From contig CAMBDY010000001.1 of assembly GCA_945865525.1 (NCBI GenBank), positions 62,001 to 126,000 on the forward strand: a stretch of 64,000 bases of DNA, given 5' to 3'. Of this stretch, positions 1 to 64,000 are shown piece after piece. The notes beneath the pieces were generated by a model that was not told the origin of the DNA, did not search any database, and saw only the letters and a list, made by a program, of their open reading frames with translations. The position numbers and the translations under genes were made by a program. The first letter of the stretch is position 1, and every line of letters begins with the position of its first letter. The DNA comes from Nitrospira lenta. GTDB taxonomy: Bacteria; Nitrospirota; Nitrospiria; Nitrospirales; Nitrospiraceae.

Positions 1-126
1 GTCAGTGACTAAGGTGCCTAGCATGATTTCTGAGTCTACCTGGTTTTTTGAGCAACCCAGGTTGACGAACCCGATCGTGGTTTTCTTTTTGCTCGGGCGA
101 GCGGGCGTGATTAATCGCGTAGCCAT
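1..126 (-). CDS. rimO: Ribosomal protein S12 methylthiotransferase RimO, N-terminal fragment
   Basis: This is the 5' end of a minus-strand gene that runs off the left edge of the window; only the first 42 codons are visible. From the ATG whose complement is at 124-126 the product reads a short basic leader and then GFVNLGCSKNQVDSEIMLG (residues 19-37). That stretch is the signature start of the UPF0004/MTTase N-terminal domain of RimO, with Cys25 as the first ligand of the auxiliary iron-sulfur cluster. RimO is a radical SAM enzyme that beta-methylthiolates an Asp of ribosomal protein S12. The related MiaB usually reads differently around this Cys (TxGCQMN), so RimO is preferred. The gene is divergent from the carbonic anhydrase gene at 211. 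Confidence 0.85.
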   Translation of the reverse strand, partial: MATRLITPARPSKKKTTIGFVNLGCSKNQVDSEIMLGTLVTD

Positions 127-153
127 AGGGAGCAGTCTACGGGACGGTTGAAA

Positions 154-173
154 AGCCTGTCAATCAACAGGCT
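154..173. other. Short inverted repeat between divergent genes
   Basis: A 7-bp perfect inverted repeat (AGCCTGT, 6-nt loop, ACAGGCT) lies in the 84-bp gap between the rimO and carbonic anhydrase starts. It could be an operator or a hairpin in a transcript leader. There is no run of T characteristic of a terminator. Confidence 0.4.
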
Positions 174-174
174 C

Positions 175-204
175 TTGTAGGTTGCCAGTCGATTCCCCTA
201 CAGT
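175..204 (+). promoter_or_regulatory. Candidate promoter of the gamma-carbonic anhydrase gene
   Basis: TTGTAG (175-180), an 18-nt spacer and TACAGT (199-204) form a plausible sigma70-type promoter. The expected start point falls at or within a few bases of the ATG at 211, and no Shine-Dalgarno sequence precedes that ATG, so the message may be leaderless. The call rests on sequence pattern only. Confidence 0.3.
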
Positions 205-210
205 AGAAAA

Positions 211-750
211 ATGATTCGAACATTTGAGGGTATCAAACCCACCGTTCCGGCCTCTTGTTTTATCGAAGAGACGGGCATCGTTATCGGCGATGTCGTGCTG
301 GGCGAACAATGCAGTGTCTGGTTCCATGCGGTCATTCGCGGGGATGTGCATTATATCCGGATTGGGGCAAGGACCAACGTGCAGGATCTCTGTATGCTGC
401 ATGTCACTCACGATACCCATTCCCTGATCATCGGGAGCGAGGTGACCATTGGTCATGGGGTGATTCTCCATGGCTGCACGATCAAGGATCGCGTGCTGAT
501 TGGGATGGGTGCCATCATCATGGACGGAGCGGTGATCGGAGAAGATTCCGTTGTGGGGGCAGGGGCTTTGATCACGGAGGGGACCGTCGTTCCATCTAAG
601 AGTCTAGTCCTTGGCTCACCGGCAAAGGTCAAGCGGCCTGTGACGGCTGAAGAGATTGCCTGGATTAAGGAGTCGGCAGAGAACTACGTGAAGTACGCAA
701 GCCAGTATATGGACAATACGCCAAAAGTGAAGCCCGGCTTCAAGATCTAG
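211..750 (+). CDS. Gamma-carbonic anhydrase family hexapeptide-repeat protein
   Basis: The 179-residue product is a left-handed beta-helix protein of the YrdA/PaaY/Cam group. Hexapeptide repeats start near residue 20 and fill about 150 residues. The family hallmarks are visible: RGDVHYIRIG at 43-52, TNVQD at 55-59 and IGMGA at 97-101. His64, His82 and His87 fit the three metal ligands shared between neighbouring subunits of the trimer. Family members either hydrate CO2 or have lost that activity, and sequence alone does not decide which. It stands alone between divergent rimO and a convergent unknown gene 6 bp away. ATG 211 is the only sensible start, although it has no visible ribosome binding site. 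Confidence 0.88.
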   Translation: MIRTFEGIKPTVPASCFIEETGIVIGDVVLGEQCSVWFHAVIRGDVHYIRIGARTNVQDLCMLHVTHDTHSLIIGSEVTIGHGVILHGCTIKDRVLIGMGAIIMDGAVIGEDSVVGAGALITEGTVVPSKSLVLGSPAKVKRPVTAEEIAWIKESAENYVKYASQYMDNTPKVKPGFKI

Positions 751-756
751 CACCCA

Positions 757-1464
757 TCAGTCTTCCTCCCCAATGTGAATGAAGCAGATTGGATCGCCCA
801 CTAGCGCGGTTTGGTAATAGCGTTTCCCCACTCGATAGGCCACTCCATGCTGGTGGCACCATTCTGCAATCCAGATCACTTCTTCCGTCGTAGTCGTGAC
901 GAGACCTGGCCTCGTGAGCTTCCCCATGCAGCATGCCACGAGCGCCCGCACAGTGCGGCGCTCTTTGTTAAACTTCATGGTATCAAGCGTGAGGGGATTA
1001 CCCTGTCCATAAGTGAGAGGCGACAGATTCGGGAATCGCTCAGGATCGTTCAATACACTGACCATCCAGAGATGATCGAAGCAGCCCTTCGCTTTGGCTG
1101 CATCAACCGCATGGAATGTCAGGGGAAGTGCGCGACCAGCACGGTTGAGTGCGATAACCTCAGCTTTCCGGAGATTGTGGGGCTCTACCGTTCGGTCCAG
1201 CTCTACCGCTTCCATAATCATGGGGGGCAGTTCCGCCACTCCTGCACCGACGTAGAGACTACGACCGTTCCGTTTCAGCTTTTTTTTCAACAGAACAGCG
1301 ATCCGGCTCCCGAGCCGAACGCAGGGCCCCCGCTTCGCTCGCCAAAACTCATCGCCTCCCTCATAGCAATAGATTGCTCCCAACGCACCGTAGTCCAGAC
1401 GGTCGTAGACCCCAGTCACCAGACGAGTGGTTGCAGGAGCCAGCTTCGCGTAGCGTGTGTTCAT
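757..1464 (-). CDS. Conserved hypothetical protein with a possible methyltransferase-like Rossmann fold
   Basis: I do not recognise this 235-residue protein. The ATG at 1464 is chosen because a GGGGG purine run sits just upstream; the longer open frame would overlap argB. A hydrophobic strand followed by VGAGVAELP (about residues 73-81), then an acidic TVEPHNLR segment about 20 residues later and a later Asp-containing strand, resemble motifs I and II of class I SAM-dependent methyltransferases. The rest does not give away a substrate. It follows argB by 79 bp on the same strand and may be the last gene of the trmFO-xerC-argB transcription unit. There is no signal peptide or membrane segment. 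Confidence 0.65.
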   Translation of the reverse strand: MNTRYAKLAPATTRLVTGVYDRLDYGALGAIYCYEGGDEFWRAKRGPCVRLGSRIAVLLKKKLKRNGRSLYVGAGVAELPPMIMEAVELDRTVEPHNLRKAEVIALNRAGRALPLTFHAVDAAKAKGCFDHLWMVSVLNDPERFPNLSPLTYGQGNPLTLDTMKFNKERRTVRALVACCMGKLTRPGLVTTTTEEVIWIAEWCHQHGVAYRVGKRYYQTALVGDPICFIHIGEED

Positions 1465-1543
1465 GGTTGTGCCCCCGCGTGCGAATGGCGGCTGATGCGG
1501 AGTCTCTGGTTCACTACAACAAGAGATCGATGGGGTCTGTCGA

Positions 1544-2440
1544 TTATGAGGTGATCTCGGTTCCAATACCCTTGCGCGTGAACACTTCAAGGAGAATCGC
1601 GTGAGGTATGCGGCCGTCGATGATATGGGCCTTGCCGCTGCCGCCGCCGAGCGCCTCTAGGCAGGCATGGACCTTGGGCAACATCCCTTCGCTGATCACG
1701 CCCTTCTTTACCATCCGTTGCGTGTCTTTGCGCGAGACCGTCGAGAGATGGCGCCCATTCGCATCGCGAATGCCCTTGACGTCGGTCATCATCACCAATT
1801 TTTCCGCTCCCAGCGCCGCCGCAATCGCTCCGGCTACGAGGTCAGCATTGATGTTGTAGGTGTTGCCTTCACGGTCTGTGCCGATCGGTGCGATCACGGG
1901 AATGTAATTGTCCTGCTGCAGCTTAAGCACCAGCGTTGGGTCGATGGACTGAACTTCCCCCACCAGGCCGAAATCTGTACCCTCTTCTCCGTCATCCAGA
2001 TCCTTATCCAGACTGGCCGCCCAGGCTTTGACCGTGAGGGGGCGTGATAGGATGAGCCCGCCGTCTTTACCGCTCAACCCGACCGCAAGGCCCCCATGGC
2101 GATTTAAGAGATCGACGATTTCCATGTTGATCTTGCCCGCCAAGACCATCTCCACGATTTCCATCGTGGCATCATCCGTGACCCGCACTCCATGCCGAAA
2201 TTTGGCTTCAATGCCCAAGCGCTCGAGCATCTCGTCGATCTGGGGGCCTCCTCCATGCACGATCACCGGATTGAGGCCCACATATTTCAAGAGTACGACA
2301 TCTTGGGCGAAGCGTTCCTTTAGCGGCGGATCCGTCATGGCATGGCCGCCATATTTTATGACGATGGTCTTTCCTTTGAACGTGCGAATGTAGGGCAAGG
2401 CTTCGATGAGCACGTCTGCTTTTTTGATCAGTCTGTTCAT
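1544..2440 (-). CDS. argB: Acetylglutamate kinase
   Basis: The enzyme phosphorylates N-acetylglutamate in the second step of arginine biosynthesis and is often the step feedback-inhibited by arginine. The 298-residue length is normal. IVIKYGGHAM (residues 26-35) holds the catalytic Lys and the phosphate-binding glycines, and VHGGGPQID (61-69) is the second glycine-rich loop. A nucleotide-binding region near the C-terminus (KLVMMTDVKGI) is also clear. The N-terminal helix preceding the kinase core is of the kind found in arginine-sensitive hexameric enzymes, so feedback control is likely by inference. It lies downstream of xerC (52-bp gap) on the same strand. Confidence 0.97.
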   Translation of the reverse strand: MNRLIKKADVLIEALPYIRTFKGKTIVIKYGGHAMTDPPLKERFAQDVVLLKYVGLNPVIVHGGGPQIDEMLERLGIEAKFRHGVRVTDDATMEIVEMVLAGKINMEIVDLLNRHGGLAVGLSGKDGGLILSRPLTVKAWAASLDKDLDDGEEGTDFGLVGEVQSIDPTLVLKLQQDNYIPVIAPIGTDREGNTYNINADLVAGAIAAALGAEKLVMMTDVKGIRDANGRHLSTVSRKDTQRMVKKGVISEGMLPKVHACLEALGGGSGKAHIIDGRIPHAILLEVFTRKGIGTEITS

Positions 2441-2492
2441 GCGTGCCTCCCATTACGAGAAAAGCGCCACCAGCGCGTCGGCCTACTATATA

Positions 2493-3431
2493 TCATGGTT
2501 TGCCGTCTTTAATGGAACGCACGTTGGTTGCGCGACCGGCCCGTGGATGGGTCTTATCGTAGACAGCCAGGAGCTGGTCTGTTGCCAGGTGCGTGTATTT
2601 CTGTGTTGTCCCCAGTGAAACATGCCCCAGCATCTCTTGAATCGATCGCAGATCGGCCCCTTCATCGAGGAGATGGGTCGCAAAGGAATGGCGCAGGGTA
2701 TGGGGACTCACAGGGCCTCCGGAGAGCCGGGTTGAATAGCTGGCTACGATGCGAGCCACACTCCGGGTCGTCAGCCGCCCCCCTCGCAGATTTAAAAAGA
2801 CAGGAGCCGATGGCTGCTGATTGCGGGCTACGGGCTTCAATGCAGTACGATAGTTATGGATAGCCTTAAGGGCCACTGCCCCGACCGGTACGATCCGTTC
2901 CTTTCTGCCTTTCCCTCGTAAATGGACTAGCCCCTCGGACAGACGGAGATCTTCGAGGTTAATTCCCACGAGTTCGCTCACACGAGCTCCAGTCGAATAG
3001 AGCGTTTCCAGTAAGGCGCAGTCTCGGAGCGAAGAACCTGTTTGTCCGACAGGAAAGTCCATTAGTGCGGCGGCGTCATCTTTGCTCAAGACACGAGGCA
3101 GGTGCTTGGGCTGTTTCGGCGTCCTGATGGTTGCGGCTGGGTTGAGGCCCACCAGGCCTTCTTTTTGCAGATAGCGATAGAAGCTGCGAAGAGAGGCAAT
3201 TTTTCGAGCGATTGAGGTGCCTTTTTCCTGTTTGCGGTCCAGCCAATGGAGGTAGGCTCTGAGGGACTCTGTCTTTACAGTCGCGGGATCAAGCCTGGGC
3301 AGTTTGGGCTGTTCCACTTTCATGAAGGCGTGAAATTGGCGGAGGTCCGAACCGTAGCTGCGTACGGTTTCCTGCGACGCATGACGTTCCACTTCCAGGA
3401 AGGTCATGAAAGCTCGAATTTCGTCATCCAT
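2493..3431 (-). CDS. xerC: Tyrosine site-specific recombinase XerC
   Basis: This 312-residue tyrosine recombinase would act at the chromosomal dif site to resolve dimers. The N-terminal SAM-like DNA-binding domain covers about residues 1-95. The catalytic domain carries the full set of residues: Arg150, Lys174, His244, Arg247, His270 and the nucleophile Tyr279. The start at 3431 overlaps the end of trmFO by 28 bp, so the two are probably translationally coupled. XerC is favoured over XerD because of the trmFO neighbourhood, which is common for xerC in many phyla. No integrase-type accessory genes are nearby, so it is not a phage enzyme. Confidence 0.93.
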   Translation of the reverse strand: MDDEIRAFMTFLEVERHASQETVRSYGSDLRQFHAFMKVEQPKLPRLDPATVKTESLRAYLHWLDRKQEKGTSIARKIASLRSFYRYLQKEGLVGLNPAATIRTPKQPKHLPRVLSKDDAAALMDFPVGQTGSSLRDCALLETLYSTGARVSELVGINLEDLRLSEGLVHLRGKGRKERIVPVGAVALKAIHNYRTALKPVARNQQPSAPVFLNLRGGRLTTRSVARIVASYSTRLSGGPVSPHTLRHSFATHLLDEGADLRSIQEMLGHVSLGTTQKYTHLATDQLLAVYDKTHPRAGRATNVRSIKDGKP

Positions 3432-4720
3432 GTCGTCAGGTCCTCAAGTGCCCGTTGTCCAGTGAGCCGTCGGTTGCTTTCCTTGTCTCTCGTCTTGTTG
3501 GCAAGGGGGGGAAAGAGCCCGAAGTTCGTATTCATCGGCTGAAAGTGTCGAGGGTCTGTGGTCGTGATGTATGTCGTGAGACAGCCATGCGCCGTGGTGG
3601 GTGGCGGCGTAACCAAGGGCAATCCTGCCAGAGCGCGGGCGGCGTTGATGCCGGCCAGCCCTCCCATCGCGGCCGAGTCCGTATAGCCTTCGACACCGAC
3701 CAGCTGCCCGGCGAAGAAGAGCGTGTTGCGCGATTTGAATTGGAGGGTGTTGTGTAGGAGTTGAGGCGAATTGATAAAAGTGTTGCGATGCAGGCTACCG
3801 TAGCGGAGAAATTCCGCCTGCTCTAGGCCTGGAATCATGCGAAACACCCGTTTCTGCTCTCCATAGGTCAGTTTAGTCTGGAACCCCACGAGGTTGTAAC
3901 AGGAGCGATGGGCGTTTTCCGTCCGGAGTTGTACTACGGCATAGGCTCGCTTCCCTGTTTTGGGATTCTCTAGGCCTACCGGCTTCAATGGGCCAAACTG
4001 CATGGTCTGACGCCCCCGTTCGGCCATTACTTCAATGGGGATACAACCTTCGAAGTAGGCGGTTTTTTCGAATTCTTTGGGCTGCACCTTTTCCGCTGCC
4101 AGCAGTGCAGCGTAGAAGGCATTGTAGGTCATTTCATCCATGGGGCAGTTCAGATAATCGTCTCCGCCTTTGCCGTAACGCGAGGCTAGGAATGCAACGT
4201 CCATATTAACGGAGTCCGCATCCACGATGGGCGAGATGGCATCGTAGAAATATAAATGTTTGGTATGGGCCAATTGCGCGATGGCCTGAGACAGCTTGTC
4301 GGATGTCAGGGGGCCCGTCGCCAGAATGCAGAGAGAGTCAATCGGGATCTCAACGATCTCTTCACGCAGAATACGAATGTTCGGGTGGCTTTCGAGCGCC
4401 TGGGTGATCTTGAGTGAGAATAGGTCGCGATCGACGGCCAAGGCCGATCCGGCTGGTACCCGTACGTCGTCTGCCACCTTGATAATGAGCGAGTTGAGCC
4501 GGCGCATCTCCTCTTTCAAAATACCGGGTGCGTTCAACAGATCTGTCGAGCCGAGCGAATTGGAGCAGACCAGCTCGGCTAAGCCGCTGGTTTTGTGTGC
4601 TTGCGTCGTAGCCTTAGAGCGCATTTCATAGAGCGTGACTTTTGCACCACGATTGGCCGCTTGCCATGCGGCTTCAGATCCGGCTAGACCGCCGCCAATA
4701 ATGATAATATCGTCGCGCAT
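3404..4720 (-). CDS. trmFO: Methylenetetrahydrofolate-tRNA-(uracil-54) C5-methyltransferase TrmFO
   Basis: TrmFO makes 5-methyluridine at tRNA position 54 using methylenetetrahydrofolate and FADH2, instead of the SAM-dependent TrmA route. The 438-residue protein starts with the FAD-binding motif IIGGGLAGSEAAW (residues 6-18). It continues with the family stretch SGLAELVCSNSLGS and a C-terminal segment GQLVGVEGYTDSAAMGGLAGINAAR that is typical of TrmFO/GidA proteins. The length matches TrmFO (about 440) rather than MnmG (about 620). It is the first gene of a minus-strand unit with xerC and argB. Confidence 0.96.
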   Translation of the reverse strand: MRDDIIIIGGGLAGSEAAWQAANRGAKVTLYEMRSKATTQAHKTSGLAELVCSNSLGSTDLLNAPGILKEEMRRLNSLIIKVADDVRVPAGSALAVDRDLFSLKITQALESHPNIRILREEIVEIPIDSLCILATGPLTSDKLSQAIAQLAHTKHLYFYDAISPIVDADSVNMDVAFLASRYGKGGDDYLNCPMDEMTYNAFYAALLAAEKVQPKEFEKTAYFEGCIPIEVMAERGRQTMQFGPLKPVGLENPKTGKRAYAVVQLRTENAHRSCYNLVGFQTKLTYGEQKRVFRMIPGLEQAEFLRYGSLHRNTFINSPQLLHNTLQFKSRNTLFFAGQLVGVEGYTDSAAMGGLAGINAARALAGLPLVTPPPTTAHGCLTTYITTTDPRHFQPMNTNFGLFPPLANKTRDKESNRRLTGQRALEDLTTWMTKFELS

Positions 4721-4881
4721 GCGCGGGGGACTCCGTGGGAAAAAGGTGCGAGCGCGGCATTGTAGGAACCGTGTTTTAGCGATGTCAAGGAAACTGCGTG
4801 GCAGGCGCGCGGTGAAAGGGGAGTGGGACGGATTTCATTTTTATCATGAATCACGGCCTCCCGTTTCTCGCCGACGTTCTG

Positions 4882-4911
4882 TTGATCCGTTTGGTTAGTC
4901 CATGCTAGAGT
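4882..4911 (+). promoter_or_regulatory. Candidate promoter of tRNA-Val
   Basis: TTGATC (4882-4887) and TAGAGT (4906-4911) are separated by 18 nt, and the tRNA begins 12 nt after the -10 box. Position and spacing suit a stable-RNA promoter; the boxes are imperfect. Confidence 0.4.
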
Positions 4912-4922
4912 TGAAGATATAT

Positions 4923-4997
4923 GGGCGATTAGCTCAGGGGTAGAGCGCTTCCTTCACACGGAAGAGGCCACTGGTTCGATACCAGTATCGCCCACCA
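4923..4997 (+). tRNA. tRNA-Val (anticodon CAC)
   Basis: A full cloverleaf can be drawn. The acceptor stem GGGCGAT pairs with ATCGCCC, and the anticodon stem CTTCC/GGAAG encloses the loop TTCACAC with anticodon CAC. The T-arm is GGTTCGATACC, the discriminator base is A, and CCA is encoded. It reads GUG codons. It is a single isolated tRNA between divergent trmFO and the TPR lipoprotein gene. Confidence 0.95.
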
Positions 4998-5160
4998 CGT
5001 TCCCATCCCCTACCCTCCCAACGTACGGTTTTTCCAAGATGTTGGCGCCGTGCTCATCCTGCACGGCGCTGGTAAGATTTAGGATAAGACGGCTTTACGA
5101 TCCTATACCCGTTTCTCCCTGGAGAGGCGGGCGTGGGTGTTTGTGGGTTGGTAAAGGCTT

Positions 5161-6357
5161 TTGCGTTTCGTGTATGCTGTTCGCGTGAGTCGAACCCCCT
5201 TCGATACGAGAGCCTCTGGCGCTAAGCCACTCCGGCTGTGGTTGCTCTGTGGGTTGGGGCTCAGCCTCTTGCTGAGTGCCTGCGAAACGGGAGCTCCTAA
5301 GACGAATCTTCCCCCATCGGCAAGCGACCTTATTCTTTTCAAGCCCGCAACGATCTGTGCGGCAAAGTCCGACTTCCTCAAGACCCATCCTGCTTCTGCA
5401 CTCAAGACGCAAGCCTGGGGCTCAGGTCAGGAGTTGATGTCGCCTGCCGACCAAAGCCCTTCGCATAGTGATGAATCTTATTTCTTTGATGAAGATGGGT
5501 TGTTGGTCGGAGCGCTCTTTACATTTTCGTCCAGCCTCGATCTCGCCCCTTATCCGGTCCTTCGCCAGACACTGAAGGTACTGAAGCCCATATTGGAGTT
5601 TTATCTCAATGTAGCGAATCTTTCTTCCAAGGCGAGCATGGCGTCAAGTGCCCTCTATCAAACGGGCGATGAGAAATCTACGACGCAATATTTGGTTCTT
5701 GATACGAGCGAGCAGCCGGCATTACTCCAGGCCTCGATCTCAATCGACCCCTACTGGCAATTGTTCTCACCCTATCGACGGGAATTCTTAGAACGGCTAC
5801 GTCGCCCAAGTAGCCACACGCCCGGGCAACAGCTTGACAGTCAAGGCGCGGAGGACAAAGAACCGTTCCTGTCGCTTCAGCAATTTGCACGAGGGCAGAC
5901 GGCGCAGCTGTCCTATTGTGGGCCCCAGAGCTACGACATTGCAGCTGCTGCCTATCAGAAAGCGATCGCGAGCGGTTTCGCAAGTAGAGTGTGGCAGGCA
6001 GAGGTGCACCACAAGCTGGGGCTGGCATGGGAAGGGAAGGGGCAACACGAAAAGGCCAAGAAGGAACTGCTGCAGTCCCTAGCCATCAGGCCCAACACCC
6101 CAGAAATTCTGAACAACCTCGGTACAGTCTACGGTAAGCTGGGAGACAAGGCGAACGCGCTGGCCTCTTTTGAAAAGGCTGTCATCCTTCGGCCTAACTA
6201 CGCTATCGCCCGCTACAACCTAGCGGAAGCTATCGAGTCCACGAATCCTAGACGTGCCATTCTGGAATACGAGACCTACATCGCCTTGGTTGAAGGCATC
6301 TCCGAGGAAGCGAGCCGTATCGCTCTCGTCAAGCAGCGAGTGAAGGCCCTTAAGTAG
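5161..6357 (+). CDS. TPR-repeat lipoprotein of unknown function
   Basis: The protein has a basic start, a hydrophobic stretch and the lipobox LLSAC, with the lipidated Cys near residue 41 of the longest reading, so it should be anchored in a membrane facing the periplasm. The middle 230 residues match nothing I know. The C-terminal part holds at least two tetratricopeptide repeats (about residues 285-355), including EILNNLGTVYGKLGDKANAL, which usually mediate protein contacts. The start is uncertain: TTG 5161 gives the longest form, while GTG 5170 or GTG 5185 would give a more normal signal peptide. It is a single-gene unit after tRNA-Val. Confidence 0.8.
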   Translation: MRFVYAVRVSRTPFDTRASGAKPLRLWLLCGLGLSLLLSACETGAPKTNLPPSASDLILFKPATICAAKSDFLKTHPASALKTQAWGSGQELMSPADQSPSHSDESYFFDEDGLLVGALFTFSSSLDLAPYPVLRQTLKVLKPILEFYLNVANLSSKASMASSALYQTGDEKSTTQYLVLDTSEQPALLQASISIDPYWQLFSPYRREFLERLRRPSSHTPGQQLDSQGAEDKEPFLSLQQFARGQTAQLSYCGPQSYDIAAAAYQKAIASGFASRVWQAEVHHKLGLAWEGKGQHEKAKKELLQSLAIRPNTPEILNNLGTVYGKLGDKANALASFEKAVILRPNYAIARYNLAEAIESTNPRRAILEYETYIALVEGISEEASRIALVKQRVKALK

Positions 6358-6522
6358 TAGCAAGACGGCCTGGAGGGTTTTTATGCTCGCGCGACGGACG
6401 GCTTGAGCAAGCCCTCGTTGGCCGTGCACAGAGAGGAAATCATCCGGTCCATCTCAGGGGAGAGAGTCGCTAGGTAAGCTTTTTGAGTCTCCTGCAAGGG
6501 TGACGATCGAAGAATCTGACGA

Positions 6523-6966
6523 TTACCCCCGGCTCTTTTCTTCTTGTTCTTCGAGCGTCTTGCAGGCGATACAGAGTGTAGTGACGGGACGGGCTTTGAG
6601 TCGCGGATAGGGAATTTCTTCTTCGCAGCGTTCGCAGAACCCGTAGATATTCTGGTCTAATCGAGCCAACGCTTCGTCGATCTTCTTGCCCAGCCGTTGC
6701 TCGCGTTCGCGAATCCTCATCGAAAAGTGCTGCTCGGTCTCCGCTGACGCCTGATCGCTGACATCCGGGAAGGTCTCTTGATTATTTGAACTGGTCAGGC
6801 CCTCGACCACTTCATTTAAAATATTCTGACGCTGTTGCTCAAGGTCGCGACGAATCGCGTCGTATTTTCCCTCAATGGCTGCAATTCTGATGGGGGAGGT
6901 GTGCACGACGGGTTGCGTCACTGTGGGAGCGGATACACTGCGCTTAGCCGAAAGGTTTGTTTTCAT
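6523..6966 (-). CDS. DksA/TraR-family zinc-finger protein
   Basis: This 147-residue protein is built like DksA, which binds in the secondary channel of RNA polymerase and works with ppGpp. A helical coiled-coil arm spans about residues 30-105, with an acidic D68-x2-D71-Q-A at its tip, which is the DxxDxA feature needed for DksA function. It is followed by a C4 zinc finger with Cys111, Cys114, Cys132 and Cys135. The N-terminal 28 residues are an uncharacterised Ser/Thr/Pro-rich tail. Retention of tip acids and all four Cys suggests true DksA-like activity rather than a TraR remnant, by inference. Confidence 0.88.
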   Translation of the reverse strand: MKTNLSAKRSVSAPTVTQPVVHTSPIRIAAIEGKYDAIRRDLEQQRQNILNEVVEGLTSSNNQETFPDVSDQASAETEQHFSMRIREREQRLGKKIDEALARLDQNIYGFCERCEEEIPYPRLKARPVTTLCIACKTLEEQEEKSRG

Positions 6967-7075
6967 CTAGACACCTGTCTGAAGAGTACACTCATTCTAC
7001 GCGCGCCGACTATAACAGGGGCTTGGAAGAGGGGTCAATGGGAGGCGTATGGCCATTGATCTTGCCTAACAGGCT

Positions 7076-7678
7076 CTACAGGTCGCGACGGCCTTCAATT
7101 GATTTCAGCAGCGTCACGTCGTCGGCATACTCGATATCCATTCCGACTGGAATGCCATAGGCGATACGGGAGACCCTGGCGCCAAGAGGTTTCAGCTGGT
7201 TGGTTAAATAGATAGCGGTCGCTTCACCCTCGATTGTTGGACTCGTCGCGAGGATCACTTCCTGAATCCCTCCGAGCTTCACCCGATCGACCAATTCTTC
7301 GGCCCGGATATCGGACGGTCCAACCCCGTCCAGTGGAGATAGGGCGCCGAGCAGCACATGGTATAGGCCTCGGTAGGCACCGGCCCGCTCGATGGCATAG
7401 GTCGTACTGGGCTCTTCTACCACCAGAATTTTCGTCTGGTCCCGTTTAGGGTCAAGGCAGAATTCGCAGAGCTCCCCTTCGGCAATGTTCCGGCATTGGC
7501 GGCAAAAAGAAAGCCCGTCCTTCACGGCACGAATGGCGTCGGCCAAGCGGAGCGCCTCTTCGCGCTCGGCTTTCAAGACGTGAAAGGCTAAGCGCTGCGC
7601 CGTCTTTTGTCCAATGCCGGGGAGACGAACCAATTCGCGTACCAATCGGGCGAGAAGTCCCTGCTGATCAACTGCCAT
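7076..7678 (-). CDS. recR: Recombination mediator RecR
   Basis: RecR acts with RecO (and RecF) to load RecA on gapped DNA. The 200-residue protein has the N-terminal helix-hairpin-helix (LVRLPGIGQKTAQRLAFHVL), a C4 zinc finger (Cys59, Cys62, Cys71, Cys74) and a Toprim domain starting at ILVVEEPS. The C-terminus holds the Walker-B-like segment and the tail typical of the family. It is the last gene of dnaX-ybaB-recR, a conserved order in many bacteria, 18 bp after ybaB. Confidence 0.97.
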   Translation of the reverse strand: MAVDQQGLLARLVRELVRLPGIGQKTAQRLAFHVLKAEREEALRLADAIRAVKDGLSFCRQCRNIAEGELCEFCLDPKRDQTKILVVEEPSTTYAIERAGAYRGLYHVLLGALSPLDGVGPSDIRAEELVDRVKLGGIQEVILATSPTIEGEATAIYLTNQLKPLGARVSRIAYGIPVGMDIEYADDVTLLKSIEGRRDL

Positions 7679-7696
7679 AATAAATATACTTATCCG

Positions 7697-8020
7697 TTAG
7701 AATAATCCGGGGACGTTCATTCCCCCGGTCACCGCTTTCATTTCATTCGCCATCATCTCGCGTGCCTTGTGGAGGGCGTCGTTTGATGCCACCATGACCA
7801 AGTCCTGCACCATCTCCACATCGCCGCTTTTCACGACTTCGGGATCGATCACGATGCTGAGTAGCTGCATCGCCCCATTGGCGGTGACGGTTACGCTGCC
7901 TCCGCCGGCCGTCCCGGTGACGGTTTTCACCGAAGCCTGTTCCTGCACTTTTGCCATTTGCGCCTGCATTGCCTGCGCCTGCTTCAGGATATTCCCCATA
8001 TTCGCTAACGGGTTTTTCAT
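7697..8020 (-). CDS. YbaB/EbfC-family nucleoid-associated protein
   Basis: This small (107-residue) dimeric DNA-binding protein lies between dnaX and recR, its usual place. The N-terminal NMGNILKQAQAMQAQMAKVQ helix and the central VTANGAMQLLSIVIDPEVV strand-turn region are typical of the family. A glycine-rich loop GTAGGGSVTV lies at about residues 36-45. It overlaps the dnaX stop codon by 4 bp, suggesting coupled translation. Homologues bind DNA with little sequence preference or act as nucleoid proteins; the specific role here is unknown. Confidence 0.93.
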   Translation of the reverse strand: MKNPLANMGNILKQAQAMQAQMAKVQEQASVKTVTGTAGGGSVTVTANGAMQLLSIVIDPEVVKSGDVEMVQDLVMVASNDALHKAREMMANEMKAVTGGMNVPGLF

Positions 8021-9855
8021 TCTTCGATCTCCTGCTGGTTCGATATCGGCCGAACCTCTGCGAGCTCTGCGCCGAACATTTCTAGCGTGGGCTTGATGCC
8101 CGGATGAGTCCTTGCCTGCTCGAAGAGCACCTGTTTTTGTTCTTTTTCTTTTGATGTCCTGAGTTCTGCCACCGTGCGCCCTGGGGGATCCGTCTCGGTC
8201 AATTCAACAACCCGTAGCCGAACGGTTTGTCCGCCCAGTCGTTCGCACATCGAGGTGAGCACTGCCATATTGTCCGGCTTCTCGATCATCCCTCTGGCCA
8301 CCGTTGCTTGCTTAGGAAAGCCAATCGTCACGACCTGGCCGTCTATGCCGACGAGCCGCCCCATTTCCAGGAAGGGGGCGATATTGGGAAAGGCCCCAGT
8401 CACTTCTTCTTGAAGCTGCTCCCAATTGAGCGTGATGGCCTGGCGGTTTGCTTCACCGGGACGAGCCGGGGCAGGTCGTGTCGCGGCCCCTTTAGTGCTG
8501 GCGCTGGGCGGCCGGACAGGTTCAGGAGTCTGGATCGGGTTTCGTGCGGGCGCCGCCGTTGCGAGAGCCGGAGGTCTTGCTGGCATTAGCGCCGCTGGTA
8601 CGGGAGCAGTTGATTGTGGAGATTTTGGGGCTGATGGGGGGAGCGGATTGTCTGAGCGACTGGGCTGCACCGGTTTTTCTACGCGTGTGGGTGCCTGCAA
8701 GGGCGGGCGTGGCGGCTGGGCCGGTGGCATCGTTTGGACTGGCTTCTCGCTTGTACCACGTAGCAACCGCGTGGCGCGTATTGCCGCCGTTTCAAGTGCG
8801 TATCGGGGATGGGCGCTGAGCCGGAGGGAATCCTCTGCTTGTGTGAAAATCGCAAAGAGTTCTTGAAGGTGTTCCGGCGAGAAGGCTTTGGCGTCAGCCA
8901 CCATCTGTGCCAGGTCCTCCGTGGCGGCTTCGATCAGGCCCTGCTGTTCCTGCGGCGCAGGCACGACCGACACCACCAGCATGTTCCGTAGATACTCAAC
9001 AACTTCTGCACAGTAGGCGCGGAGATCGTGCCCTTGGTTTAGCAGTTGGGCCAGCACGTGCAGGGCCGTGGCACTTTCCTGCATGGTAATGGCTCGAATC
9101 ATGGCGCGTACTAATTCTTGCGGAACCGCTCCCAGCAGGGCTTCCAAGTCTGCATGCACGATTGTCTTGCCGCCGAACGCCACCGCTTGGTCGAGTAGGC
9201 TGAGCCCGTCGCGCATACTGCCTTCGCTGGCTCGGGCGAGTGCCATCAGGCTTCGCTCCTCAATGACGATCTGGTCCTGATTCACCACATGGCGGAGCCG
9301 TTCGATGATTTCGGCTCGCGCAATACGCCGAAAGTTGTAATGTTGACAACGGGAGAGAATCGTCGCCGGGATTTTGTGGATCTCGGTAGTGGCGAAAATA
9401 AACACCACGTGCGGGGGCGGTTCCTCCAGAGTCTTTAGCAGGGCGTTGAAGGCCGAGTTCGATAACATGTGGACTTCGTCGATGATGTACGCTCGGTACT
9501 TCCCACGAAATGCGGCAAACTTCACGTTCTCGCGGATTTCGCGCACGTCGTCTACGCTCGTGTTGGACGCACCGTCGATTTCCATGACGTCGACAGAGGT
9601 GCCCGCCGCGATTTCGAGACAGTTGGAGCAGGCACCGCAAGGCGTGCCGGGCTCCCCCTGCTGGCAATTGAGCGCTTTGGCGAGGATTCTCGCGACCGTC
9701 GTCTTTCCCACGCCGCGGCTCCCGGAAAAGAGATAGGCCTGGGCGATTCGTTTCGTGGCGATGGAGTTGACCAGTGTCTGTACGACGTGAGGCTGGCCGA
9801 TCACGTCATCAAACGTACCGGGCCGGTATTTTCTGGCGGAGACTTGGTAATCCAT
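8017..9855 (-). CDS. dnaX: DNA polymerase III subunit gamma/tau
   Basis: The clamp-loader ATPase assembles the beta clamp and, as tau, couples the polymerase cores. The 612-residue protein has the AAA+ core with Walker A GSRGVGKTT (residues 45-53), a zinc module (Cys64, Cys73, Cys76, Cys79), Walker B IIDEVH (124-129) and sensor-like SRC near residue 169. Domain III follows. From about residue 375 there is a proline/alanine-rich linker and then a tau-type C-terminal domain. I saw no A AAA AAG slippery site like that of E. coli, so a short gamma form is not supported. It is the first gene of dnaX-ybaB-recR. Confidence 0.97.
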   Translation of the reverse strand: MDYQVSARKYRPGTFDDVIGQPHVVQTLVNSIATKRIAQAYLFSGSRGVGKTTVARILAKALNCQQGEPGTPCGACSNCLEIAAGTSVDVMEIDGASNTSVDDVREIRENVKFAAFRGKYRAYIIDEVHMLSNSAFNALLKTLEEPPPHVVFIFATTEIHKIPATILSRCQHYNFRRIARAEIIERLRHVVNQDQIVIEERSLMALARASEGSMRDGLSLLDQAVAFGGKTIVHADLEALLGAVPQELVRAMIRAITMQESATALHVLAQLLNQGHDLRAYCAEVVEYLRNMLVVSVVPAPQEQQGLIEAATEDLAQMVADAKAFSPEHLQELFAIFTQAEDSLRLSAHPRYALETAAIRATRLLRGTSEKPVQTMPPAQPPRPPLQAPTRVEKPVQPSRSDNPLPPSAPKSPQSTAPVPAALMPARPPALATAAPARNPIQTPEPVRPPSASTKGAATRPAPARPGEANRQAITLNWEQLQEEVTGAFPNIAPFLEMGRLVGIDGQVVTIGFPKQATVARGMIEKPDNMAVLTSMCERLGGQTVRLRVVELTETDPPGRTVAELRTSKEKEQKQVLFEQARTHPGIKPTLEMFGAELAEVRPISNQQEIEE

Positions 9856-9946
9856 AGTTTTACGTGGCCAGAGGCCTAGGCAAGAGGCTCAGGCATTTTT
9901 GTTACCCTATCGCTTTAAGCTGCTGGTCGTATGCCTCACGTTGAAG

Positions 9947-10049
9947 TGGGGCCAGGTGATCCTGCGGCACACAGAACTGACCGCTTACCGTTGCTTCCTT
10001 CCGGACCTGGCGGGGTTCACAGGGTTCTGTTGCACAGGGCCCAGCCCCG
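9947..10049 (-). ncRNA. ffs: Signal recognition particle RNA (4.5S type)
   Basis: On the minus strand the sequence folds into one long hairpin: the 5' GGGGCTGGGCC side pairs with the 3' GGCCCCA end. The apex contains the invariant SRP domain IV signature CAGGTCCGGAAGGAAGCAAC, including the GGAA tetraloop and the asymmetric loop bound by Ffh. The length of about 103 nt fits the small bacterial SRP RNA with no Alu domain. It sits just upstream of dnaX on the same strand, a frequent neighbour. The outer ends are uncertain by a few bases. Confidence 0.93.
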
Positions 10050-10132
10050 TTGACCGGTGATACGCGATAGGCGAGAAACGCCCCGATCGTATTTCTCGTG
10101 TGACGGTATGACTCATGGCCCATCACTATTTT

Positions 10133-10222
<90 letters not shown>

Positions 10223-10245
10223 GCATCGATTTTTGCGAGCGCGCA

Positions 10246-10273
10246 TCTTAACACGCGGTCTGGTGAGCGGCAA
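10246..10273 (-). promoter_or_regulatory. Candidate promoter of tRNA-Ser
   Basis: Read on the minus strand, TTGCCG (10273-10268), a 16-nt spacer and TTAAGA (10251-10246) precede the tRNA by 23 nt. Boxes are moderately good; a 17-nt spacer with TAAGAT is equally possible. Confidence 0.4.
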
Positions 10274-10357
10274 GGTAACACCAGAGCGAATCGTCATGTC
10301 ATTGACGCTTCCCGGTTCTGTTGGCCTTTACTGAAAGTCGCGTGAAGAGACGGTTGC

Positions 10358-11428
10358 TTAACTAAACTGGTCCCATGTGTCGCATTGTTTGATCGACCAG
10401 AACACCGCTGCTTTGAGTTTCTTTAGCGGTACGTTCTCCGGATCGTACATTTTTTGGAGTTCTGCGTCGAGACTGTAGAGCGGCTCAATTGATCGTTTAT
10501 CAGGAATTTTTCCCAAGGCCCAGGCCACTTCTGTGAGTACAGACCAATCAGTCTTGGGATCCGTGAGCTTAGTCAGCAGCGGGGGCACGACGGAGGCGTC
10601 TCCATGCAACCCGCCGAGCTGGCCCAGCCCTTTAGCGGCGGCGGCCTGCATCTCGAGATCTTGGGTCGTTGTCATGATCTCAATCAGCAGCGGAATGCTT
10701 TCCCGCCCGAGATTACCCATCGCCGACAAGGCTTGTTTCGCCAAGTCTCGATCTTGGAGCGCGAGCTTCAGTCTCGGTAGCGCTTCATCGGCCTGCATTT
10801 CGCCGAGCAACGAAAAGATTTTGATTTTTCGAGCTTGGGAGGTTCCGGCAGAATCCAGTAGCGTCAATAGCCGCTCAGGCTGGCCCCATTCCGCCGTCAA
10901 CAGCAAGGGAAACTCGTACGTCTCTAGCTCTTTTTGCAGTTTTCCTATCGCATAGGCTCCTGGCTCCCCGGCCTGTGCGGTTTGGGCTGCCACGACCGCA
11001 TCGTCGAAGCCGGTGCGCACCTCCCGCTGCCATTTGACCTTTAAGGCTCCCAAGAGATAGGTCAACTGACAGGCTGGTCCTTTCCAGGTGCGCGATGGCG
11101 CATCTGGGAGATCTGCGTCGCCGCCGGCCACAGTGGTGCCTTCCCAGGTCTTTCGCTGTTCGCACTTCACTTTGAAGACCGCATCGTGGGGTTTTGTAGG
11201 ATCCCGAACTATTGCATAGCCCAACTCGCCCAACCTCCGTGAGACAAGATCAGCAATCGGTCCTGCCTCCACTGCGCCCTGATCGGTGAGAGTTATGGCA
11301 TCGACAAGAACCGTTTGGACTTTGGCGAGTTGTGCTTTCTGATCGATCGTAAAGGAATCGCGGTAGGGCCAGGAGGGAGTCGGCAGCAGAACCAGCAGGC
11401 AGGCCATAGAAAGGAGAAACGCTCGCAT
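10358..11428 (-). CDS. Exported HEAT-repeat protein
   Basis: The chosen ATG 11428 (or the adjacent ATG 11431) follows an exact AGGAGG at 11435-11440. It gives a clean signal peptide (MRAFLLSMACLLVLLPTPSW), so the longer upstream reading is not used. The mature protein has an N-terminal domain of about 150 residues with several Cys and no known match. Next come three or four HEAT/Armadillo-like helical repeats (for example ESIPLLIEIMTTTQDLEMQA and the following AAKGLGQLGG). HEAT arrays normally bind other proteins. It is monocistronic between two tRNA genes. Function unknown; periplasmic location inferred. Confidence 0.8.
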   Translation of the reverse strand: MRAFLLSMACLLVLLPTPSWPYRDSFTIDQKAQLAKVQTVLVDAITLTDQGAVEAGPIADLVSRRLGELGYAIVRDPTKPHDAVFKVKCEQRKTWEGTTVAGGDADLPDAPSRTWKGPACQLTYLLGALKVKWQREVRTGFDDAVVAAQTAQAGEPGAYAIGKLQKELETYEFPLLLTAEWGQPERLLTLLDSAGTSQARKIKIFSLLGEMQADEALPRLKLALQDRDLAKQALSAMGNLGRESIPLLIEIMTTTQDLEMQAAAAKGLGQLGGLHGDASVVPPLLTKLTDPKTDWSVLTEVAWALGKIPDKRSIEPLYSLDAELQKMYDPENVPLKKLKAAVFWSIKQCDTWDQFS

Positions 11429-11850
11429 CATGCACCTCCTTACGGAACATGGCCTGAGGGAAGGCCGTTGAATGCAGTGGACGAGAGGCGCCTCCTGCTG
11501 TTCCCCGCTCGTTCCACGATTCACGTGCCTACGTTGCGTCGGCACGTGAGCTTGAGGCGATGGACCCGCCTAGCCGGTATTATACCTCTCCGAAGAGGAG
11601 GGCGCTAGCAATCCCTGAATTAGGATAGGGAGTCGTGCATAGCTGGCCGGATGGGGCTCGAGAGAAAGTCTCTTAACCTCACCCGTTTTTCGTTCTTGGG
11701 ATGGCTCAGGACCTGTTCGCCAGGCGCTCTATTCCCCAGGAGTATAGGTTGACAGTAGCAGGCGCCTAACGGTACAAAAGACTAGCCCTATTGAGTTATT
11801 TCCTTTGTTTGCTCATCATGCTGGAGGTAACTTCAGCATAACTCCACCAT
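11429..11850. other. Intergenic region upstream of the HEAT gene and tRNA-Leu
   Basis: No gene is visible in these 422 bases. They contain the ribosome binding site of the minus-strand HEAT gene and a GA-rich inverted repeat (CCTCTCCG/CGAAGAGG) near 11586-11601. There is also a candidate plus-strand promoter at 11749-11778 and an imperfect hairpin (ATGCTG...CAGCAT) at about 11819-11840 just before the tRNA. A degenerate 'ttccacgattcacg' string near 11513-11527 resembles similar strings near other genes here. Confidence 0.5.
11749..11778 (+). promoter_or_regulatory. Candidate promoter of tRNA-Leu (UAG), possibly also tig
   Basis: A consensus TTGACA (11749-11754) is followed after 18 nt by TACAAA (11773-11778). 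It lies 72 nt before the tRNA, and read-through could serve tig at 12004. Confidence 0.45.
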
Positions 11851-11933
11851 GCGAGCGTGGCGAAACTGGCAGACGCGCGAGACTTAGGATCTCGTGGGTA
11901 ACCGTGGGGGTTCAAGTCCCTCCGCTCGCACCA
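11851..11933 (+). tRNA. tRNA-Leu (anticodon UAG)
   Basis: Acceptor GCGAGCG pairs with CGCTCGC, discriminator A, encoded CCA. Anticodon stem CGAGA/TCTCG encloses CTTAGGA (anticodon UAG), followed by a variable arm and a GGTTCAAGTCC T-arm. It reads CUA and other CUN codons. It sits 70 bp upstream of tig on the same strand. Confidence 0.95.
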
Positions 11934-12003
11934 AACCACGGACGGCTGCGACGGCGCGGTGGTATCTGGTAGGCTCCTTACAAGATAAAGGGTAGTACCA
12001 GTT

Positions 12004-13314
12004 ATGAAAATGGAAGTGACGGAATTAGGACCGATGAAACGCGCCCTCAAGATCGAGGTGCCAGCCGACGAGGTCACGCAACGATTTGCCCGTGCGTACG
12101 TCGAGTTGAACCGCCAGGTTAATATCCCGGGATTTCGCCCGGGCAAGGCGCCACTGGCCTTGCTGGAAAAACGCTACTCGAAATCCGTGGAAGAAGACGT
12201 GATTCGAAATCTCGTGCCAGACTACTACGATAAGGCCGTTCGCCAAGCGGGGATTGTGCCGGTTCTTGTTGAAATCCCTCCCCTAGAACGAGTCAAGATT
12301 AAGAAGGACGAGCCGTTTATCTTTACCGCGACTGTTGAGATCAAGCCGACTATTGAGTTGCGCGATTACAAGGCGCCGAGTCCTATCTCTCTCAAGCCGG
12401 ACAAGCGTACCGTGACTGAGGAGCAGCTGGCCCGCGGGCTCGAAGTGTTGCGCGAACAGCAAGCCCGGCTGGAAGCGGCGCCGGCGGGCCATATCATTGC
12501 GGAGGGCGACTATATCGTGCTGGACGTGCAGGGCACCCTCGACGGGGCGCCGCTGGACGGAACGAAGAAGGAAGGGCAGCTTCACAAGGTCGGGTCGAAC
12601 GCGTCCGTGTTGGGGGTGCAGATTGATTCGCAGGTTATGGGCAAGAAAGAGGGCGACGCCGTCGAGATTCCCCAGCCCTATCCTGCCAGCCATCCCGATC
12701 CTCGCGTCGCAGGGAAAACAGTGCTGTTCAATGTGACGTTGAAGGCCGTCAAAGAGAAGAAGCTGCCGGTGTTGGATGACGAGTTCGCGAAAGATTGCGG
12801 TCCCTATACCTCGCTCCAGGAAATCAAAGACAAATTGCAGGGTGGGATGGAGCAGGCCCTGAAGCGAGAGATCGAAGATACCTACAAGGATGTGATCATC
12901 AAGCGGCTGGGGGAGACCCACCACTTCGATCTTCCGGAAACTCTGGTGGAGCGCGAGCTAGAGGCGATCATTCGTCAGCACGTGCAGCAACAGCAACAGA
13001 AGAGCGGGAGCGAAGACGCGCTGAGCATGGATGCGCTCACAGCGCTTCGTCAAGAACATCGCACCGAAGCCGATCGCCGCGTGAAGCTCGGGCTTATCTT
13101 GGAAGCGATTGCCGAGAAGGAAGGGCTGACGGTCACGCAGGATGAGCTTAACGCCGAAGTCATGCGGTTGGCGTCGGAGCTCAAAATGCCGGCCGCCGAT
13201 CTCGTGAAGATGATTAAGTCGGGCGGGCAAGATTCCATTGATGAATTACGCGCCAGGATTCTGGCAGACAAGGCGCTGGACTTCGTGTATCGCAATGCGG
13301 TGATTCAGGGATAA
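12004..13314 (+). CDS. tig: Trigger factor, ribosome-associated chaperone
   Basis: Trigger factor binds at the ribosome exit tunnel and shields nascent chains. The 436-residue protein has the N-terminal ribosome-binding domain with its signature [19 protein letters not shown] (about residues 40-58). A central FKBP-like prolyl isomerase domain starts near residue 155 ([11 protein letters not shown]), and a long helical C-terminal chaperone domain follows. It is the first gene of tig-clpP-clpX, the classic order that couples folding with proteolysis. ATG 12004 is preceded by a run rich in A and G (AAAGGGTAG). Confidence 0.96.
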
Positions 13315-13382
13315 GAGCCGAACGGTACCGGTCCTCCGGCTCCTCGGTCTCAACAGGTTGTAAACGGAAAGGAACGACGTGC

Positions 13383-14018
13383 ATGCTGGTTCCCATTGTT
13401 ATTGAAACGACGAATCGAGGCGAGCGGGCCTATGACATCTATTCCCGACTCCTCAAAGACCGGATCATTTTCCTAGGCGCGCCAATTGACGACATATTCG
13501 CCAACTTGATCATCGCCCAGCTTTTGTTCCTTGAAGCGGAAGATCCGGAGAAAGACATCAATCTCTACATCAATTCGCCGGGAGGAAGCGTCACGGCAGG
13601 TCTGGGTATTTACGACACGATGCAATATGTAAAGCCCCCGATCAACACTATCTGCTTGGGCCAGGCTGCCAGCATGGGAGCGTTCTTGCTCACCGCCGGG
13701 ACCAAGGGGAAGCGATTCGCCCTGCCGAATGCCAGGGTGATGATTCACCAGCCCATGGGGGGGTTCTCTGGGCAGGCCACGGAAATCGATATTCATGCCA
13801 GAGAGATTTTAAAAATCCGCGAGCGGCTCAACGAGATCATGGTGAAGCATACAGGCCAGCCGTTGGCGAAGATTGCCCAGGACACGGAACGGGACTATTT
13901 CTTGTCGGCGGAAGAGGCTAAGCAGTATGGTCTCATCGACGAAGTCATCACGAGGCCTCCCAAGCTCCTCAAGGCCGTCAGCGGCGATGCAGGGAAAGAC
14001 GCGGCGAAGGATAAGTAA
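13383..14018 (+). CDS. clpP: ATP-dependent Clp protease proteolytic subunit
   Basis: ClpP forms the 14-mer serine protease chamber fed by ClpX or ClpA. The 211-residue protein carries the complete catalytic triad: Ser98 in GQAASMGAF, His122 in MIHQPMGG and Asp171 in RDYFLS. The N-terminal hairpin and the YINSPGGSV oxyanion segment are also present. The C-terminal tail ([11 protein letters not shown]) is lysine-rich and dispensable-looking. It lies 68 bp after tig and 11 bp before clpX, preceded by an AAAGGAACGACGTGC ribosome binding region. Confidence 0.97.
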
Positions 14019-14029
14019 CAGGGGGACGC

Positions 14030-15286
14030 ATGGCTAAGTCGGATAAGATGGATCGACATCTCCGCTGCTCGTTCTGCGGAAAGAGCCGTGACGAAGTCCG
14101 CAAATTGATTGCCGGGCCGACCGTCTACATCTGTGACGAGTGCGTCAACCTCTGCAACGACATCATTGCCGAGGACTGGGCGGAAGGCAAAGAAGAGATT
14201 TCCTCGAAGCTCAAAAAGCCGATGGAAATCAAGCACCACCTGGACCAATACGTCGTAGAGCAAGAGCGGGCCAAGCGAATCCTCTCCGTGGCCGTGCATA
14301 ACCACTACAAGCGCATCGCGTCCAAGGACAAGGACACGGATGAGGTGCAGCTCCAGAAGGGCAACATTCTCATGCTAGGGCCGACGGGCACCGGCAAGAC
14401 GCTTTTAGCGCAGACTCTTGCGAAGTATCTGGATGTTCCCTTCACGCTAGCTGATGCCACCACGCTGACCGAAGCAGGGTACGTCGGTGAAGATGTAGAA
14501 AACATCATTCTTAAGCTCCTGCAGGCAGCGGACTATGATGTCGAGCGTGCGGAGCGCGGCATCGTTTACATCGATGAAATCGACAAGATCAGCCGCAAGA
14601 GCGACAGCCCTTCCATCACGCGCGACGTCTCGGGTGAAGGGGTGCAGCAGGCGCTGCTCAAACTTATTGAAGGTACCGTTGCCAACGTACCGCCTCAAGG
14701 TGGGCGCAAACATCCGCATCAGGAATTTATTCAGGTCAATACAAGCAACATTTTGTTCGTCTGTGGTGGTGCGTTCGTCGGGCTCGAGCAGATTATCGAA
14801 CAGCGGCTGAACCGTAAGTCGATGGGATTTGGCGCCGAAGTTCGTGGAAAGAACGAAATCAAGTTGGGCGAGCTGTTTGCGAAGGTTCAGCCGGAAGATT
14901 TCCTCAAATACGGGTTGATCCCGGAATTCGTTGGTCGGCTCCCAGTCGTGGCTACCTTGGATGAACTGGATGAGCGCGCGCTTATTCGTATTTTGACCGA
15001 GCCCAAAAACGCCCTAACGAAACAGTATGAGAAGCTACTCTCTTTTGAAAATGTGAAGTTGAAGTTCACGGAAGGCGCATTAGGCGCGATCGCGCGGAAA
15101 GTTTTTGTCCAGAAAATCGGCGCCAGAGGACTGCGTGCGATTCTGGAAGATGTGATGCTGGACGTGATGTACGATGCCCCGTCGCAAAAGCAGATGAAGG
15201 AAGTCCTCATTACGGAGGATGCCATCCTTGGGAAGCACCCCCCTATCAGAATTTTCGAACAGGACAAGGATGTGAAGACGGCCTAA
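14030..15286 (+). CDS. clpX: ATP-dependent Clp protease ATP-binding subunit ClpX
   Basis: ClpX is the hexameric AAA+ unfoldase that recognises degradation tags and feeds ClpP. The N-terminal zinc-binding domain has Cys13, Cys16, Cys35 and Cys38. Walker A is GPTGTGKT (117-124), and Walker B VYIDEIDK and the pore loop AGYVGEDVE follow. The IGF-type loop used to dock on ClpP is present as MGFGAEV (around residue 265). The 418-residue length is standard. The operon ends 52 bp later at a strong terminator. Confidence 0.97.
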
Positions 15287-15338
15287 CTTACTGTAAGTAA
15301 GCTGAATCTCATCTAGTAGGTCAGTGTTGTGTACTCTA

Positions 15339-15377
15339 AAAATAGCCAGGATAGGATCTCCCTATCCTGGCTATTTT
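15339..15377. terminator. Bidirectional rho-independent terminator after clpX
   Basis: A perfect 17-bp inverted repeat (15339-15355 with 15361-15377) has a 5-nt loop ATCTC. The stem begins AAAATAGCCAGG and ends with TATTTT, so it can act from both directions. It separates clpX from the convergent HEAT lipoprotein gene that ends at 15447. Confidence 0.9.
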
Positions 15378-15446
15378 GTTACAGGGCCTTCCTGACGGAG
15401 CGGTCATGCTTGGACGCCACTACCGGCGTGGACTGGGCAAGGACGC

Positions 15447-16250
15447 CTAATCTCTCTGCTGTGCCCAGCGCCGGACCTCGCGGTCCGGATCCTTCGTGCT
15501 CGCTGCTTCCAGCGCGGCCTTAGTCTCAGAATCGTTGAATGTTGTTAGGCGATAGGCTGCTTCTGTCCGCACTCTGGGCGAGGGATCGTGCGCTAACTGT
15601 TCTCTGAGCCAAGGGGCGACGGCGGCTCCTCCCCATTCCCCCACCGCAGCCACAACGCCCTGGCGAACCTCCGCATCGGAATCACGGCCTGCGGCGATGA
15701 GCGCAGGAATCGATTGGCTTGAATCGACTTGGAGCAGCGATTGCACCGCCGCACTTCTGATCGTCATGTCCGAAGAACGTAGCAAGGAGACGATCGGTTC
15801 CAGCAATTGCGCGCCGGGCTCGATCTCGCCGATTGCCACAATCGCGGCCTGACGAACCGACTTGATGGGATCCTCCAGCGCTTGCGCTAATAGGAGCACG
15901 ATAGCTTCTGTGGCTGCCGGCTTCAATCGTCCCAGCGTAGTCACCATCGCTTCGCGAACCAGTGCGTCTGGGTCGCGGGCGAGTGAGAGGATCGAGCTAG
16001 TGGCGTGCGGGTCGCCGATTTTTCCGAGGGACTCCACTGCCGTTCGCCGCATCTCTGGGCGTTCATCGTGGAGCAGTTCCAATAGCAGTGAGACTGTTTG
16101 CGCTTTAGATGAAGGGGGAGAATCCTGGATACAGCCGAAGAGCGCAAAGGTCAGTGACAGAGCCGACCATCCGATGGCGCAGGAGGAGAAAGCGGGATAG
16201 ACCAGGGGCCAGATAGCGGCCAGGCTGATGGAGCTCTTTCGGCAGCTCAC
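15447..16250 (-). CDS. HEAT-repeat lipoprotein (PBS-lyase-type repeats)
   Basis: The 267-residue protein starts at GTG 16250, overlapping the stop of tatA by 4 bp. A hydrophobic segment ends in the lipobox LFGC (Cys about residue 40), so it is probably lipid-anchored. The rest is a regular array of six or more 30-residue HEAT repeats such as MRRTAVESLGKIGDPHATSS and VREAMVTTLGRLKPAATEA. Repeats of this kind are scaffolds for protein contacts. Coupling to tatA suggests the two are made together, but no functional link is known to me. Confidence 0.82.
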   Translation of the reverse strand: MSCRKSSISLAAIWPLVYPAFSSCAIGWSALSLTFALFGCIQDSPPSSKAQTVSLLLELLHDERPEMRRTAVESLGKIGDPHATSSILSLARDPDALVREAMVTTLGRLKPAATEAIVLLLAQALEDPIKSVRQAAIVAIGEIEPGAQLLEPIVSLLRSSDMTIRSAAVQSLLQVDSSQSIPALIAAGRDSDAEVRQGVVAAVGEWGGAAVAPWLREQLAHDPSPRVRTEAAYRLTTFNDSETKAALEAASTKDPDREVRRWAQQRD

Positions 16251-17047
16251 GCTTGCTTCGGAGGCTCCTCATGCAAGGCGGGCAATTCTTTAGCTGCTTC
16301 GAGGGATTGCTGGAACTCTTTCTGTGCCGAATCCATTTCAGCTTGGATCGTACGTATTTCAGGATCGACTGAATTCCGAACATCGGCGACGGCCTGCTTG
16401 AAGGTCCGTAAGGCATCGCCTAGCCCCTCGCCCAAGCTCTGCATGTCTTGAGGGGAGACGCTGGTTGACTGTGCGGCCTTCGCTTTCATCGCCGCTTGCT
16501 GCGCCTGCACGCGGATTACGGCATCCTTGTTCACAATGGCTGAGGGGCGTTTGGCTATTGGCTTCGCCTGAGCCCCAGGAGGAAGAGGCGGATACTGTGC
16601 CTTCATCATTGGGGTGGGCGCCGCTGCTCGTTCTTCCATCGTGGGGGGCTGCTGGCCCTGCGCCGCTGCCGGGGCTGCAGGTGATGCCGCTGTGTGAACC
16701 GGCTGTGGCGGAGCTGCCATCTTGTACATCAAGGCGGCGGTGGTTCCAGGGGTCAGTTCCGGGCCTGGGGTATAAGGAGCGGTGGGTTTCAACGAGGCAG
16801 GCGCCTGTCCTTGCGTCACAGTTGTGGCTGGTACAGTCTGGACCGCTGCTTGGATCTGCATGGGGGCGGGCTCAGTGATCTCCGGTTGCACCGCCTCTGG
16901 CGCGGGGATTTCATTGACTTCTTTTTTGAATCCTCGGAGCGCCTTGCCCACCCCTTCACCGATTTGCGGAAGTTTTCCTGCCCCAAAAATGATGAGAACG
17001 ATGACCAGGATAATGATGAGCTCCGAGATCCCCATGGTACCAAACAT
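16247..17047 (-). CDS. tatA: TatA-family Sec-independent translocase subunit with long tail and second amphipathic helix
   Basis: The start at ATG 17047 is chosen because the Tat domain begins there and AAAGGAA lies upstream. Residues 5-22 are the membrane helix, then a Gly hinge and the amphipathic helix (about 27-45, IGEGVGKALRGFKKEV). TatA forms the pore that exports folded proteins. The protein is 266 residues, far above the usual 60-100. A Pro/Ala/Gln-rich linker (about 48-170) leads to a C-terminal part in which residues 204-222 (SLGEGLGDALRTFKQAVAD) closely repeat the first amphipathic helix, followed by a coiled-coil-like helix. No tatC is in the window. A TatB-like role is possible. 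Confidence 0.87.
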   Translation of the reverse strand: MFGTMGISELIIILVIVLIIFGAGKLPQIGEGVGKALRGFKKEVNEIPAPEAVQPEITEPAPMQIQAAVQTVPATTVTQGQAPASLKPTAPYTPGPELTPGTTAALMYKMAAPPQPVHTAASPAAPAAAQGQQPPTMEERAAAPTPMMKAQYPPLPPGAQAKPIAKRPSAIVNKDAVIRVQAQQAAMKAKAAQSTSVSPQDMQSLGEGLGDALRTFKQAVADVRNSVDPEIRTIQAEMDSAQKEFQQSLEAAKELPALHEEPPKQA

Positions 17048-17154
17048 GGCGTCGTTCCTTTGTTCCGTTGGATCAATCGATTGTGGCCCTACTGTTTTGA
17101 GAACCAAATTAACTGTATAGGCCAGTAGGAGGCACTGTCAAGAAATGGCCAGGG

Positions 17155-18360
17155 CTAGAGAATGGAGACGATTTCGCTTTGCAATGGCAGCCCGAAGACC
17201 AAGGCTTCTCGGTCGGCGAGATAGACGTCTAGTTCACTTCTGATGCCGAACTCACCCGGCAAGTAGATTCCAGGCTCGATTGAAAAGCAGGTCCGTGGCA
17301 TCAGGCGGCGGGTGTCCTGCGTCTCCAGGCTATCGATGTTGGCTCCGTTGCCATGAACCTCTTCGCCGATCGAGTGGCCGGTGCGATGGACGAACTGGTC
17401 GCCATAGCCGCCCTGTTGGATGACCTGCCGGCAGGCTTGGTCGACTTCCCAGCCGAAGGGCCGGCGCCCTGCCACAATTTCTGTTTTAGCAAAGGTCAAG
17501 GCTGCGTCCCGGCCTTGCCGGACCAAGTCGAAGATTGCGCGATGCTTGACCGGCACCGTTCGCCCGACATAGCCGGTCCAGGTGATGTCGGCATAGACCG
17601 CACCGGTCTCCTTTTGTTTGGCCCAGAGATCGATCAAGAGCAATGAGTCACGGGTCACTTCGGCGGATCCGGTCTTTGTCGGGCCATAATGGGGATCGGC
17701 GCTATGGGCATTGACGGCGGCAATCGGTGGGCTTGATGTGACCATGCCAGCCTCGCTAATGCGAGCCAGAATAAACTGCTGCACGTCATATTCGGTGAGA
17801 CCACGGCCTTGGGCGACTACGTCACGCACATGGCTGAATGTTTCGTCCACGATGCGTCGGAGTGCTGCCGCGGCAAACTGATGCGAATCCAGTTGCCGAT
17901 CTGTCCAGCGCGCTTCAAATGTCTGGATCAAATCTGCTGAACTGACCACCTCGGCACCGTAGCTTCGAATCAACTCGATTGTACCGGCATCCACGCGCGA
18001 CACGTAGGGCACGGCATTCAGTGGAGAATATTGCATGGCGACACGGGGACTGCCGGTCAATAGAAGAGCCAGGATTTGCCGCTGCTGTTCCCAGGATACG
18101 TAGTAGTCAGTTTGTCCCGGCAAGGCATCGAGTACATGCGGTTCGATGCGATGGAGTACTTTAACCGGGGCGCCGTGCGCCGGAATCCAGTAGTACCATC
18201 GCCTCGTCACATGGAGCGTCGGGTCGAGCTGGAGGATGCGATAGGCGAGGGGGTCGCTACCGCGGAAGTCGTAGAAGAGCCAGCCGTCAATCTCGGCATT
18301 TCGAAGGGCCTGTTGAATCCCATTCACGCGCTCATGGAGGGTTGTAATCATCGTGAACAT
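17155..18360 (-). CDS. M24-family metallopeptidase (Xaa-Pro aminopeptidase type)
   Basis: This cytosolic creatinase/prolidase-fold enzyme has a 'pita-bread' catalytic domain with all five expected ligands of a two-metal site visible: Asp in LLIDLW, Asp in YADITWT, His in RTGHSIGEE, Glu in FSIEPG and Glu in IRSELDVY. The N-terminal creatinase-like domain covers roughly the first 170 residues. Members cleave N-terminal residues before proline or dipeptides ending in proline. ATG 18360 is chosen because the product then begins with the expected helix; no strong ribosome binding site is visible, and ATG 18351 is an alternative. It is divergent from the unknown gene at 18422. Confidence 0.85.
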   Translation of the reverse strand: MFTMITTLHERVNGIQQALRNAEIDGWLFYDFRGSDPLAYRILQLDPTLHVTRRWYYWIPAHGAPVKVLHRIEPHVLDALPGQTDYYVSWEQQRQILALLLTGSPRVAMQYSPLNAVPYVSRVDAGTIELIRSYGAEVVSSADLIQTFEARWTDRQLDSHQFAAAALRRIVDETFSHVRDVVAQGRGLTEYDVQQFILARISEAGMVTSSPPIAAVNAHSADPHYGPTKTGSAEVTRDSLLLIDLWAKQKETGAVYADITWTGYVGRTVPVKHRAIFDLVRQGRDAALTFAKTEIVAGRRPFGWEVDQACRQVIQQGGYGDQFVHRTGHSIGEEVHGNGANIDSLETQDTRRLMPRTCFSIEPGIYLPGEFGIRSELDVYLADREALVFGLPLQSEIVSIL

Positions 18361-18421
18361 CTTATCGTCGCGCGGCCAAGCCGTCAATGAGACGGCGGAG
18401 AAGACCGGCGGTCGTGCTACA

Positions 18422-18895
18422 ATGAGCGGTATGGCAGTCAAACATGCACCAGAGTCTTCTCAGTTTCGGGTGACCCTGTTTGTCGGGCCGCAGCCGGTGG
18501 CGGGAAGCCCTGGCCTTTGTTCTTGTGTGTTCAACGTCAAAAAACGGAGCTGGAAGGGCGGCATCCAGGTTGCCGTCAATATGACACAGCGCCAGATCGA
18601 CAGGCTCAGTACCGACATGGATTTTCTCGGCTGGAGGACTGAGGCCTTGCGTGACCTCTCAGCGGAAGATCGTGCATCATGCCAGGAACGAGCGGGCGAG
18701 CTCTTTGTCCAGGCGGTTTGTTGGTGCAAGCTGGACATCCTCTTGCAGTCCGGCATCGCACAAGAGAACCAATGTCTCGCAGAGGATAGTTGGATCGTTG
18801 AATTCGGAGAGGCGGTTATCAGGCGGAGGAGCTTTATTACATCATACATTGCCGCTGAGCTGGACCTCGCCCCGGGAGAGGTTGACGCTTCGTAG
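18422..18895 (+). CDS. Hypothetical protein
   Basis: I do not recognise this soluble protein of about 157 residues. It has five Cys, two of them close together (LCSC, about 34-36) and two as CWC near residue 99. A helical segment runs from about residue 60 to 105, and the tail is acidic. The start is uncertain: ATG 18422 or ATG 18431, neither with a clear ribosome binding site. It is divergent from the M24 peptidase (62-bp gap), which makes a shared promoter region likely. The phase and codon pattern look coding, and no convincing frame opposes it. Confidence 0.55.
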   Translation: MSGMAVKHAPESSQFRVTLFVGPQPVAGSPGLCSCVFNVKKRSWKGGIQVAVNMTQRQIDRLSTDMDFLGWRTEALRDLSAEDRASCQERAGELFVQAVCWCKLDILLQSGIAQENQCLAEDSWIVEFGEAVIRRRSFITSYIAAELDLAPGEVDAS

Positions 18896-19035
18896 ACAGC
18901 GTGCTCTCTCTGCGTCGCAGGGGGTTTGCAATCCGAGTCGAATTTGCTATAACTCCCTTACCCTGTAATATGGGTAAGCGCTCCGGAGGCAACCATCACC
19001 ACTCAGCTTGTTCTATTGAAAAAGGAGGCATACCT

Positions 19036-19461
19036 GTGAATATGTACGCATCATCCGCTCGCCTGTGTGTGGCCTTCCGCTTTAAGCTGGTCGTAGTCTG
19101 TATGCTGCTGGCCTTGTGTACCGTCACGATGGCGCCATTGGCTTGGAGCCAGGAGGGCGCCTCGGTTTCTTCGAGTGGAGGCGCTGAGGGGGGCAATCCG
19201 TCCAGCGCGGGGTTACAGTTCGCAGCCGGGATTTCCAATTTCGTGTATTTTCCTGCAAAATTAGCCTTCGGTATTGCCGGAGGCGTTGTCGGAGGATTGA
19301 CCTATGTGTTTTCTGGCGCGGACGAACATGCAGCCCAGAGCGTGTGGACCACGACTCTCTACGGCACCTATATCTTGACCCCAGATCATTTCCAAGGCAA
19401 TCAACCCGTGCGGTTTCTGGGAGTCGCGGATTCCAAAGGTGGGTCCGCGCCAGCTCGTTAG
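19036..19461 (+). CDS. Small exported protein of unknown function
   Basis: GTG 19036 follows AGGAGG (19023-19028) at ideal spacing, so the 141-residue form is chosen over the longer open frame; ATG 19042 is the next possible start. Residues 10-38 form a signal peptide ending near SQ. The mature part has a Gly/Ser-rich start and then a hydrophobic glycine-rich segment (FGIAGGVVGGLTYVFSG) that may insert in or lie on a membrane. A short segment ends TYILTPDHFQG. I recall similar small proteins in Nitrospira genomes but know no function. It is 3 bp upstream of the C26 hydrolase gene, so the two are probably co-transcribed. Confidence 0.7.
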   Translation: MNMYASSARLCVAFRFKLVVVCMLLALCTVTMAPLAWSQEGASVSSSGGAEGGNPSSAGLQFAAGISNFVYFPAKLAFGIAGGVVGGLTYVFSGADEHAAQSVWTTTLYGTYILTPDHFQGNQPVRFLGVADSKGGSAPAR

Positions 19462-19464
19462 ACG

Positions 19465-20205
19465 ATGAAACCGATCATCGGCATTACGCCAGACTTCAAT
19501 GCCGGTGATCGAAAAGAATGGGGTGGGTGCGAGCCCACCTACTTCCTGCGCGCGCGCTACATTCGCGCCATTGAAGAGCTGGGCGGTATCCCGCTGGTGC
19601 TGCCACTCGTCGCCGACCGGGCTGCGAGGCGGCGTTTGCTGCAGCAACTCGACGGACTCCTTCTTACCGGAAGCGGGCCGGACCTCCCCCCCTCATTATA
19701 CGGTGAGCGTCAGCGCTATCCGTTTCGAATTGTAAGCGACCGACGCGCGAGCTTTGAGTTGGATCTTGTTCATCTAGCCGAGCGAGCCGATATCCCGCTG
19801 CTTGGTATTTGCGGAGGGATGCAGGCTATGAACGTCGCATGCGGCGGCACTCTATTCCAGGATATCGCCTCCCAAGTGACGAAGCCGCTCCAGCATCGGC
19901 AACGGACTTACGCGACGAACCTCAGTCACAGCGTGACCGTTGCGCCGGGTAGTTTGCTCCGCCGCATCGTGCGGTCTGTTTCGATGCAAGTAAATAGCTC
20001 CCACCATCAATCGGTCAAAGCCGTCGCTTCGTCATTGATTGCCAGCGCGGTAGCGCCTGACGGTATCGTCGAGGCGATTGAATCCCCGGTCCGCCGTTTT
20101 TTTCTCGGTATCCAGTGGCACCCGGAATTTTTATTCGAGCAGCATCCTCTCCATAGGCGATTATTCAAGGCATTTTTGCGCGAAGCCTGTCGGCGGGCCA
20201 GCTAG
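19465..20205 (+). CDS. Class I glutamine amidotransferase-like hydrolase (peptidase C26, PuuD type)
   Basis: The 246-residue protein is a free-standing gamma-glutamyl hydrolase of the type that splits gamma-glutamyl-GABA in putrescine breakdown or related gamma-glutamyl amides. The nucleophile is Cys116 in LLGICGGMQAMN, and the catalytic His and Glu lie in GIQWHPEF near the C-terminus. TGSGPDLPPSLYG (68-80) is typical of the family. Other genes of putrescine catabolism are not nearby, but an amino acid permease follows by about 100 bp, so the pair may take up and process an amine or amino acid. Substrate unknown. Confidence 0.88.
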   Translation: MKPIIGITPDFNAGDRKEWGGCEPTYFLRARYIRAIEELGGIPLVLPLVADRAARRRLLQQLDGLLLTGSGPDLPPSLYGERQRYPFRIVSDRRASFELDLVHLAERADIPLLGICGGMQAMNVACGGTLFQDIASQVTKPLQHRQRTYATNLSHSVTVAPGSLLRRIVRSVSMQVNSSHHQSVKAVASSLIASAVAPDGIVEAIESPVRRFFLGIQWHPEFLFEQHPLHRRLFKAFLREACRRAS

Positions 20206-20301
20206 CAGAATGCTGAAAGATCTCACTAGTCTTACGCTCGACAGTCGCGCCGTATGTTTTGCGATACGCCGTTTGGCGTCTCAGCGGATCGAGGTGGCGT
20301 A

Positions 20302-21750
20302 GTGATCAGCCGGCTTTTCCGGACGAAAGCGATCGACCAGATTCTCAAGGACGCTGATGACCCTGATCATCGTTTAAGGAAGACCCTCACGGCCTGGGAT
20401 CTGACGGCGCTCGGCATCGGCGCGATTATCGGCACCGGCATCTTCGTGCTCATCGGGACCGCCATCGTTGGCGATGTCCATCGCCCTGGAGCAGGACCGG
20501 GAATCATTTTGTCCTTCGTGCTCTCCGGCCTGACCTGCGCCCTTGCGGCGCTCTGTTATGCAGAGCTCTCGACCATGATTCCCGTGGCCGGTTCTGCCTA
20601 CACCTATTGCTATGCCACCTTGGGAGAATTTCTGGCCTGGATCGCTGGGTGGAACTTGATCCTTGAATATGGTGTGGCCTGCGTTGCTGTGGCCATTGGC
20701 TGGTCGGGCTATTTCAATAATCTGCTTCGGTTGGCCGGGATCGAATTGCCGCATTGGGCGACTCATCCCCCGGGCGGACCGGACGGAGGTGTCGCCAACT
20801 TTCCTGCTGCCATTATCGTGCTGCTCGTCACCGTCATCCTCGTCATCGGCATCAAGGAAAGCGCCCGCGCGACTGGCATTATTGTGTGCTTGAAGCTCGC
20901 AGTAATTCTTTTTTTCATTGCCGTGGGGACGCCGGCCGTGAATACAGACAATTGGACTCCCTTTATGCCGCAGGGGTTCACAGGTGTCGGTGCCGCCGCG
21001 GCGATCGTGTTCTTCGCCTATATTGGATTCGATGCGATTTCCACGACCGCCGAGGAAGCCAAAAACCCTCAGCGGGATCTGCCGATGGCGATCTTCGCTT
21101 CGCTCAGCATCTGCACGATCCTCTATATTGCCGTGGCCGCAGTTCTAACCGGGTTGGTTCCCGCGTCGCAGATCGATATTCATGCGCCGGTGGCGGAAGC
21201 GCTCAATAGGGTAGGATTCAAATGGGGTGCGGCGATTGTGGGGATCGGGGCTGTGGCAGGTATTACCAGCGTGCTGGTTGTGATGATGTTGGGTCAGATC
21301 CGGGTCTTCTTTGCCATGTCGCGCGACCATCTCTTGGCTCCCTGGCTATCAACCGTGCATCCGCGCTATGGCACGCCTCACTATGCCACGATTATCACTG
21401 GTATTGGCGTGGCTACGCTTGCCGCTTTGATTCCCATCGGTGACGCAGCAGACATGACGAACATCGGTACCCTCTTTGCTTTTGTCCTAGTCTGTATGGG
21501 TGTCGTGATCCTGCGCTATACGAAACCGAATCAGCCCCGCCCGTTTCGTCTTCCCTTGATGCCAGTCGTGCCCATTCTGGGCATGTTGGCCTGCCTCGGG
21601 CTGATGAGTTTTCTCCCCTGGGTGACCTGGATCCGATTCGTCGTCTGGACCATTATCGGTATTGTGGTTTATCTGGGATATGGCTTGAAGCATAGCAAGC
21701 TGGCGGGCTCTTCCCCTGAAGCCATCTTTCAAAACATTCACGCTAAATAG
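20302..21750 (+). CDS. APC-family amino acid permease
   Basis: This 482-residue membrane protein has about 12 transmembrane helices. TM1 carries the APC motif ALGIGAIIGTGIFVLIG, the unwound glycine region that binds the substrate amino group. FFAYIGFDAISTTAEE is the TM6 counterpart and is typical of cationic amino acid transporters of the CAT/YfnA group. GTG 20302 with GAGGT upstream is chosen; ATG 20254 would add 16 unlikely residues. It follows the C26 hydrolase on the same strand. The substrate is probably a cationic or small neutral amino acid, by family. Confidence 0.88.
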   Translation: MISRLFRTKAIDQILKDADDPDHRLRKTLTAWDLTALGIGAIIGTGIFVLIGTAIVGDVHRPGAGPGIILSFVLSGLTCALAALCYAELSTMIPVAGSAYTYCYATLGEFLAWIAGWNLILEYGVACVAVAIGWSGYFNNLLRLAGIELPHWATHPPGGPDGGVANFPAAIIVLLVTVILVIGIKESARATGIIVCLKLAVILFFIAVGTPAVNTDNWTPFMPQGFTGVGAAAAIVFFAYIGFDAISTTAEEAKNPQRDLPMAIFASLSICTILYIAVAAVLTGLVPASQIDIHAPVAEALNRVGFKWGAAIVGIGAVAGITSVLVVMMLGQIRVFFAMSRDHLLAPWLSTVHPRYGTPHYATIITGIGVATLAALIPIGDAADMTNIGTLFAFVLVCMGVVILRYTKPNQPRPFRLPLMPVVPILGMLACLGLMSFLPWVTWIRFVVWTIIGIVVYLGYGLKHSKLAGSSPEAIFQNIHAK

Positions 21751-21756
21751 AGCGGG

Positions 21757-22119
21757 TTAGTTCGATTCGTCTGTTGGCTGAACCGCCTGGGATGAAGCTG
21801 TTGACACCGCTGCTGGCGCTGCTGGTTTCGGAGCGGCAGGAGGCTTGGGAGGAGCAGGTCTTTCAGGCTTGATGCCCCCTTCCCAGGAGGGACCGGAGTA
21901 CATTTCCACTGCGAGACCCGTAGTTTTCCATTTTTCTTCGAAGTCAGCCGCAGCCTTATTTGCCGTCTCACCACTACCGACTATGTCATTCCAAGGATAG
22001 GCCCTAGGGCCAATCTGGCACGTCATCTCCGTCCGCTTTAAATAAAGGGCGATCGGGTTCCCGCGGTAGGGGCCCAGGAAGATATGTACGGAGCCAACGT
22101 ATTCGAGTAACTGTGGCAT
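21757..22119 (-). CDS. Hypothetical protein with Pro/Ala-rich tail
   Basis: ATG 22119 has GGAGG (22124-22128) at good spacing, giving a 120-residue protein. The first 75 residues form a compact domain with several aromatic residues (VHIFLGPYRGNPIALYLKR, then PYPWNDI-like text), no signal peptide and one Cys. The tail (about 85-120) is rich in Pro and Ala. I do not recognise it. It converges with the permease gene, with only 6 bp between stops. Confidence 0.6.
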   Translation of the reverse strand: MPQLLEYVGSVHIFLGPYRGNPIALYLKRTEMTCQIGPRAYPWNDIVGSGETANKAAADFEEKWKTTGLAVEMYSGPSWEGGIKPERPAPPKPPAAPKPAAPAAVSTASSQAVQPTDESN

Positions 22120-22288
22120 GCCGCCTCCAAGAGGGGGCATGATGCCACAAGAAGTATGGGGAGGGCAAGGCAAGGAGGCTCCATGTTGCTCGCGCACCGC
22201 ACGTTCTCGGAAGCTTCGGTGAACGCGTGCGGTCAAGGAACGAACTCCCTTGCCTTTTAGGGGTAAGGGAAGAGAAGCAATGAAAAAC

Positions 22289-22777
22289 CTACGGCGATGT
22301 GGCCGCGGATTGCGCTGGGCGTTTGCGGATCATGAAGACGCCGAGGGTCAGGGTCATGATGACTGTGACGTTCAACCCGACGTCCATGAGGTATTGATAG
22401 AATTGCGTGTCGGTCATAGCGGTCAGATGAGATAGTTCCGCACTAGCGGTGAGGATTCGTCTGGTGCAGGCGATGATGCCGACGGCAAGGTAGGGCTCCA
22501 AGTCGAGGATTTCCGTCTGTAGAAATCGGATGACGGTTCGAAACAGCTCCAGCAGGATGATGACAAGCAGAATATCGTTCAGCAGTTTTAGTCCGGCAGG
22601 CAAGAGCTGCTGGGGGTTATTGGGATTAAACTGTCCCACCACAAATATGTACCAGGCATGCACAAAGATCAGCATACCGAGAATCAGCAGGCTGAATCCC
22701 GCCGTGGCATAGCCCAACCGGTCCAGCCATTCCATGACCCCGCACCAGCGCGACATGAGCTCTTTTCTGTGCTGCAT
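22289..22777 (-). CDS. PsiE-like small membrane protein
   Basis: The 162-residue protein has four predicted transmembrane helices (about 18-45, 62-82, 88-110 and 132-150). The central text LLELFRTVIRFLQTEILDLE followed by PYLAVGIIACTRRIL is characteristic of the phosphate-starvation-inducible E (PsiE) family, whose biochemical role is not established. It lies 21 bp downstream of the Cys-rich duplicated protein and probably shares its transcript. No Pho box was identified by eye. Confidence 0.75.
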   Translation of the reverse strand: MQHRKELMSRWCGVMEWLDRLGYATAGFSLLILGMLIFVHAWYIFVVGQFNPNNPQQLLPAGLKLLNDILLVIILLELFRTVIRFLQTEILDLEPYLAVGIIACTRRILTASAELSHLTAMTDTQFYQYLMDVGLNVTVIMTLTLGVFMIRKRPAQSAATSP

Positions 22778-22798
22778 GATCCCTCCTGTGTGAAGCCG

Positions 22799-23185
22799 TT
22801 AGGCTGTTCCCGCCGGTGCTGCCGGCTCTGGCTCCGGCCCCCGCATCTTGCCATACTGAAGATCCCGCATCGAGCTGGCCGTCAGCGTATGACCGCAGCA
22901 GTGAATTTCTGTGAAGCCTGCGCCTCCGTCGATGATCATGACGCGCAGCCCGCAGGAACCAGGATAAAGCTTTTTCTCATCGAGGATCACAGCGGGAAGC
23001 AGGCTTCCCTTTTTCCTACCTCGTATGATTTCGGTATCTGGGACTAGGTCCTCTTCCGTCAGATCATGCCCGCAACAGACGATCTTTGCGAATCCTTCAC
23101 CGCCACCCATAACCTTGATGACCAAGCCGCAACATTGTGAGTGCCGTTTAAATTCATCGAGGATATCGCCTTTTTTGAGTGCCAC
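22799..23185 (-). CDS. Protein with two Cys-rich repeats ending in CCGH
   Basis: The 128-residue protein is an internal duplication. Repeat 1 (about residues 16-43) has Cys18-Cys19, GGGEGF and Cys37-Cys38-Gly-His40. Repeat 2 (about 76-102) has Cys78, GGAGF and Cys96-Cys97-Gly-His. The shared pattern is C-G-L-x-V-x5-GGGxGFxxIxCCGHxLT, which looks like a metal or redox-cofactor site. A charged linker joins the repeats and a Pro/Ala tail ends the protein. No signal peptide is present. I cannot name a family. It is followed closely by the PsiE-like gene. Confidence 0.7.
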   Translation of the reverse strand: MALKKGDILDEFKRHSQCCGLVIKVMGGGEGFAKIVCCGHDLTEEDLVPDTEIIRGRKKGSLLPAVILDEKKLYPGSCGLRVMIIDGGAGFTEIHCCGHTLTASSMRDLQYGKMRGPEPEPAAPAGTA

Positions 23186-23321
23186 AATTCCTCCTTGCCG
23201 TGTCGTCTTCTGAAATAGTTCGTCGGTGGCGTTTGCGCCTCGAGAGCAGTCTCAATGTAGCTCAGAAGATCCACCAAATCCATTTTCTGCAGCCTGCTGA
23301 AGCTGGACATCTCTCTTGGTT

Positions 23322-24440
23322 CTACAGGCCTGCGAATGCTGGCAGCCGTTTCCCGATCTGTTCGATGGTGCGGAGTAAGGTCTGATGGGTCCGGCATCCT
23401 GCAATGAGTTTTGCCTCGGAGATTGTCACCGGTTTATAGGGCACTAGGAAACGCTCTTTGAGGCGGGCGATTCGAGCCACCGAGAGGCTCAACCGCTCGG
23501 TGGAAATCGTTCCTGCCGCAACGGCCCTTTCGATGGCCGTGAAAGCCGCAATCTCGAGGTCCCGATCTTTGCAAATCAATAAGACGTCGCAGCCTGCTAG
23601 CACGGCGCGGACCGCGGCGTCTTCGACTCCATAATGGTCGATGATCGCGCGCATCTCCAAGTCGTCCGTCAAGACCACTCCATCATACTGCAGCTCCTGG
23701 CGTAAGAAACTGGTGATAATGGCCGGCGAGAGGGTGGCAGGGAATTCGTTGTCGAGAGCTCGATATAGAACGTGCGCAGTCATTAGTGACGCGACTCCCT
23801 GCGCAACAGCGAGGCGGAACGGAGGAAGCTCGATGGCTTCCAATCGTTCCCGCGCAGCCTCGACTACCGGCAGTTCTTTGTGCGAATCGACGCTGGTGTC
23901 GCCGTGGCCTGGGAAGTGTTTGCCGCAGGCCACGACCTTATTGTCTTGCAGCCCTGCTGTCGTGGCGCAGCCCAGCTCACAGACCATATCCGGCGTTGTT
24001 CCGAATGCCCGGTCCCCGATGACCGGATTGGCCGGATTGCTGTTGACGTCGAGCACCGGTGCCATGTTCATGTTTACGCCTGCCGCCCGCAGTTCTCTGG
24101 CGGTGGTGGCAGCTGCTGCGTAGGCCAATTCAGTCGAGTTGCAGCGACCCAGTAGGTCGCAGGGCGGGAAAATGGTAAAGCCCTTCGGGAGACGGGAGAC
24201 CCGACCACCTTCTTGGTCGATCGAGATCAAGAGTGGTGAATGGGGGCTACAAGATTGCAAGTCGTTGGTTAGTTCCACCATCTGTTCGATGGATTCCAGA
24301 TTTCGTGAGAACAGAATAACTCCACCAGGTTTGTATGCCTTGATAAAGGCAGCCAGGTCAGGCGTCATCGACGTGCCCAGAAATCCGACCATGAAGAGCT
24401 GTCCGATCTGATCTCGTATAGTGAGAGGGGAGGGTCCCAC
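23322..24440 (-). CDS. nagZ: Beta-N-acetylhexosaminidase (glycoside hydrolase family 3)
   Basis: NagZ removes N-acetylglucosamine from muropeptides in the cytoplasm during cell wall recycling. The GH3 barrel is complete. LLISIDQEGGRVSRL is the substrate-binding strand, and the hallmark KHFPGHGDTSVDSHKELP carries the His/Asp dyad used as acid/base in NagZ. VVLTDDLEMRAI contains the nucleophilic Asp. The 372-residue length is slightly above the usual 340, with extra residues at the C-terminus. There is no signal peptide, as expected. It starts 2 bp after pepA ends, so the two form an operon. Confidence 0.94.
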   Translation of the reverse strand: MGPSPLTIRDQIGQLFMVGFLGTSMTPDLAAFIKAYKPGGVILFSRNLESIEQMVELTNDLQSCSPHSPLLISIDQEGGRVSRLPKGFTIFPPCDLLGRCNSTELAYAAAATTARELRAAGVNMNMAPVLDVNSNPANPVIGDRAFGTTPDMVCELGCATTAGLQDNKVVACGKHFPGHGDTSVDSHKELPVVEAARERLEAIELPPFRLAVAQGVASLMTAHVLYRALDNEFPATLSPAIITSFLRQELQYDGVVLTDDLEMRAIIDHYGVEDAAVRAVLAGCDVLLICKDRDLEIAAFTAIERAVAAGTISTERLSLSVARIARLKERFLVPYKPVTISEAKLIAGCRTHQTLLRTIEQIGKRLPAFAGL

Positions 24441-24442
24441 GA

Positions 24443-25954
24443 TTAGAGGCTCCGATCAATCAGGTACTGCAACAACAGTCTGGTTCCAATCGCGGAGGGG
24501 CCCTTCGGCACGTAAGCTCGCTCCCGCTCACTCCAATCCGTGCTGGCGATATCGAGGTGTATCCAGGGGCAGTTTCCCACGAATTTGCTCAGAAAGAGCG
24601 CGGCGGTGATCATACCGCCGCCTCGGCCGCCGATGTTGCGCATGTCGGCGACGTCGCTTTTGAGCTGTTCGAAATATTCTTCCCACAGGGGCATTTCCCA
24701 GACTCGTTCGCCGGCTTTTTGCCCGGACCGACGCACTTGTTCCTTGAGTGTCACGTCGTTCCCGAACATCCCGATTGCAAATTGCCCGAGCGCCACTACG
24801 CAGGCTCCCGTGAGGGTTGCAATGTCGATCAAGGCGGCCGGCTTGTAGCGCATTGCATAGGCGAGGCCGTCGGCCAGGATGAGGCGGCCTTCCGCGTCGG
24901 TGTTCTGGACCTCCACGGTCTTCCCTGCTAGTGTCATCACAATATCGCCTGGCTTCATGGCTCGCCCTCCAGGCATATTTTCCGCTACGGGCAGGATACT
25001 GATAAGACGCAACGGGAGCTTGAGTCTGGCTGCCGCTCTGATTGAGGCGAGAACTTCAGCTCCACCCGTCATATCGGCCTTCATATGTTCCATATTTTCG
25101 GCAGGCTTCAGTGAGATTCCACCCGTGTCAAAGGTGATCGTCTTCCCGACCAGGACGACTGGACGCTCATCTTTTTTCTTGGTGCCGTTATATTCCAGGA
25201 TGATGAATTTTGGGGGCTCTTGGCTTCCGCGCGCCACGCCGAGTAGCGCGCCCATCCCTAAACGTTCCATGTCTTTCTGCTCGAGAATCTTGATCGTGAT
25301 CTTTTCGGCTTTGGCGATGGCTTTTGCTTCATTGGCCACCATGGCAGGGGTCAGGATATTGGAGGGATGGTTGCAGAGGTCCCGGACAAAGACGGTGGCC
25401 TCTGCCGTGGCAAGGCCGCGTCGGATCCCTTCGGCAACGTGCCGCAATTCAGTGTTTTGCGTGATGAGTACCTTCATCTCCGCGACGGTATGATCCGATG
25501 TGGCCTCGCTTCGATAGACGGTGAATTGATAACTGCCCAGGATCGCGCCTTCGACCATCGCTTGCGCGACCTCGAGCGATGACATCCCGCTGGGCGTCAC
25601 GGTCGGCAGCGCCACCGTAAACGATCTGACTTTTGCTTGGCGGACTCGCTTCGCGGCCGAGCCCATCGCCTGCCGGATCGTCTCCAGTGTGACCGCATTC
25701 TTTTTGCCCAAACCGACCAGGACCAGCCGTTTGGCTGGCACCTTTCCTTGGGTATGGTAGAGCAGGACCTCGTTCGCCTTGCCTTCGAACTCCTTCGATT
25801 GCAACAGCTTGCGCAGTGAGCCTCCGAGAGCCCGATCCAGCAGGGCCGCATCCTGTTTGGCTAAGCCCTCTCCCTCGCAATGCGTGAGCACCAACACCTC
25901 TGTAGATGCCGTCTCCGCTTTTCCAGCCTGTGTTTTGACCTGCATGATCTTCAT
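24443..25954 (-). CDS. pepA: Leucyl aminopeptidase (M17)
   Basis: PepA is a cytosolic hexameric enzyme that removes N-terminal residues using two divalent metals. The 503-residue protein has the N-terminal macro-like domain (about 1-165) and the catalytic domain. The latter shows GKTITFDTGGISLKP, MKADMTGGA and the signature NTDAEGRLILAD, which contain the metal ligands and the catalytic Lys and Arg. In some bacteria PepA also binds DNA in Xer recombination; xerC in this window is about 21 kb away and no direct link can be seen. It is the first gene of pepA-nagZ. Confidence 0.96.
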   Translation of the reverse strand: MKIMQVKTQAGKAETASTEVLVLTHCEGEGLAKQDAALLDRALGGSLRKLLQSKEFEGKANEVLLYHTQGKVPAKRLVLVGLGKKNAVTLETIRQAMGSAAKRVRQAKVRSFTVALPTVTPSGMSSLEVAQAMVEGAILGSYQFTVYRSEATSDHTVAEMKVLITQNTELRHVAEGIRRGLATAEATVFVRDLCNHPSNILTPAMVANEAKAIAKAEKITIKILEQKDMERLGMGALLGVARGSQEPPKFIILEYNGTKKKDERPVVLVGKTITFDTGGISLKPAENMEHMKADMTGGAEVLASIRAAARLKLPLRLISILPVAENMPGGRAMKPGDIVMTLAGKTVEVQNTDAEGRLILADGLAYAMRYKPAALIDIATLTGACVVALGQFAIGMFGNDVTLKEQVRRSGQKAGERVWEMPLWEEYFEQLKSDVADMRNIGGRGGGMITAALFLSKFVGNCPWIHLDIASTDWSERERAYVPKGPSAIGTRLLLQYLIDRSL

Positions 25955-26014
25955 TCACGTCTCCTTTGTTCTCGTCGCTCGTCTAAGCTATGTTCTTCTC
26001 GCGTTTCATGCGCC

Positions 26015-26650
26015 TTACACTCCGCGCATATCTGGCGCCCATATATATTTGTGTAGCTGCAACTGAAAACGGACTGGTAGGCGATCAGCGAGGATCCATT
26101 CTGCCAGTTGGCGGAGATCGAGTGAGCCGAAGACCGGACTGAAGAGCGCCGGGCAGCGGTCGGTCACATGATGGAGGGCAAGAATCTCCTTCGCCCAATC
26201 ATAATCGGCTCGATTGGTCAGGACGAACTTGGCTTCATCTTTGGCAGTCAGCGCAGTAAGATTGGGCCAATGCATCCGTTCTGTCATGCCGCTTCCTGGG
26301 CACTTCACATCCAGGATGATATGGACTCGGGGATCGACCGGCGCGATATCGATACTGCCGCTGGTTTCCAGGAGAACGATGTAGCCGGCATCGCAGAGTC
26401 TGACCATGAGGGGTAGGCTCTCAGGTTGCGCGAGCGGCTCCCCGCCCGTGACCTCCACGAGACGGGATCCATAGGTCTGTACCTTTGCCAGAACCTCATC
26501 GATCGAGCAGTCGTGGCCGCCATAAAAGGCGTAGTCGGTGTCGCACCAGGTACAGCGGAGCGGGCAGCCGGTCAGCCGCACAAATACACAGGGCTGTCCC
26601 ACGTAGCTCGACTCGCCCTGAATGCTATAAAAGATTTCAGTGATGCGCAT
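26015..26650 (-). CDS. queE: 7-carboxy-7-deazaguanine synthase
   Basis: QueE is a radical SAM enzyme that contracts carboxytetrahydropterin to 7-carboxy-7-deazaguanine on the way to queuosine. The start MRITEIFYSIQGE and the cluster motif Cys29-x3-Cys33-x2-Cys36 (GCPLRCTWCDTDYAF) are diagnostic, as is the VTGGEPLAQ segment. The length of 211 residues is normal. The other preQ0 genes (queC, queD, folE) are not in the window. It starts 49 bp after the HAD phosphatase gene ends and may be co-transcribed with it. Confidence 0.95.
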   Translation of the reverse strand: MRITEIFYSIQGESSYVGQPCVFVRLTGCPLRCTWCDTDYAFYGGHDCSIDEVLAKVQTYGSRLVEVTGGEPLAQPESLPLMVRLCDAGYIVLLETSGSIDIAPVDPRVHIILDVKCPGSGMTERMHWPNLTALTAKDEAKFVLTNRADYDWAKEILALHHVTDRCPALFSPVFGSLDLRQLAEWILADRLPVRFQLQLHKYIWAPDMRGV

Positions 26651-26699
26651 AATTTAAGACGTGAGCCGCAAAAGGTGAAACGAGTAAGGAGTCACGTCG

Positions 26700-27410
26700 T
26701 TATGTCCATTCCGTTACAGGCCAGCCCCGGCGGTGTGCGATGCGTTGCATACCCCGGATCGGGTTGACGACCAGTGGGTGGCCGACTAGTTCCAGGAGGT
26801 CGTAGTCTCCAGGGCTGTCTCCGTAGGCGTAGGAGCCTGTTAGATCGAGGCCCATTTCGCGGGCATGAGCGAGAATCAACTCGCGCTTGCCAACGCCATA
26901 GGGTAGGGGCGGAATCAAGGCGCCAGTATAGAGGGAATTGTACTGTTCTAGTTTTGCCGCGAAAACGGTGGGCACGTTTAAGAATGCTGCAAGGGGCGCA
27001 ATTAAAAAATCCGGCGCGCCAGTCACAAGAATCAACTGATGCCCCGCCCGCCGATGGGCATCCAACTGGGCAAGGCCCTGTAGGGCTAGCCGGCCAATCA
27101 TCTCCGCCTGACAGAACTCCTTCGCAGAGGACTCCATGTCGGCGGGGCGCTTGTTCGTGAGATATACTTTCCGTTCCCGGAGCGAGTGCAGCGAAAAGGG
27201 GGGCACATGCCCGGCCAGCCAGGCCAGTGTCCGGCTCAACTCGCTCCACCCCACCAGGCCACGCCGCCAGAGAAACCGGAAAAATCGTATCTCGCTGGCC
27301 TCGCCTGGCAGGAGCGTGTTGTCGACGTCAAACAATGCGACGACGGACCCTTTGGTTTGTCGTTCAGCGACATCGTCATGCGTAGAGGTCAGGATCTGGT
27401 GGTTCTGCAC
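26700..27410 (-). CDS. HAD-IB family phosphatase
   Basis: The 236-residue protein has HAD motif I ALFDVDNTLLPG with the nucleophile Asp28 and acid/base Asp30, motif II VTGAPDFLIAPL, a conserved Lys in GVGKRELI, and motif III YGDSPGDYDLLELVG. This is the SerB-like IB branch, whose members act on phosphoserine, lysophosphatidic or similar phosphates. The substrate cannot be read from the sequence. The chosen start is a GTG (27410) with a weak ribosome binding site. It runs toward queE and is divergent from tRNA-Leu. Confidence 0.85.
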   Translation of the reverse strand: MQNHQILTSTHDDVAERQTKGSVVALFDVDNTLLPGEASEIRFFRFLWRRGLVGWSELSRTLAWLAGHVPPFSLHSLRERKVYLTNKRPADMESSAKEFCQAEMIGRLALQGLAQLDAHRRAGHQLILVTGAPDFLIAPLAAFLNVPTVFAAKLEQYNSLYTGALIPPLPYGVGKRELILAHAREMGLDLTGSYAYGDSPGDYDLLELVGHPLVVNPIRGMQRIAHRRGWPVTEWT

Positions 27411-27465
27411 AACGTTGGAGGATCCGGTGAGTATTTGCGCCCGATTCTACCGGACACTCTATTGA

Positions 27466-27495
27466 TTGACAAGGATTTTGCCCCACTTCTATAAT
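27466..27495 (+). promoter_or_regulatory. Consensus sigma70-type promoter of tRNA-Leu (GAG)
   Basis: TTGACA (27466-27471) and TATAAT (27490-27495) match both consensus boxes exactly, with an 18-nt spacer. The tRNA begins 35 nt after the -10 box, as expected for a stable RNA. This is the clearest promoter in the window. Confidence 0.85.
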
Positions 27496-27529
27496 ACTCC
27501 TTCGTCGTCGTCGAAGTGACCTCCTATAT

Positions 27530-27613
27530 GCCGAAGTGGTGAAATGGCAGACACGCACGTTTGAGGGGCGTGTGGCGCAAGCCGTGCGGGTTCAAGTCCC
27601 GCCTTCGGCACCA
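27530..27613 (+). tRNA. tRNA-Leu (anticodon GAG)
   Basis: Acceptor GCCGAAG pairs with CTTCGGC, discriminator A, encoded CCA. The anticodon arm CACGT/GCGTG encloses TTGAGGG (anticodon GAG), with a long variable arm and a GGGTTCAAGTCCC T-arm. It reads CUC and CUU codons. It is transcribed from the consensus promoter just upstream. Confidence 0.95.
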
Positions 27614-27843
27614 ATTCAAGCTCGCTTATCCCTGCGGTTATTTTCTGGAGTTGAGTTATTGGGGCCAAGCGCCGTTCCTCTTTCTCAAGTTACTCCATAG
27701 AAACCGTTTGAGATGAAGACGCTCCTTGACGCAGTCTATGCAGCATTATAGCCCTAGCCCTGTTTCCTCCTGTCGCGTCTTCCATTGACACCCACGTTGT
27801 CAGAAATCACACTGTCCCCTCGTCCACGAGAGAAACGTTCAGT

Positions 27844-28287
27844 ATGGTTACCGGCTGGTGGAGTCCTCAACTCAATGCTCTGCTGGGCAGTCTCGTCGTA
27901 GCGGCGGGCGCCTGGCTGGCCTGGGGTTCGTTTTCGGCCTGGGAAATCGTTCTTGCCGTCGGGACCGCAGCGGGATTCTTGCTTTGGCAGGGGCGCACGA
28001 TTAAATTGGTCTGGGCTTGGGCCACCTTGTTGCTGGGTCTGGAAAGTCTGGCCTGGCCGATCATGATGATGGCTCAGGTTCGCTCGATCACGACAGAGCC
28101 GACAGATGAGCAGATGGGGGCGGTCCTCTCAGCCATTTTGACAGGAATTTTTTCGGCGGTTTTTTGGATCACGTTTGCTTACGGGCTCTTTAAGCGAGCC
28201 AGTCAGCCAAGCATCTCGCCTTCATCAGAAGTGCCAGATAGCCATCTGCCTACCTCTCAATCCAAACATTCTCGCGAGAACCGATAG
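27844..28287 (+). CDS. Hypothetical small membrane protein
   Basis: The 147-residue protein has four predicted transmembrane helices (about 12-32, 33-50, 54-78 and 96-118) and a hydrophilic Ser/Pro-rich C-terminal tail. I recognise no family. ATG 27844 is the first Met after an in-frame region without coding character. It is convergent with priA, ending 3 bp from the priA stop. The 230 bp between tRNA-Leu and this gene contain nothing I can name. Confidence 0.6.
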   Translation: MVTGWWSPQLNALLGSLVVAAGAWLAWGSFSAWEIVLAVGTAAGFLLWQGRTIKLVWAWATLLLGLESLAWPIMMMAQVRSITTEPTDEQMGAVLSAILTGIFSAVFWITFAYGLFKRASQPSISPSSEVPDSHLPTSQSKHSRENR

Positions 28288-28290
28288 CGG

Positions 28291-30594
28291 CTACCACATT
28301 TCGATTGGATCAATGTCGACATCGAACTTAATGGACCGGCGATGGTGGGTCCGTTCCATGTCCTTCACCGTAGTCCGCACTGCTGTGAGCCCCGCATCTC
28401 GGTTGACCGATTTGACGAGAATTTGCCACCGGTAGCGGCCCCGGAGCTTTGCCACAGGAGAGGGGACTGGCCCTAGAATTGTGAAAGGGCCCGGCCCGCC
28501 CATCAATGAAGTTATCAGACGGGTCTTTGCTTCGGAAGGTGATGCGCAGGAGGTGAGCTGAGCCACCCAGGCTGTGGCCGCGTCGCGCACCATGTCTCTA
28601 TCGGTCCCTGAGACGAGGAGAGCAATCAGATGGACGGAGGGCGGATAGCCCAACGATGCTCGATGGGACAGTTCCTCTGAGAGGAAAAGAGCCTCGTCAT
28701 CCTGTGCTATGGCTTGAATTGCATGGTGCGAGGGCAGAGAGGTTTGCACGATAATCTGGCCTCCAGCTCTTACTGGACGGACGAGGGCTACGGCATCGAG
28801 CAATGTATGATAGGTGCGTTCGGCCGATCGGAAATCCGGTACGTTGAGCCCTGCGTCCGCCTGCACCATTCCAACGAGGCCCATGGTCGGAAGCGGTCTG
28901 CGTCGCAAGAGTAATTGGGTGCCGACGATGATATCCCATTCCCCTCGGTCGATTTTTCCCCAGAGGGCCTCGGCCTCTGCCGGTTTCTTCATAGTATCTC
29001 CATCGAGCCGGATCACGGCGGCGTGGGGAAACAATCGCTTGGCATCCTCTTCAATCCGCTCTGTGCCTTCTCCGATAAATTGCATCCGAGGGCCGGAGCA
29101 GGAGCTGCACGTATCCGGGATAGACGATCTATTGCCACAATAGGAGCAGAGCAGGCAATTCGTCTGTCGAGAATACATCAGCGCCACTCGGCAGGCGGCG
29201 CAGCGGGGCACCTGGCCGCAGTCGCGACAGACGAGGGCCCCGGCATAGCCCTTTCGGTTGAGAAACAGGAGGACACCAGCCTTGCGGCTGATCGCCTGTT
29301 GGATGGCTTGAATGAGCGGTTGGCTCAACACCGTGCCGTATCCTTGCTTGCGGAGATCCACGATTTGTACGGCAGGTCGCGTATCGGATGGTACGGACTT
29401 GTGGATGAGGATTCCGTTCTGTCCCACAGCCGCTCTGGTTTCAAGGGAGGGATGGGAAGAACTTAGGATTAGCACTGTTCTCTCAGTTTGTGTTCTTAGC
29501 CAGGCCACATCCCTTGCATGGTAGCGGGGCTCCTGAGCTTCTTTGAGCGCCGTATCTTCTTCTCCCTCGATCCAAATCGCTCCAATAGCAGGCAATGGGA
29601 GAAAGATGGCTGACCGAGTTCCTACAACTACTCGCACGGCCTGTCGATGGATCTGATCCCAGAGCTCAGCTTTTGCCTGGTCTGACAGTCCGCTATGGAT
29701 ACAGATCGGGGCACTGTTCCTTTCATCATCACGGATTAAGTCGGCCACCCATTGGGCCCGTTCTGCTTCACCGACGAGAATGAGGATCGTTTGCCCACGG
29801 TCGAGTACCAGGCGAATAGTCTGCCGTAAGAGTCTCAATCGATCGGACCAAGGGGCCTGTACTAGAACTCGGGCGGGACCAGGATTTTTCAATGTCACAA
29901 AGAGCGGCTTAGCCCACGCGAGGGCCTGGTCGGGAATGAGTGACGCGGTGTGGTCGGCATGAGCTCGGCTCAATTGTATGGACGATTGGGCGAGCGGTAT
30001 GGTGAGGGCAGAGGACAGATCCTGAACCTCCCGTACCCATCCACGAACCGTGAAGTCTTGCAATAATTCAGCAAGGCCGGAGCGGCGGGAGGACTTGCGA
30101 AGTCCCGATGGTGCCTTGCTCAGCTTGACGAGCAAAGCCCGTTCCTTTACTGAGCAGGGTTCGCGTGTTGCAACTGCGGCGTGGCCTTGCTCTGTTAGCT
30201 GGTAGCGGCTGATCGGTTCCTGAGGCTTGGTGGTTGGAGGCAGCACTAGCCTGAGACATTGCCCCCATGGCGCGACATATTGCTCGGCCACCTGTCGTGA
30301 GAGTTGGAACAGATCGGCGGGCACATTGGGTGCGGTTCCTTCTGGGAGCAACGAGTGAATTTCTTTGAGGCGTGTCCGGTTCAGACCATCAGGCAGCACG
30401 GGGGGGAAAGCGATGACCGCTCCTTGAAGCATGATTCGGCCGAAGGGCACAAGCACGCGATGGCCAATGCGCAGCGTCGGTCTGAGCGACGGAGGAACGA
30501 TATAGGTAAAGGGGCCTGCCAGGTGTCGGGGAACAATGATGTCTGCAAATAGGGGTTCCTGCTCCGTGCGGGGAGGGGCTTGGGTCGAAATCAT
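28291..30594 (-). CDS. priA: PriA-like primosomal protein with degraded helicase motifs
   Basis: PriA restarts collapsed replication forks. The 767-residue protein keeps the N-terminal 3'-DNA-end-binding domain and the eight-Cys zinc region (CRDCGQVPRCAAC, then CSYC and CSSC), plus GTQ and DAGLNVPDFRSAERTYHTL text. The ATPase motifs are altered. The Walker A position (normally GVTGSGKTE) reads VQAPWSDR, the DEEH box reads IEGEED, motif V GTQMIAKGHDF reads GTQLLLRRRPLP, and the QVAGRAGR arginine-finger motif reads DAVALVRPV. It therefore probably cannot hydrolyse ATP. Helicase-dead PriA proteins are known in Actinobacteria. The scaffold role may remain. Confidence 0.88.
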   Translation of the reverse strand: MISTQAPPRTEQEPLFADIIVPRHLAGPFTYIVPPSLRPTLRIGHRVLVPFGRIMLQGAVIAFPPVLPDGLNRTRLKEIHSLLPEGTAPNVPADLFQLSRQVAEQYVAPWGQCLRLVLPPTTKPQEPISRYQLTEQGHAAVATREPCSVKERALLVKLSKAPSGLRKSSRRSGLAELLQDFTVRGWVREVQDLSSALTIPLAQSSIQLSRAHADHTASLIPDQALAWAKPLFVTLKNPGPARVLVQAPWSDRLRLLRQTIRLVLDRGQTILILVGEAERAQWVADLIRDDERNSAPICIHSGLSDQAKAELWDQIHRQAVRVVVGTRSAIFLPLPAIGAIWIEGEEDTALKEAQEPRYHARDVAWLRTQTERTVLILSSSHPSLETRAAVGQNGILIHKSVPSDTRPAVQIVDLRKQGYGTVLSQPLIQAIQQAISRKAGVLLFLNRKGYAGALVCRDCGQVPRCAACRVALMYSRQTNCLLCSYCGNRSSIPDTCSSCSGPRMQFIGEGTERIEEDAKRLFPHAAVIRLDGDTMKKPAEAEALWGKIDRGEWDIIVGTQLLLRRRPLPTMGLVGMVQADAGLNVPDFRSAERTYHTLLDAVALVRPVRAGGQIIVQTSLPSHHAIQAIAQDDEALFLSEELSHRASLGYPPSVHLIALLVSGTDRDMVRDAATAWVAQLTSCASPSEAKTRLITSLMGGPGPFTILGPVPSPVAKLRGRYRWQILVKSVNRDAGLTAVRTTVKDMERTHHRRSIKFDVDIDPIEMW

Positions 30595-30854
30595 GCGGCA
30601 TTGTAGCAGCAGTGGAAAAGCGGGGACAACGAGAATGCCTCAGGTATTGACTGGTGGCCGGATGAAGATTCCATGTGTTTACGTGTAGATCCTGCAAAGA
30701 TCTCCCGCCGCCACGCCTGGACTCCACCAGCCGGAGGTGCAGGAGGTCCTGATGCCGATATTGCTAATAATATTGAGGCTTTGCCTCGTTGACCCGTCAA
30801 TTGATCAGGTGCTAAGGTGCTCGCAGATCGATGGCTTACAGAGTGGGAACGTTC
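30595..30854. other. Intergenic region upstream of priA
   Basis: No gene is seen. A GAGGC-TTT-GCCTC hairpin lies near 30776-30788 next to an AT-rich stretch (TAATAATATTG), which could form part of the priA promoter region. No clear -35/-10 pair is seen. Confidence 0.35.
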
Positions 30855-31061
30855 ATGGCTCCTGACAGACCTTCTTCCGGCAAGGCTCCACGCCCCGATC
30901 CTCCTCGCATTGAAACTCAGATTCACCGCCGAAAGAAGGCCAAGGCCTTTTCGGCTCTAGAGCCTGAGTGGGATGAAATCGACCAGGTCCCTCCCTCCCA
31001 TTTGCGCATGCCATCAAGACGCATGGCGCCTACCCCGCCAAACAAAGCCAAAAAAGCTTAG
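30855..31061 (+). CDS. Small basic hypothetical protein
   Basis: A 68-residue, Pro-, Arg- and Lys-rich product starts at ATG 30855 with GGGAAC upstream; ATG 30831 is an alternative. It has a KKAKAFSALEPEWDEIDQ central segment and a Lys-rich end. The composition is unlike random out-of-frame text, but there is no recognisable domain. The 180 bp after it, up to nuoA, hold only imperfect inverted repeats (GGACTCT...AGAGTCT near 31167-31197) that could be a weak terminator or leader structure for nuo. Confidence 0.4.
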   Translation: MAPDRPSSGKAPRPDPPRIETQIHRRKKAKAFSALEPEWDEIDQVPPSHLRMPSRRMAPTPPNKAKKA

Positions 31062-31241
31062 TAGCGCTTCCTCTGCTAGATGGTCGACTCCCGCCCCTAT
31101 CGAGGGATACCCTCTGCCAAGGCCGCTGCGCCTAGGACTTCGGGGTCGCGGCCATAGGTCCTTTGGACTCTTGCTATCCCTGCAATCCAGAGTCTAAGAT
31201 TTCCTCCTGATTTCTACGCAAAGCATTGAAAGGTTAGACCT

Positions 31242-31625
31242 ATGAGTGGTTTCGAATTACTCCTTGAGTACCTAACCCGATACTTCCCGATTTTGCTGTT
31301 TATTTTTGTGGCGCTGGCGTTCGGCGTAGTCACGTTGCTTCTCAGTTATTTGGTCCAACCCAAGTATCCGGAACCGGAGAAGCTCACGACCTATGAGTGC
31401 GGATCGGAGCCGTTTTCGGATGCGCGTATGCCGTTCCCGGTGAGGTATTATATCTTTGCGATGCTTTTCGTGATTTTTGACATCGAAGTGATCTTTCTCT
31501 ATCCGTGGGCGGTGGTGTTCACCAAGATCGGGCTTATCGGACTGATCGAAATGCTGATCTTTATCGCGTTATTTCTGGTCGCCTATATTTACGCTTGGCG
31601 CAAGGGAGCCCTAGAATGGGACTGA
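31242..31625 (+). CDS. nuoA: NADH-quinone oxidoreductase subunit A
   Basis: This small membrane subunit near the quinone site has 127 residues and three transmembrane helices. The loop [21 protein letters not shown] (read across residues 46-66) contains the conserved ECG and the Asp/Arg-rich matrix loop. [13 protein letters not shown] is the TM2 signature. ATG 31242 has AAAGG upstream. It is the first gene of nuoABCDGIJKLMMN and overlaps nuoB by 10 bp. Confidence 0.97.
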
Positions 31626-32143
31626 TCCAAATCGGCCGACACGACAAGGATGGTACGCCGGATATCGTGACTACTACGGTCGAAAAAGCCGTTAATTGGG
31701 CCCGCAAGGGCTCACTTTGGCCCATGACATTCGGTTTGGCCTGCTGCGCGATTGAGATGATCGCCGCCGTGTCGTCACGTTATGATATGGACCGGTATGG
31801 GGCCGGCGTCTTTCGGGCCTCGCCTCGGCAGTCCGATTTGATGATCGTGGCTGGGACCGTCTGCCGTAGGATGGCACCCGTTATCCGGAAAATTTACGAC
31901 CAAATGCCTGAGCCGAAATACGTCATTGCGATGGGGTCCTGCGCTACGTCGGGGAATATCTACGACAGTTACAGCGTTGTTCAGGGCGTCGATCGCTTTG
32001 TGCCAGTGGATATCTATGTGCCGGGCTGCCCGCCGACGCCGGAGGCGCTCTTCGACGGCATCCTCAAATTACAAGAGCGGATCATGCAGAAGCGCGTGTT
32101 CCTGAGGCAACCGGAGCAGGTCAGGCCGGGCTATAAGGTATAG
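31616..32143 (+). CDS. nuoB: NADH-quinone oxidoreductase subunit B
   Basis: NuoB carries the terminal cluster N2 next to the quinone. The 175-residue form from ATG 31616 is chosen; the longer frame is an artefact of the nuoA overlap. N2 ligands are Cys43, Cys44, Cys109 and Cys138, with the same spacing as E. coli (63/64/129/158). [10 protein letters not shown] and [12 protein letters not shown] are classic. With a normal N2 site, quinone chemistry should be possible if a NuoH partner is supplied from elsewhere. Confidence 0.97.
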
Positions 32144-32153
32144 GGTTTAATCC

Positions 32154-32657
32154 ATGTCATTGCAGCAAGTGATGAGCCAGCTCCAAAATGCCTTCCCTGC
32201 CGGCTTGACAAAGCTCGCCGAGTGGCGCGGCGAGCTCACCGTGACCGTGCCGCGGGATCGGCTTCATGAGGTGGCGCAGTTTCTCCATGACGACCTAGCC
32301 ATGGATTTCGATTACATCGTGCATGTGAGTTCGGTCGATTGGCCTGATGATGACGAGCGTTTCGAAGTCGTGTACGAGTTCTATTCAGTCAGGAAGCGCC
32401 AGCGCATCCGTCTCAAGACCAGGACGCCGGAATCGGATTGCATTGTGGACTCTCTGACGGATCTCTGGAAGGGCGCGGACTTCATGGAGCGCGAAGTGTA
32501 TGACATGATGGGCATCCGTTTTCGGAACCATCCGGATCTACGACGGATCCTCATGCCAGACGATTACACTGAAGGCTATCCGCTTCGAAAAGATTTCCCG
32601 CTGCGCGGTAAGGGCTGGCGCGACACCTTTGAATTCTTGGACGAAACGGCCCGGTAG
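32154..32657 (+). CDS. nuoC: NADH-quinone oxidoreductase subunit C
   Basis: This 167-residue peripheral-arm subunit is separate from NuoD rather than fused as in E. coli. FMEREVYDMMGIRFRNHPDL followed by RILMPDDYTEGYPLRKDFP is the family signature. It packs against NuoD and holds the connecting module together. It lies 10 bp after nuoB and 19 bp before nuoD. Confidence 0.97.
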   Translation: MSLQQVMSQLQNAFPAGLTKLAEWRGELTVTVPRDRLHEVAQFLHDDLAMDFDYIVHVSSVDWPDDDERFEVVYEFYSVRKRQRIRLKTRTPESDCIVDSLTDLWKGADFMEREVYDMMGIRFRNHPDLRRILMPDDYTEGYPLRKDFPLRGKGWRDTFEFLDETAR

Positions 32658-32676
32658 GCCCTGATTAGGATAGACG

Positions 32677-33921
32677 ATGGCTTTTGAGGATCAACGTACA
32701 ACCGTCTATAAGGTCGATCCGGCTCATCCGGAAAGCGAGACGCTCCCGACTCTGCGGACGGAAGAGCTCCTACTTAATATGGGGCCGCAGCATCCGAGTA
32801 CCCATGGCGTGCTGAAAGTCATTCTTGAGCTGGAAGGCGAGCGCCTTGTCAAGTCGACCCCCGTGCTGGGATTCCTGCATCGCGGGGTGGAGAAGCTTGC
32901 GGAAGATGGCACCTATCACCAGTTCATCCCCCATACGGACCGGCTCGACTATGTCTGCGCGATGTACAATAACTTTGCGTATTGCCGCGCGGTAGAAAAG
33001 CTTATGAACATCACCGTGCCGGACCGCGCAGAATATCTGCGGACGATCGTGGCGGAGGTGCAGCGGATCATCGGTCATCAGTTCTGGCTCGGCACCCAGG
33101 CTCTCGACATCGGCGCCATGACCGTCTTCTTCTATTGTTTCCGCGACCGGGAAATTCTGCTGGATTGGTTCGACGAACTCTGTGGCGCGCGGCTCACGAC
33201 CAGCTGGTACCGCATCGGCGGTGTTGAGCGGGACTTTACCGCATCGCTGCTCGATAAACTGAAACAGTTCCTAGACTACTTCCCGCCGAAAATCGATGAG
33301 TACATCGTTTTCTTGGAGAAGAACCGGATCTGGGTAGCGCGGACGAAGGGCGTGGCGGTGATCTCGGCGGAAGATGCTGTCAGTTTCGGCCTGAGCGGTC
33401 CAACGCTTCGCGGGTCCGGCGTCGACTACGATCTCCGGAAGGCGGAACCCTATTCGGCTTATCCGAAATGCGAATTCAGCGTGCCGCTGGGCAAGAACGG
33501 CGACACCTACGATCGGTACTGGATTCGGGTCCAGGAACTCTATGAAAGCGTGAAGATCATCCGGCAATGTCTCGAGCAGATGCAGGACGGTCCCATTATG
33601 GCCGAGGTGTCCAGCGTCACCTTGCCGCCGAAAGAGCGAGTCTTTACGAATTTGGAATCAATGATCCAGCATTTCAAGCTCTTCTCTCAGGGGTTCGATG
33701 CCCCTCCGGGAGAGATTTATTGCGGTACGGAAGCGCATAAGGGCGAGCTGGGCTTTTACATCGTCAGCGTAGGCGGGGGAAAACCGTATCGTTTGAAGAT
33801 TCGCGCCCCCTCCTTCATTCACATGGGCGCGTTCGACTATATGTCCAGGGGCTACATGATCGCCGACGCGATCACGCTCTTCGGGACCTATGACATTGTA
33901 ATGGGTGAGTGCGACCGGTAG
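32677..33921 (+). CDS. nuoD: NADH-quinone oxidoreductase subunit D
   Basis: The 414-residue 49-kDa homologue forms the quinone pocket with NuoB and NuoH. NMGPQHPSTHGVL (about residues 31-43) holds the conserved His and neighbouring loop at the quinone headgroup. The C-terminus ends in the usual DIVMGECDR. No [NiFe]-hydrogenase-type Cys pairs are present, so it is a true complex I subunit and not a hydrogenase large subunit. A 72-bp gap follows before nuoG, where nuoE and nuoF would be expected. Confidence 0.97.
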   Translation: MAFEDQRTTVYKVDPAHPESETLPTLRTEELLLNMGPQHPSTHGVLKVILELEGERLVKSTPVLGFLHRGVEKLAEDGTYHQFIPHTDRLDYVCAMYNNFAYCRAVEKLMNITVPDRAEYLRTIVAEVQRIIGHQFWLGTQALDIGAMTVFFYCFRDREILLDWFDELCGARLTTSWYRIGGVERDFTASLLDKLKQFLDYFPPKIDEYIVFLEKNRIWVARTKGVAVISAEDAVSFGLSGPTLRGSGVDYDLRKAEPYSAYPKCEFSVPLGKNGDTYDRYWIRVQELYESVKIIRQCLEQMQDGPIMAEVSSVTLPPKERVFTNLESMIQHFKLFSQGFDAPPGEIYCGTEAHKGELGFYIVSVGGGKPYRLKIRAPSFIHMGAFDYMSRGYMIADAITLFGTYDIVMGECDR

Positions 33922-33993
33922 ACGTGAAACGTGACAAGTGACAGCTAAAAGGTCGAGCCACAATTTCGTTTTAGGTTTCATGGGGAAAAGAAC

Positions 33994-36687
33994 ATGGGGT
34001 TAAAATCAGTAATTAATTCTGACGTGGAAGTCGCCACGATCGAATTGTCGATCGATGGGAAGACCGTGACCGCCAAGGACAGCGTGTCGCTGTATGACGT
34101 GATCGCGAGCACAGGGAAGATCATTCCGGCCATGTGCTACCACTATACGTTCGATCCCTTCGGGTCCTGCGGCATGTGTTTGGTCATGCAGGAAGGCAAG
34201 AAATCGCCAGTTCGCTCCTGCACCGCCAAGGCGGTGGCTGGCATGGTCGTCAGAACCGAGGGCGAGGACCTCTTCTTGGCCAGGAAGAAAGCGTTAGAGA
34301 AGCATCTCTCGGTCCATCCGCTCGATTGCCCCATCTGCGACGCCGACGGCGATTGTGAACTGCAAGACATGGCGTTCCAGCATGGGGTCACGAACCTGCC
34401 TAACGCGAAACAGAAATTCATTCCGGAAGATACCCGCAGCCCGGTGCTCGACTTCAACATGAACCGCTGCATCGCCTGCGCGGAATGTATCAACGTCTGT
34501 AAGGACGTGCTGATGATTGACGTGCTCCAGTTCATGAAGAAGGACGGGTTCAATCAAGTCGTCCCGAAGGGCGATGTCGCGCTGTCCTGCGAATTCTGCG
34601 GCGACTGCCTCGCAGTTTGCCCGGTCGGCGCCATCACGAATAAGTTTTCCAAGTATCTGTATAAGCCCTGGCAGATGAAAAAGACCACGACGACCTGCAA
34701 CTTTTGCGGGGATGGCTGCCAGATGCATCTTGAGACCAAGGACGCCGAAGTCGTCCGCGTGACGTCGCCTCTGTCCTGGAAGAATAAATGGGGCGACCGG
34801 GCCGACACGGCCAAGGGCCATGGCGGGCTGTGCGTGCGGGGGCGGTTCGGGTTCGAGTACATCGACAGCCAGGCCCGGTTGGTGCAGCCACTTCTCCGCA
34901 AAGGCGATCAGCTCGTCCCAACCCCTTGGCTCGAAGCTATGCATGTTGTGTCTGAGCGATTTGCTGAGATCCAGCACAAGTATGGGTCGGACGCGATTGC
35001 CGGGTTGATTACCGCCCGCTGCACCAATGAGGAGCTGTATCTGTTCCAGAGGCTTATGCGGACCGGGTTCAAGACCAACCAGCTTGACAGTAGCGCGCGC
35101 TATGGACATCTCAATTTCGTTCATGCCTCCCGGCAGGCGTTGGGGATCGGGCGGAGCCCGAATGATTGGGAAGAGCTGACCAAGGCTAAGGCGATTATCC
35201 TGATCGGCTCCAACATTACCGAGACGAATCCGCTCACGGCCGTGCGTATCAAGGAAGCGCTTCGCGTGTACCAGGCGCAAGTGGTCGTGATTGATTCCAC
35301 CGTCACGAACATGGCTCGGCTCGCGTCCCATCCCGTCCTGATTAACCCGGGAACGGAAGGGGTTGTAATCGATGGACTCATTAAGGCCTCACTGGAACTG
35401 GGTTTGATCGACGAGGCGAGCGTCGGAAAGTATCCGCAGGCCTTCGAGGCCCTGAAGGCTGCCGTGAGCCACATTTCATTGGAGCAGGTCGAGGCGCAGA
35501 CCGGCATGTCAGTTGATTCCTTGAGAAGCACCGCAGCGATCTTCGCTGAAGCGCCTCGTTCCATCATCCTCTGCGCCGAGGGGATCGTCCGCCAAGCCAA
35601 TGGCTATCAGAACGTGTTGAAGTTGATCGACCTCGCTTGGATCACCGGCAAGCTGGGGCAGCCTGGCTGCGGGGTGAATACCGTGACGGAAGAGCCGAAC
35701 GAACAGGGCGCCGTGGACATGGGCGTCGCACCGGAATTCCTTCCCGGTCAGGCTTCATTTAACGATCAAGCTGCGCGTGAGCGTTTTGGCAAAGCCTGGA
35801 ATATGTCGCTCCCGGCAGCCAGTTCTGGCGCGAACCTTATGGAGATTCTCAAGCGCTGCAAGAGCGGCGAGATCCGTGCCCTCTATGTGGTCGGAGAAAA
35901 TCCCCTGGCGACCTTGCCTGCCTCGATGGAAGTCCGTGCCGCGCTGGATCAGTTGGAGTTCCTCGTTGTCCAAGATCCGTTTCTGACCGAGACGGCTCAG
36001 ATGGCCCATGCGGTGCTACCTGCCTGCACCTCTGCGGAAAAAGACGGCACTTTCACGAATCTCGAAGGCCGCGTTCTGCGTGTCCGTGAGGCCATGGATC
36101 CGATCGGGGAGAGTTTGCCAGATTGGCACATCATGACGGCCCTAGCCAACGCGCTGGGTTGCGCGTGGACCTATGAATCCTCGAACGATATTCAAGCGGA
36201 AATCATGAAGTTGCTTCCTGGATACTACAACCTCGGGCAGCCCCGCAAAGTCGTGCCGGTGGTGGACCCGTATCTATCCGGCAGCTATGCCTCCGAAGTC
36301 TCGGCGCGCTATCAGGCTTCTGTCTCAGCCCCTAAAGGCCCGCGTCCCTTCACGCTACTGATGGGGCAGGTCCTCTATCACTCAGGCAAGTTGTCCACGG
36401 CTGCGCCAGGCCTTATCAAGATTGCCCCCAATACAGGCCGGCTCAAGATGAATCCACAGGATATGGAACGGCTCGGAGTGAGCGAGGGGGCGAAGGTGCG
36501 TCTCACGTCGGATAGCGGGTCGCTCCAGCTGGCGGTCCAGGCGGATCAGTTCGTTACGATGCAGACCTGTTTCTTCCCAGAGCATTTCAATGAGCCCCCG
36601 GTGAAAGACCTGATGTCGGTCCAGATCGATCCGACGACCGGCGTACCCTCGTTCAAGCAGACCCGTGTGACAATCGAAAAGGCCTAA
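33994..36687 (+). CDS. nuoG: NADH-quinone oxidoreductase subunit G
   Basis: The 897-residue subunit carries the electron entry chain. The N-terminal ferredoxin-like domain has Cys ligands in AMCYHYTFDPFGSCGMC and a later Cys for the 2Fe-2S centre. HPLDCPICDADGDCELQD gives the His/Cys-ligated cluster, and CIACAECINVCK and CEFCGDCLAVCPVGAI bind two 4Fe-4S clusters. CNFCGDGCQMHL plus GGLCVRGRFG is the N7-type site, followed by the molybdopterin-oxidoreductase-like domain and a molydopterin-dinucleotide-binding-type C-terminal domain. With no NuoE/NuoF, the ferredoxin-like domain may receive or donate electrons directly from a soluble carrier. Confidence 0.96.
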   Translation: MGLKSVINSDVEVATIELSIDGKTVTAKDSVSLYDVIASTGKIIPAMCYHYTFDPFGSCGMCLVMQEGKKSPVRSCTAKAVAGMVVRTEGEDLFLARKKALEKHLSVHPLDCPICDADGDCELQDMAFQHGVTNLPNAKQKFIPEDTRSPVLDFNMNRCIACAECINVCKDVLMIDVLQFMKKDGFNQVVPKGDVALSCEFCGDCLAVCPVGAITNKFSKYLYKPWQMKKTTTTCNFCGDGCQMHLETKDAEVVRVTSPLSWKNKWGDRADTAKGHGGLCVRGRFGFEYIDSQARLVQPLLRKGDQLVPTPWLEAMHVVSERFAEIQHKYGSDAIAGLITARCTNEELYLFQRLMRTGFKTNQLDSSARYGHLNFVHASRQALGIGRSPNDWEELTKAKAIILIGSNITETNPLTAVRIKEALRVYQAQVVVIDSTVTNMARLASHPVLINPGTEGVVIDGLIKASLELGLIDEASVGKYPQAFEALKAAVSHISLEQVEAQTGMSVDSLRSTAAIFAEAPRSIILCAEGIVRQANGYQNVLKLIDLAWITGKLGQPGCGVNTVTEEPNEQGAVDMGVAPEFLPGQASFNDQAARERFGKAWNMSLPAASSGANLMEILKRCKSGEIRALYVVGENPLATLPASMEVRAALDQLEFLVVQDPFLTETAQMAHAVLPACTSAEKDGTFTNLEGRVLRVREAMDPIGESLPDWHIMTALANALGCAWTYESSNDIQAEIMKLLPGYYNLGQPRKVVPVVDPYLSGSYASEVSARYQASVSAPKGPRPFTLLMGQVLYHSGKLSTAAPGLIKIAPNTGRLKMNPQDMERLGVSEGAKVRLTSDSGSLQLAVQADQFVTMQTCFFPEHFNEPPVKDLMSVQIDPTTGVPSFKQTRVTIEKA

Positions 36688-36706
36688 GGGGAAACCGGAG
36701 TCGCCC

Positions 36707-37294
36707 ATGCGTATCGCTGTACTAATCAAAAAAATTCTCCAGGCTGCCCTGTTCTATGAGATTTGGGACGCGATGAAGGTCACGTTCAAGCACATGTTTC
36801 ACAAGCCCATCACCTTCCAGTATCCACGGGAGCAGCGGATCCTTCCTGATACGCACCGAGGGGCGCTGGCCTTGCTACGTTACGACGATCATCAGGAGCG
36901 CTGTGTCGGTTGCGACCTCTGCGAAGCTGCCTGTCCCTCCCGCTGTATCAAGGTCATCAGTGCGGAAGATGTGACGCGTCCGCTACAGCGGTTCGCGAGC
37001 GAATTCTATATCGATATTACAAAATGTGTATTTTGTGGCTATTGCGTTGAGGCCTGTCCCGTCAATGCCCTGGCGATGACGAAGATGTATGAGTTTTCAA
37101 CACACGACAAACGCACCTTGCTGTTCGACAAGAAGCGGTTGTACGACATCGGCGAGCGTCATCTCGACGATGCAAAAAAATACTTGTACGCACATAATCA
37201 GGAAAAGAATGTTGAGGAAAGCCGGGAGTATCGGTATTACTTCCCGCAATCGGTACTGAAGCCGACTCAACCACCACCGAAGCATCTGGGCTGA
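36707..37294 (+). CDS. nuoI: NADH-quinone oxidoreductase subunit I
   Basis: The 195-residue subunit binds clusters N6a and N6b between NuoG and NuoB. Two 4Fe-4S motifs are complete: Cys66, 69, 72, 76 and Cys107, 110, 113, 117. An N-terminal amphipathic segment anchors it to the membrane arm. It begins only 19 bp after nuoG, the position where nuoH normally lies, so there is no room for a hidden nuoH. Confidence 0.97.
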   Translation: MRIAVLIKKILQAALFYEIWDAMKVTFKHMFHKPITFQYPREQRILPDTHRGALALLRYDDHQERCVGCDLCEAACPSRCIKVISAEDVTRPLQRFASEFYIDITKCVFCGYCVEACPVNALAMTKMYEFSTHDKRTLLFDKKRLYDIGERHLDDAKKYLYAHNQEKNVEESREYRYYFPQSVLKPTQPPPKHLG

Positions 37295-37302
37295 GTCGAT
37301 TC

Positions 37303-37824
37303 ATGGGCGTGGTCTTTTTTACGTATTTTGCATTGGCCAGCATCGTGGCAGGCGTCATGACGGTTGCGCTCAAGCACCCGGTCCATTGCGGCCTGGCGCT
37401 TTTGGCTCTATTACTCCATGTCTCCGGCCTCTTCATCCTCCTCAACGCTGAGTTCCTCTGGGCCGTGCAGGTCATTGTCTATGCCGGCGCCATCCTCGTT
37501 CTCTACCTCTTCGTGCTCATGCTGTTGAATTTGAAAACCGACGACCGGTATTTTCACTCCTCCTACCGGTATTTTCTGATGCCCGGCGCCATCGGATCGG
37601 CCTATCTCTTATTCCTCCTGCTTCGCTCGCCCTTCAAGGGAGCTATGGGCGACGCCCCCACGGTGGCGGTCCTCCAGGACGGCGATACCTACGCAGTCGG
37701 TATCAAGATGTTTAGCGATTATCTGTTGCAGTTCGAAATTGTCGGGGTGTTCCTGTTGGGTGCTATTATCGGCGCGATCGTGCTGGCGAAAACGCCGAAG
37801 TCGATTGTCGGTCAGCATGATTGA
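37303..37824 (+). CDS. nuoJ: NADH-quinone oxidoreductase subunit J
   Basis: A 173-residue membrane subunit with five helices. The conserved TM3 segment VQVIVYAGAILVLYLFVLML, with the pi-bulge region, is present. It lies 8 bp after nuoI and 33 bp before nuoK. Confidence 0.96.
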   Translation: MGVVFFTYFALASIVAGVMTVALKHPVHCGLALLALLLHVSGLFILLNAEFLWAVQVIVYAGAILVLYLFVLMLLNLKTDDRYFHSSYRYFLMPGAIGSAYLLFLLLRSPFKGAMGDAPTVAVLQDGDTYAVGIKMFSDYLLQFEIVGVFLLGAIIGAIVLAKTPKSIVGQHD

Positions 37825-37857
37825 TAATGGGTTTAGCTAGTTGAGTTCACGAGGTCT

Positions 37858-38160
37858 ATGGTTCCTTTAAGCGCATATGTCGCCGTCAGCGCCATTCTCT
37901 TTCTCACTGGCCTGCTCGGTGTGTTGATCCGGCGGAATTTCATCATCGTGTTGATGTCCGTCGAGATCATGTTGAATGCGGCCAATATCAATCTCGTTGC
38001 CTTTTCTTACTACCTGGAGTCGATGGCGGGCCAGCTGGTGGCCCTCTTTATCATTGCCATTGCAGCAGGGGAAGCCGCGATTGGGTTAGCCATTATCATT
38101 GTCGTGTTCCGTGGCAAGATTTCCACAAACGTGGACGAGATGAATCTTTTGAAGTGGTAA
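37858..38160 (+). CDS. nuoK: NADH-quinone oxidoreductase subunit K
   Basis: This 100-residue, three-helix subunit belongs to the MrpC family. The two conserved membrane glutamates of the E-channel are present, in [16 protein letters not shown] and in the [11 protein letters not shown] segment. It ends 1 bp before the nuoL start codon GTG 38162. Confidence 0.97.
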
Positions 38161-38161
38161 C

Positions 38162-40126
38162 GTGACAGATCTATTGATCCAGCTGATTCCGGTGTTCCCT
38201 TTGCTGGCCGTGCTCCTGAACGGGCTCGTGGGCAAGCGCTATTCCCATGAGATCGCCCATCGTCTAGCCTGCGGATCGGTAGGCCTATCCTTTCTCTGCA
38301 CGCTCGTCGTCTTCGCCGACGTCGTCCAGACCGGTGCCGCGCATGAAGTCGTCGCCTACCGATGGATTTTCGGTGGCGATCTGACGATTAATCTGGCGTA
38401 CCTTGTCGATCCGCTCACCTGTATCATGTTGCTGGTGGTGACGGGCGTCGGGTTCCTGATCCATATCTACTCCGTCGGCTACATGCATGGGGAGGCGGGA
38501 TTCACCCGGTTCTTCACGTACATGAACCTTTTCATGGTCTCCATGCTGCTCCTTGTTATGGGGAGCAACTACCTCGTCCTCTTTATCGGATGGGAAGGGG
38601 TGGGGCTCTGCTCCTATCTCTTGATCGGCTACTATTACGACAAGGTCTCTGCCGCGAAAGCCGCCTCGAAAGCCTTCGTCGTGAACCGCATTGGTGATGC
38701 GGGCTTCCTCTTGGCCATCTTCCTGATCTTTATCAATTTCAAGACGCTCGATTATACGAAGGTGTTTGCCCAGGTCGGGCAGCTCTCTCCGGATATGGCC
38801 ACGGCGATCGCGCTCTGTTTGCTTGTCGGTGCGATCGGCAAATCCGCACAGCTCCCGCTCTATACCTGGCTGCCGGATGCGATGGAGGGCCCGACCCCTG
38901 TCAGCGCCCTCATCCATGCTGCGACGATGGTGACAGCTGGGGTTTACATGATCGTGCGGAACCATGCCATTTTTGATCTGTCGCCCACGGCCATGACAAT
39001 CGTCGGGGTCATCGGCGGTCTCACGGCGCTTTTTGCCGCGACCATCGGCCTGGTGCAAACGGATATCAAGCGCGTTCTGGCCTACTCGACGGTGAGCCAG
39101 CTCGGCTATATGTTCCTGGGCTGTGGGATCGGGGCCTATACGGCAGCCGTGTTTCACCTCATGACCCATGCCTTCTTCAAGGCCCTTTTGTTTCTCTCGG
39201 CTGGATCGGTAATCCACGCCCTCTCGGGCGAGCAGGACATCAGAAAGATGGGCGGCCTCAACGCCAAGATCCCCTGGACCTATCGTCTGTTCCTGATCGG
39301 TACGATCGCGATCGCGGGCATTCCTCCCTTGGCGGGGTTCTGGAGTAAAGATGAAATTCTAGCCCATGCTTTTACGCACGAGCATTATCTGTTGTATGGC
39401 ATGGCTGCCATCGGTGCCTTGCTGACGTCCTTCTATATGTTTCGCCTGACCTATCTGACGTTTTACGGTACGTCACGCATGGATCAGCACACGGCGGAGC
39501 ATGTCCATGAATCCCCGATGGTGATGGTTGGCCCGCTGATGGCGTTGGGCGTGCTATCCATTTTCGGAGGGCTTCTGGGCTTTCCTCCTGAGCATGGCTG
39601 GCTCCATGGATTTCTGATGCCAGTTGCGGGATCGGGGACCGAACATGCCGCGAGTACCGATCTGGTCCTCACGCTCATGATGGTGGCCACAGGGATCGCG
39701 CTGCTCGGCTGGGGCATCGCGCATTATTTTTACAGCGTGAACCTTGCGGCACCGGACCGGCTGGCAGCTAAGTTTCAGGCTGCCTATCAGACAGTACTCG
39801 ACAAGTACTATGTCGATGAGCTCTACGACCGGCTCTTTGTGGAGCCGACCAAAAAACTGGGAGCGCTGCTCGATTGGTTCGACCGCACTGTCATCGATGG
39901 CCTCGTCCGCGGGGTAGCCCAGATGGCGGAATTAGGCGCGGCTGGGTCGACCTGGGTGGAGAAGTATGTGGTCTACAGCGGCCTCAACGTGATTGGATAC
40001 GGCAATCATCTCGTCGCCAGACAATGGCGGCAGCTGCAAAGCGGGATGGTGCATCATTATGCCGCTATCTTGGTGGCGGGCCTGTTCCTGTTAGCGGTGA
40101 TTATTCAGCTGATCATGCAACTGTAA
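38162..40126 (+). CDS. nuoL: NADH-quinone oxidoreductase subunit L, with extended lateral helix
   Basis: The 654-residue distal antiporter-like subunit begins at GTG 38162. The TM5 glutamate (FIGWEGVGLCSYLLIG), the TM7 lysine (GKSAQLPLYTWLPDAMEGP) and the TM8 HAATMVTAGVYM region are intact, so proton pumping residues are kept. After the antiporter core, the region from ELYDRLFVEPT to VHHY contains about 70 residues. I count about 41 in E. coli NuoL and estimate about 44 in typical homologues. The lateral helix therefore seems longer by about 26-29 residues, which would let it span an additional NuoM. Confidence 0.95.
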   Translation: MTDLLIQLIPVFPLLAVLLNGLVGKRYSHEIAHRLACGSVGLSFLCTLVVFADVVQTGAAHEVVAYRWIFGGDLTINLAYLVDPLTCIMLLVVTGVGFLIHIYSVGYMHGEAGFTRFFTYMNLFMVSMLLLVMGSNYLVLFIGWEGVGLCSYLLIGYYYDKVSAAKAASKAFVVNRIGDAGFLLAIFLIFINFKTLDYTKVFAQVGQLSPDMATAIALCLLVGAIGKSAQLPLYTWLPDAMEGPTPVSALIHAATMVTAGVYMIVRNHAIFDLSPTAMTIVGVIGGLTALFAATIGLVQTDIKRVLAYSTVSQLGYMFLGCGIGAYTAAVFHLMTHAFFKALLFLSAGSVIHALSGEQDIRKMGGLNAKIPWTYRLFLIGTIAIAGIPPLAGFWSKDEILAHAFTHEHYLLYGMAAIGALLTSFYMFRLTYLTFYGTSRMDQHTAEHVHESPMVMVGPLMALGVLSIFGGLLGFPPEHGWLHGFLMPVAGSGTEHAASTDLVLTLMMVATGIALLGWGIAHYFYSVNLAAPDRLAAKFQAAYQTVLDKYYVDELYDRLFVEPTKKLGALLDWFDRTVIDGLVRGVAQMAELGAAGSTWVEKYVVYSGLNVIGYGNHLVARQWRQLQSGMVHHYAAILVAGLFLLAVIIQLIMQL

Positions 40127-40135
40127 GCACACTGT

Positions 40136-41695
40136 ATGTTAGAAGAACTGGCTTCAACATTTCCTATTCTGACCTGTATCCTCTTCTTCCCTCTCGTCGG
40201 GGCGATGCTCTTGTGGCTGCTCAAGGACGAGGACACGGTTCGGGCCTCCACCTTGACGATCGCGTTGGTAGAGTTGGCCCTCTCCGTGTTCGTGTTGTTT
40301 CGGTTTCTTCCCGATTCTGCGGCGATGCAGTTTGCGGAACATGTGCCGTGGATGCCTGCCCTCGGGGTGAGCTATCACCTCGCGGTCGACGGGATCAGCG
40401 TGTTGTTCGTCGGGCTCACGGCCTTCCTCACGGTCCTAATCGTCATCTATTCCTGGGACACGATTCGCCATCAAGTGAAGCTCTACATGATGGTTCTGCT
40501 CGCCCTCGAAACGACGACGATGGGGGTCTTCCTTTCCATCGACTTGATCCTCTTCTTCGTTTTCTGGGAATTGATGCTCATCCCTAGCTACTTCTTGATC
40601 AAGCTCTGGGGTGGAGGCGCAGAGCGGCACTACGCGGCGTTGAAATATGTGCTCTATACCCTGCTCGGCAGCGTGTTCATGCTGGTCGGCATCGCTCTCC
40701 TGGACCTTAATTACCACCAGTGGGCGACGTGGCACCATATGGATTTGACCTATTCCTTCGATTTGCTGGAGCTACTTGCCGTGCCGATTCCCCTTAGCCA
40801 GCAGATCCTCATCTTCTGGCTCCTGTTCCTTGGCTTTGCGTTCAAGGCCCCGTTGTTTCCGTTCCATACCTGGCTCCCAGATGCTCTTTTGGAGGGACCG
40901 ATCGGCATGGCGGTCGTGCTGGCAGGGCTCAAGCTCGGGACCTTCGGCTTCATTCGCTTTAGCATTCCCTTGCTGCCGGATGCTTCGAAGAGTCAAACCG
41001 TCGTGACGGTCATCATGGTGCTAGGCTTGTTGGCCATTCTGTACGGGGCCATCATGGCGCTGATCCAGTCGGATTTCCGTCGACTCCTGGCCTTCAGTAG
41101 CATCAGCCACCTTGGATTCGTCGTGATCGGCCTCTTTGCTCTAAATTATCAGGGGCTCCAGGGCAGCTTGCTCACCATGATCAATTTGGGGTTCAGCACG
41201 GCCGGCCTCTTCTTTATCGCGGGCTTTCTCTATTCACGGCAGCAGAGCACTGAGTTGAACGTCTTCGGCGGCATGGCCAAGCAGACTCCCTTGCTCGCCA
41301 GCTTTTTCTTATTGATTGGACTGGCCTCGATCGGTCTGCCAGGCACCAACGGCTTTGTTGGAGAATTCCTGATCCTTTTGGGCGCCTTCAAGGCCAATTG
41401 GTTGTATGGCGGGATCGCAGTCACCGGCGTGATCTTTAGCGCAGCCTATTTTTTCTGGTACTACGAGCGAGCGATGCTGGGACCGGTCAGTAAGGCGGTG
41501 AAGGATTCCCTTCTCGATCTGCATCCGCGCGAAATGATTATCGCCTCGGCCCTGTCGGTTATGATTCTTTGGATTGGACTCTATCCCGCTCCCTTTTTGA
41601 GAATGATGAACGGGTCGGTGCAGGCGCTCGCCGATCGAGTAGACCGTGGCGCTATGCTGCCACTCGAGTTCAAGCCTCAGATAAGGGTGGATTGA
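40136..41695 (+). CDS. nuoM: NADH-quinone oxidoreductase subunit M, first copy
   Basis: The 519-residue antiporter-like subunit keeps the TM5 glutamate Glu145 (FVFWELMLIPSYF) and the TM7 lysine region FKAPLFPFHTWLPDA. At the TM8 position the text reads VVLAGLKLGTFGFIRF, two residues shorter than the usual LAGVLLKLGxYGxxRF, but the Lys remains. It is followed 4 bp later by a second, clearly different NuoM, so the two are old paralogues and not a recent duplication. Confidence 0.95.
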   Translation: MLEELASTFPILTCILFFPLVGAMLLWLLKDEDTVRASTLTIALVELALSVFVLFRFLPDSAAMQFAEHVPWMPALGVSYHLAVDGISVLFVGLTAFLTVLIVIYSWDTIRHQVKLYMMVLLALETTTMGVFLSIDLILFFVFWELMLIPSYFLIKLWGGGAERHYAALKYVLYTLLGSVFMLVGIALLDLNYHQWATWHHMDLTYSFDLLELLAVPIPLSQQILIFWLLFLGFAFKAPLFPFHTWLPDALLEGPIGMAVVLAGLKLGTFGFIRFSIPLLPDASKSQTVVTVIMVLGLLAILYGAIMALIQSDFRRLLAFSSISHLGFVVIGLFALNYQGLQGSLLTMINLGFSTAGLFFIAGFLYSRQQSTELNVFGGMAKQTPLLASFFLLIGLASIGLPGTNGFVGEFLILLGAFKANWLYGGIAVTGVIFSAAYFFWYYERAMLGPVSKAVKDSLLDLHPREMIIASALSVMILWIGLYPAPFLRMMNGSVQALADRVDRGAMLPLEFKPQIRVD

Positions 41696-41699
41696 TCTG

Positions 41700-43391
41700 A
41701 TGAGTGATTACGCACTGCTCTATATTCTCTTTGCGCCTTTCCTTGGGGCCATCGCGCTGATCTTCGTCTCCAACCGGGAGCTGATGCTCGTGCGGGGTAT
41801 CGCCGCTGGGTCGGCTTTTGTCTCCCTGCTGTCGTCGCTCTACTTGTTCTATGCCTACGACTATGTGAAGGGCGGCTTCCAGTTCGTTCAGAAGTTCGAA
41901 TGGTCGCATCAGTTAGGGATCTCGCTCCACCTTGGGGTGGATGGCATCGGTACACCGCTGGTGTTGGCCTCCAGTATTTTGCTGTTTGCCGGCATTTTCG
42001 TCTCCTGGCACATCAAAGACCGGACGAAAGAATTCTATATCTGGCTGCTCATCCTCGCCGCCGCTACGATCGGCGTCTTCATGTCGCTGGATCTGTTCTT
42101 CCTCTATTTCTTTTACGAGATGTCCGTGATCCCCATGTATCTCTTGCTGGGCATGTGGGGCAGCCATACGAAGAAGTACAACGAGATGACGGATCCGGAA
42201 GGATTGAAGCTGCGGGACTCGGTTGGGTTCATCTACAATTTTGGCTCCAACAGTAAAGAATATGCCGCGATGAAGCTGGTGCTCTTCCTTTCCGCCTTTG
42301 CCGTCGCGGCCTTGATGGGCATTCTGTTGATTTATAAATATGCGGGGCTCAACACCTTCGATATTCTAGTGTTGCGCGAACATGCCAACTTGATGCACAT
42401 CCCAGTTCTGGGCACGACGCTGGACAAGATCATCTGGCTGCTGATCTTCTTCGGGTTTGCCTCGATTGCACCCCTCTGGCCACTGCATTCCTGGTCGCCT
42501 GTGGGCCACGCCGCCGCTCCGGCCGCCACGAGCATGTTACACGCGGGCGTGCTGATGAAGCTCGGTCACTTCTCCATCATCCGGGTGGCCTTCGAAATCC
42601 TGCCGGAGACGACCCGAGAACTCATGCCCATCGCAGCCGTGCTCTGCATGTTTAGCATCGTCTATGGCGGGTTCGTGGCCTATTACGCTAAAGATACGAA
42701 GTATGTCATCGGCTATTCCAGTTCAAGTCACATGGGCTATGTCTTCCTCGGCATGGCGGCGCTGGACTACATCAGCTTGACGGGTGCTGTGATGTACATG
42801 TTCGCCCATGCTATGGCCACGGGGATGCTCTTTGCCATGGCAGGCTGGGTATATGACCAGACCCATACCCGCGATATTCCTTCGCTCGGCGGGCTCGCGA
42901 ACCGCATGCCGTTTATTTCCGGTTGTTTCGTGATTGGCTGTATGGCCTCAATCGGTGTCCCAGGCACGATCAATTTCATTGCTGAGGTCATGATTATTGT
43001 TGGCAGTTGGGAGAAGTATCCCTTCCAAGTCATTGTTGCGGTGGTTGGGATCGTATTGACCTTGGCCTACCTGTTCAAGATGATGCGGGGAATTTTCTAC
43101 GGACCAATGAGCCCGAACTATAGTCACGCGCATGACGCCGTGTCCGCGGTGGATCGTTTGCCGCTCCTGATCATGATCACCGTCAGCATCGGATTCTTTT
43201 TCTTTCCCATGCATCTCTATAACGTGGTGCGATCAGGCGTAGACCCTTTGATTGCCAAGATCACCCGTGTTGTACCACTTGCCGATGCGGGCGCAGGCCA
43301 AAGGCTGGAGGTGCGAGGCGATGGAGGTGTGCCTCTTGCTGATTTCCCCGTGCCCATCACCGCTAGCCCTGTGAGCGGAGGCCAGCCATGA
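41700..43391 (+). CDS. NADH-quinone oxidoreductase subunit M, second divergent copy
   Basis: This 563-residue NuoM paralogue adds an antiporter-like module. The TM5 glutamate Glu140 (LYFFYEMSVIPMYLLLGMWG) is present. Between that helix and the next (EYAAMKL), about 27 extra residues (about 157-186) form an inserted hydrophilic loop not found in the first copy. In TM7 the usual HTWLPDAHTEAP reads HSWSPVGHAAAP, while HAGVLMKLGHF keeps the TM8 Lys. The C-terminus has a long hydrophilic tail (from about 525). It overlaps nuoN by 4 bp. Confidence 0.92.
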   Translation: MSDYALLYILFAPFLGAIALIFVSNRELMLVRGIAAGSAFVSLLSSLYLFYAYDYVKGGFQFVQKFEWSHQLGISLHLGVDGIGTPLVLASSILLFAGIFVSWHIKDRTKEFYIWLLILAAATIGVFMSLDLFFLYFFYEMSVIPMYLLLGMWGSHTKKYNEMTDPEGLKLRDSVGFIYNFGSNSKEYAAMKLVLFLSAFAVAALMGILLIYKYAGLNTFDILVLREHANLMHIPVLGTTLDKIIWLLIFFGFASIAPLWPLHSWSPVGHAAAPAATSMLHAGVLMKLGHFSIIRVAFEILPETTRELMPIAAVLCMFSIVYGGFVAYYAKDTKYVIGYSSSSHMGYVFLGMAALDYISLTGAVMYMFAHAMATGMLFAMAGWVYDQTHTRDIPSLGGLANRMPFISGCFVIGCMASIGVPGTINFIAEVMIIVGSWEKYPFQVIVAVVGIVLTLAYLFKMMRGIFYGPMSPNYSHAHDAVSAVDRLPLLIMITVSIGFFFFPMHLYNVVRSGVDPLIAKITRVVPLADAGAGQRLEVRGDGGVPLADFPVPITASPVSGGQP

Positions 43392-44881
43392 ACTTTTCGC
43401 TCATGATATCTCCATCCGATTTGTTGCTGCTGTTGCCGGAAATTATCCTCACGGTCTGGCTTTGCCTGATTCTGATCATCGACTTTTCGTTTCCACGCTT
43501 TCCCAACGAACAATTAGCCTATCTCAGCATCACTGGGCTTGGCGCTACTCTTGGTTGCTTGGCTTGGCTCAGCGCTGGCCACGTGACGGGAGCCCTCTTC
43601 GCGAACATGTTCGTGCTCGACGGGATGGCCCTCTTTTTCAAGATGCTTATTGTCGGTTCGACGATATTGGTTATTCTGGCCTCGATTGACTATGTCCATC
43701 GATTCAAGTTCTTCCGCGGAGAATATTATTTTCTGATCGTAATGGCCGCGCTCGGGATGATGTTCATGGCCTCCGCCAACGACCTCTTATCGGTGTTCGT
43801 CACGCTGGAATTCTCCACTTTTGGTTTCTACGTCCTCGTTGCCTATCTCCGCGAGGACATGGCATCCAACGAAGCAGGCATTAAATTTTTCATCCTAGGG
43901 GTGTTTGCTGCCGGCCTCCTCGCCTATGGTCTAAGCCTCGTCTATGGAGAAACCGGCCAGCTGGTCTTCTCCAACATGAAGTTGACCGAGGTTACGCCGG
44001 GACTGGCTATCGGGTTCCTTCTTATTTTCGGGGCGCTGGGCTTTAAGATCGGTGCCGTGCCCTTTCACTCCTGGATTCCCGATACGTATCATGGCTCGCC
44101 GACACCAGTGACGGCCTTCTTGTCGATCGCACCGAAGGGGGCGGCGTTTGCTATCCTCCTCAGGATGTTCTTCATCGCCCTCGTGGCCTTTAAGCCCATT
44201 TGGGTGCTGTTGCTTGTGGCCGCATCCGTCTTGTCGATGACGTACGGCAATATCGTGGCCATCGCCCAGAAGAATATGAAGCGGCTCTTGGCCTATTCCG
44301 GTATCGCGCAGATCGGCAATGTGCTGATTGGGCTCGCGGCCGGTACCAAAATGGGCAACGATGCGATCCTGTTCTATCTCCTGACCTACCTCTTTGCCAA
44401 TCTCGGGGCCTTCGCCGTTATCATCGCCGTCAGCGAAGCGATCGGCAGCGAAGAGATTCATGATTACAGTGGCCTGGGCCGCCGGTCGCCCTTCCTTGCT
44501 TTCTCGATGTTGGTGTTCCTGCTGTCGCTGGCCGGGGTACCGCCGTTGGCTGGATTCGTCGGCAAACTGTACATCTTCGTCGCAGCCATGAAGGAAGGGC
44601 TCTACGTGCTCATCTCGGTGGGGCTCATCAATATCGTCATTTCGATGTACTACTACCTGATCGTGGTGAAGAAGATGTACATCACTGAGCCTCACGACTC
44701 GTCGTCCATCAGGGTTTCCGGTCCGATCAAAGCGGTGCTGTACGTTTGTCTTGCCGGCACCCTCATCATCGGGATTTATCCGCAGCCCTTCACCGATTGG
44801 GTGGTCTCTGCCACGATGATGTTCTCTGGCCTGGCGGATTCCCCCCTCACGGTCATTCCTCCCACTATTAGCAATCCATAA
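43388..44881 (+). CDS. nuoN: NADH-quinone oxidoreductase subunit N
   Basis: The 497-residue antiporter-like subunit closest to the E-channel closes the operon. The TM5 glutamate (FVTLEFSTFGFYVLVAY), TM7 lysine (GFKIGAVPFHSWIPDTYHGSPTPVT region) and the MSLAGVPP-like SLAGVPPLAGFVGKLY segment are typical. It overlaps nuoM2 by ATGA and is probably coupled to it. No terminator hairpin is evident in the 96 bp that follow. Confidence 0.96.
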   Translation: MNFSLMISPSDLLLLLPEIILTVWLCLILIIDFSFPRFPNEQLAYLSITGLGATLGCLAWLSAGHVTGALFANMFVLDGMALFFKMLIVGSTILVILASIDYVHRFKFFRGEYYFLIVMAALGMMFMASANDLLSVFVTLEFSTFGFYVLVAYLREDMASNEAGIKFFILGVFAAGLLAYGLSLVYGETGQLVFSNMKLTEVTPGLAIGFLLIFGALGFKIGAVPFHSWIPDTYHGSPTPVTAFLSIAPKGAAFAILLRMFFIALVAFKPIWVLLLVAASVLSMTYGNIVAIAQKNMKRLLAYSGIAQIGNVLIGLAAGTKMGNDAILFYLLTYLFANLGAFAVIIAVSEAIGSEEIHDYSGLGRRSPFLAFSMLVFLLSLAGVPPLAGFVGKLYIFVAAMKEGLYVLISVGLINIVISMYYYLIVVKKMYITEPHDSSSIRVSGPIKAVLYVCLAGTLIIGIYPQPFTDWVVSATMMFSGLADSPLTVIPPTISNP

Positions 44882-44977
44882 GCCTTCCTTAGGCCGTCGC
44901 GGTAGGATGGAGCGCCGGGTTTGCGTGTGGACGATTGACGCTACGCGTCAGCCCTCTCTATACTTGGGCGCCGACCC

Positions 44978-45886
44978 ATGGTTCGAGACTCTATGGCACA
45001 GGAAAAGAGTTTCCATAGGGGGCTCCCTTTGCCCTGCTTAGCCGGATTGCTTCTGGTTATCCTGCTTGTCCTATTCGGCGGGCCTCCGGCAGTATTGGCC
45101 CAAAGCCTCACAGGCGAACGGTTGGGAGAAGGCCTCTCCATCTCCATCTGGAGTCCTCAAGCCAAATGTCCGAATGTTCCACCGTTGGTCGCCATTGATG
45201 TCGATCCGGAGCGGTATCGTTTTACCGTCCATTACTATCAGCAGGATGGCCTCACGAATCCGCTTGAGATCCATCAATGGCAAGAGCGAACCAGCCACGA
45301 TCTGGTCTTCAATGCCGGACTCTTCCGCGAGAACTACGCCTACCTTGGACTGCTTTATAGCGAGGGCCGCTCGATGGGAGGCCGGCGACATGGCACGTGG
45401 CTGGGTTTGTTTGTGGCAGAGCCGGTAGAGGTAGGCTTACGCCGTGCCAGAGTGTTGGACTTGGCCTTCGACAGTTTCGATGAACAGCAGATTCCCTACC
45501 GGGAGGTGGCGCAATCCCTGATGCTCCTCGACCGGACCGGAAAAATCAGGGTTCGTCAAACAGGTAAACGCGCGCACCAGACCCTCGTGGCAGAGCAAGG
45601 GAATGGGCACCTCCTCATCTTGAAGACGACGGATATCGTCTCTCTCCATGCCCTAGGAGAATGTCTGCAGGATAACTTTCCTTCGCTTCGTCAGGTCATG
45701 GCCATGGACGGAGGATCGTCTTCCGACGTGGCCGTCAGCTCGTCACTCCGCCAAGCGGCATCCAAGATACCAGGTTCCCACAGCTGGATTGCTTTGTTGG
45801 AAGAGAGCACCACGACTCATATCGGACTACCAGCGGTGATCGGGATTAGTCCGAGACGTGATCAGACAGGGACTAAGACCAGGTAG
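44978..45886 (+). CDS. Exported phosphodiester-glycosidase-like (NAGPA/DUF2233) protein
   Basis: The 302-residue protein has a signal peptide (hydrophobic core about residues 19-40, cleavage near VLA-QS). The remainder fits the DUF2233/NAGPA fold: LVFNAGLFRENY, then a Gly-rich segment (YSEGRSMGG), and the signature AMDGGSSSDVAV near residue 248, which in family members holds active-site residues of phosphodiester glycosidases. The substrate here is unknown; cell-envelope glycans are an inference. ATG 44978 or ATG 44993 could be the start. It follows nuoN by 96 bp but is probably separate. Confidence 0.78.
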   Translation: MVRDSMAQEKSFHRGLPLPCLAGLLLVILLVLFGGPPAVLAQSLTGERLGEGLSISIWSPQAKCPNVPPLVAIDVDPERYRFTVHYYQQDGLTNPLEIHQWQERTSHDLVFNAGLFRENYAYLGLLYSEGRSMGGRRHGTWLGLFVAEPVEVGLRRARVLDLAFDSFDEQQIPYREVAQSLMLLDRTGKIRVRQTGKRAHQTLVAEQGNGHLLILKTTDIVSLHALGECLQDNFPSLRQVMAMDGGSSSDVAVSSSLRQAASKIPGSHSWIALLEESTTTHIGLPAVIGISPRRDQTGTKTR

Positions 45887-45924
45887 AGTAGAAGAGATTA
45901 GGGCATGAGGAGCAGATTCATGCT

Positions 45925-46044
45925 GGATGCTCAAAAAGCCCCTCCAGCAAGGCCGGAGGACGCAAAGAGCCGAATCGTACTCGGACACTTCGCTGAGGTG
46001 TTGAGCGAAGCGAGAACGAAGGTGGCGAACTTTTTTAGTATTCT
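45925..46044. repeat. Intergenic repeat with imperfect terminal inverted repeats
   Basis: The segment begins GGATGCTCAAAAAG and ends CTTTTTTAGTATTC; the reverse complement of the end matches 11 of 14 bases of the start. Inside are further paired strings (CCTCCAGCAAGGCCGGAGG) and GAGCGAAGCGAGAACG. I recall near-identical 'GGATGCTCAAAAAG...CTTTTTCAGCATCC' units dispersed between genes in Nitrospira genomes, but only one copy is in this window. It looks like a non-autonomous repeat or structured intergenic element. The open frame across it is incidental. Confidence 0.6.
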
Positions 46045-46054
46045 GGCCGCGACG

Positions 46055-46471
46055 TTATTTTTCCAATGGGTAGCCTGCCGCAACCCAGGCCTCCATACTT
46101 CCGGTAACGCTATAGACATGGCGGTAGCCTAAATCGGTCAGCGTTTTCGCCGCGATGTTACTGCGGTGGCCTGATTGGCAATAGACTACCAGATGGTCCT
46201 CCATCTGGGCGCCGATGTCACGATGCCGAGCCTTGATCTCCCGGAAGTCGATGTTCAGGTCCGTCCCTGGAATAAATCCTTTCGTATGTTCCTCTGTGGA
46301 ACGGACATCGATCAAAATGAATCCTTTCTGGCTTATTGAAGGTCCCTTGGTCATTCCGGTCCGTAGTTGCTGGACTGAAAGTTGATAGGACTGCTCAGCT
46401 GATACATAATTGCTCGAGATGACAGAGAGCAGACAGAGAGTGAGAAGAGTGAGGGTGACGCGCAGAACCAT
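46055..46471 (-). CDS. Exported rhodanese-domain protein
   Basis: ATG 46471 has AAGGAGG upstream at good spacing and gives a clear signal peptide (MVLRVTLTLLTLCLLSV... to VSA). The 138-residue product has one rhodanese domain: FILIDVRSTEEHTKGFIPG, then VVYCQSGHRSNIAA with the catalytic Cys in a six-residue active loop CQSGHR, then GSMEAWVAAGYP. Such periplasmic single-domain rhodaneses bind or transfer persulfide sulfur; the partner is unknown. It is divergent from the small lipoprotein gene at 46547. Confidence 0.88.
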   Translation of the reverse strand: MVLRVTLTLLTLCLLSVISSNYVSAEQSYQLSVQQLRTGMTKGPSISQKGFILIDVRSTEEHTKGFIPGTDLNIDFREIKARHRDIGAQMEDHLVVYCQSGHRSNIAAKTLTDLGYRHVYSVTGSMEAWVAAGYPLEK

Positions 46472-46546
46472 GATGGACCTCCTTGCAGCAGACGGGGCGA
46501 CAGTTTCTTCGACAAGGCACACTTTCATAATGATCATAGGGGTGAG

Positions 46547-46855
46547 ATGAAGATCTGGTCAAGCCTTGCGATTTTCTTTGTAATTGCGGTGTCCGGCTGC
46601 GCGGATGGGGCCAAGTTGGTCCAGGAACGGGCCAATGGGGGGGTGGTTATCTATCCCTTCAAGGGAGAGGTGGGAGCAATCGCGGCAGCTTCTCGCAAAG
46701 ATGCCCTTGCCCTCATGAAGGAGAAGTGTAATGACCGCTACAGCATTCTCCGCGAGGGGGAAGCGAGGGGCCGGTCCCGAATAGCGAGCTCGGTTGAGGG
46801 CGCTCAGGAACTGGTACAGGAACGCCGATGGGGGATCGAGTTTCAGTGTAAGTAG
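46547..46855 (+). CDS. Small lipoprotein of unknown function
   Basis: The 102-residue product has a short signal peptide ending in VSGC (Cys18), a lipobox, and a small mature domain with two more Cys (CNDRYS near residue 61 and the C-terminal FQCK). The pair could form a disulfide. GEMKIW-type start at ATG 46547 has GGGGTGAG upstream. No family is recognised. It converges with pyrE. Confidence 0.65.
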   Translation: MKIWSSLAIFFVIAVSGCADGAKLVQERANGGVVIYPFKGEVGAIAAASRKDALALMKEKCNDRYSILREGEARGRSRIASSVEGAQELVQERRWGIEFQCK

Positions 46856-46872
46856 AGAATGCGGAGGAAAAC

Positions 46873-47460
46873 CTAAGACGGAGACGGCTGTGTGCGGGTT
46901 AAATCGTCAATAGTCAGGAGGCTGAGCAGCGTCAGCCCTTCCGCTTCCACTTTCTTTCGGCCGTCCTGTTCCTTCCGGTCCACGATCACTAAGGCATGCG
47001 TCACAATCAGGCTAGCCTCCCTGGCAGCCGCGACGGCCTTGAGCAGCGATCCCCCGCTTGTGAGGACATCATCTAGGATTATGGCTCGATCGCCTGGCTG
47101 AAACGATCCTTCGATGAGTTTTCCAAGTCCATGATCCTTCGCTTGCTTTCGTACTACGAATGTCCGCCATGTCCGCGCAGGTTGGGCTGAAAAAGCAAAA
47201 TCTGAGATGCTGGTTGCAATGGAGATCGCTCCGATTTCTAACCCTCCAAGGCAATTCAGTTCAACCGGCCTCAATGACTCATAGGCCAGACTTGCCACGA
47301 GACGGCGTGAGCCTGGGTGGGCCATTAACGACCGGCAATCGACGTAGAAAGGGCTCTTCAAACCAGACGCGAGCGTAAACCCTATCCCCAGATCCCATTT
47401 AAACGACTGCGTGTCGTGAAATGCCTTGGCCAGTTGTTGTTTGTGAGTTTCGATTACCAT
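46873..47460 (-). CDS. pyrE: Orotate phosphoribosyltransferase
   Basis: PyrE makes OMP from orotate and PRPP in pyrimidine biosynthesis. The PRPP-binding signature AIILDDVLTSGGSLLKAV is intact, as are the VVRKQAKDHGLGKLIEG loop with its catalytic Lys and the FYVDCRSL substrate strand. ATG 47460 with CAGGAGACACA upstream is chosen, giving 195 residues; the longer frame would add 20 residues without family similarity. It stands at the end of the long minus-strand gene row, separated from DUF2878 by about 130 bp. Confidence 0.94.
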   Translation of the reverse strand: MVIETHKQQLAKAFHDTQSFKWDLGIGFTLASGLKSPFYVDCRSLMAHPGSRRLVASLAYESLRPVELNCLGGLEIGAISIATSISDFAFSAQPARTWRTFVVRKQAKDHGLGKLIEGSFQPGDRAIILDDVLTSGGSLLKAVAAAREASLIVTHALVIVDRKEQDGRKKVEAEGLTLLSLLTIDDLTRTQPSPS

Positions 47461-47592
47461 TGTGTCTCCTGAGAGTAAGATCGTAGTCGGGATTCTATAC
47501 TGCTCCTGGAGGGAGCGCATCTCATTTTTCGTGGAGACTCTTGCTGAGGCAGATATTCGCTCGTCGCAGGGGCTACGAACTCCTTAGGCGAT

Positions 47593-48126
47593 TTAATCTC
47601 TGTCAATTTTCAGTTTAAGATTGGGCGCAGCTCCTATCCACAAGAGCCCTGGAAGTAGAGTTGCCCAAAGAACCGCTAAGACCAGAAGGCCGTCAACAAG
47701 GTCGCCTCTCACGCGTAAGGCTCCTGCTGCATGGCCGCTGTAATAACTGAGCGGACCGAAGATTCCTCCCACAAGTGCTGCAGTTGCATAACGTTTTTCC
47801 AGCCAGCCGAGGGAAGGTTTCAGCGTCGTTGCAAAAGCCATCCAGAGCGCAACCAGCCACGGTGGGCAGATCCACCCAGCGCCTAGGCCGTCTCGGTACT
47901 GGAGCACTCCCGCAAGACCCAGCATACTGTCGACAAACATTCCGAAGACGCCAATGAAAATGATACGGCGCAAGGGCTGTTGCCATTCCGGCATGGTCGC
48001 GATGTGCCCCGTCAAGAGAAGCAGGACTGCGAAAGGGCCGAGCCAAGGGTGATCGTGCGCGGCCCCAAGAACGCAGGCGAACCACGCCGCTTGAAATCCC
48101 ACGACGTTCCAGATTCGGCTTAGCAT
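47593..48126 (-). CDS. DUF2878 membrane protein
   Basis: This 177-residue protein has five or six transmembrane helices. NVVGFQAAWFACVLGA at the start and the LWMAFATTLKPSLGWL segment match DUF2878, which is almost always found next to the Cfa/DUF1365/FAD/SDR gene set. ATG 48126 overlaps the end of the methyltransferase gene by 7 bp. Its role in lipid modification or transport is unknown. Confidence 0.82.
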   Translation of the reverse strand: MLSRIWNVVGFQAAWFACVLGAAHDHPWLGPFAVLLLLTGHIATMPEWQQPLRRIIFIGVFGMFVDSMLGLAGVLQYRDGLGAGWICPPWLVALWMAFATTLKPSLGWLEKRYATAALVGGIFGPLSYYSGHAAGALRVRGDLVDGLLVLAVLWATLLPGLLWIGAAPNLKLKIDRD

Positions 48127-49421
48127 GCAGCGGTCGCGCGCCATTCAGGTTTTGCAAGCAGGAGATGCACATCGCTGATAGAGCGTTCCAGGAATCCACC
48201 TTCACAGTAGCAAAGATAAAAGTTCCAGAGGCGGAGAAAATCTGGCTGATAGCCCAGCGCCAAGATCTGAGCGCTTTTCTCCCGGAGATTGTGCCGCCAC
48301 GCGCGCAGGGTGAAGGGATAGTGGACCCCGATGTCTTCCAACTGCACGAGGGTGAGACGGCCGCCTGTTCCAGCGGCTTGAGTCAATGCGGCGATCGACG
48401 GGATACAGCTTCCGGGGAACATGAAGTGCTGAATGAAATCGACAGACCGCTTGGCCTGTTCGTAAATGCCTTCATCGATCGTGATACCTTGAATCAACAT
48501 CAACCCGTTGGGTTTCAACATCCGGCTGCAGACCGCAAAAAATGTTTCGAAGAATTGGCAACCTACTGCTTCGATCATTTCGATCGAGACCAGTTTGTCG
48601 AATTGCTGGGCTAGCTGCGGTAGGTCACGATAGTCTTTCAAAATCACCACGATACGATCGGTGAGTCCGGCTTCTTTGACTCGTTGCACTGCGACCGTAT
48701 ATTGCTGTTGCGAGATCGTCGTGGTGGTCACACGGCATCCGTACTGTGAGGCAGCATGGATTGCAAAGCCCCCCCAGCCGGTCCCGATTTCCAGTAGATG
48801 GTCGCTCGATAACAACTGGAGCTTTCGACAGATCCGTTCGTTCTTAGCCCGCGACGCCTCTGCCAGAGTCGTATCGGGTCGTTCGAAGTAGGCGCAGGAA
48901 TACATCATCGTCTCATCGAGCATGAGGCGGAAAAATTCATTTCCGAGATCGTAATGCGCCGCGATGTTTTTCTTACTACCAGCTTTCGTATTGCGATTGA
49001 TCCAATGGATGCCCTTGAGCAGAGGCTTGGTCAGGGTCGCGAGTCCTCCTTCCATACCGGCCAAGAGTTCCCGGTTCTGGACGAAGATCCGCACTAATGT
49101 TGTCAGATTGTCACAGGTCCATAGCCCCCATCGGAACGCATCGGCGGCCCCGATCGTCCCGCTTAATGCAAGATAGGCATAGGTGTGGGCATCGTGGACT
49201 ATGATCGTGGCGTGAAGCGGACAGGCTGTGGTCACGGTGCCAAATGTATGACGCTCATGGCCTTCAGCAATGGTAATCGCACCATGGCGGAGCGCATGCA
49301 ATCGGAAGAACACCGCTCGCCTAGCGAGGTGATAGAGCCATGCCAGGGTGCGGGAAGGGGGTGCGGTCTTGGCTAAGGGGGACTCGAGGGTCAAGTCAGA
49401 TGGAATGGTAGTGTGATTCAT
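48120..49421 (-). CDS. Cyclopropane-fatty-acid-synthase-family lipid methyltransferase
   Basis: The 433-residue enzyme transfers a methyl or methylene group from SAM to the double bond of phospholipid acyl chains. The SAM motif LLEIGTGWGGFAIHAAS, the family stretch YSCAYFERPDTTLAEAS and the catalytic-domain text VSIEMIEAVGCQFFETFF are all clear. ATG 49421 overlaps the DUF1365 stop by ATGA. In Rhodobacter sphaeroides, related enzymes in the same gene context methylate unsaturated acyl chains on the way to furan fatty acids, so a product other than a cyclopropane is possible. Confidence 0.9.
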   Translation of the reverse strand: MNHTTIPSDLTLESPLAKTAPPSRTLAWLYHLARRAVFFRLHALRHGAITIAEGHERHTFGTVTTACPLHATIIVHDAHTYAYLALSGTIGAADAFRWGLWTCDNLTTLVRIFVQNRELLAGMEGGLATLTKPLLKGIHWINRNTKAGSKKNIAAHYDLGNEFFRLMLDETMMYSCAYFERPDTTLAEASRAKNERICRKLQLLSSDHLLEIGTGWGGFAIHAASQYGCRVTTTTISQQQYTVAVQRVKEAGLTDRIVVILKDYRDLPQLAQQFDKLVSIEMIEAVGCQFFETFFAVCSRMLKPNGLMLIQGITIDEGIYEQAKRSVDFIQHFMFPGSCIPSIAALTQAAGTGGRLTLVQLEDIGVHYPFTLRAWRHNLREKSAQILALGYQPDFLRLWNFYLCYCEGGFLERSISDVHLLLAKPEWRATAAC

Positions 49422-50209
49422 GGGCGTAGTTGACCCGTCGCCATTGGCGACGTCTCCTTCTTGTTCTTCGGATGTGAAAGAAACGGGACTCCTTTGAGCC
49501 ATAATTGCAGCGCCTGCCAATGGATAGCTCCGATCACTTGTGCTGTCATGAGGGGATATTGCAGGAGTACTTGCGCAAGTGTAGCGCCGGAGATCTCCTT
49601 TCGCTTCAGCACCATCGTGGCGTCGAAGAACGGTTGGCTGTCACGGAGATTTTCCATATGGATAGCCAGTTGAGCTGTTGGGCTTGAAAATCTCCAATCA
49701 TAGGCCACGTTCATCTCAATGAATGGAGAGATGTGAAACGCTTTGTTCAGGCGGTATCGCTTACGCGACCCCACCGCCAGGTTTCCCGCCGGCCCCAATA
49801 CGTAACAATGTCTCTCGCCCCAGGGCGTATTCGTCACCTCTGCAACGATGGACTCGACATGATCACCTGATGCGTTGTAGCAAAAGTAGAAGCTAACAGG
49901 ATTGAAGATATAGCCGAAGTACCGGAGATGGGTGAGCAGCCTGATAGGGCCAGTTGGACGTAGACCCGTATGTTGTTGCACCAACTCACGCACCGCGTCA
50001 CTTAATGGAATAGCCGGATCACCGAAGTGATCCTTACGCTTGAATGAAGCTAGGCTGTTCCGATCGACAGACCAGAACCAATGCGGTCTAAACACTATCG
50101 GCAACTCGTCCAAATCCAGATACATCATAAAGAGCCGATAGGTGAAGGCATGCGGCACTGGACTGAAGCGGCGGTGTCGAACATTCCCGGTGTAGATACA
50201 ACTGTTCAT
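49418..50209 (-). CDS. DUF1365 protein
   Basis: The 263-residue product from ATG 50209 has the family text YTGNVRHRRFSPVPHAFTY at the start, YIFNPVSFYFCYNASGD in the middle and VTNTPWGERHCYVL. DUF1365 proteins have no established activity but are nearly always encoded beside an FAD oxidoreductase and a Cfa-like enzyme. A role in the same lipid pathway is therefore inferred. It is coupled by ATGA overlaps to the genes on both sides. Confidence 0.88.
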   Translation of the reverse strand: MNSCIYTGNVRHRRFSPVPHAFTYRLFMMYLDLDELPIVFRPHWFWSVDRNSLASFKRKDHFGDPAIPLSDAVRELVQQHTGLRPTGPIRLLTHLRYFGYIFNPVSFYFCYNASGDHVESIVAEVTNTPWGERHCYVLGPAGNLAVGSRKRYRLNKAFHISPFIEMNVAYDWRFSSPTAQLAIHMENLRDSQPFFDATMVLKRKEISGATLAQVLLQYPLMTAQVIGAIHWQALQLWLKGVPFLSHPKNKKETSPMATGQLRP

Positions 50210-51468
50210 GACGACAGCGCCTTGCCGAATGGCTCGCAGACGGCTAATGCACTCTTTACCCCGTCCTCGTGAAACCCAAATCCCCAATAGGCTCCGCAAT
50301 AGGATGTCCGATTCACCCCGCTGATGTCGCCATGCCGTTTCTGTGCAGCGATGGCATCTGGGGAATAGACTGGATGGCTATAAGTGAACCGGCGAATGAT
50401 CTTCTGAGGATCGATTACTTCTGAATGGTTCAACGTGACACAGAACTCCGTGGGTGCCCGAAGGCCCTGCAGACGGTTCATGTGATAGGTCACCACTGCA
50501 CGATCTGGCTGAGTGGGGAGAAGATGATAGTTCCAGGCCGCCCACGCCAGTTTCCTGTGAGGCAGGAGCGATGCATCGGTATGCAGTACCGCTTCATTCT
50601 CTTGATAACGGATAGCACCTAGAATACTTTTTTCACTCGGTGAGGGGTCGGTCAGCATCGCGAGGGCCTGATTGCTGTGCGTACCGATGATGACGTGGTC
50701 GAATCGGAGCGTCCGATCGTCTCGCCCGCCAAGACAGGCCCGGACTTCTACGAAGTCTGGATAGCGGCTGATGGATTCGACTGGCGACTTCAAATGGATG
50801 CGATCCAGAAACGGTGCAATTAATTGTTCAACATAACGCCGAGATCCTCCTTGCACCACACGCCATGTGGGACGGTGATCGACGGACAGCATGCCGTGGT
50901 TCTTGAAGAACTGCACCAGGTAACGGGCCGGAAATTTCAAGATAGCGGCATGATCCGCAGACCAAATGGCCGCTCCCATTGGCACAATGTAGTGATCGAT
51001 AAAGGCTCTCGAATAGCGGTATATCTCAAGGTACGAACCGAGCGAGGGACCTGGCTCCAACTGCATGAGGAGTTTCGGCGCCTCTCGATTAAAGCGCAGG
51101 ATATCCCAGATCATACGATAGAACGAGGGGCGCAGCAGATTACGGCGTTGTGCGAACAACGTATTCAGATTCGTTCCGTTATATTCCAAGCCGCTGCGCT
51201 GACAGGTCACACTGAAACTCATCTCGCTCGCCTGCGATTGGACGCCGAGCTTCTTTAGGAGCGCAATGAAATTCGGGTAGGTCCAGTCGTTAAAGACGAT
51301 GAATCCCGTGTCGATCGCATAGGTCTGACCATTTAAGTTGACATCAATCGTGTTCGTGTGTCCTCCGACATACCCCGCGGCCTCGAAGACGGTGATCTCG
51401 TGCTCGCGATGGAGGAGATAGGCTGAAACCATCCCGGAAATGCCTGTGCCGACGATCGCAATCTTCAT
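50206..51468 (-). CDS. FAD-dependent amine-oxidase-like oxidoreductase
   Basis: The 420-residue flavoprotein begins with the dinucleotide-binding motif IAIVGTGISGMVSAYLL and VFEAAGYVGGHTNT. A conserved YAIDTGFIVFN follows. It belongs to the NAD(P)-binding/FAD 'amine oxidase' group found with DUF1365 and Cfa-like genes. In the furan fatty acid pathway a flavoprotein desaturates the methylated chain, and this gene is a candidate for that step by analogy. ATG 51468 overlaps the SDR stop by ATGA. Confidence 0.88.
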   Translation of the reverse strand: MKIAIVGTGISGMVSAYLLHREHEITVFEAAGYVGGHTNTIDVNLNGQTYAIDTGFIVFNDWTYPNFIALLKKLGVQSQASEMSFSVTCQRSGLEYNGTNLNTLFAQRRNLLRPSFYRMIWDILRFNREAPKLLMQLEPGPSLGSYLEIYRYSRAFIDHYIVPMGAAIWSADHAAILKFPARYLVQFFKNHGMLSVDHRPTWRVVQGGSRRYVEQLIAPFLDRIHLKSPVESISRYPDFVEVRACLGGRDDRTLRFDHVIIGTHSNQALAMLTDPSPSEKSILGAIRYQENEAVLHTDASLLPHRKLAWAAWNYHLLPTQPDRAVVTYHMNRLQGLRAPTEFCVTLNHSEVIDPQKIIRRFTYSHPVYSPDAIAAQKRHGDISGVNRTSYCGAYWGFGFHEDGVKSALAVCEPFGKALSS

Positions 51469-52235
51469 GAGGAGTGGACCATTCGTGCACAAGCTCTGAT
51501 ATAGAGACAATGGGGGAGTAGCGACAGCAATTTCAATAGAAGGCTGAAGCGCTTGGGAAAATGAATCTCAGGATTTCTGGCTTCGATTCCGTCGACGATG
51601 CGACGGGCTGCCTCATGGGCCTCGATTCTGAACGGCATCGGGAAATCGTTCCGATCCGTGAGCGGCGTTTTGACGAAACCGGGGCAGACGACCGAGACGG
51701 AGATGCCATCCTTCAGTAAGTCGAGGTCCAGCGATTCCAAAAGATGCTTGATCGCAGCCTTTGAGGCTCCGTAGGCCTCCGCACGCGGGAGTCCACGATA
51801 GGCAACCGTACTGCTCATGCCGACCAGTTGCGGGTGGCGTCCTGCGCGAAGTAGCGGCAGCATGGCCTCGACTCCGTAGACTACGCTGAGAAAGTTCGTC
51901 TGCATGGTGCGCTCGAATATCGAGCTGTCGAACGTCGCGACATCGACATATTCACAGATACCGGCATTCAGGAACGCAATGTCGAGGTAGCCGAACTGTT
52001 GCCGGATTGTGTGCGCCGCCTGCAGAGTGGCCTGGCGGTTGGTGACATCGAGTGGAAGGACGACCACACGATCTCCACCGCACTCACGGGCCAGTTCGTT
52101 GAGGGCCAGTTCGTTACGTGCGGAGGCAATCACTCTGGCGCCGCGACGAACCAACTCCACCACCACCGCGCGGCCGATCCCGAGGGATGCGCCCGTGACC
52201 CACACCAGTCGATCCTGGACCGTGATCCGTCTCAT
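51465..52235 (-). CDS. Short-chain dehydrogenase/reductase
   Basis: The 256-residue SDR has the nucleotide motif VTGASLGIGRAVVVELVRRG, the NAG motif (FLNAGICEY), the catalytic Ser in VGMSSTVAYRG and YGASKAAIKHLL with Tyr and Lys. ARNELAL after the second strand suggests NADP preference. It lies between the NTF2-like protein (3 bp upstream) and the FAD oxidoreductase (overlap). The substrate is unknown. Confidence 0.9.
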   Translation of the reverse strand: MRRITVQDRLVWVTGASLGIGRAVVVELVRRGARVIASARNELALNELARECGGDRVVVLPLDVTNRQATLQAAHTIRQQFGYLDIAFLNAGICEYVDVATFDSSIFERTMQTNFLSVVYGVEAMLPLLRAGRHPQLVGMSSTVAYRGLPRAEAYGASKAAIKHLLESLDLDLLKDGISVSVVCPGFVKTPLTDRNDFPMPFRIEAHEAARRIVDGIEARNPEIHFPKRFSLLLKLLSLLPHCLYIRACARMVHSS

Positions 52236-52238
52236 GGT

Positions 52239-52655
52239 TTAGACCCGCGCCTTGATCATTCGGATAACCAGACCGATCAGTGGGAGATGCTCGTACAGCA
52301 TTGCGCCCCCGTCAAAGTAGTCCCGGTGGTACGTCACCTTGTCTTGAAATCGAATGTGCGTGGATCCTGGTAGGGTGATCAGGTTGCCACCGTTCAGTCT
52401 TGGGTGTTTGAGCGACATGGTCCAGATCAGTACCGCACTGTTGCCTTGGACGACTTCATTCTCGAACAGGAATGAACTCGATTCCACATGGCGATAGAGC
52501 TCAGTAAAATACTCTGTCAGGGCAGGAAGGCCCGATAGCCGATGAAAGGGATCTTCAAAGACGAGGTCATGGCTGTACAATCCGTTAAGCAGCCCAAGGG
52601 ATTGCGCATTGAGGCGGTTATAGGTCTGCTTGAAGCGCTCGACGACGGTTTCCAT
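52239..52655 (-). CDS. NTF2-like (SnoaL-type) protein
   Basis: The 138-residue protein fits the small cone-shaped NTF2/SnoaL fold: an N-terminal helix, LYSHDLVFEDPFHRLSG, and later strands VVQGNSAVLIWTMSL and KVTYHRDYFDGG. Such proteins bind hydrophobic ligands or act as isomerases. In this gene set it is the usual companion of the SDR. No catalytic residues can be assigned with confidence. Confidence 0.83.
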   Translation of the reverse strand: METVVERFKQTYNRLNAQSLGLLNGLYSHDLVFEDPFHRLSGLPALTEYFTELYRHVESSSFLFENEVVQGNSAVLIWTMSLKHPRLNGGNLITLPGSTHIRFQDKVTYHRDYFDGGAMLYEHLPLIGLVIRMIKARV

Positions 52656-52722
52656 AGGTTCCTCCAGTTGTCTCCGTATCTACGAAACCCCCAGTGGCGG
52701 AGGATCTGTTCGTGTGCCTCAT

Positions 52723-53313
52723 CTACCGTGGATTCAGGAGCCCTTCCTTGAACACTTCGTTGATAGGGTTCGGACCGATCCAGATGGTGAAATAGGCTGC
52801 TGCGAAGTCGGCCCCTTCCACAAGGCCCTTTCGCTGTCCATTGAGGGCGAGTTCAGTCCCGACACCAGGTAGGTATGTGAGCGCGTATCGATCGCCCGGT
52901 TTGACGTCCTCATAGAGTCGGTGCATCTGCTCAATGCGCGGCTGGAGGCGAGCTATCGTCTGTTGAGAGACATTATGGGATAAGACCTTATTGGCGGCCT
53001 GCCCAAAGTCTCCAGCACTGAGTGCGCGGAAGTAGAATAGCTCCAATCGCTTAGGCACATCGTCGAGCACCGTTTCCGGTTTCACTCCCGGAGCGAGATA
53101 CAGGGCCCCAACATAGACCTTGATGGTCAGGAGGAACTTCGCAAGCCCAACACCCTGGAGCGGCATAGTGATCGCGCTTGATCGGTACGAGTCCGCAAAG
53201 GCCACGCCCTCGATCTCTGCGGCTCTGGCCGGAGAGGTCACGGTGAGCAGGACGGTGATGGCAAGCTCCATTAACCAGAGCAGCCGGCAGCCATGAAGTC
53301 CGCGCATCACCAT
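52723..53313 (-). CDS. Exported chalcone-isomerase-like protein
   Basis: From ATG 53313 (GAGGAAC upstream) the protein has a signal peptide ending near ARA and a domain typical of bacterial chalcone isomerase homologues: IEGVAFADSYR, VGLAKFLLTIKVYVGALYLAPG, RLELFYFRALSAGDF and the C-terminal YFTIWIGPNPINEVFKEGLL. Bacterial members probably bind fatty acids rather than flavonoids, by analogy with fatty-acid-binding relatives. It lies just upstream of the lipid-modification genes, which fits that idea. Confidence 0.85.
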   Translation of the reverse strand: MVMRGLHGCRLLWLMELAITVLLTVTSPARAAEIEGVAFADSYRSSAITMPLQGVGLAKFLLTIKVYVGALYLAPGVKPETVLDDVPKRLELFYFRALSAGDFGQAANKVLSHNVSQQTIARLQPRIEQMHRLYEDVKPGDRYALTYLPGVGTELALNGQRKGLVEGADFAAAYFTIWIGPNPINEVFKEGLLNPR

Positions 53314-53370
53314 ATCGTTGTTCCTCACCGTCCTACGGATGTCGAACAGGTTCGGATGTCCCACTCATGA

Positions 53371-53883
53371 TCATGAAGAAAAGCGATTCACCTGTTCGGC
53401 GAATGTATCTGCGACAAGCTTTAAATCGAACGGCCAGGCATAACGGAGTGCGACTCCTGGATACTGCGGTCGTAATTGATCGAGGATTTCAGGAATTTCT
53501 ACCTCCGAATGCGATCCGCCAGGTGTCACCATCGTCGTGACTACGGTAATAGAAGTCGCACCCTTCTTGACGAGCTCCTCTACGGAGGCCTCCAAAGTCG
53601 GTGCACAAAACTCGTTGTAGGCGATGGCAAATAAGACATTACCCAGGCTAGCTTTCAGCTGAGTCGCTACTGATTCAAGCCCCGCCTGATAGGGGTCCGT
53701 CTCAGGAGTCCTCGGCATTTGGCGGATTCTGGTATCCAATTCCAGTTCTTCCGCTGACATTGGCATATTTGTAGCACGCCGTTGCCCCTCCAACCGTTTC
53801 AGTTTCGACACTAATTCTGATGGACAGCCTTTGGGAATTCCGCCATGCCCGACTAAAATCACTCCTCGTTTCGTTGCCATCAT
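53371..53883 (-). CDS. CbiX/SirB-like chelatase-fold protein
   Basis: The 170-residue protein begins with GVILVGHGGIPKG, the first strand and His loop of CbiX/ferrochelatase-type proteins. Its second half has YNEFCAPTLEASVEELVKKG followed by TSITVVTTMVTPGGSHSEVEIPEIL, where the GGSHSEVEIP text corresponds to the His/Glu metal site. It could insert cobalt or iron into a sirohydrochlorin-type ring, or be a non-catalytic relative. AGGAGA precedes ATG 53883. Its presence beside a likely cobalamin-dependent regulator is suggestive but not proof. Confidence 0.78.
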   Translation of the reverse strand: MMATKRGVILVGHGGIPKGCPSELVSKLKRLEGQRRATNMPMSAEELELDTRIRQMPRTPETDPYQAGLESVATQLKASLGNVLFAIAYNEFCAPTLEASVEELVKKGATSITVVTTMVTPGGSHSEVEIPEILDQLRPQYPGVALRYAWPFDLKLVADTFAEQVNRFSS

Positions 53884-53938
53884 CGTATTTCTCCTTTTAT
53901 TAACACTCGTATTTGGCTTCTTTCACCGTCAACTATTT

Positions 53939-54892
53939 TTACACATGATTGCGTAGCATGAGTTCCTTCGGATGCGGATTGAGGTAGACCTGATCTCGCA
54001 TATAGCAGACGTCAAAGATCTGGATGTAGTGCTTGATCAGGGTTAGAGGCACCACCAGCGGCGTGAGGCCACGATGATAATCGCTGATCACGGCGAGCAG
54101 CTCAGTTTTTTCCTGGGGCCCTAATTGATTCTTGAAGTAGCCCAGAATATGTTGGAGGACGTTTACATGTTTGCGCACCGTCGCCTTCATGGCCAAGGTT
54201 TTCATGAACAGTTCGCCATACCGGCTTGCAAGTTCTTTCGGGGGGCACTGTGTCGCTTGACCGATGAGCTGTCCGAGGACTTGGCTCTGTTGCGGGCTAT
54301 GGGATAACAGTAAATATTTGTGGATCGTGTGGAACTGTACAAGCCTTTTCGCTGTGGCTCCCTTCCGCATGAGATCTTGCCAGCGGTGGTAACAGAAGAC
54401 CCGTTCGATAAAATTCTCCCTGAGCGGCGCATCACAAAGCCGCCCCTCCTCCTCAATCGGAATGAGCGGAAAGTGCTCCATGAAAGCCCTGGCGAACAGC
54501 CCGACTCCATTCCGGTTGGGTATCCCTTGCTCATTGTAGATACGCACTCGCTCGATCCCACAACTCGGTGACCCCTTTTTAAAAACATACCCAGATAGAT
54601 CCAGCTCTTCGAGCTCTTTGAGACGATTCTCGGTCTTTTTTTTGACCGTGCCTGTGTGATCTGTTCCACTCTTAATCGTGACAAGCCGTGGATGGTGGGC
54701 ATCGCCGACTAACCGCATTGCCTCGCGAGGCGTCCCTAGGCCTGCCTCAACCTCAGGGCAGACCGAGACCCACTCGACGTACTGCCCCAACACATCGGTC
54801 AGAAAACCGTCCCGCTTATGTCCCCCGTCGAACCGGACCTCGTCTCCCAGGAGGCAACGGCTGATCCCAAGACGGAGCGTCAGGGCTGTCAT
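53939..54892 (-). CDS. DUF523 and DUF1722 (YbgA) fusion protein
   Basis: The 317-residue protein has a DUF523 half with ISRCLLGDEVRFDGGHKRD, VCPEVEAGLGTPREAM and KKGSPSCG (residues about 8-105). The DUF1722/YbgA half has LVQFHTIHKYLLLSHSPQQ (about 186-305). The conserved Cys residues of DUF523 suggest a metal or cluster site. No activity is established, but it is a regular partner of photolyase genes and overlaps the photolyase start region by 4 bp here. Confidence 0.92.
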   Translation of the reverse strand: MTALTLRLGISRCLLGDEVRFDGGHKRDGFLTDVLGQYVEWVSVCPEVEAGLGTPREAMRLVGDAHHPRLVTIKSGTDHTGTVKKKTENRLKELEELDLSGYVFKKGSPSCGIERVRIYNEQGIPNRNGVGLFARAFMEHFPLIPIEEEGRLCDAPLRENFIERVFCYHRWQDLMRKGATAKRLVQFHTIHKYLLLSHSPQQSQVLGQLIGQATQCPPKELASRYGELFMKTLAMKATVRKHVNVLQHILGYFKNQLGPQEKTELLAVISDYHRGLTPLVVPLTLIKHYIQIFDVCYMRDQVYLNPHPKELMLRNHV

Positions 54893-56337
54893 CTCGTCAC
54901 CAGATGCCTGCCAAGGGCTAAATATTCATCGCGGGCTTGTTGGTGATCCACGATGGGTGCAGGATAGTCCCTACCAATGCGGCATCCTGCTAGAGCCTGT
55001 TCGTCCTGAGTCATCAGGTGCGGTGCATGGATCCGATCAGCCGGGACGGCCGCAAGCTCTCGGGCATATTGACGAATATAGGCACCTTCCGGATCGAACT
55101 TCCTGCTCTGGAGCAGGGGATTGAAAACCCTGTACCCTGGCATGGAGTCCGTTCCGGTTGCAGAGGCCCATTGCCAATTCCCATTATTAGCAGCAAGATC
55201 GCCATCGACGAGTTGTTGCATGAAATAGCGTTCCCCGCTTTGCCAGTCGATCCGGAGGTCTTTGATGAGAAACGATGCCACGACCATTCGTACGCGATTG
55301 TGCATCCATCCGGTCTCGTTCAACTGCCGCATGCCGGCATCCACCAATGGATAACCGGTCCGTCCCTCACACCAGGCCGTATAAAGACGATTCCACTTCG
55401 CTCCCGCCCGACGGGGTTGCGGTAGCCCATTCTTGATTCGAAAGGGGCTGGAAGCTACCTGCGGAAACGCCGACAAGACTTGTTGGAAAAACTCGCGCCA
55501 GATCAATTCATCGATCCAGGTGAGCACATCGCGACGCGAAACAACGCCGTCTGTCGCAAGCGTGCCTAAGGCTGCATGCACGGCAGTTCGCGCTGAAAGC
55601 GTCCCAAATCTGAACTGTGGAGACAGCTTGGATGTGCCGTCGATCGCGGGGAGATTCCGTCCTTCAACATAGCGGTGGATGGGACCGTTGAGAAACCAGC
55701 GTAGCCGTCGCCGCGCCTCCTTCTCTCCCGGCTTGATCCACAAAGGAACAGTCTGATAGCCGAGCTCTTCCACTGTTGGCAGCACAACTCGAGGCGATAC
55801 GGTACCGGCGCGTCGGTACCGTTGCCTGAGAGGGGAGGGAAGGAGCGGCGGACTCGCGGCCTGCCACTTGGCCCACCATCGCGCTCTGTAGGCACTGTAT
55901 CGCTGCAATGGATTCCCTGTTGCACCTCGGATTTCTTCGGCCTCGAAGACCACATGGTCTTTGAAGGTATGAACCGCCACGCCACGAGTCATGAGCGCCT
56001 GCTGGACTTGTTGGTCTCGCTGGATCGCCGCCGGCTCGTAATCGCGATTCCAATATACTACCTCGGCCTTGACGGTCTTGACGAAACGGAGCACTTCTTC
56101 AAGTTGATCCCCTCGGCGCCACTGCAAGGACAGTCCTCGTTCGGCCAGCGTGTCGGCTAGCTCTACCAGGCAGGAGACCATGAATGTTACGCACGATGAG
56201 CCGAACTGCCGGGAACGCAAGAGGGGCTCGTCGAATACGAAGAGGAGCAGGACCTCGTCGCACTCTGCGCAGGCCGCAGTGAGTGCCGGTTGATCTTGTA
56301 GCCGCAGATCCCGCCTGAGCCAGACAACCCCGCGCAT
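54889..56337 (-). CDS. phrB: Deoxyribodipyrimidine photolyase
   Basis: The 482-residue flavoprotein repairs UV-induced cyclobutane dimers using blue light. The N-terminal domain starts VVWLRRDLRLQDQPAL, and the FAD domain has ELIWREFF, TGYPLVDAGMRQLNETGWMH and NRVRMVVASFL. ANNGNWQWASATGTDSMPGY and FNPLLQSRKFDPEG are the class I CPD photolyase text. It is coupled to the DoxX-like gene (TAATG) and to DUF523/DUF1722 (ATGA). A cryptochrome function is less likely because the dimer-binding text is intact. Confidence 0.94.
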   Translation of the reverse strand: MRGVVWLRRDLRLQDQPALTAACAECDEVLLLFVFDEPLLRSRQFGSSCVTFMVSCLVELADTLAERGLSLQWRRGDQLEEVLRFVKTVKAEVVYWNRDYEPAAIQRDQQVQQALMTRGVAVHTFKDHVVFEAEEIRGATGNPLQRYSAYRARWWAKWQAASPPLLPSPLRQRYRRAGTVSPRVVLPTVEELGYQTVPLWIKPGEKEARRRLRWFLNGPIHRYVEGRNLPAIDGTSKLSPQFRFGTLSARTAVHAALGTLATDGVVSRRDVLTWIDELIWREFFQQVLSAFPQVASSPFRIKNGLPQPRRAGAKWNRLYTAWCEGRTGYPLVDAGMRQLNETGWMHNRVRMVVASFLIKDLRIDWQSGERYFMQQLVDGDLAANNGNWQWASATGTDSMPGYRVFNPLLQSRKFDPEGAYIRQYARELAAVPADRIHAPHLMTQDEQALAGCRIGRDYPAPIVDHQQARDEYLALGRHLVTR

Positions 56338-56759
56338 TAGTGGGTCTCCTCCGATACCTGCGTGTCATGCGTCGTTGTTGGCATCTCGTCCATGAACAGG
56401 GCCCGTCTCCGGACTATATAGGCGGCAAACAGCATCGTCGTGGCCATGAATGCTGATCTCACAGGATGAAAGCCGAACGACAGTTGATTCATGGTTTCGC
56501 TCACCAGACCGAATCCTGCATAGGCTAGGCTCAGCCCCCAGGCCCAGGGTCTTAGCCAAAGGAACCCATAGCCGATGAGGAGGTGTACGGCAGGGGAGTG
56601 GAGCTTAATGAGATACGATGAGGGACCCGCCACAGCCACGCCGAACAGTTTGAACGCATAGGCAGGAAATAGGGCAATGACGACCAGATCGACCGTGCCA
56701 AAGATCAGAAAGAGTCCACCTAGGATTTTGATATCAAGTCCGATTCGTGCGCTGCGCAA
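56337..56759 (-). CDS. DoxX-like small membrane protein
   Basis: The 140-residue protein has four predicted transmembrane helices (about 10-35, 45-65, 68-90 and 102-120) and a short charged tail. Layout and length suggest the DoxX-like group, but the similarity is weak. Its stop codon overlaps the photolyase ATG by 1 bp, so it is co-translated with photolyase. Confidence 0.65.
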   Translation of the reverse strand: MRSARIGLDIKILGGLFLIFGTVDLVVIALFPAYAFKLFGVAVAGPSSYLIKLHSPAVHLLIGYGFLWLRPWAWGLSLAYAGFGLVSETMNQLSFGFHPVRSAFMATTMLFAAYIVRRRALFMDEMPTTTHDTQVSEETH

Positions 56760-56806
56760 TGTGACCTCCCCCGGACGGAATAGGGCTCTTCACCCTTTCG
56801 TTTCCT

Positions 56807-57337
56807 TCAGCGCCAGGCATCCGGGATGCCCGTCCACCAGGTTTTTGGATTTTCCGTACGCCATTGTGTTTGTTGCTGCCACAACCGATCGGCCTCACGC
56901 TTGTTCAACCGGGCAGCCATTGCGGCACTCACATCAGACTGCTGCTGCACGCTAGTCTGAATCATCTCCTTTGCCATGCGAGCCAACCCACCCAGAGGAT
57001 CAATCAAATCTTGCGCATCTTTGTAGGCCAAATTCAGGTGCACCTGTTCGATGGTGTGCCACTGCTCCTCCTGCGCCAGATGCTCCACATAGGCATCAAT
57101 CGCTTGGAAAATATAAGTCACGTAGATATAGGCCTCGACGGAGGGGACGGTGTCGATTTCTTTTTGACAGGCCTCCAGCGCTCGACGGTAATCGCCCGCC
57201 ACCAGATAAATATTCGCTTTTATCAGGCTCGCACGCGGGGAGCCTGCGCCAGCGGCGGCTGGTTCCCCGAACCCAGACGCCCCGCCAAGCATGACCACGA
57301 GCACAAGTGCCGCAAACGTCTTCAGGCCAGTGCGCAT
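56807..57337 (-). CDS. Exported helical protein, TPR-like
   Basis: The 176-residue protein has a signal peptide (MRTGLKTFAALVLVVMLGG...). Its mature part is helical and starts with a TPR-like unit (ANIYLVAGDYRRALEACQKE). Next is an aromatic-rich region and a final Trp-rich segment (LWQQQTQW, then TWWTGIPDAW). No family is recognised. It lies 9 bp from the PDZ gene upstream and 47 bp from the DoxX-like gene downstream, all on one strand. Confidence 0.7.
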   Translation of the reverse strand: MRTGLKTFAALVLVVMLGGASGFGEPAAAGAGSPRASLIKANIYLVAGDYRRALEACQKEIDTVPSVEAYIYVTYIFQAIDAYVEHLAQEEQWHTIEQVHLNLAYKDAQDLIDPLGGLARMAKEMIQTSVQQQSDVSAAMAARLNKREADRLWQQQTQWRTENPKTWWTGIPDAWR

Positions 57338-57346
57338 CAGTTACTC

Positions 57347-57826
57347 CTATCGAGCCGGACCGCCATGTGGTCCCATTTCGTTCTTAGAGAGCTTCTCACT
57401 ACCGATGCGTGTGATCGCGAGCTCACGCAGGGGTCCATTCCCCTTCACCTCTAGTTTCACCAGGGTACCGGGTTCTCCACGCACCATCTTCACCACCTGC
57501 TCATAGGTTTTCCCGGTGACTGGGGCACCGTTCACCGTCACCACTTCATCGCCGTGCTGGAGTCCGGCTTGCTGGGCAGGACCCTCCGGATGGACATGGG
57601 CCACGTACAGCAAAGTCGGGTCACCAATCCGTTCTCCTCCGACCTGCAGCGATACACCAATCACCCCGTTCGGCAGATTGGCCTCATCGCGGTACGGTCG
57701 ACTCATATCACTCTTGGACTTGTCCTGCCCCTCCGCCGCCAGCAGCCCCTCATTCGCGCCGCCAGACAACGCGTAGAGAGCGGTGAAAAAAAATATTTCG
57801 GCCAGGGTGTATCTGTTCATGCTCAT
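57347..57826 (-). CDS. Exported single PDZ-domain protein
   Basis: The 159-residue protein has an N-terminal hydrophobic signal (TLAEIFFFTALYALSGG) and one PDZ domain at about residues 52-140. GVIGVSLQVGG is followed by HVHPEGPAQQAGLQHGDEVV, TVNGAPVTG and the last strands LVKLEVKGNG. No protease domain is attached, so it may be a periplasmic adaptor. It lies between DUF4149 and the TPR-like gene with short gaps. Confidence 0.83.
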   Translation of the reverse strand: MSMNRYTLAEIFFFTALYALSGGANEGLLAAEGQDKSKSDMSRPYRDEANLPNGVIGVSLQVGGERIGDPTLLYVAHVHPEGPAQQAGLQHGDEVVTVNGAPVTGKTYEQVVKMVRGEPGTLVKLEVKGNGPLRELAITRIGSEKLSKNEMGPHGGPAR

Positions 57827-57845
57827 CTGATGCCCTCCTTGTGAA

Positions 57846-58319
57846 TTAGAGTCGTTGCGTAAACCACAGTAGGCAGAGTCCCACGAGTAACACCATCGAG
57901 TTCAGAAAGACTGATCGTTGATGCAATCGATTCCACGCGACCTGCAAGGCGGGATCGACAACTCCTCGCGACTCCTGTTCCTTGAGTCGATCTCTCATAG
58001 CATTACTCTGCGGCGTGAGAGGCGCGCGGCAATAGGTTTCGGCGGCTAGGATGATCAGCCACAGCACGGCAATGAGATGCCACGCTGGATTCGCGGGGTG
58101 GATCATTCTCGAGCCAATCACGGAGACTACTCCTACGATCGAGGCACCCATGCCAAGTGCATAGTAGGCAGGAAACAGTTGACGAACAACCGTACTGAAA
58201 GTTTCTCTCTCCAATGTCTTTGCAAGGATCGGGGCTACCACGAACGACAAGAGCACCACCTTGCCGACAAGCACAGCGACGGCGAGCATGTGCATATAGG
58301 TGATCAGCTGATGAGCCAT
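57846..58319 (-). CDS. DUF4149/CopD-like membrane protein
   Basis: The 157-residue protein has four transmembrane helices (about 8-30, 52-72, 80-98 and 135-153). VGKVVLLSFVVAPILAKTLERETFSTVVRQLFPAYY fits, read in two parts, the DUF4149 (TMEM205-like) pattern: a helix ending in VAP and an FP-x-YY segment. The function is not established. It is 13 bp downstream of the TIGR01777 gene. Confidence 0.72.
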   Translation of the reverse strand: MAHQLITYMHMLAVAVLVGKVVLLSFVVAPILAKTLERETFSTVVRQLFPAYYALGMGASIVGVVSVIGSRMIHPANPAWHLIAVLWLIILAAETYCRAPLTPQSNAMRDRLKEQESRGVVDPALQVAWNRLHQRSVFLNSMVLLVGLCLLWFTQRL

Positions 58320-58332
58320 GCCAGAGCTTTCC

Positions 58333-59250
58333 TCATCCCTTGGTCAGAGTCGCCAGTAAGGCCGATTTGAGTGTCGGATAGTGAAAGCTGTAGCCCCCAG
58401 CGAGGGCCTTAGCTGAATAGACCCGTTGGCCCGTGCTCATAAGGGTTCCTAGTTCACCTAGTGCAAGCTGCAACACAAAACCTGGTACGGGAAGCCAGGA
58501 GGGCCGGCGGAGGACTTGTCCGAGCACCTCGCAGAACTGGTTCATCGTCACAACCTCAGGCGCCACTGCATTGACGGGACCAGAGATGCTTGGTGTGGCG
58601 AGCAGCCATTGGATCAAACCAATGTGATCACGCCGATGGATCCAGGACACCCACTGAGTCCCCGGCAGGATCGGGCCGCCTGCAAAGAGGTGGAACGGTA
58701 GCACCATCTTCGGCAAGGCCCCACCGTCTTGTTCAAGGACCATTCCGGTTCGCAACGTGACGACTCGCACACCGAACTCCGCAGCTCGAAGCGCCTCCGC
58801 TTCCCACGCGAGACAGAGATCGGCCAGAAAGCCTTGGCCACGCGCGGCACCTTCATCCAATACGGACGTGTCGTTGACCCCATAATAGCCAATACCCGAG
58901 GCGTTGATCAGCGTGCGAGGTTTCGAGGACTGACGTGACATGGCTGAAACCAGCAGACCGGTGGGGAGGACCCGACTTATCGTGAGGAGTCGCTTGCGAC
59001 CGTTGGTCCAACGGCTATCGGCAATGGGTGCACCGGCAAGGTTGATGACGGCGTCGGCTCCTTTGAGACAATCCTCCCAGGAGCCAGCTTCGTGGCCATT
59101 CCATTCGACAGCCGTGACGGTTGAGCCATAGAGTCGCTGCGCCTCTGTTATTCTTCTCGTAAGAAGCGTGACCTGATGCCCCTCCTGACAGAGCGAGAGA
59201 CATAAGGGATGACCGATAAATCCTGTTCCACCAGCCACAACAATATGCAT
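58333..59250 (-). CDS. TIGR01777-family NAD-dependent epimerase-like protein
   Basis: The 305-residue protein has the SDR-type start IVVAGGTGFIGHPLCLSL, NLAGAPIADSRWTNGRKR, the catalytic-site Tyr in SGIGYYG and the C-terminal DUF1731 segment. These are diagnostic for the TIGR01777 (SDR39U1/YfcH-like) family. The substrate is unknown. Family members are frequent in light-response clusters with photolyase and SDR genes. It is the first gene of the fifteen-gene minus-strand row, with GAGGAGATGAGCT ahead of its ATG. Confidence 0.9.
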   Translation of the reverse strand: MHIVVAGGTGFIGHPLCLSLCQEGHQVTLLTRRITEAQRLYGSTVTAVEWNGHEAGSWEDCLKGADAVINLAGAPIADSRWTNGRKRLLTISRVLPTGLLVSAMSRQSSKPRTLINASGIGYYGVNDTSVLDEGAARGQGFLADLCLAWEAEALRAAEFGVRVVTLRTGMVLEQDGGALPKMVLPFHLFAGGPILPGTQWVSWIHRRDHIGLIQWLLATPSISGPVNAVAPEVVTMNQFCEVLGQVLRRPSWLPVPGFVLQLALGELGTLMSTGQRVYSAKALAGGYSFHYPTLKSALLATLTKG

Positions 59251-59835
59251 AGCTCATCTCCTCGCCAGGACTACTAGGGGGCAACAGTTCGCGAGCCGTC
59301 TAGTTGCCGGTCGCTCTTATGATCCACTGGGCTCTCCACAATCGACGTGCGGCGCATAGGTCGCTACTTCGCATCGTGCACGAGATCCAGGATCCGGCTC
59401 AGTCGGTTCCGGCGAATGACCGGGGCCACAACCTTGCTGCAACTGACGTAACGGAAACCCGTGAGGCCAATTCACCGGTATCGTGCTCAAGGTCCAGAGA
59501 ATACTCTCCAGCTCGCAACGGTTTGCTACGCATACAGATTCGGTCACGGAATGACTAGGGAATGGTCGAGACTTGTCGGGTCTTGCAGTCGATACCACGG
59601 GACCCTTCGCTGGCGATCACAAGAGTCAACAGCCTACTCCTCATGTGCTTTGAGGCCTGCCTGATCCCAGCTTCTGCCGTATCGCGCGCGCTGTTCTCCA
59701 TGGCACAACATGTACCCAATAACGTAGTGCGACTAATGCCATGGCACACCACATCATCTGCTCCATGCGGCCCCCTTCTTCATGCGGTCAGGTCACTACC
59801 ATTGTATAAATTAATTGTTACAACACACCCACTGT
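59251..59835. other. Intergenic region of 585 bp without a credible gene
   Basis: No frame on either strand has a recognisable product or a good ribosome binding site. The stretch probably contains the promoter of the TIGR01777-led row. Near its right end an AT-rich inverted pair TTGTA (59802-59806) and TACAA (59819-59823) stands out from the GC-rich surroundings, close to the stop of the SUMF1-fold gene. It could be an operator or transcription end signal. Confidence 0.45.
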
Positions 59836-60678
59836 TTATTTTTTCTGGGTCTGGCCCTCGACGCCTCGTGCACAGCGAAAGCCTGTTCCATGGGTCTGTA
59901 GTGCGAACCCTCCGCGCCCGCGCGCCGTCGTCGTAATGTCCGCAGTCGGGCTATGCCACGATCCTCCGCGAATTGATCGTACGATACCCTTGGTGTCAGG
60001 ACCCTGCGGATTTCGATCCAGTGCATTCTTGTAATATTCAGGGTGATACCAATCTTGTACCCACTCGCGTGCATTACCGGACATGTCCTTCACGCCGTAG
60101 GGTGAGTCGCCGCCAGATAAGGACCCGACCGGATGCAATGTTTTCGCCTCATCCCACTCACGATCGAAGTTGGCCCGCTTCGCTGTGGGGGGTTCGTTCC
60201 CCCATGGAAACAGGCGACCATCAGTCCCCCGAGCGGCCTTCTCCCATTCGGCTTCTGTCGGGAGTCGCTTCGTGGCCCAACTACAGTAGGCCTTGGCGTC
60301 GTACCAAGTGATTTGTACCACCGGAAGGTGTTCAATCCCTTTTGCGGACGAGAGCACGCCGGTGCCATAGGGATTCGGTGGGTTCCGATGACCCATGATT
60401 CCCACGAACCTCAGATACCGTTCATTGGTGACCTCGACTTGATCAATCGTAAATTCGTCGAGGTACACAGAGCGCTGTGGCCATTCATCTGCACGGCCTT
60501 TGCCTTCCGGACTCCCCATCAGAAACGCGCCAGCCGGAATCGTTACCATGGGAACCTGATCGAGTTCATTAGCCGCTTCTGGTATCGCTACCAGAACAGG
60601 CGCAACGGCATAGGCCAGAGCCAGTATTGCGAGGATACTGCTCCTCTTGGCTTTTTGCCGATTCGGAACTTGCGTCAT
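59836..60678 (-). CDS. Exported SUMF1/FGE-fold protein, short form without catalytic Cys pair
   Basis: The 280-residue product has a signal-type hydrophobic segment (SSILAILALAYAVAP, about residues 13-27). The complete FGE-sulfatase fold follows: PMVTIPAGAFLMGSPEGKG, KRLPTEAEWEKAARG, DMSGNAREWVQDWY and IRGGSWHSP, ending THGTGFRCARG. The stretch after GGSW has no Cys, so the two active-site Cys of formylglycine-generating enzyme are absent and it cannot act like FGE. ATG 60678 overlaps the upstream gene by ATGA. Role unknown; it ends soon after the SUMF1 core, unlike the two homologues upstream. Confidence 0.88.
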   Translation of the reverse strand: MTQVPNRQKAKRSSILAILALAYAVAPVLVAIPEAANELDQVPMVTIPAGAFLMGSPEGKGRADEWPQRSVYLDEFTIDQVEVTNERYLRFVGIMGHRNPPNPYGTGVLSSAKGIEHLPVVQITWYDAKAYCSWATKRLPTEAEWEKAARGTDGRLFPWGNEPPTAKRANFDREWDEAKTLHPVGSLSGGDSPYGVKDMSGNAREWVQDWYHPEYYKNALDRNPQGPDTKGIVRSIRGGSWHSPTADITTTARGRGGFALQTHGTGFRCARGVEGQTQKK

Positions 60679-61043
60679 TTCTTATGCTCCTTGCTTCCTT
60701 TGAGTGCCTTGTCGGCATGGGCCTTCACTTGGCGGACAAGATCCTGCACCTTAGCCGCGTCGCCCTGCCCGGCGGCTACGCGTGCTTCCGTTACGAGCTC
60801 TCTAGCGTCGCTCAGGTGGTCTTCAATCTCCGTTTGCAGGGTAGGGGAGGCAACGGTTCCACCTAACGCAGCGCGGTGATACGCCTCCCACGCACGGTCC
60901 ACCGCATGTTGAGCCTCATGCACTGCCTGCGCGATTTTTGGATGCGGGTGCCGAGACGTATCAAGGGGGCCAGCTTGGAGCGGTGAGGCCCCGAGCAGTG
61001 CGATGAGGACTAATGCTACATAAAGGATTTTATTGCATACCAT
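60675..61043 (-). CDS. Small exported helical protein, SmbP-like in style
   Basis: The 122-residue product has a signal peptide ending in LQA and an almost entirely helical mature part of about 98 residues. VHEAQHAVDRAWEAYHRAAL and HLSDARELVTEARVAAGQ repeat an Ala/His/Glu heptad-like pattern. This recalls the four-helix small metal-binding protein SmbP of nitrifiers, but there are fewer His residues. Metal binding is therefore only a possibility. It sits between two SUMF1-fold genes and overlaps the downstream one by 4 bp. Confidence 0.72.
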   Translation of the reverse strand: MVCNKILYVALVLIALLGASPLQAGPLDTSRHPHPKIAQAVHEAQHAVDRAWEAYHRAALGGTVASPTLQTEIEDHLSDARELVTEARVAAGQGDAAKVQDLVRQVKAHADKALKGSKEHKK

Positions 61044-61099
61044 CGCTATCCTCCTTTCCTCATGATCCAGCCATCCGCAAAAACGCTCTCAATGTTTCT

Positions 61100-62158
61100 T
61101 CACGGCTGCTTCATCGACGCTTTAATAAGCGAGTGAAGTTCCAGTAATTCAACGTTCTTGGGGTCGATGGTCAACCCTTGATCCACTAGCTTCTGTGCTT
61201 CCGCAAACCGTTCGCGTCCCATGTCTACCAACGCTGCGATGTAGTTGTCCCTGAGCTGCTGCTCGATGGCTGCCGGCGCGGCCATCGCACAGCGAAAGCC
61301 CAGACCGACGCCGTAGCTGTTATTGAGTGGGTCATTCCAGAACCGATGCGCCGATCTGACCGTGCCCGCCGGTGCGATCCACGAGCCCCCACGAATAACC
61401 CGCTTTTCACCAACTGTGAGCCGGTCCACATAGGTACCCGTACCACCCATCCACACGGGTTTTGCCGGACCAGTTGGATTCACCGGGGTTTCAAGCCGTG
61501 TATAGTACCGGGGGTCATACCAGTCAGCCACCCACTCAAAGGCATTGCCTGCCATGTTGTAGACGCCATAATAACTGGCGCCTTCTGGATAAGAGTCCAC
61601 TGGCATGGTTGTCTCGTTATTCTTCCCATAGTTGGCTTTTGCTGGATCAATGTCATTACCCCAGGGATAGAGATTGGCCTTTGGGCCACGAGCCGCCTTC
61701 TCCCATTCTGCTTCGGTCGGAAGTCGTTTGCCCCGATATTCACAGAACAATTTCGCATCACCATAATTGACCCCGACGACCGGCTGGACTGCTTTATTTA
61801 AACGAGGATCGTCCCAGTAGGCTGGGGCGGGATGACCCTTCGCCTTTATGAATTCGCCAAAGTCCTTGTTCGAGACCTCATATTTGTCCATTAGGTATGA
61901 GTCAAGGAACACCGTGTGCGCCGGACCTTCGTCGTTGAAGGCCTCCGCAGACCAGGGCCGACTCATTCTTTTGTCATAGAGCGTGGGTTTTTTGTCCGAG
62001 GGCCCCGGCGCCTTCCTGTCAAGGCCCATTACTGATGGCCCATGTCCGATATAGACCATTTCTTTCGGGGTCAAGGATTCGTCGGCATAGCTCGTTCCGG
62101 CTAGTATGGTCATACCGGTCACTAGGACCGCTGCCAGAGCAGCGTTTAATCGATTCAT
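61100..62158 (-). CDS. Exported SUMF1/FGE-fold protein with C-terminal helical tail
   Basis: The 352-residue protein has a signal peptide (about residues 1-25, ending SYA) and the FGE-sulfatase fold: KRLPTEAEWEKAARG, NMAGNAFEWVADWYD, IRGGSWIAPAGTVRSAHRFW and GVGLGFRCA. As in its neighbours, the Cys pair used by FGE is missing after GGSW. After FRCA come about 55 residues forming a TPR-like helical pair (RERFAEAQKLVDQGLTIDP then VELLELHSLIKA). It is clearly a paralogue of the gene at 62224-63204, 65 bp upstream. Confidence 0.9.
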   Translation of the reverse strand: MNRLNAALAAVLVTGMTILAGTSYADESLTPKEMVYIGHGPSVMGLDRKAPGPSDKKPTLYDKRMSRPWSAEAFNDEGPAHTVFLDSYLMDKYEVSNKDFGEFIKAKGHPAPAYWDDPRLNKAVQPVVGVNYGDAKLFCEYRGKRLPTEAEWEKAARGPKANLYPWGNDIDPAKANYGKNNETTMPVDSYPEGASYYGVYNMAGNAFEWVADWYDPRYYTRLETPVNPTGPAKPVWMGGTGTYVDRLTVGEKRVIRGGSWIAPAGTVRSAHRFWNDPLNNSYGVGLGFRCAMAAPAAIEQQLRDNYIAALVDMGRERFAEAQKLVDQGLTIDPKNVELLELHSLIKASMKQP

Positions 62159-62223
62159 GTCAAACCTCCTGTCGCGGAATCGGTCTTGGGGGGCCTTGCG
62201 GCCCCCCTGAATTAGTTCGCTGA

Positions 62224-63204
62224 CTATTTATTTTTGACGCTCTTCTTAATTAAGTCCCGGGTCGCTTGATATTCCTTGTTACCTGGATCCGCTGCCAAGG
62301 CTTTGCTAATGGAGGTCATCGCCTCCACGTTCTTTTCCGCACCCATCGCCACTAAGGCTTGAATGAAGGCGTCCTGGCCCGCTTGTATCGTTTCGTCTGA
62401 TCCAGCCTTCGCATCTATCGATTGCGCACAACGAAACCCAAGGCCGACCCCGTAAGAGTTATTGTCCGGTTGATTCCAGAACCGATGGCTCGCATGGAGG
62501 GAGGATGCAGGTGCGAGCCAGGAACCGCCGCGCAGCGCTTTCACTGGGCCTTGATTGGCAAAGTTGTACCCCTTTTCCGCGCCCTTTGGATTTAAGGCAG
62601 GGCTTTCCTTGTAATACTTCTGATCGTACCAGTCTTCCACCCATTCGAAGACGTTCCCCGACATGTTATAGACCCCGAACCCGCTCACACCCTCCGGGTA
62701 GGAATCAACGGCGGTCGTATGACCGACATTCTGCCCATAGTTGGCTTTCTTCTGGTTGAGTGTATGGCCCCAGGGATAATGGTTGTCGCCTTGTGGGCCC
62801 TTAGCCGCTCGCTCCCATTCTGCTTCCGTTGGCAGCCGCTTACCCTCCCATTTGCAGAAGGCGCTGGCGTCCGTCCAGCTCACACCGACCACCGGCTGAG
62901 TGGCTTTGCTGAGCCGCGGATCGTCCCAGTAGGCCGGCGCTGCGTTACCGGTCGCATTCATAAAGGCTTTGTACCGGGTGTTTGAAGTTTCAAACTTGTC
63001 GATCAAGTAGGCATCGAGCACGACCTGGTGCTTGGCTTCATCTGAATGGTGTTCGCTGCCCATGGTGAACTCGCCCCGTGGGATAAGTACCACAGCCTTA
63101 TCGCTAGCCTCGCTAGGTGGCGTGTTCGCCGCTGACGCGACAGAAATAGCTCCCGCTATTAATGCCACGCTTAATCCGACTTGGAGAACGGTCTCACTCC
63201 GCAT
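62224..63204 (-). CDS. Exported SUMF1/FGE-fold protein with C-terminal helical tail, paralogue
   Basis: The 326-residue product has a signal peptide ending near SAA and the same fold: VLIPRGEFTMGSEHHSDE, PAYWDDPRLSKATQPVVGV, KRLPTEAEWERAAKG, NMSGNVFEWVEDWYD and LRGGSWLAPASSL, ending GVGLGFRCAQS. No Cys follows GGSW, so FGE chemistry is excluded. The C-terminal 60 residues (EKNVEAMTSISKALAADPGN) match the tail of the downstream paralogue. AGGAGGG-type sequence precedes ATG 63204. It is 19 bp downstream of the zinc-ribbon gene and likely in one transcript with it. Confidence 0.9.
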   Translation of the reverse strand: MRSETVLQVGLSVALIAGAISVASAANTPPSEASDKAVVLIPRGEFTMGSEHHSDEAKHQVVLDAYLIDKFETSNTRYKAFMNATGNAAPAYWDDPRLSKATQPVVGVSWTDASAFCKWEGKRLPTEAEWERAAKGPQGDNHYPWGHTLNQKKANYGQNVGHTTAVDSYPEGVSGFGVYNMSGNVFEWVEDWYDQKYYKESPALNPKGAEKGYNFANQGPVKALRGGSWLAPASSLHASHRFWNQPDNNSYGVGLGFRCAQSIDAKAGSDETIQAGQDAFIQALVAMGAEKNVEAMTSISKALAADPGNKEYQATRDLIKKSVKNK

Positions 63205-63223
63205 AAAACCCTCCTTGTGAAAA

Positions 63224-63526
63224 TTACGACCGACCCAACCCCTTAGATGGAGAGGACTTCTTTGGCGTATGCGCCAAGGAAGCCAGGCTCAACTGATGCC
63301 CAGCCTCTCGATTCTGCAGGATAATGGGATCGACTACGTCGCCGCATTGTACACAGCGTCTCCCAGTAAGTTCCAGCCCCCCGGCACTTTCGAGCGACCC
63401 CCCGCAAGAATAATTGACCATGAGTCCCTTGCATCGACTGCAAGCAGGTTCACGCCGGATGACGGAAGGGACGTAGTGAGTGTCGAACTGCCCAATTCCG
63501 ATTTTTTCGACCATTGCTCTTGCCAT
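63224..63526 (-). CDS. Small zinc-ribbon protein
   Basis: The 100-residue protein has two Cys pairs, Cys29-x2-Cys32 (CSRCKG) and Cys58-x2-Cys61 (CVQCGDVVDP), with another Cys at 41. This spacing suits a zinc ribbon or rubredoxin-like knuckle. No DNA-binding helix is obvious, and the tail is Ser/Lys-rich. GGAGGGGAAC precedes ATG 63526. It is the first gene of the SUMF1 block and is divergent from the merR-like gene, whose operator boxes also cover its promoter. Confidence 0.75.
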   Translation of the reverse strand: MARAMVEKIGIGQFDTHYVPSVIRREPACSRCKGLMVNYSCGGSLESAGGLELTGRRCVQCGDVVDPIILQNREAGHQLSLASLAHTPKKSSPSKGLGRS

Positions 63527-63550
63527 GATTGTTCCCCTCCAAAGGATTGA

Positions 63551-63644
63551 CGTCCAATGTTAGACTAAGCCATGTCCAATCTTTAGGCTATTTTGTCCAA
63601 TGTGTCAAGCGTTATTCTCTTAAATATTTGACAAACATTGGACA
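63551..63644. promoter_or_regulatory. Operator array: four TGTCCAAT boxes with 21-22 bp phasing
   Basis: The boxes are CGTCCAAT (63551-63558), TGTCCAAT (63573-63580), TGTCCAAT (63594-63601) and the inverted ATTGGACA (63637-63644). Steps are 22, 21 and 43 bp, close to whole helical turns, so all lie on about the same face of the DNA. The third and fourth boxes each sit in the spacer of one of the two divergent promoters. A multimeric MerR-family repressor such as the adjacent gene product is the natural candidate binder. Confidence 0.7.
63580..63608 (-). promoter_or_regulatory. Promoter of the zinc-ribbon/SUMF1 block
   Basis: Read on the minus strand, consensus TTGACA (63608-63603), a 17-nt spacer and TAAAGA (63585-63580) form a good sigma70-type promoter 54 nt upstream of the zinc-ribbon ATG. 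An ATTGGACA box begins 1 nt after the -35 element. Confidence 0.65.
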
Positions 63645-63656
63645 TTCAAGTATGTT
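63628..63656 (+). promoter_or_regulatory. Promoter of the merR-like gene
   Basis: TTGACA (63628-63633), a 17-nt spacer and TATGTT (63651-63656) form a good promoter. An ATTGGACA box begins 3 nt after the -35 element, so the regulator probably represses itself. The expected start point is only a few bases before ATG 63668, giving a very short leader. Confidence 0.65.
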
Positions 63657-63667
63657 GGGGTTCATCA

Positions 63668-64000
63668 ATGAACATTCATAGAATTCACAGAGTTGCAAAG
63701 CTCACAGGCCTTTCGAAGGATATTATCCGCGTCTGGGAGAGGCGATATGGGCTTGTCAAGCCTTCACGAAGCTCCAATCGCTATCGCGAATATAGCGACG
63801 AAGAGGTGGCGCTCCTCCGCTTTGTAAAGAGTCAGATGGAGCACGGCGCAACGATTGGTTTACTGGCAGCGGAGGGACATGATTCGCTTGTCGCACGCAT
63901 GCATAGCGCGACTGCTTTTTCTCCGGAGGATCAGAAGCCGCATAATCGCTTGTTAGATGATTTGATGAGATTCCTAGACCCACTTGATAAGGCAGGATTC
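63668..64000 (+). CDS. MerR-family regulator resembling CarH/LitR photoreceptors, N-terminal part
   Basis: The first 111 codons are visible and the gene runs off the right edge. Residues 4-70 form a MerR winged helix: IHRVAKLTGLSKDIIRVWER, then RYGLVKPSRSSNRYREYSDE and EVALLRFVKSQMEHGATIG. The WERRYG...P.R...NYR-type wording is the CarA/CarH/LitR subgroup, whose full-length members carry a cobalamin-binding domain and sense light. The start of a following helical region (NRLLDDLMRFLDPLDKAGF) fits the helix bundle that precedes that domain, but the cobalamin motif is beyond the window. It faces the zinc-ribbon/SUMF1 genes across a shared operator region. Confidence 0.85.
   Translation, partial: MNIHRIHRVAKLTGLSKDIIRVWERRYGLVKPSRSSNRYREYSDEEVALLRFVKSQMEHGATIGLLAAEGHDSLVARMHSATAFSPEDQKPHNRLLDDLMRFLDPLDKAGF

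Follow-up and report, generated by a model that had tools for sequence, protein, structure and literature searches.

The window examined here, a stretch of 64,000 nt from a Nitrospira lenta contig, ends in a carH-like gene that is read on the plus strand (63668..64000) and continues past the window end to C1:126585 (L004:10669-11586). Its 305-aa product combines a MerR DNA-binding domain with B12-binding domains (Pfam MerR_1, B12-binding and B12-binding_2). The minus strand carries a divergent string of genes. The first of these (63224..63526), the conserved divergent neighbour, encodes a zinc-ribbon-like protein of ~100 aa with two Cys pairs and no Pfam match. Three FGE-sulfatase-like genes follow within 59836..63204 (62224-63204 and 61100-62158, both PF03781, and 59836-60678, assigned by sequence similarity), with a 122-aa gene (60675-61043) ahead of the third, an order kept in most relatives. 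Next come, in the order found at the related locus L137, genes for a TIGR01777 oxidoreductase (58333-59250), a DUF4149 protein (57846-58319), a PDZ protein (57347-57826), a 176-aa protein (56807-57337), a 140-aa protein (56337-56759) and a photolyase (54889-56337), all on the minus strand. The conserved string has the same sequence of genes, with a second zinc-ribbon gene placed between the third FGE-like gene and the oxidoreductase gene. The intergenic segment 63551..63656 is read, from its sequence and from matches to two sequence models described below, as a CarH-type operator/promoter region for two divergent promoters.

The genome to which the window belongs is 1.80 Mb in size and 99.7% complete, and the nearest orthologues of its carH-like gene come from Nitrospira assemblies. 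No amoC gene was found on searching this genome, and the organism therefore looks like a nitrite oxidiser and not like a comammox bacterium. The same genome gave no match to PF04244, whereas the streamlined Nitrospira lineage of the Great Lakes is reported to have an FeS-BCP photolyase (PMC9239080).

Anatomy of the promoter region

The predicted carH promoter (63628..63656, plus strand) consists of TTGACA at 63628-63633, a 17-nt spacer and TATGTT at 63651-63656, and is kept in orthologues. Two TnnACA repeats 11 bp apart, TTGACA at 63628 and TGGACA at 63639, overlap its -35 element and spacer (63628..63644); the second lies in the box ATTGGACA (63637-63644), which starts 3 nt past the -35 element. 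The predicted divergent promoter (63580..63608, minus strand) has TTGACA at 63608-63603, again a 17-nt spacer, and a weak TAAAGA at 63585-63580. Three TnnACA boxes accompany it on the same strand: ATTGGACA within the spacer, 1 nt past the -35 element (63594..63601); a further ATTGGACA after a 21-bp step, near the predicted start site (63573..63580); and, after a 22-bp step, ATTGGACG in the 5' leader of the zinc-ribbon gene (63551..63558). The last step has no recognisable middle repeat in the window.

The initial annotation had described the boxes, the exact TTGACA pair, the 17-nt spacers and the 21- and 22-bp steps, and each was found where it had been placed. Some of its other statements held in part. 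The two promoters had been called good: both -35 hexamers are indeed perfect, but the -10 hexamers TATGTT and TAAAGA share only 4/6 and 3/6 positions with TATAAT. They had been said to point away from each other, which is right, since they stand back to back; the heading 'face-to-face' given to them is not. The positions of the two boxes beyond the minus-strand promoter stand, but the outermost one departs from the other three by one mismatch. As to carH itself, only a few nucleotides of leader follow its predicted start site (63656-63668), which would make the mRNA nearly leaderless.

Clustering of the boxes was scored against 300 first-order Markov simulations of the window, in which the maximum was 4; the observed score is 8. 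Two exact boxes at the spacing seen in the window occur once in the 1.80-Mb genome. The notion that AT-rich promoter sequence produced the boxes by chance, with TTGACA adding some TnnACA matches of its own, thus has to face a score reached in 0/300 simulations and a conservation across ~46 orthologues; its probability is practically nil, and the comparative data that follow already refute it.

Conservation of the array and comparison with CarH operators

Related loci (29, of which 28 are from Nitrospirota) were collected and supplemented by whole-genome search; removal of duplicates left 47 upstream regions, the window being one of them. With few exceptions the ~46 Nitrospira orthologues have the whole arrangement in common. 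On the carH side the plan in relatives is TTGACA AACAT TGGACA, in which the TnnACA repeats are exactly 11 bp apart, followed by a -10 element such as TATAAT or TACAAT; TTGACA-N5-TnnAC[AG] is present in 43 of the 47 regions. On the divergent side TTGACA is followed by a 17-nt spacer that contains a TGGACA box, by the -10 element TATACAT and by TAGACA, beyond which come a degenerate repeat at 11 bp (often GATACA) and TGGACA or TGAACA at 22 bp. In five loci (L027, from Nitrospira moscoviensis, and L065, L066, L067 and L068) a perfect TnnACA fills the middle position, reading TagACAtacatTgaACAtacatTaaACA in L066 and similarly in the others, and the 22-bp step is therefore two 11-bp units. The earlier equation of 22 bp with two 11-bp half sites is thereby borne out, both by these gap-filled relatives and by the published CarH repeat, nnnnTnnACAn (PMC9304148, PMC8156234). 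Over the 47 regions, TnnACA pairs at 11, 21, 22 and 23 bp exceed shuffled sequences more than 10-fold; the other enriched spacings (7, 9, 14, 29, 30 and 43 bp) come from pairs that also involve -35 and -10 elements.

Two sequence models were used to search genomes. R2, built for the divergent side from 23 relatives with the window left out, has the window site as its sole match in the window genome (E 7.9e-9, 36.5 bits); most members of the genus score 47-75 bits, so the operator of the window is the weaker one. R1, which covers the carH side and includes the window sequence, likewise has one match in that genome, at the same site (E 1.8e-8). No further TTGACA-N5-TNGACA site was found there. 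A genome search for spaced boxes had been suggested as a way of defining the regulon. Single TGTCCAAT boxes define no scattered regulon: the window genome holds 42 copies, mostly isolated, and most genomes have a single array, the one at carH.

Co-occurrence was assessed in 61 genomes, 30 with a carH-like gene and 31 without. The divergent-side array is present in 24/30 of the former and 0/31 of the latter, with a Fisher P of 1e-11 that overstates independence because the genomes are related. Within the family the counts are 23/24 with the gene and 0/13 without, and in the lone exception, G024, the carH match covers only residues 137-303, so that the DNA-binding domain is absent. It might be supposed that some other regulator binds the boxes and that carH is their neighbour by coincidence. 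The co-occurrence of array and gene in one direction, the location of the array at carH's own promoter, and the agreement of the repeats with the known CarH consensus and spacing make that supposition very improbable.

Published CarH operators are TnnACA direct repeats in 11-bp steps, some imperfect and one including the -35 element, and operators expected to control divergent promoters have been reported in Sorangiineae and Nannocystineae (PMC9304148, PMC8156234). The array in the window resembles the operators of Thermus thermophilus, Bacillus megaterium, Myxococcus and Cystobacter in its direct repeats, spaced by 11 bp on the carH side and by 22 bp on the divergent side (11 bp in L027 and L065-L068), with some imperfect copies. 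It also resembles them in its position on the -35 and -10 elements of target promoters: the carH-side repeat includes TTGACA, and a box occupies the spacer on both sides. It differs from them in having two groups of repeats in opposite orientation, one for each divergent promoter, and in the one 22-bp step that lacks a recognisable middle repeat. Its targets would also differ, being FGE-like, zinc-ribbon and photolyase genes, whereas known CarH operators serve carotenoid genes. The view that one array beside a CarH/LitR-like gene serves two divergent promoters is thus supported by the sequence and by the relatives, and the array is very probably the operator through which the CarH-type MerR/B12 regulator encoded next to it controls the divergent photolyase string. 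The low R2 score, the two poor -10 hexamers and the missing middle repeat on the divergent side count against this reading.

Several CarH-like protomers would bind the TnnACA repeats spaced by 11 bp. At carH's own promoter they would cover the -35 element and spacer, and at the divergent one the -35 element and spacer, the start site and the leader. The outcome would be repression of carH itself and of the divergent string, from the zinc-ribbon, FGE-like and TIGR01777 oxidoreductase genes to the photolyase gene, a string that is presumably co-transcribed. Binding of the CarH-like protein to the array, with repression of both promoters, is strongly inferred. Where relatives have kept the adenosyl cap intact, the behaviour of the family suggests that the repressor would be an AdoCbl-bound oligomer that sits on DNA in the dark and is released in the light.

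The CarH-like protein and its altered cofactor site

Thermus CarH/LitR is the best solved homologue of the window protein by sequence, and Thermus CarH is also the best fold match of its AlphaFold model, which is of moderate confidence (mean pLDDT 80, pTM 0.65). The protein shares with the CarH/LitR photoreceptors (5C8D, 5C8E, 3WHP) the two-domain layout and fold, the RxWERRY helix (RVWERRY, in PF13411), the lower-ligand His, SxT and GG. By all signs, it would work like a CarH at DNA.

The cofactor motifs are a different matter. The key AdoCbl-binding residues are W131, E141, H142 and H177, and CarH photoreceptors carry the signature GxxW, EH, GxxH, GxxxP (PMC11796333); in Thermus CarH, Glu141 forms a hydrogen bond with the adenosyl group (PMC10442372), and the CarH homologues studied are said to share Wx9EH without exception (PMC8156234). 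CarH/LitR photoreceptors keep Wx9EH, and so do the full-length Nitrospira relatives, all of which have its spacing and its Glu-His (L071 has Tyr in place of the His that follows the Trp). Only the window protein lacks the cap Glu and one of the residues before it: the motif reads WHEGE-SVAVSH, a 3-nt in-frame deletion, known from one assembly of the species, combined with Glu>Ser. Of the signature, GELW, GEVH and GPNLP are present, and EH has become SH. The cobalamin motif D/ExHx2G/P...SxT/V...GG is also broken, with EVHEIS (Gly>Ser) where all the other proteins compared keep the Gly; SLT and GG are intact. Among the columns invariant in the other 45 proteins, just two are altered in the window protein (E152S and G192S), and both lie in cofactor motifs. 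What it retains includes the DNA-binding helix, the Trp and adjacent His, the His of EH and the lower-ligand His. Against the NCBIfam equivalog NF052513 it scores 141 bits, below the 400-bit cut-off, as does the intact relative L016 (154 bits).

Judged by the defining motifs, the window protein is not a CarH photoreceptor. The initial annotation had treated the regulator as a cobalamin photoreceptor repressor, which these losses do not support for the window genome. Given the deletion and the two substitutions, light sensing cannot be assumed there; light control is uncertain and perhaps lost, and the sensor may be light-blind. Repression in the window genome is probably light-insensitive or differently gated, because the cap Glu is lost while the DNA-binding helix, the lower-ligand His and the Trp-His pair are kept.

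As a form of the preferred explanation with different gating, the protein may be a cobalamin-independent constitutive repressor like CarA of Myxococcus, or may use another form of cobalamin; we give this somewhat less than an even chance. CarA of Myxococcus xanthus, too, is a CarH relative with a damaged Wx9EH and the same kind of operator, and provides a natural precedent for a B12-independent sister (PMC8156234). The retention of the DNA-binding domain and the operator after loss of the adenosyl cap fits such a course, as does that of the Trp-His, the EH His and the lower-ligand His. The route would differ, however, since CarA lost the Trp and its neighbours and kept EH (PMC9304148), whereas the window protein kept the Trp and lost the Glu. 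Lack of AdoCbl is not an obvious cause of the motif loss and is not supported as one: a gene for a PduO-type adenosyltransferase is present in the window genome, which on searching proved to lack the CobA/BtuR type.

The divergent gene string and its variants

In the window, the string is interrupted by a gap of 585 bp (59251-59835), which makes a single transcript from ~63574 to 54889 less certain. The gap holds the degraded remains of the second zinc-ribbon gene, of which L016 and other relatives have an intact copy; it is 72% identical in DNA to the corresponding gap of L137 over 454 columns, and no matching open frame is listed for it.

This degraded region is one of several signs that the system in the window may be decaying, with a non-working regulator, a photolyase string that is constitutive or hardly expressed, and an operator that is a fading relic. 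The cofactor-site residues lost in the window protein alone, the weak -10 elements and the low operator score point the same way, as does the small genome (1.8 Mb, compared with 2.3-4.4 Mb for most relatives). So does the raised dN/dS of carH, which is 0.16-0.18 between the window and its nearest relatives and 0.09-0.10 between those relatives. Relaxation of the whole neighbourhood was not found, as the three FGE-like neighbours have no clear rise in dN/dS; the 122-aa gene does have one. Decay is, all the same, an unlikely reading. The carH gene is an intact frame of 305 aa under purifying selection (dN/dS ~0.18 overall and ~0.1 in the DNA-binding domain), and three exact boxes, both TTGACA hexamers and the phasing have been kept at 0.46-0.66 synonymous changes per site from the nearest relatives.

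The operator is also met without a complete carH. In G028 (L135) and G027 (L134, where the string ends at the contig end) a second operator copy adjoins only a carH stub, an N-terminal fragment. These copies score 58.6 bits (L135:5313-5592) and 52.6 bits (L134:1263-1539) with R2. The operator has outlived carH there, probably because the divergent genes make use of it. The oxidoreductase-to-photolyase half of the string (54889..59250 in the window) has, in L135, this operator copy of its own, which reads into genes for a zinc-ribbon protein, AmoC, a 193-aa protein, a zinc-ribbon protein, the oxidoreductase, the PDZ protein, the 140-aa protein, the photolyase and DUF523/DUF1722, with DUF1365 and CMAS genes nearby.

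DUF1365, CMAS, DUF523/DUF1722, TIGR01777-type oxidoreductase and photolyase genes are typical of LitR/CarH light regulons. L135 is like the regulons of non-phototrophs in having all of these near the operator. The Nitrospira string departs from them in placing FGE-sulfatase-like and zinc-ribbon genes first and, in some comammox genomes, in including amoC.

Four ammonia-oxidising relatives (genomes G020, G023, G025 and G028) have amoC on the divergent strand ~0.6-6 kb downstream of the operator, and an amoC fragment has the same position in G007. The segments concerned are L135:5482-7048, L138:4551-6071, L139:3236-9034, L140:9061-15498 and, for the fragment, L142:15303-16144. A single dedicated clade of operator-linked AmoC was not found, as the linked copies fall at different places in a tree of poor resolution; amoC may therefore have been recruited repeatedly, or conversion may blur the picture. 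We treat the link of amoC to the operator in comammox relatives as a lead only. The fullest form of the proposal is tentative and rather unlikely as a whole. It holds that Nitrospira, comammox members included, have a B12-based light regulon whose operator governs an amoC string in several comammox genomes, so that light would induce synthesis of part of the ammonia monooxygenase just when the enzyme suffers photo-damage, and that in a small-genome nitrite oxidiser the repressor has turned light-blind with its operator kept.

That light inhibits nitrification has long been observed in ecology. A search of the open-licence literature for a cobalamin light-sensing circuit in Nitrospira found none, and brought up only a Leptospirillum paper. 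The present analysis offers a defined operator, a candidate sensor and candidate targets that include a photolyase and, in comammox relatives, amoC. In the window genome a CarH may have lost its adenosyl cap naturally and kept its operator, an example that would help to explain how a photoreceptor turns into an ordinary repressor.

The module takes other forms as well. In L018, L022, L024, L032 and L034 the same operator faces a gene for a NapC/NirT-type multihaem cytochrome with no zinc-ribbon gene, and in some of these a cytochrome c-FGE fusion follows. L020 has three carH paralogues within ~8 kb (L020:1560-9957), each with operator-like boxes, as a multiplied module; their divergent genes are of the zinc-ribbon, cytochrome/FGE or NapC-like kind. 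L040 has a carH without a DNA-binding domain (L040:5001-5510) and no operator model match in the locus, and a similar carH match lies at G024:C8:151029. Just outside the window, two near-identical non-coding stretches stand ~2.8 kb apart (L004 ~13335-13560 and 16150-16370).
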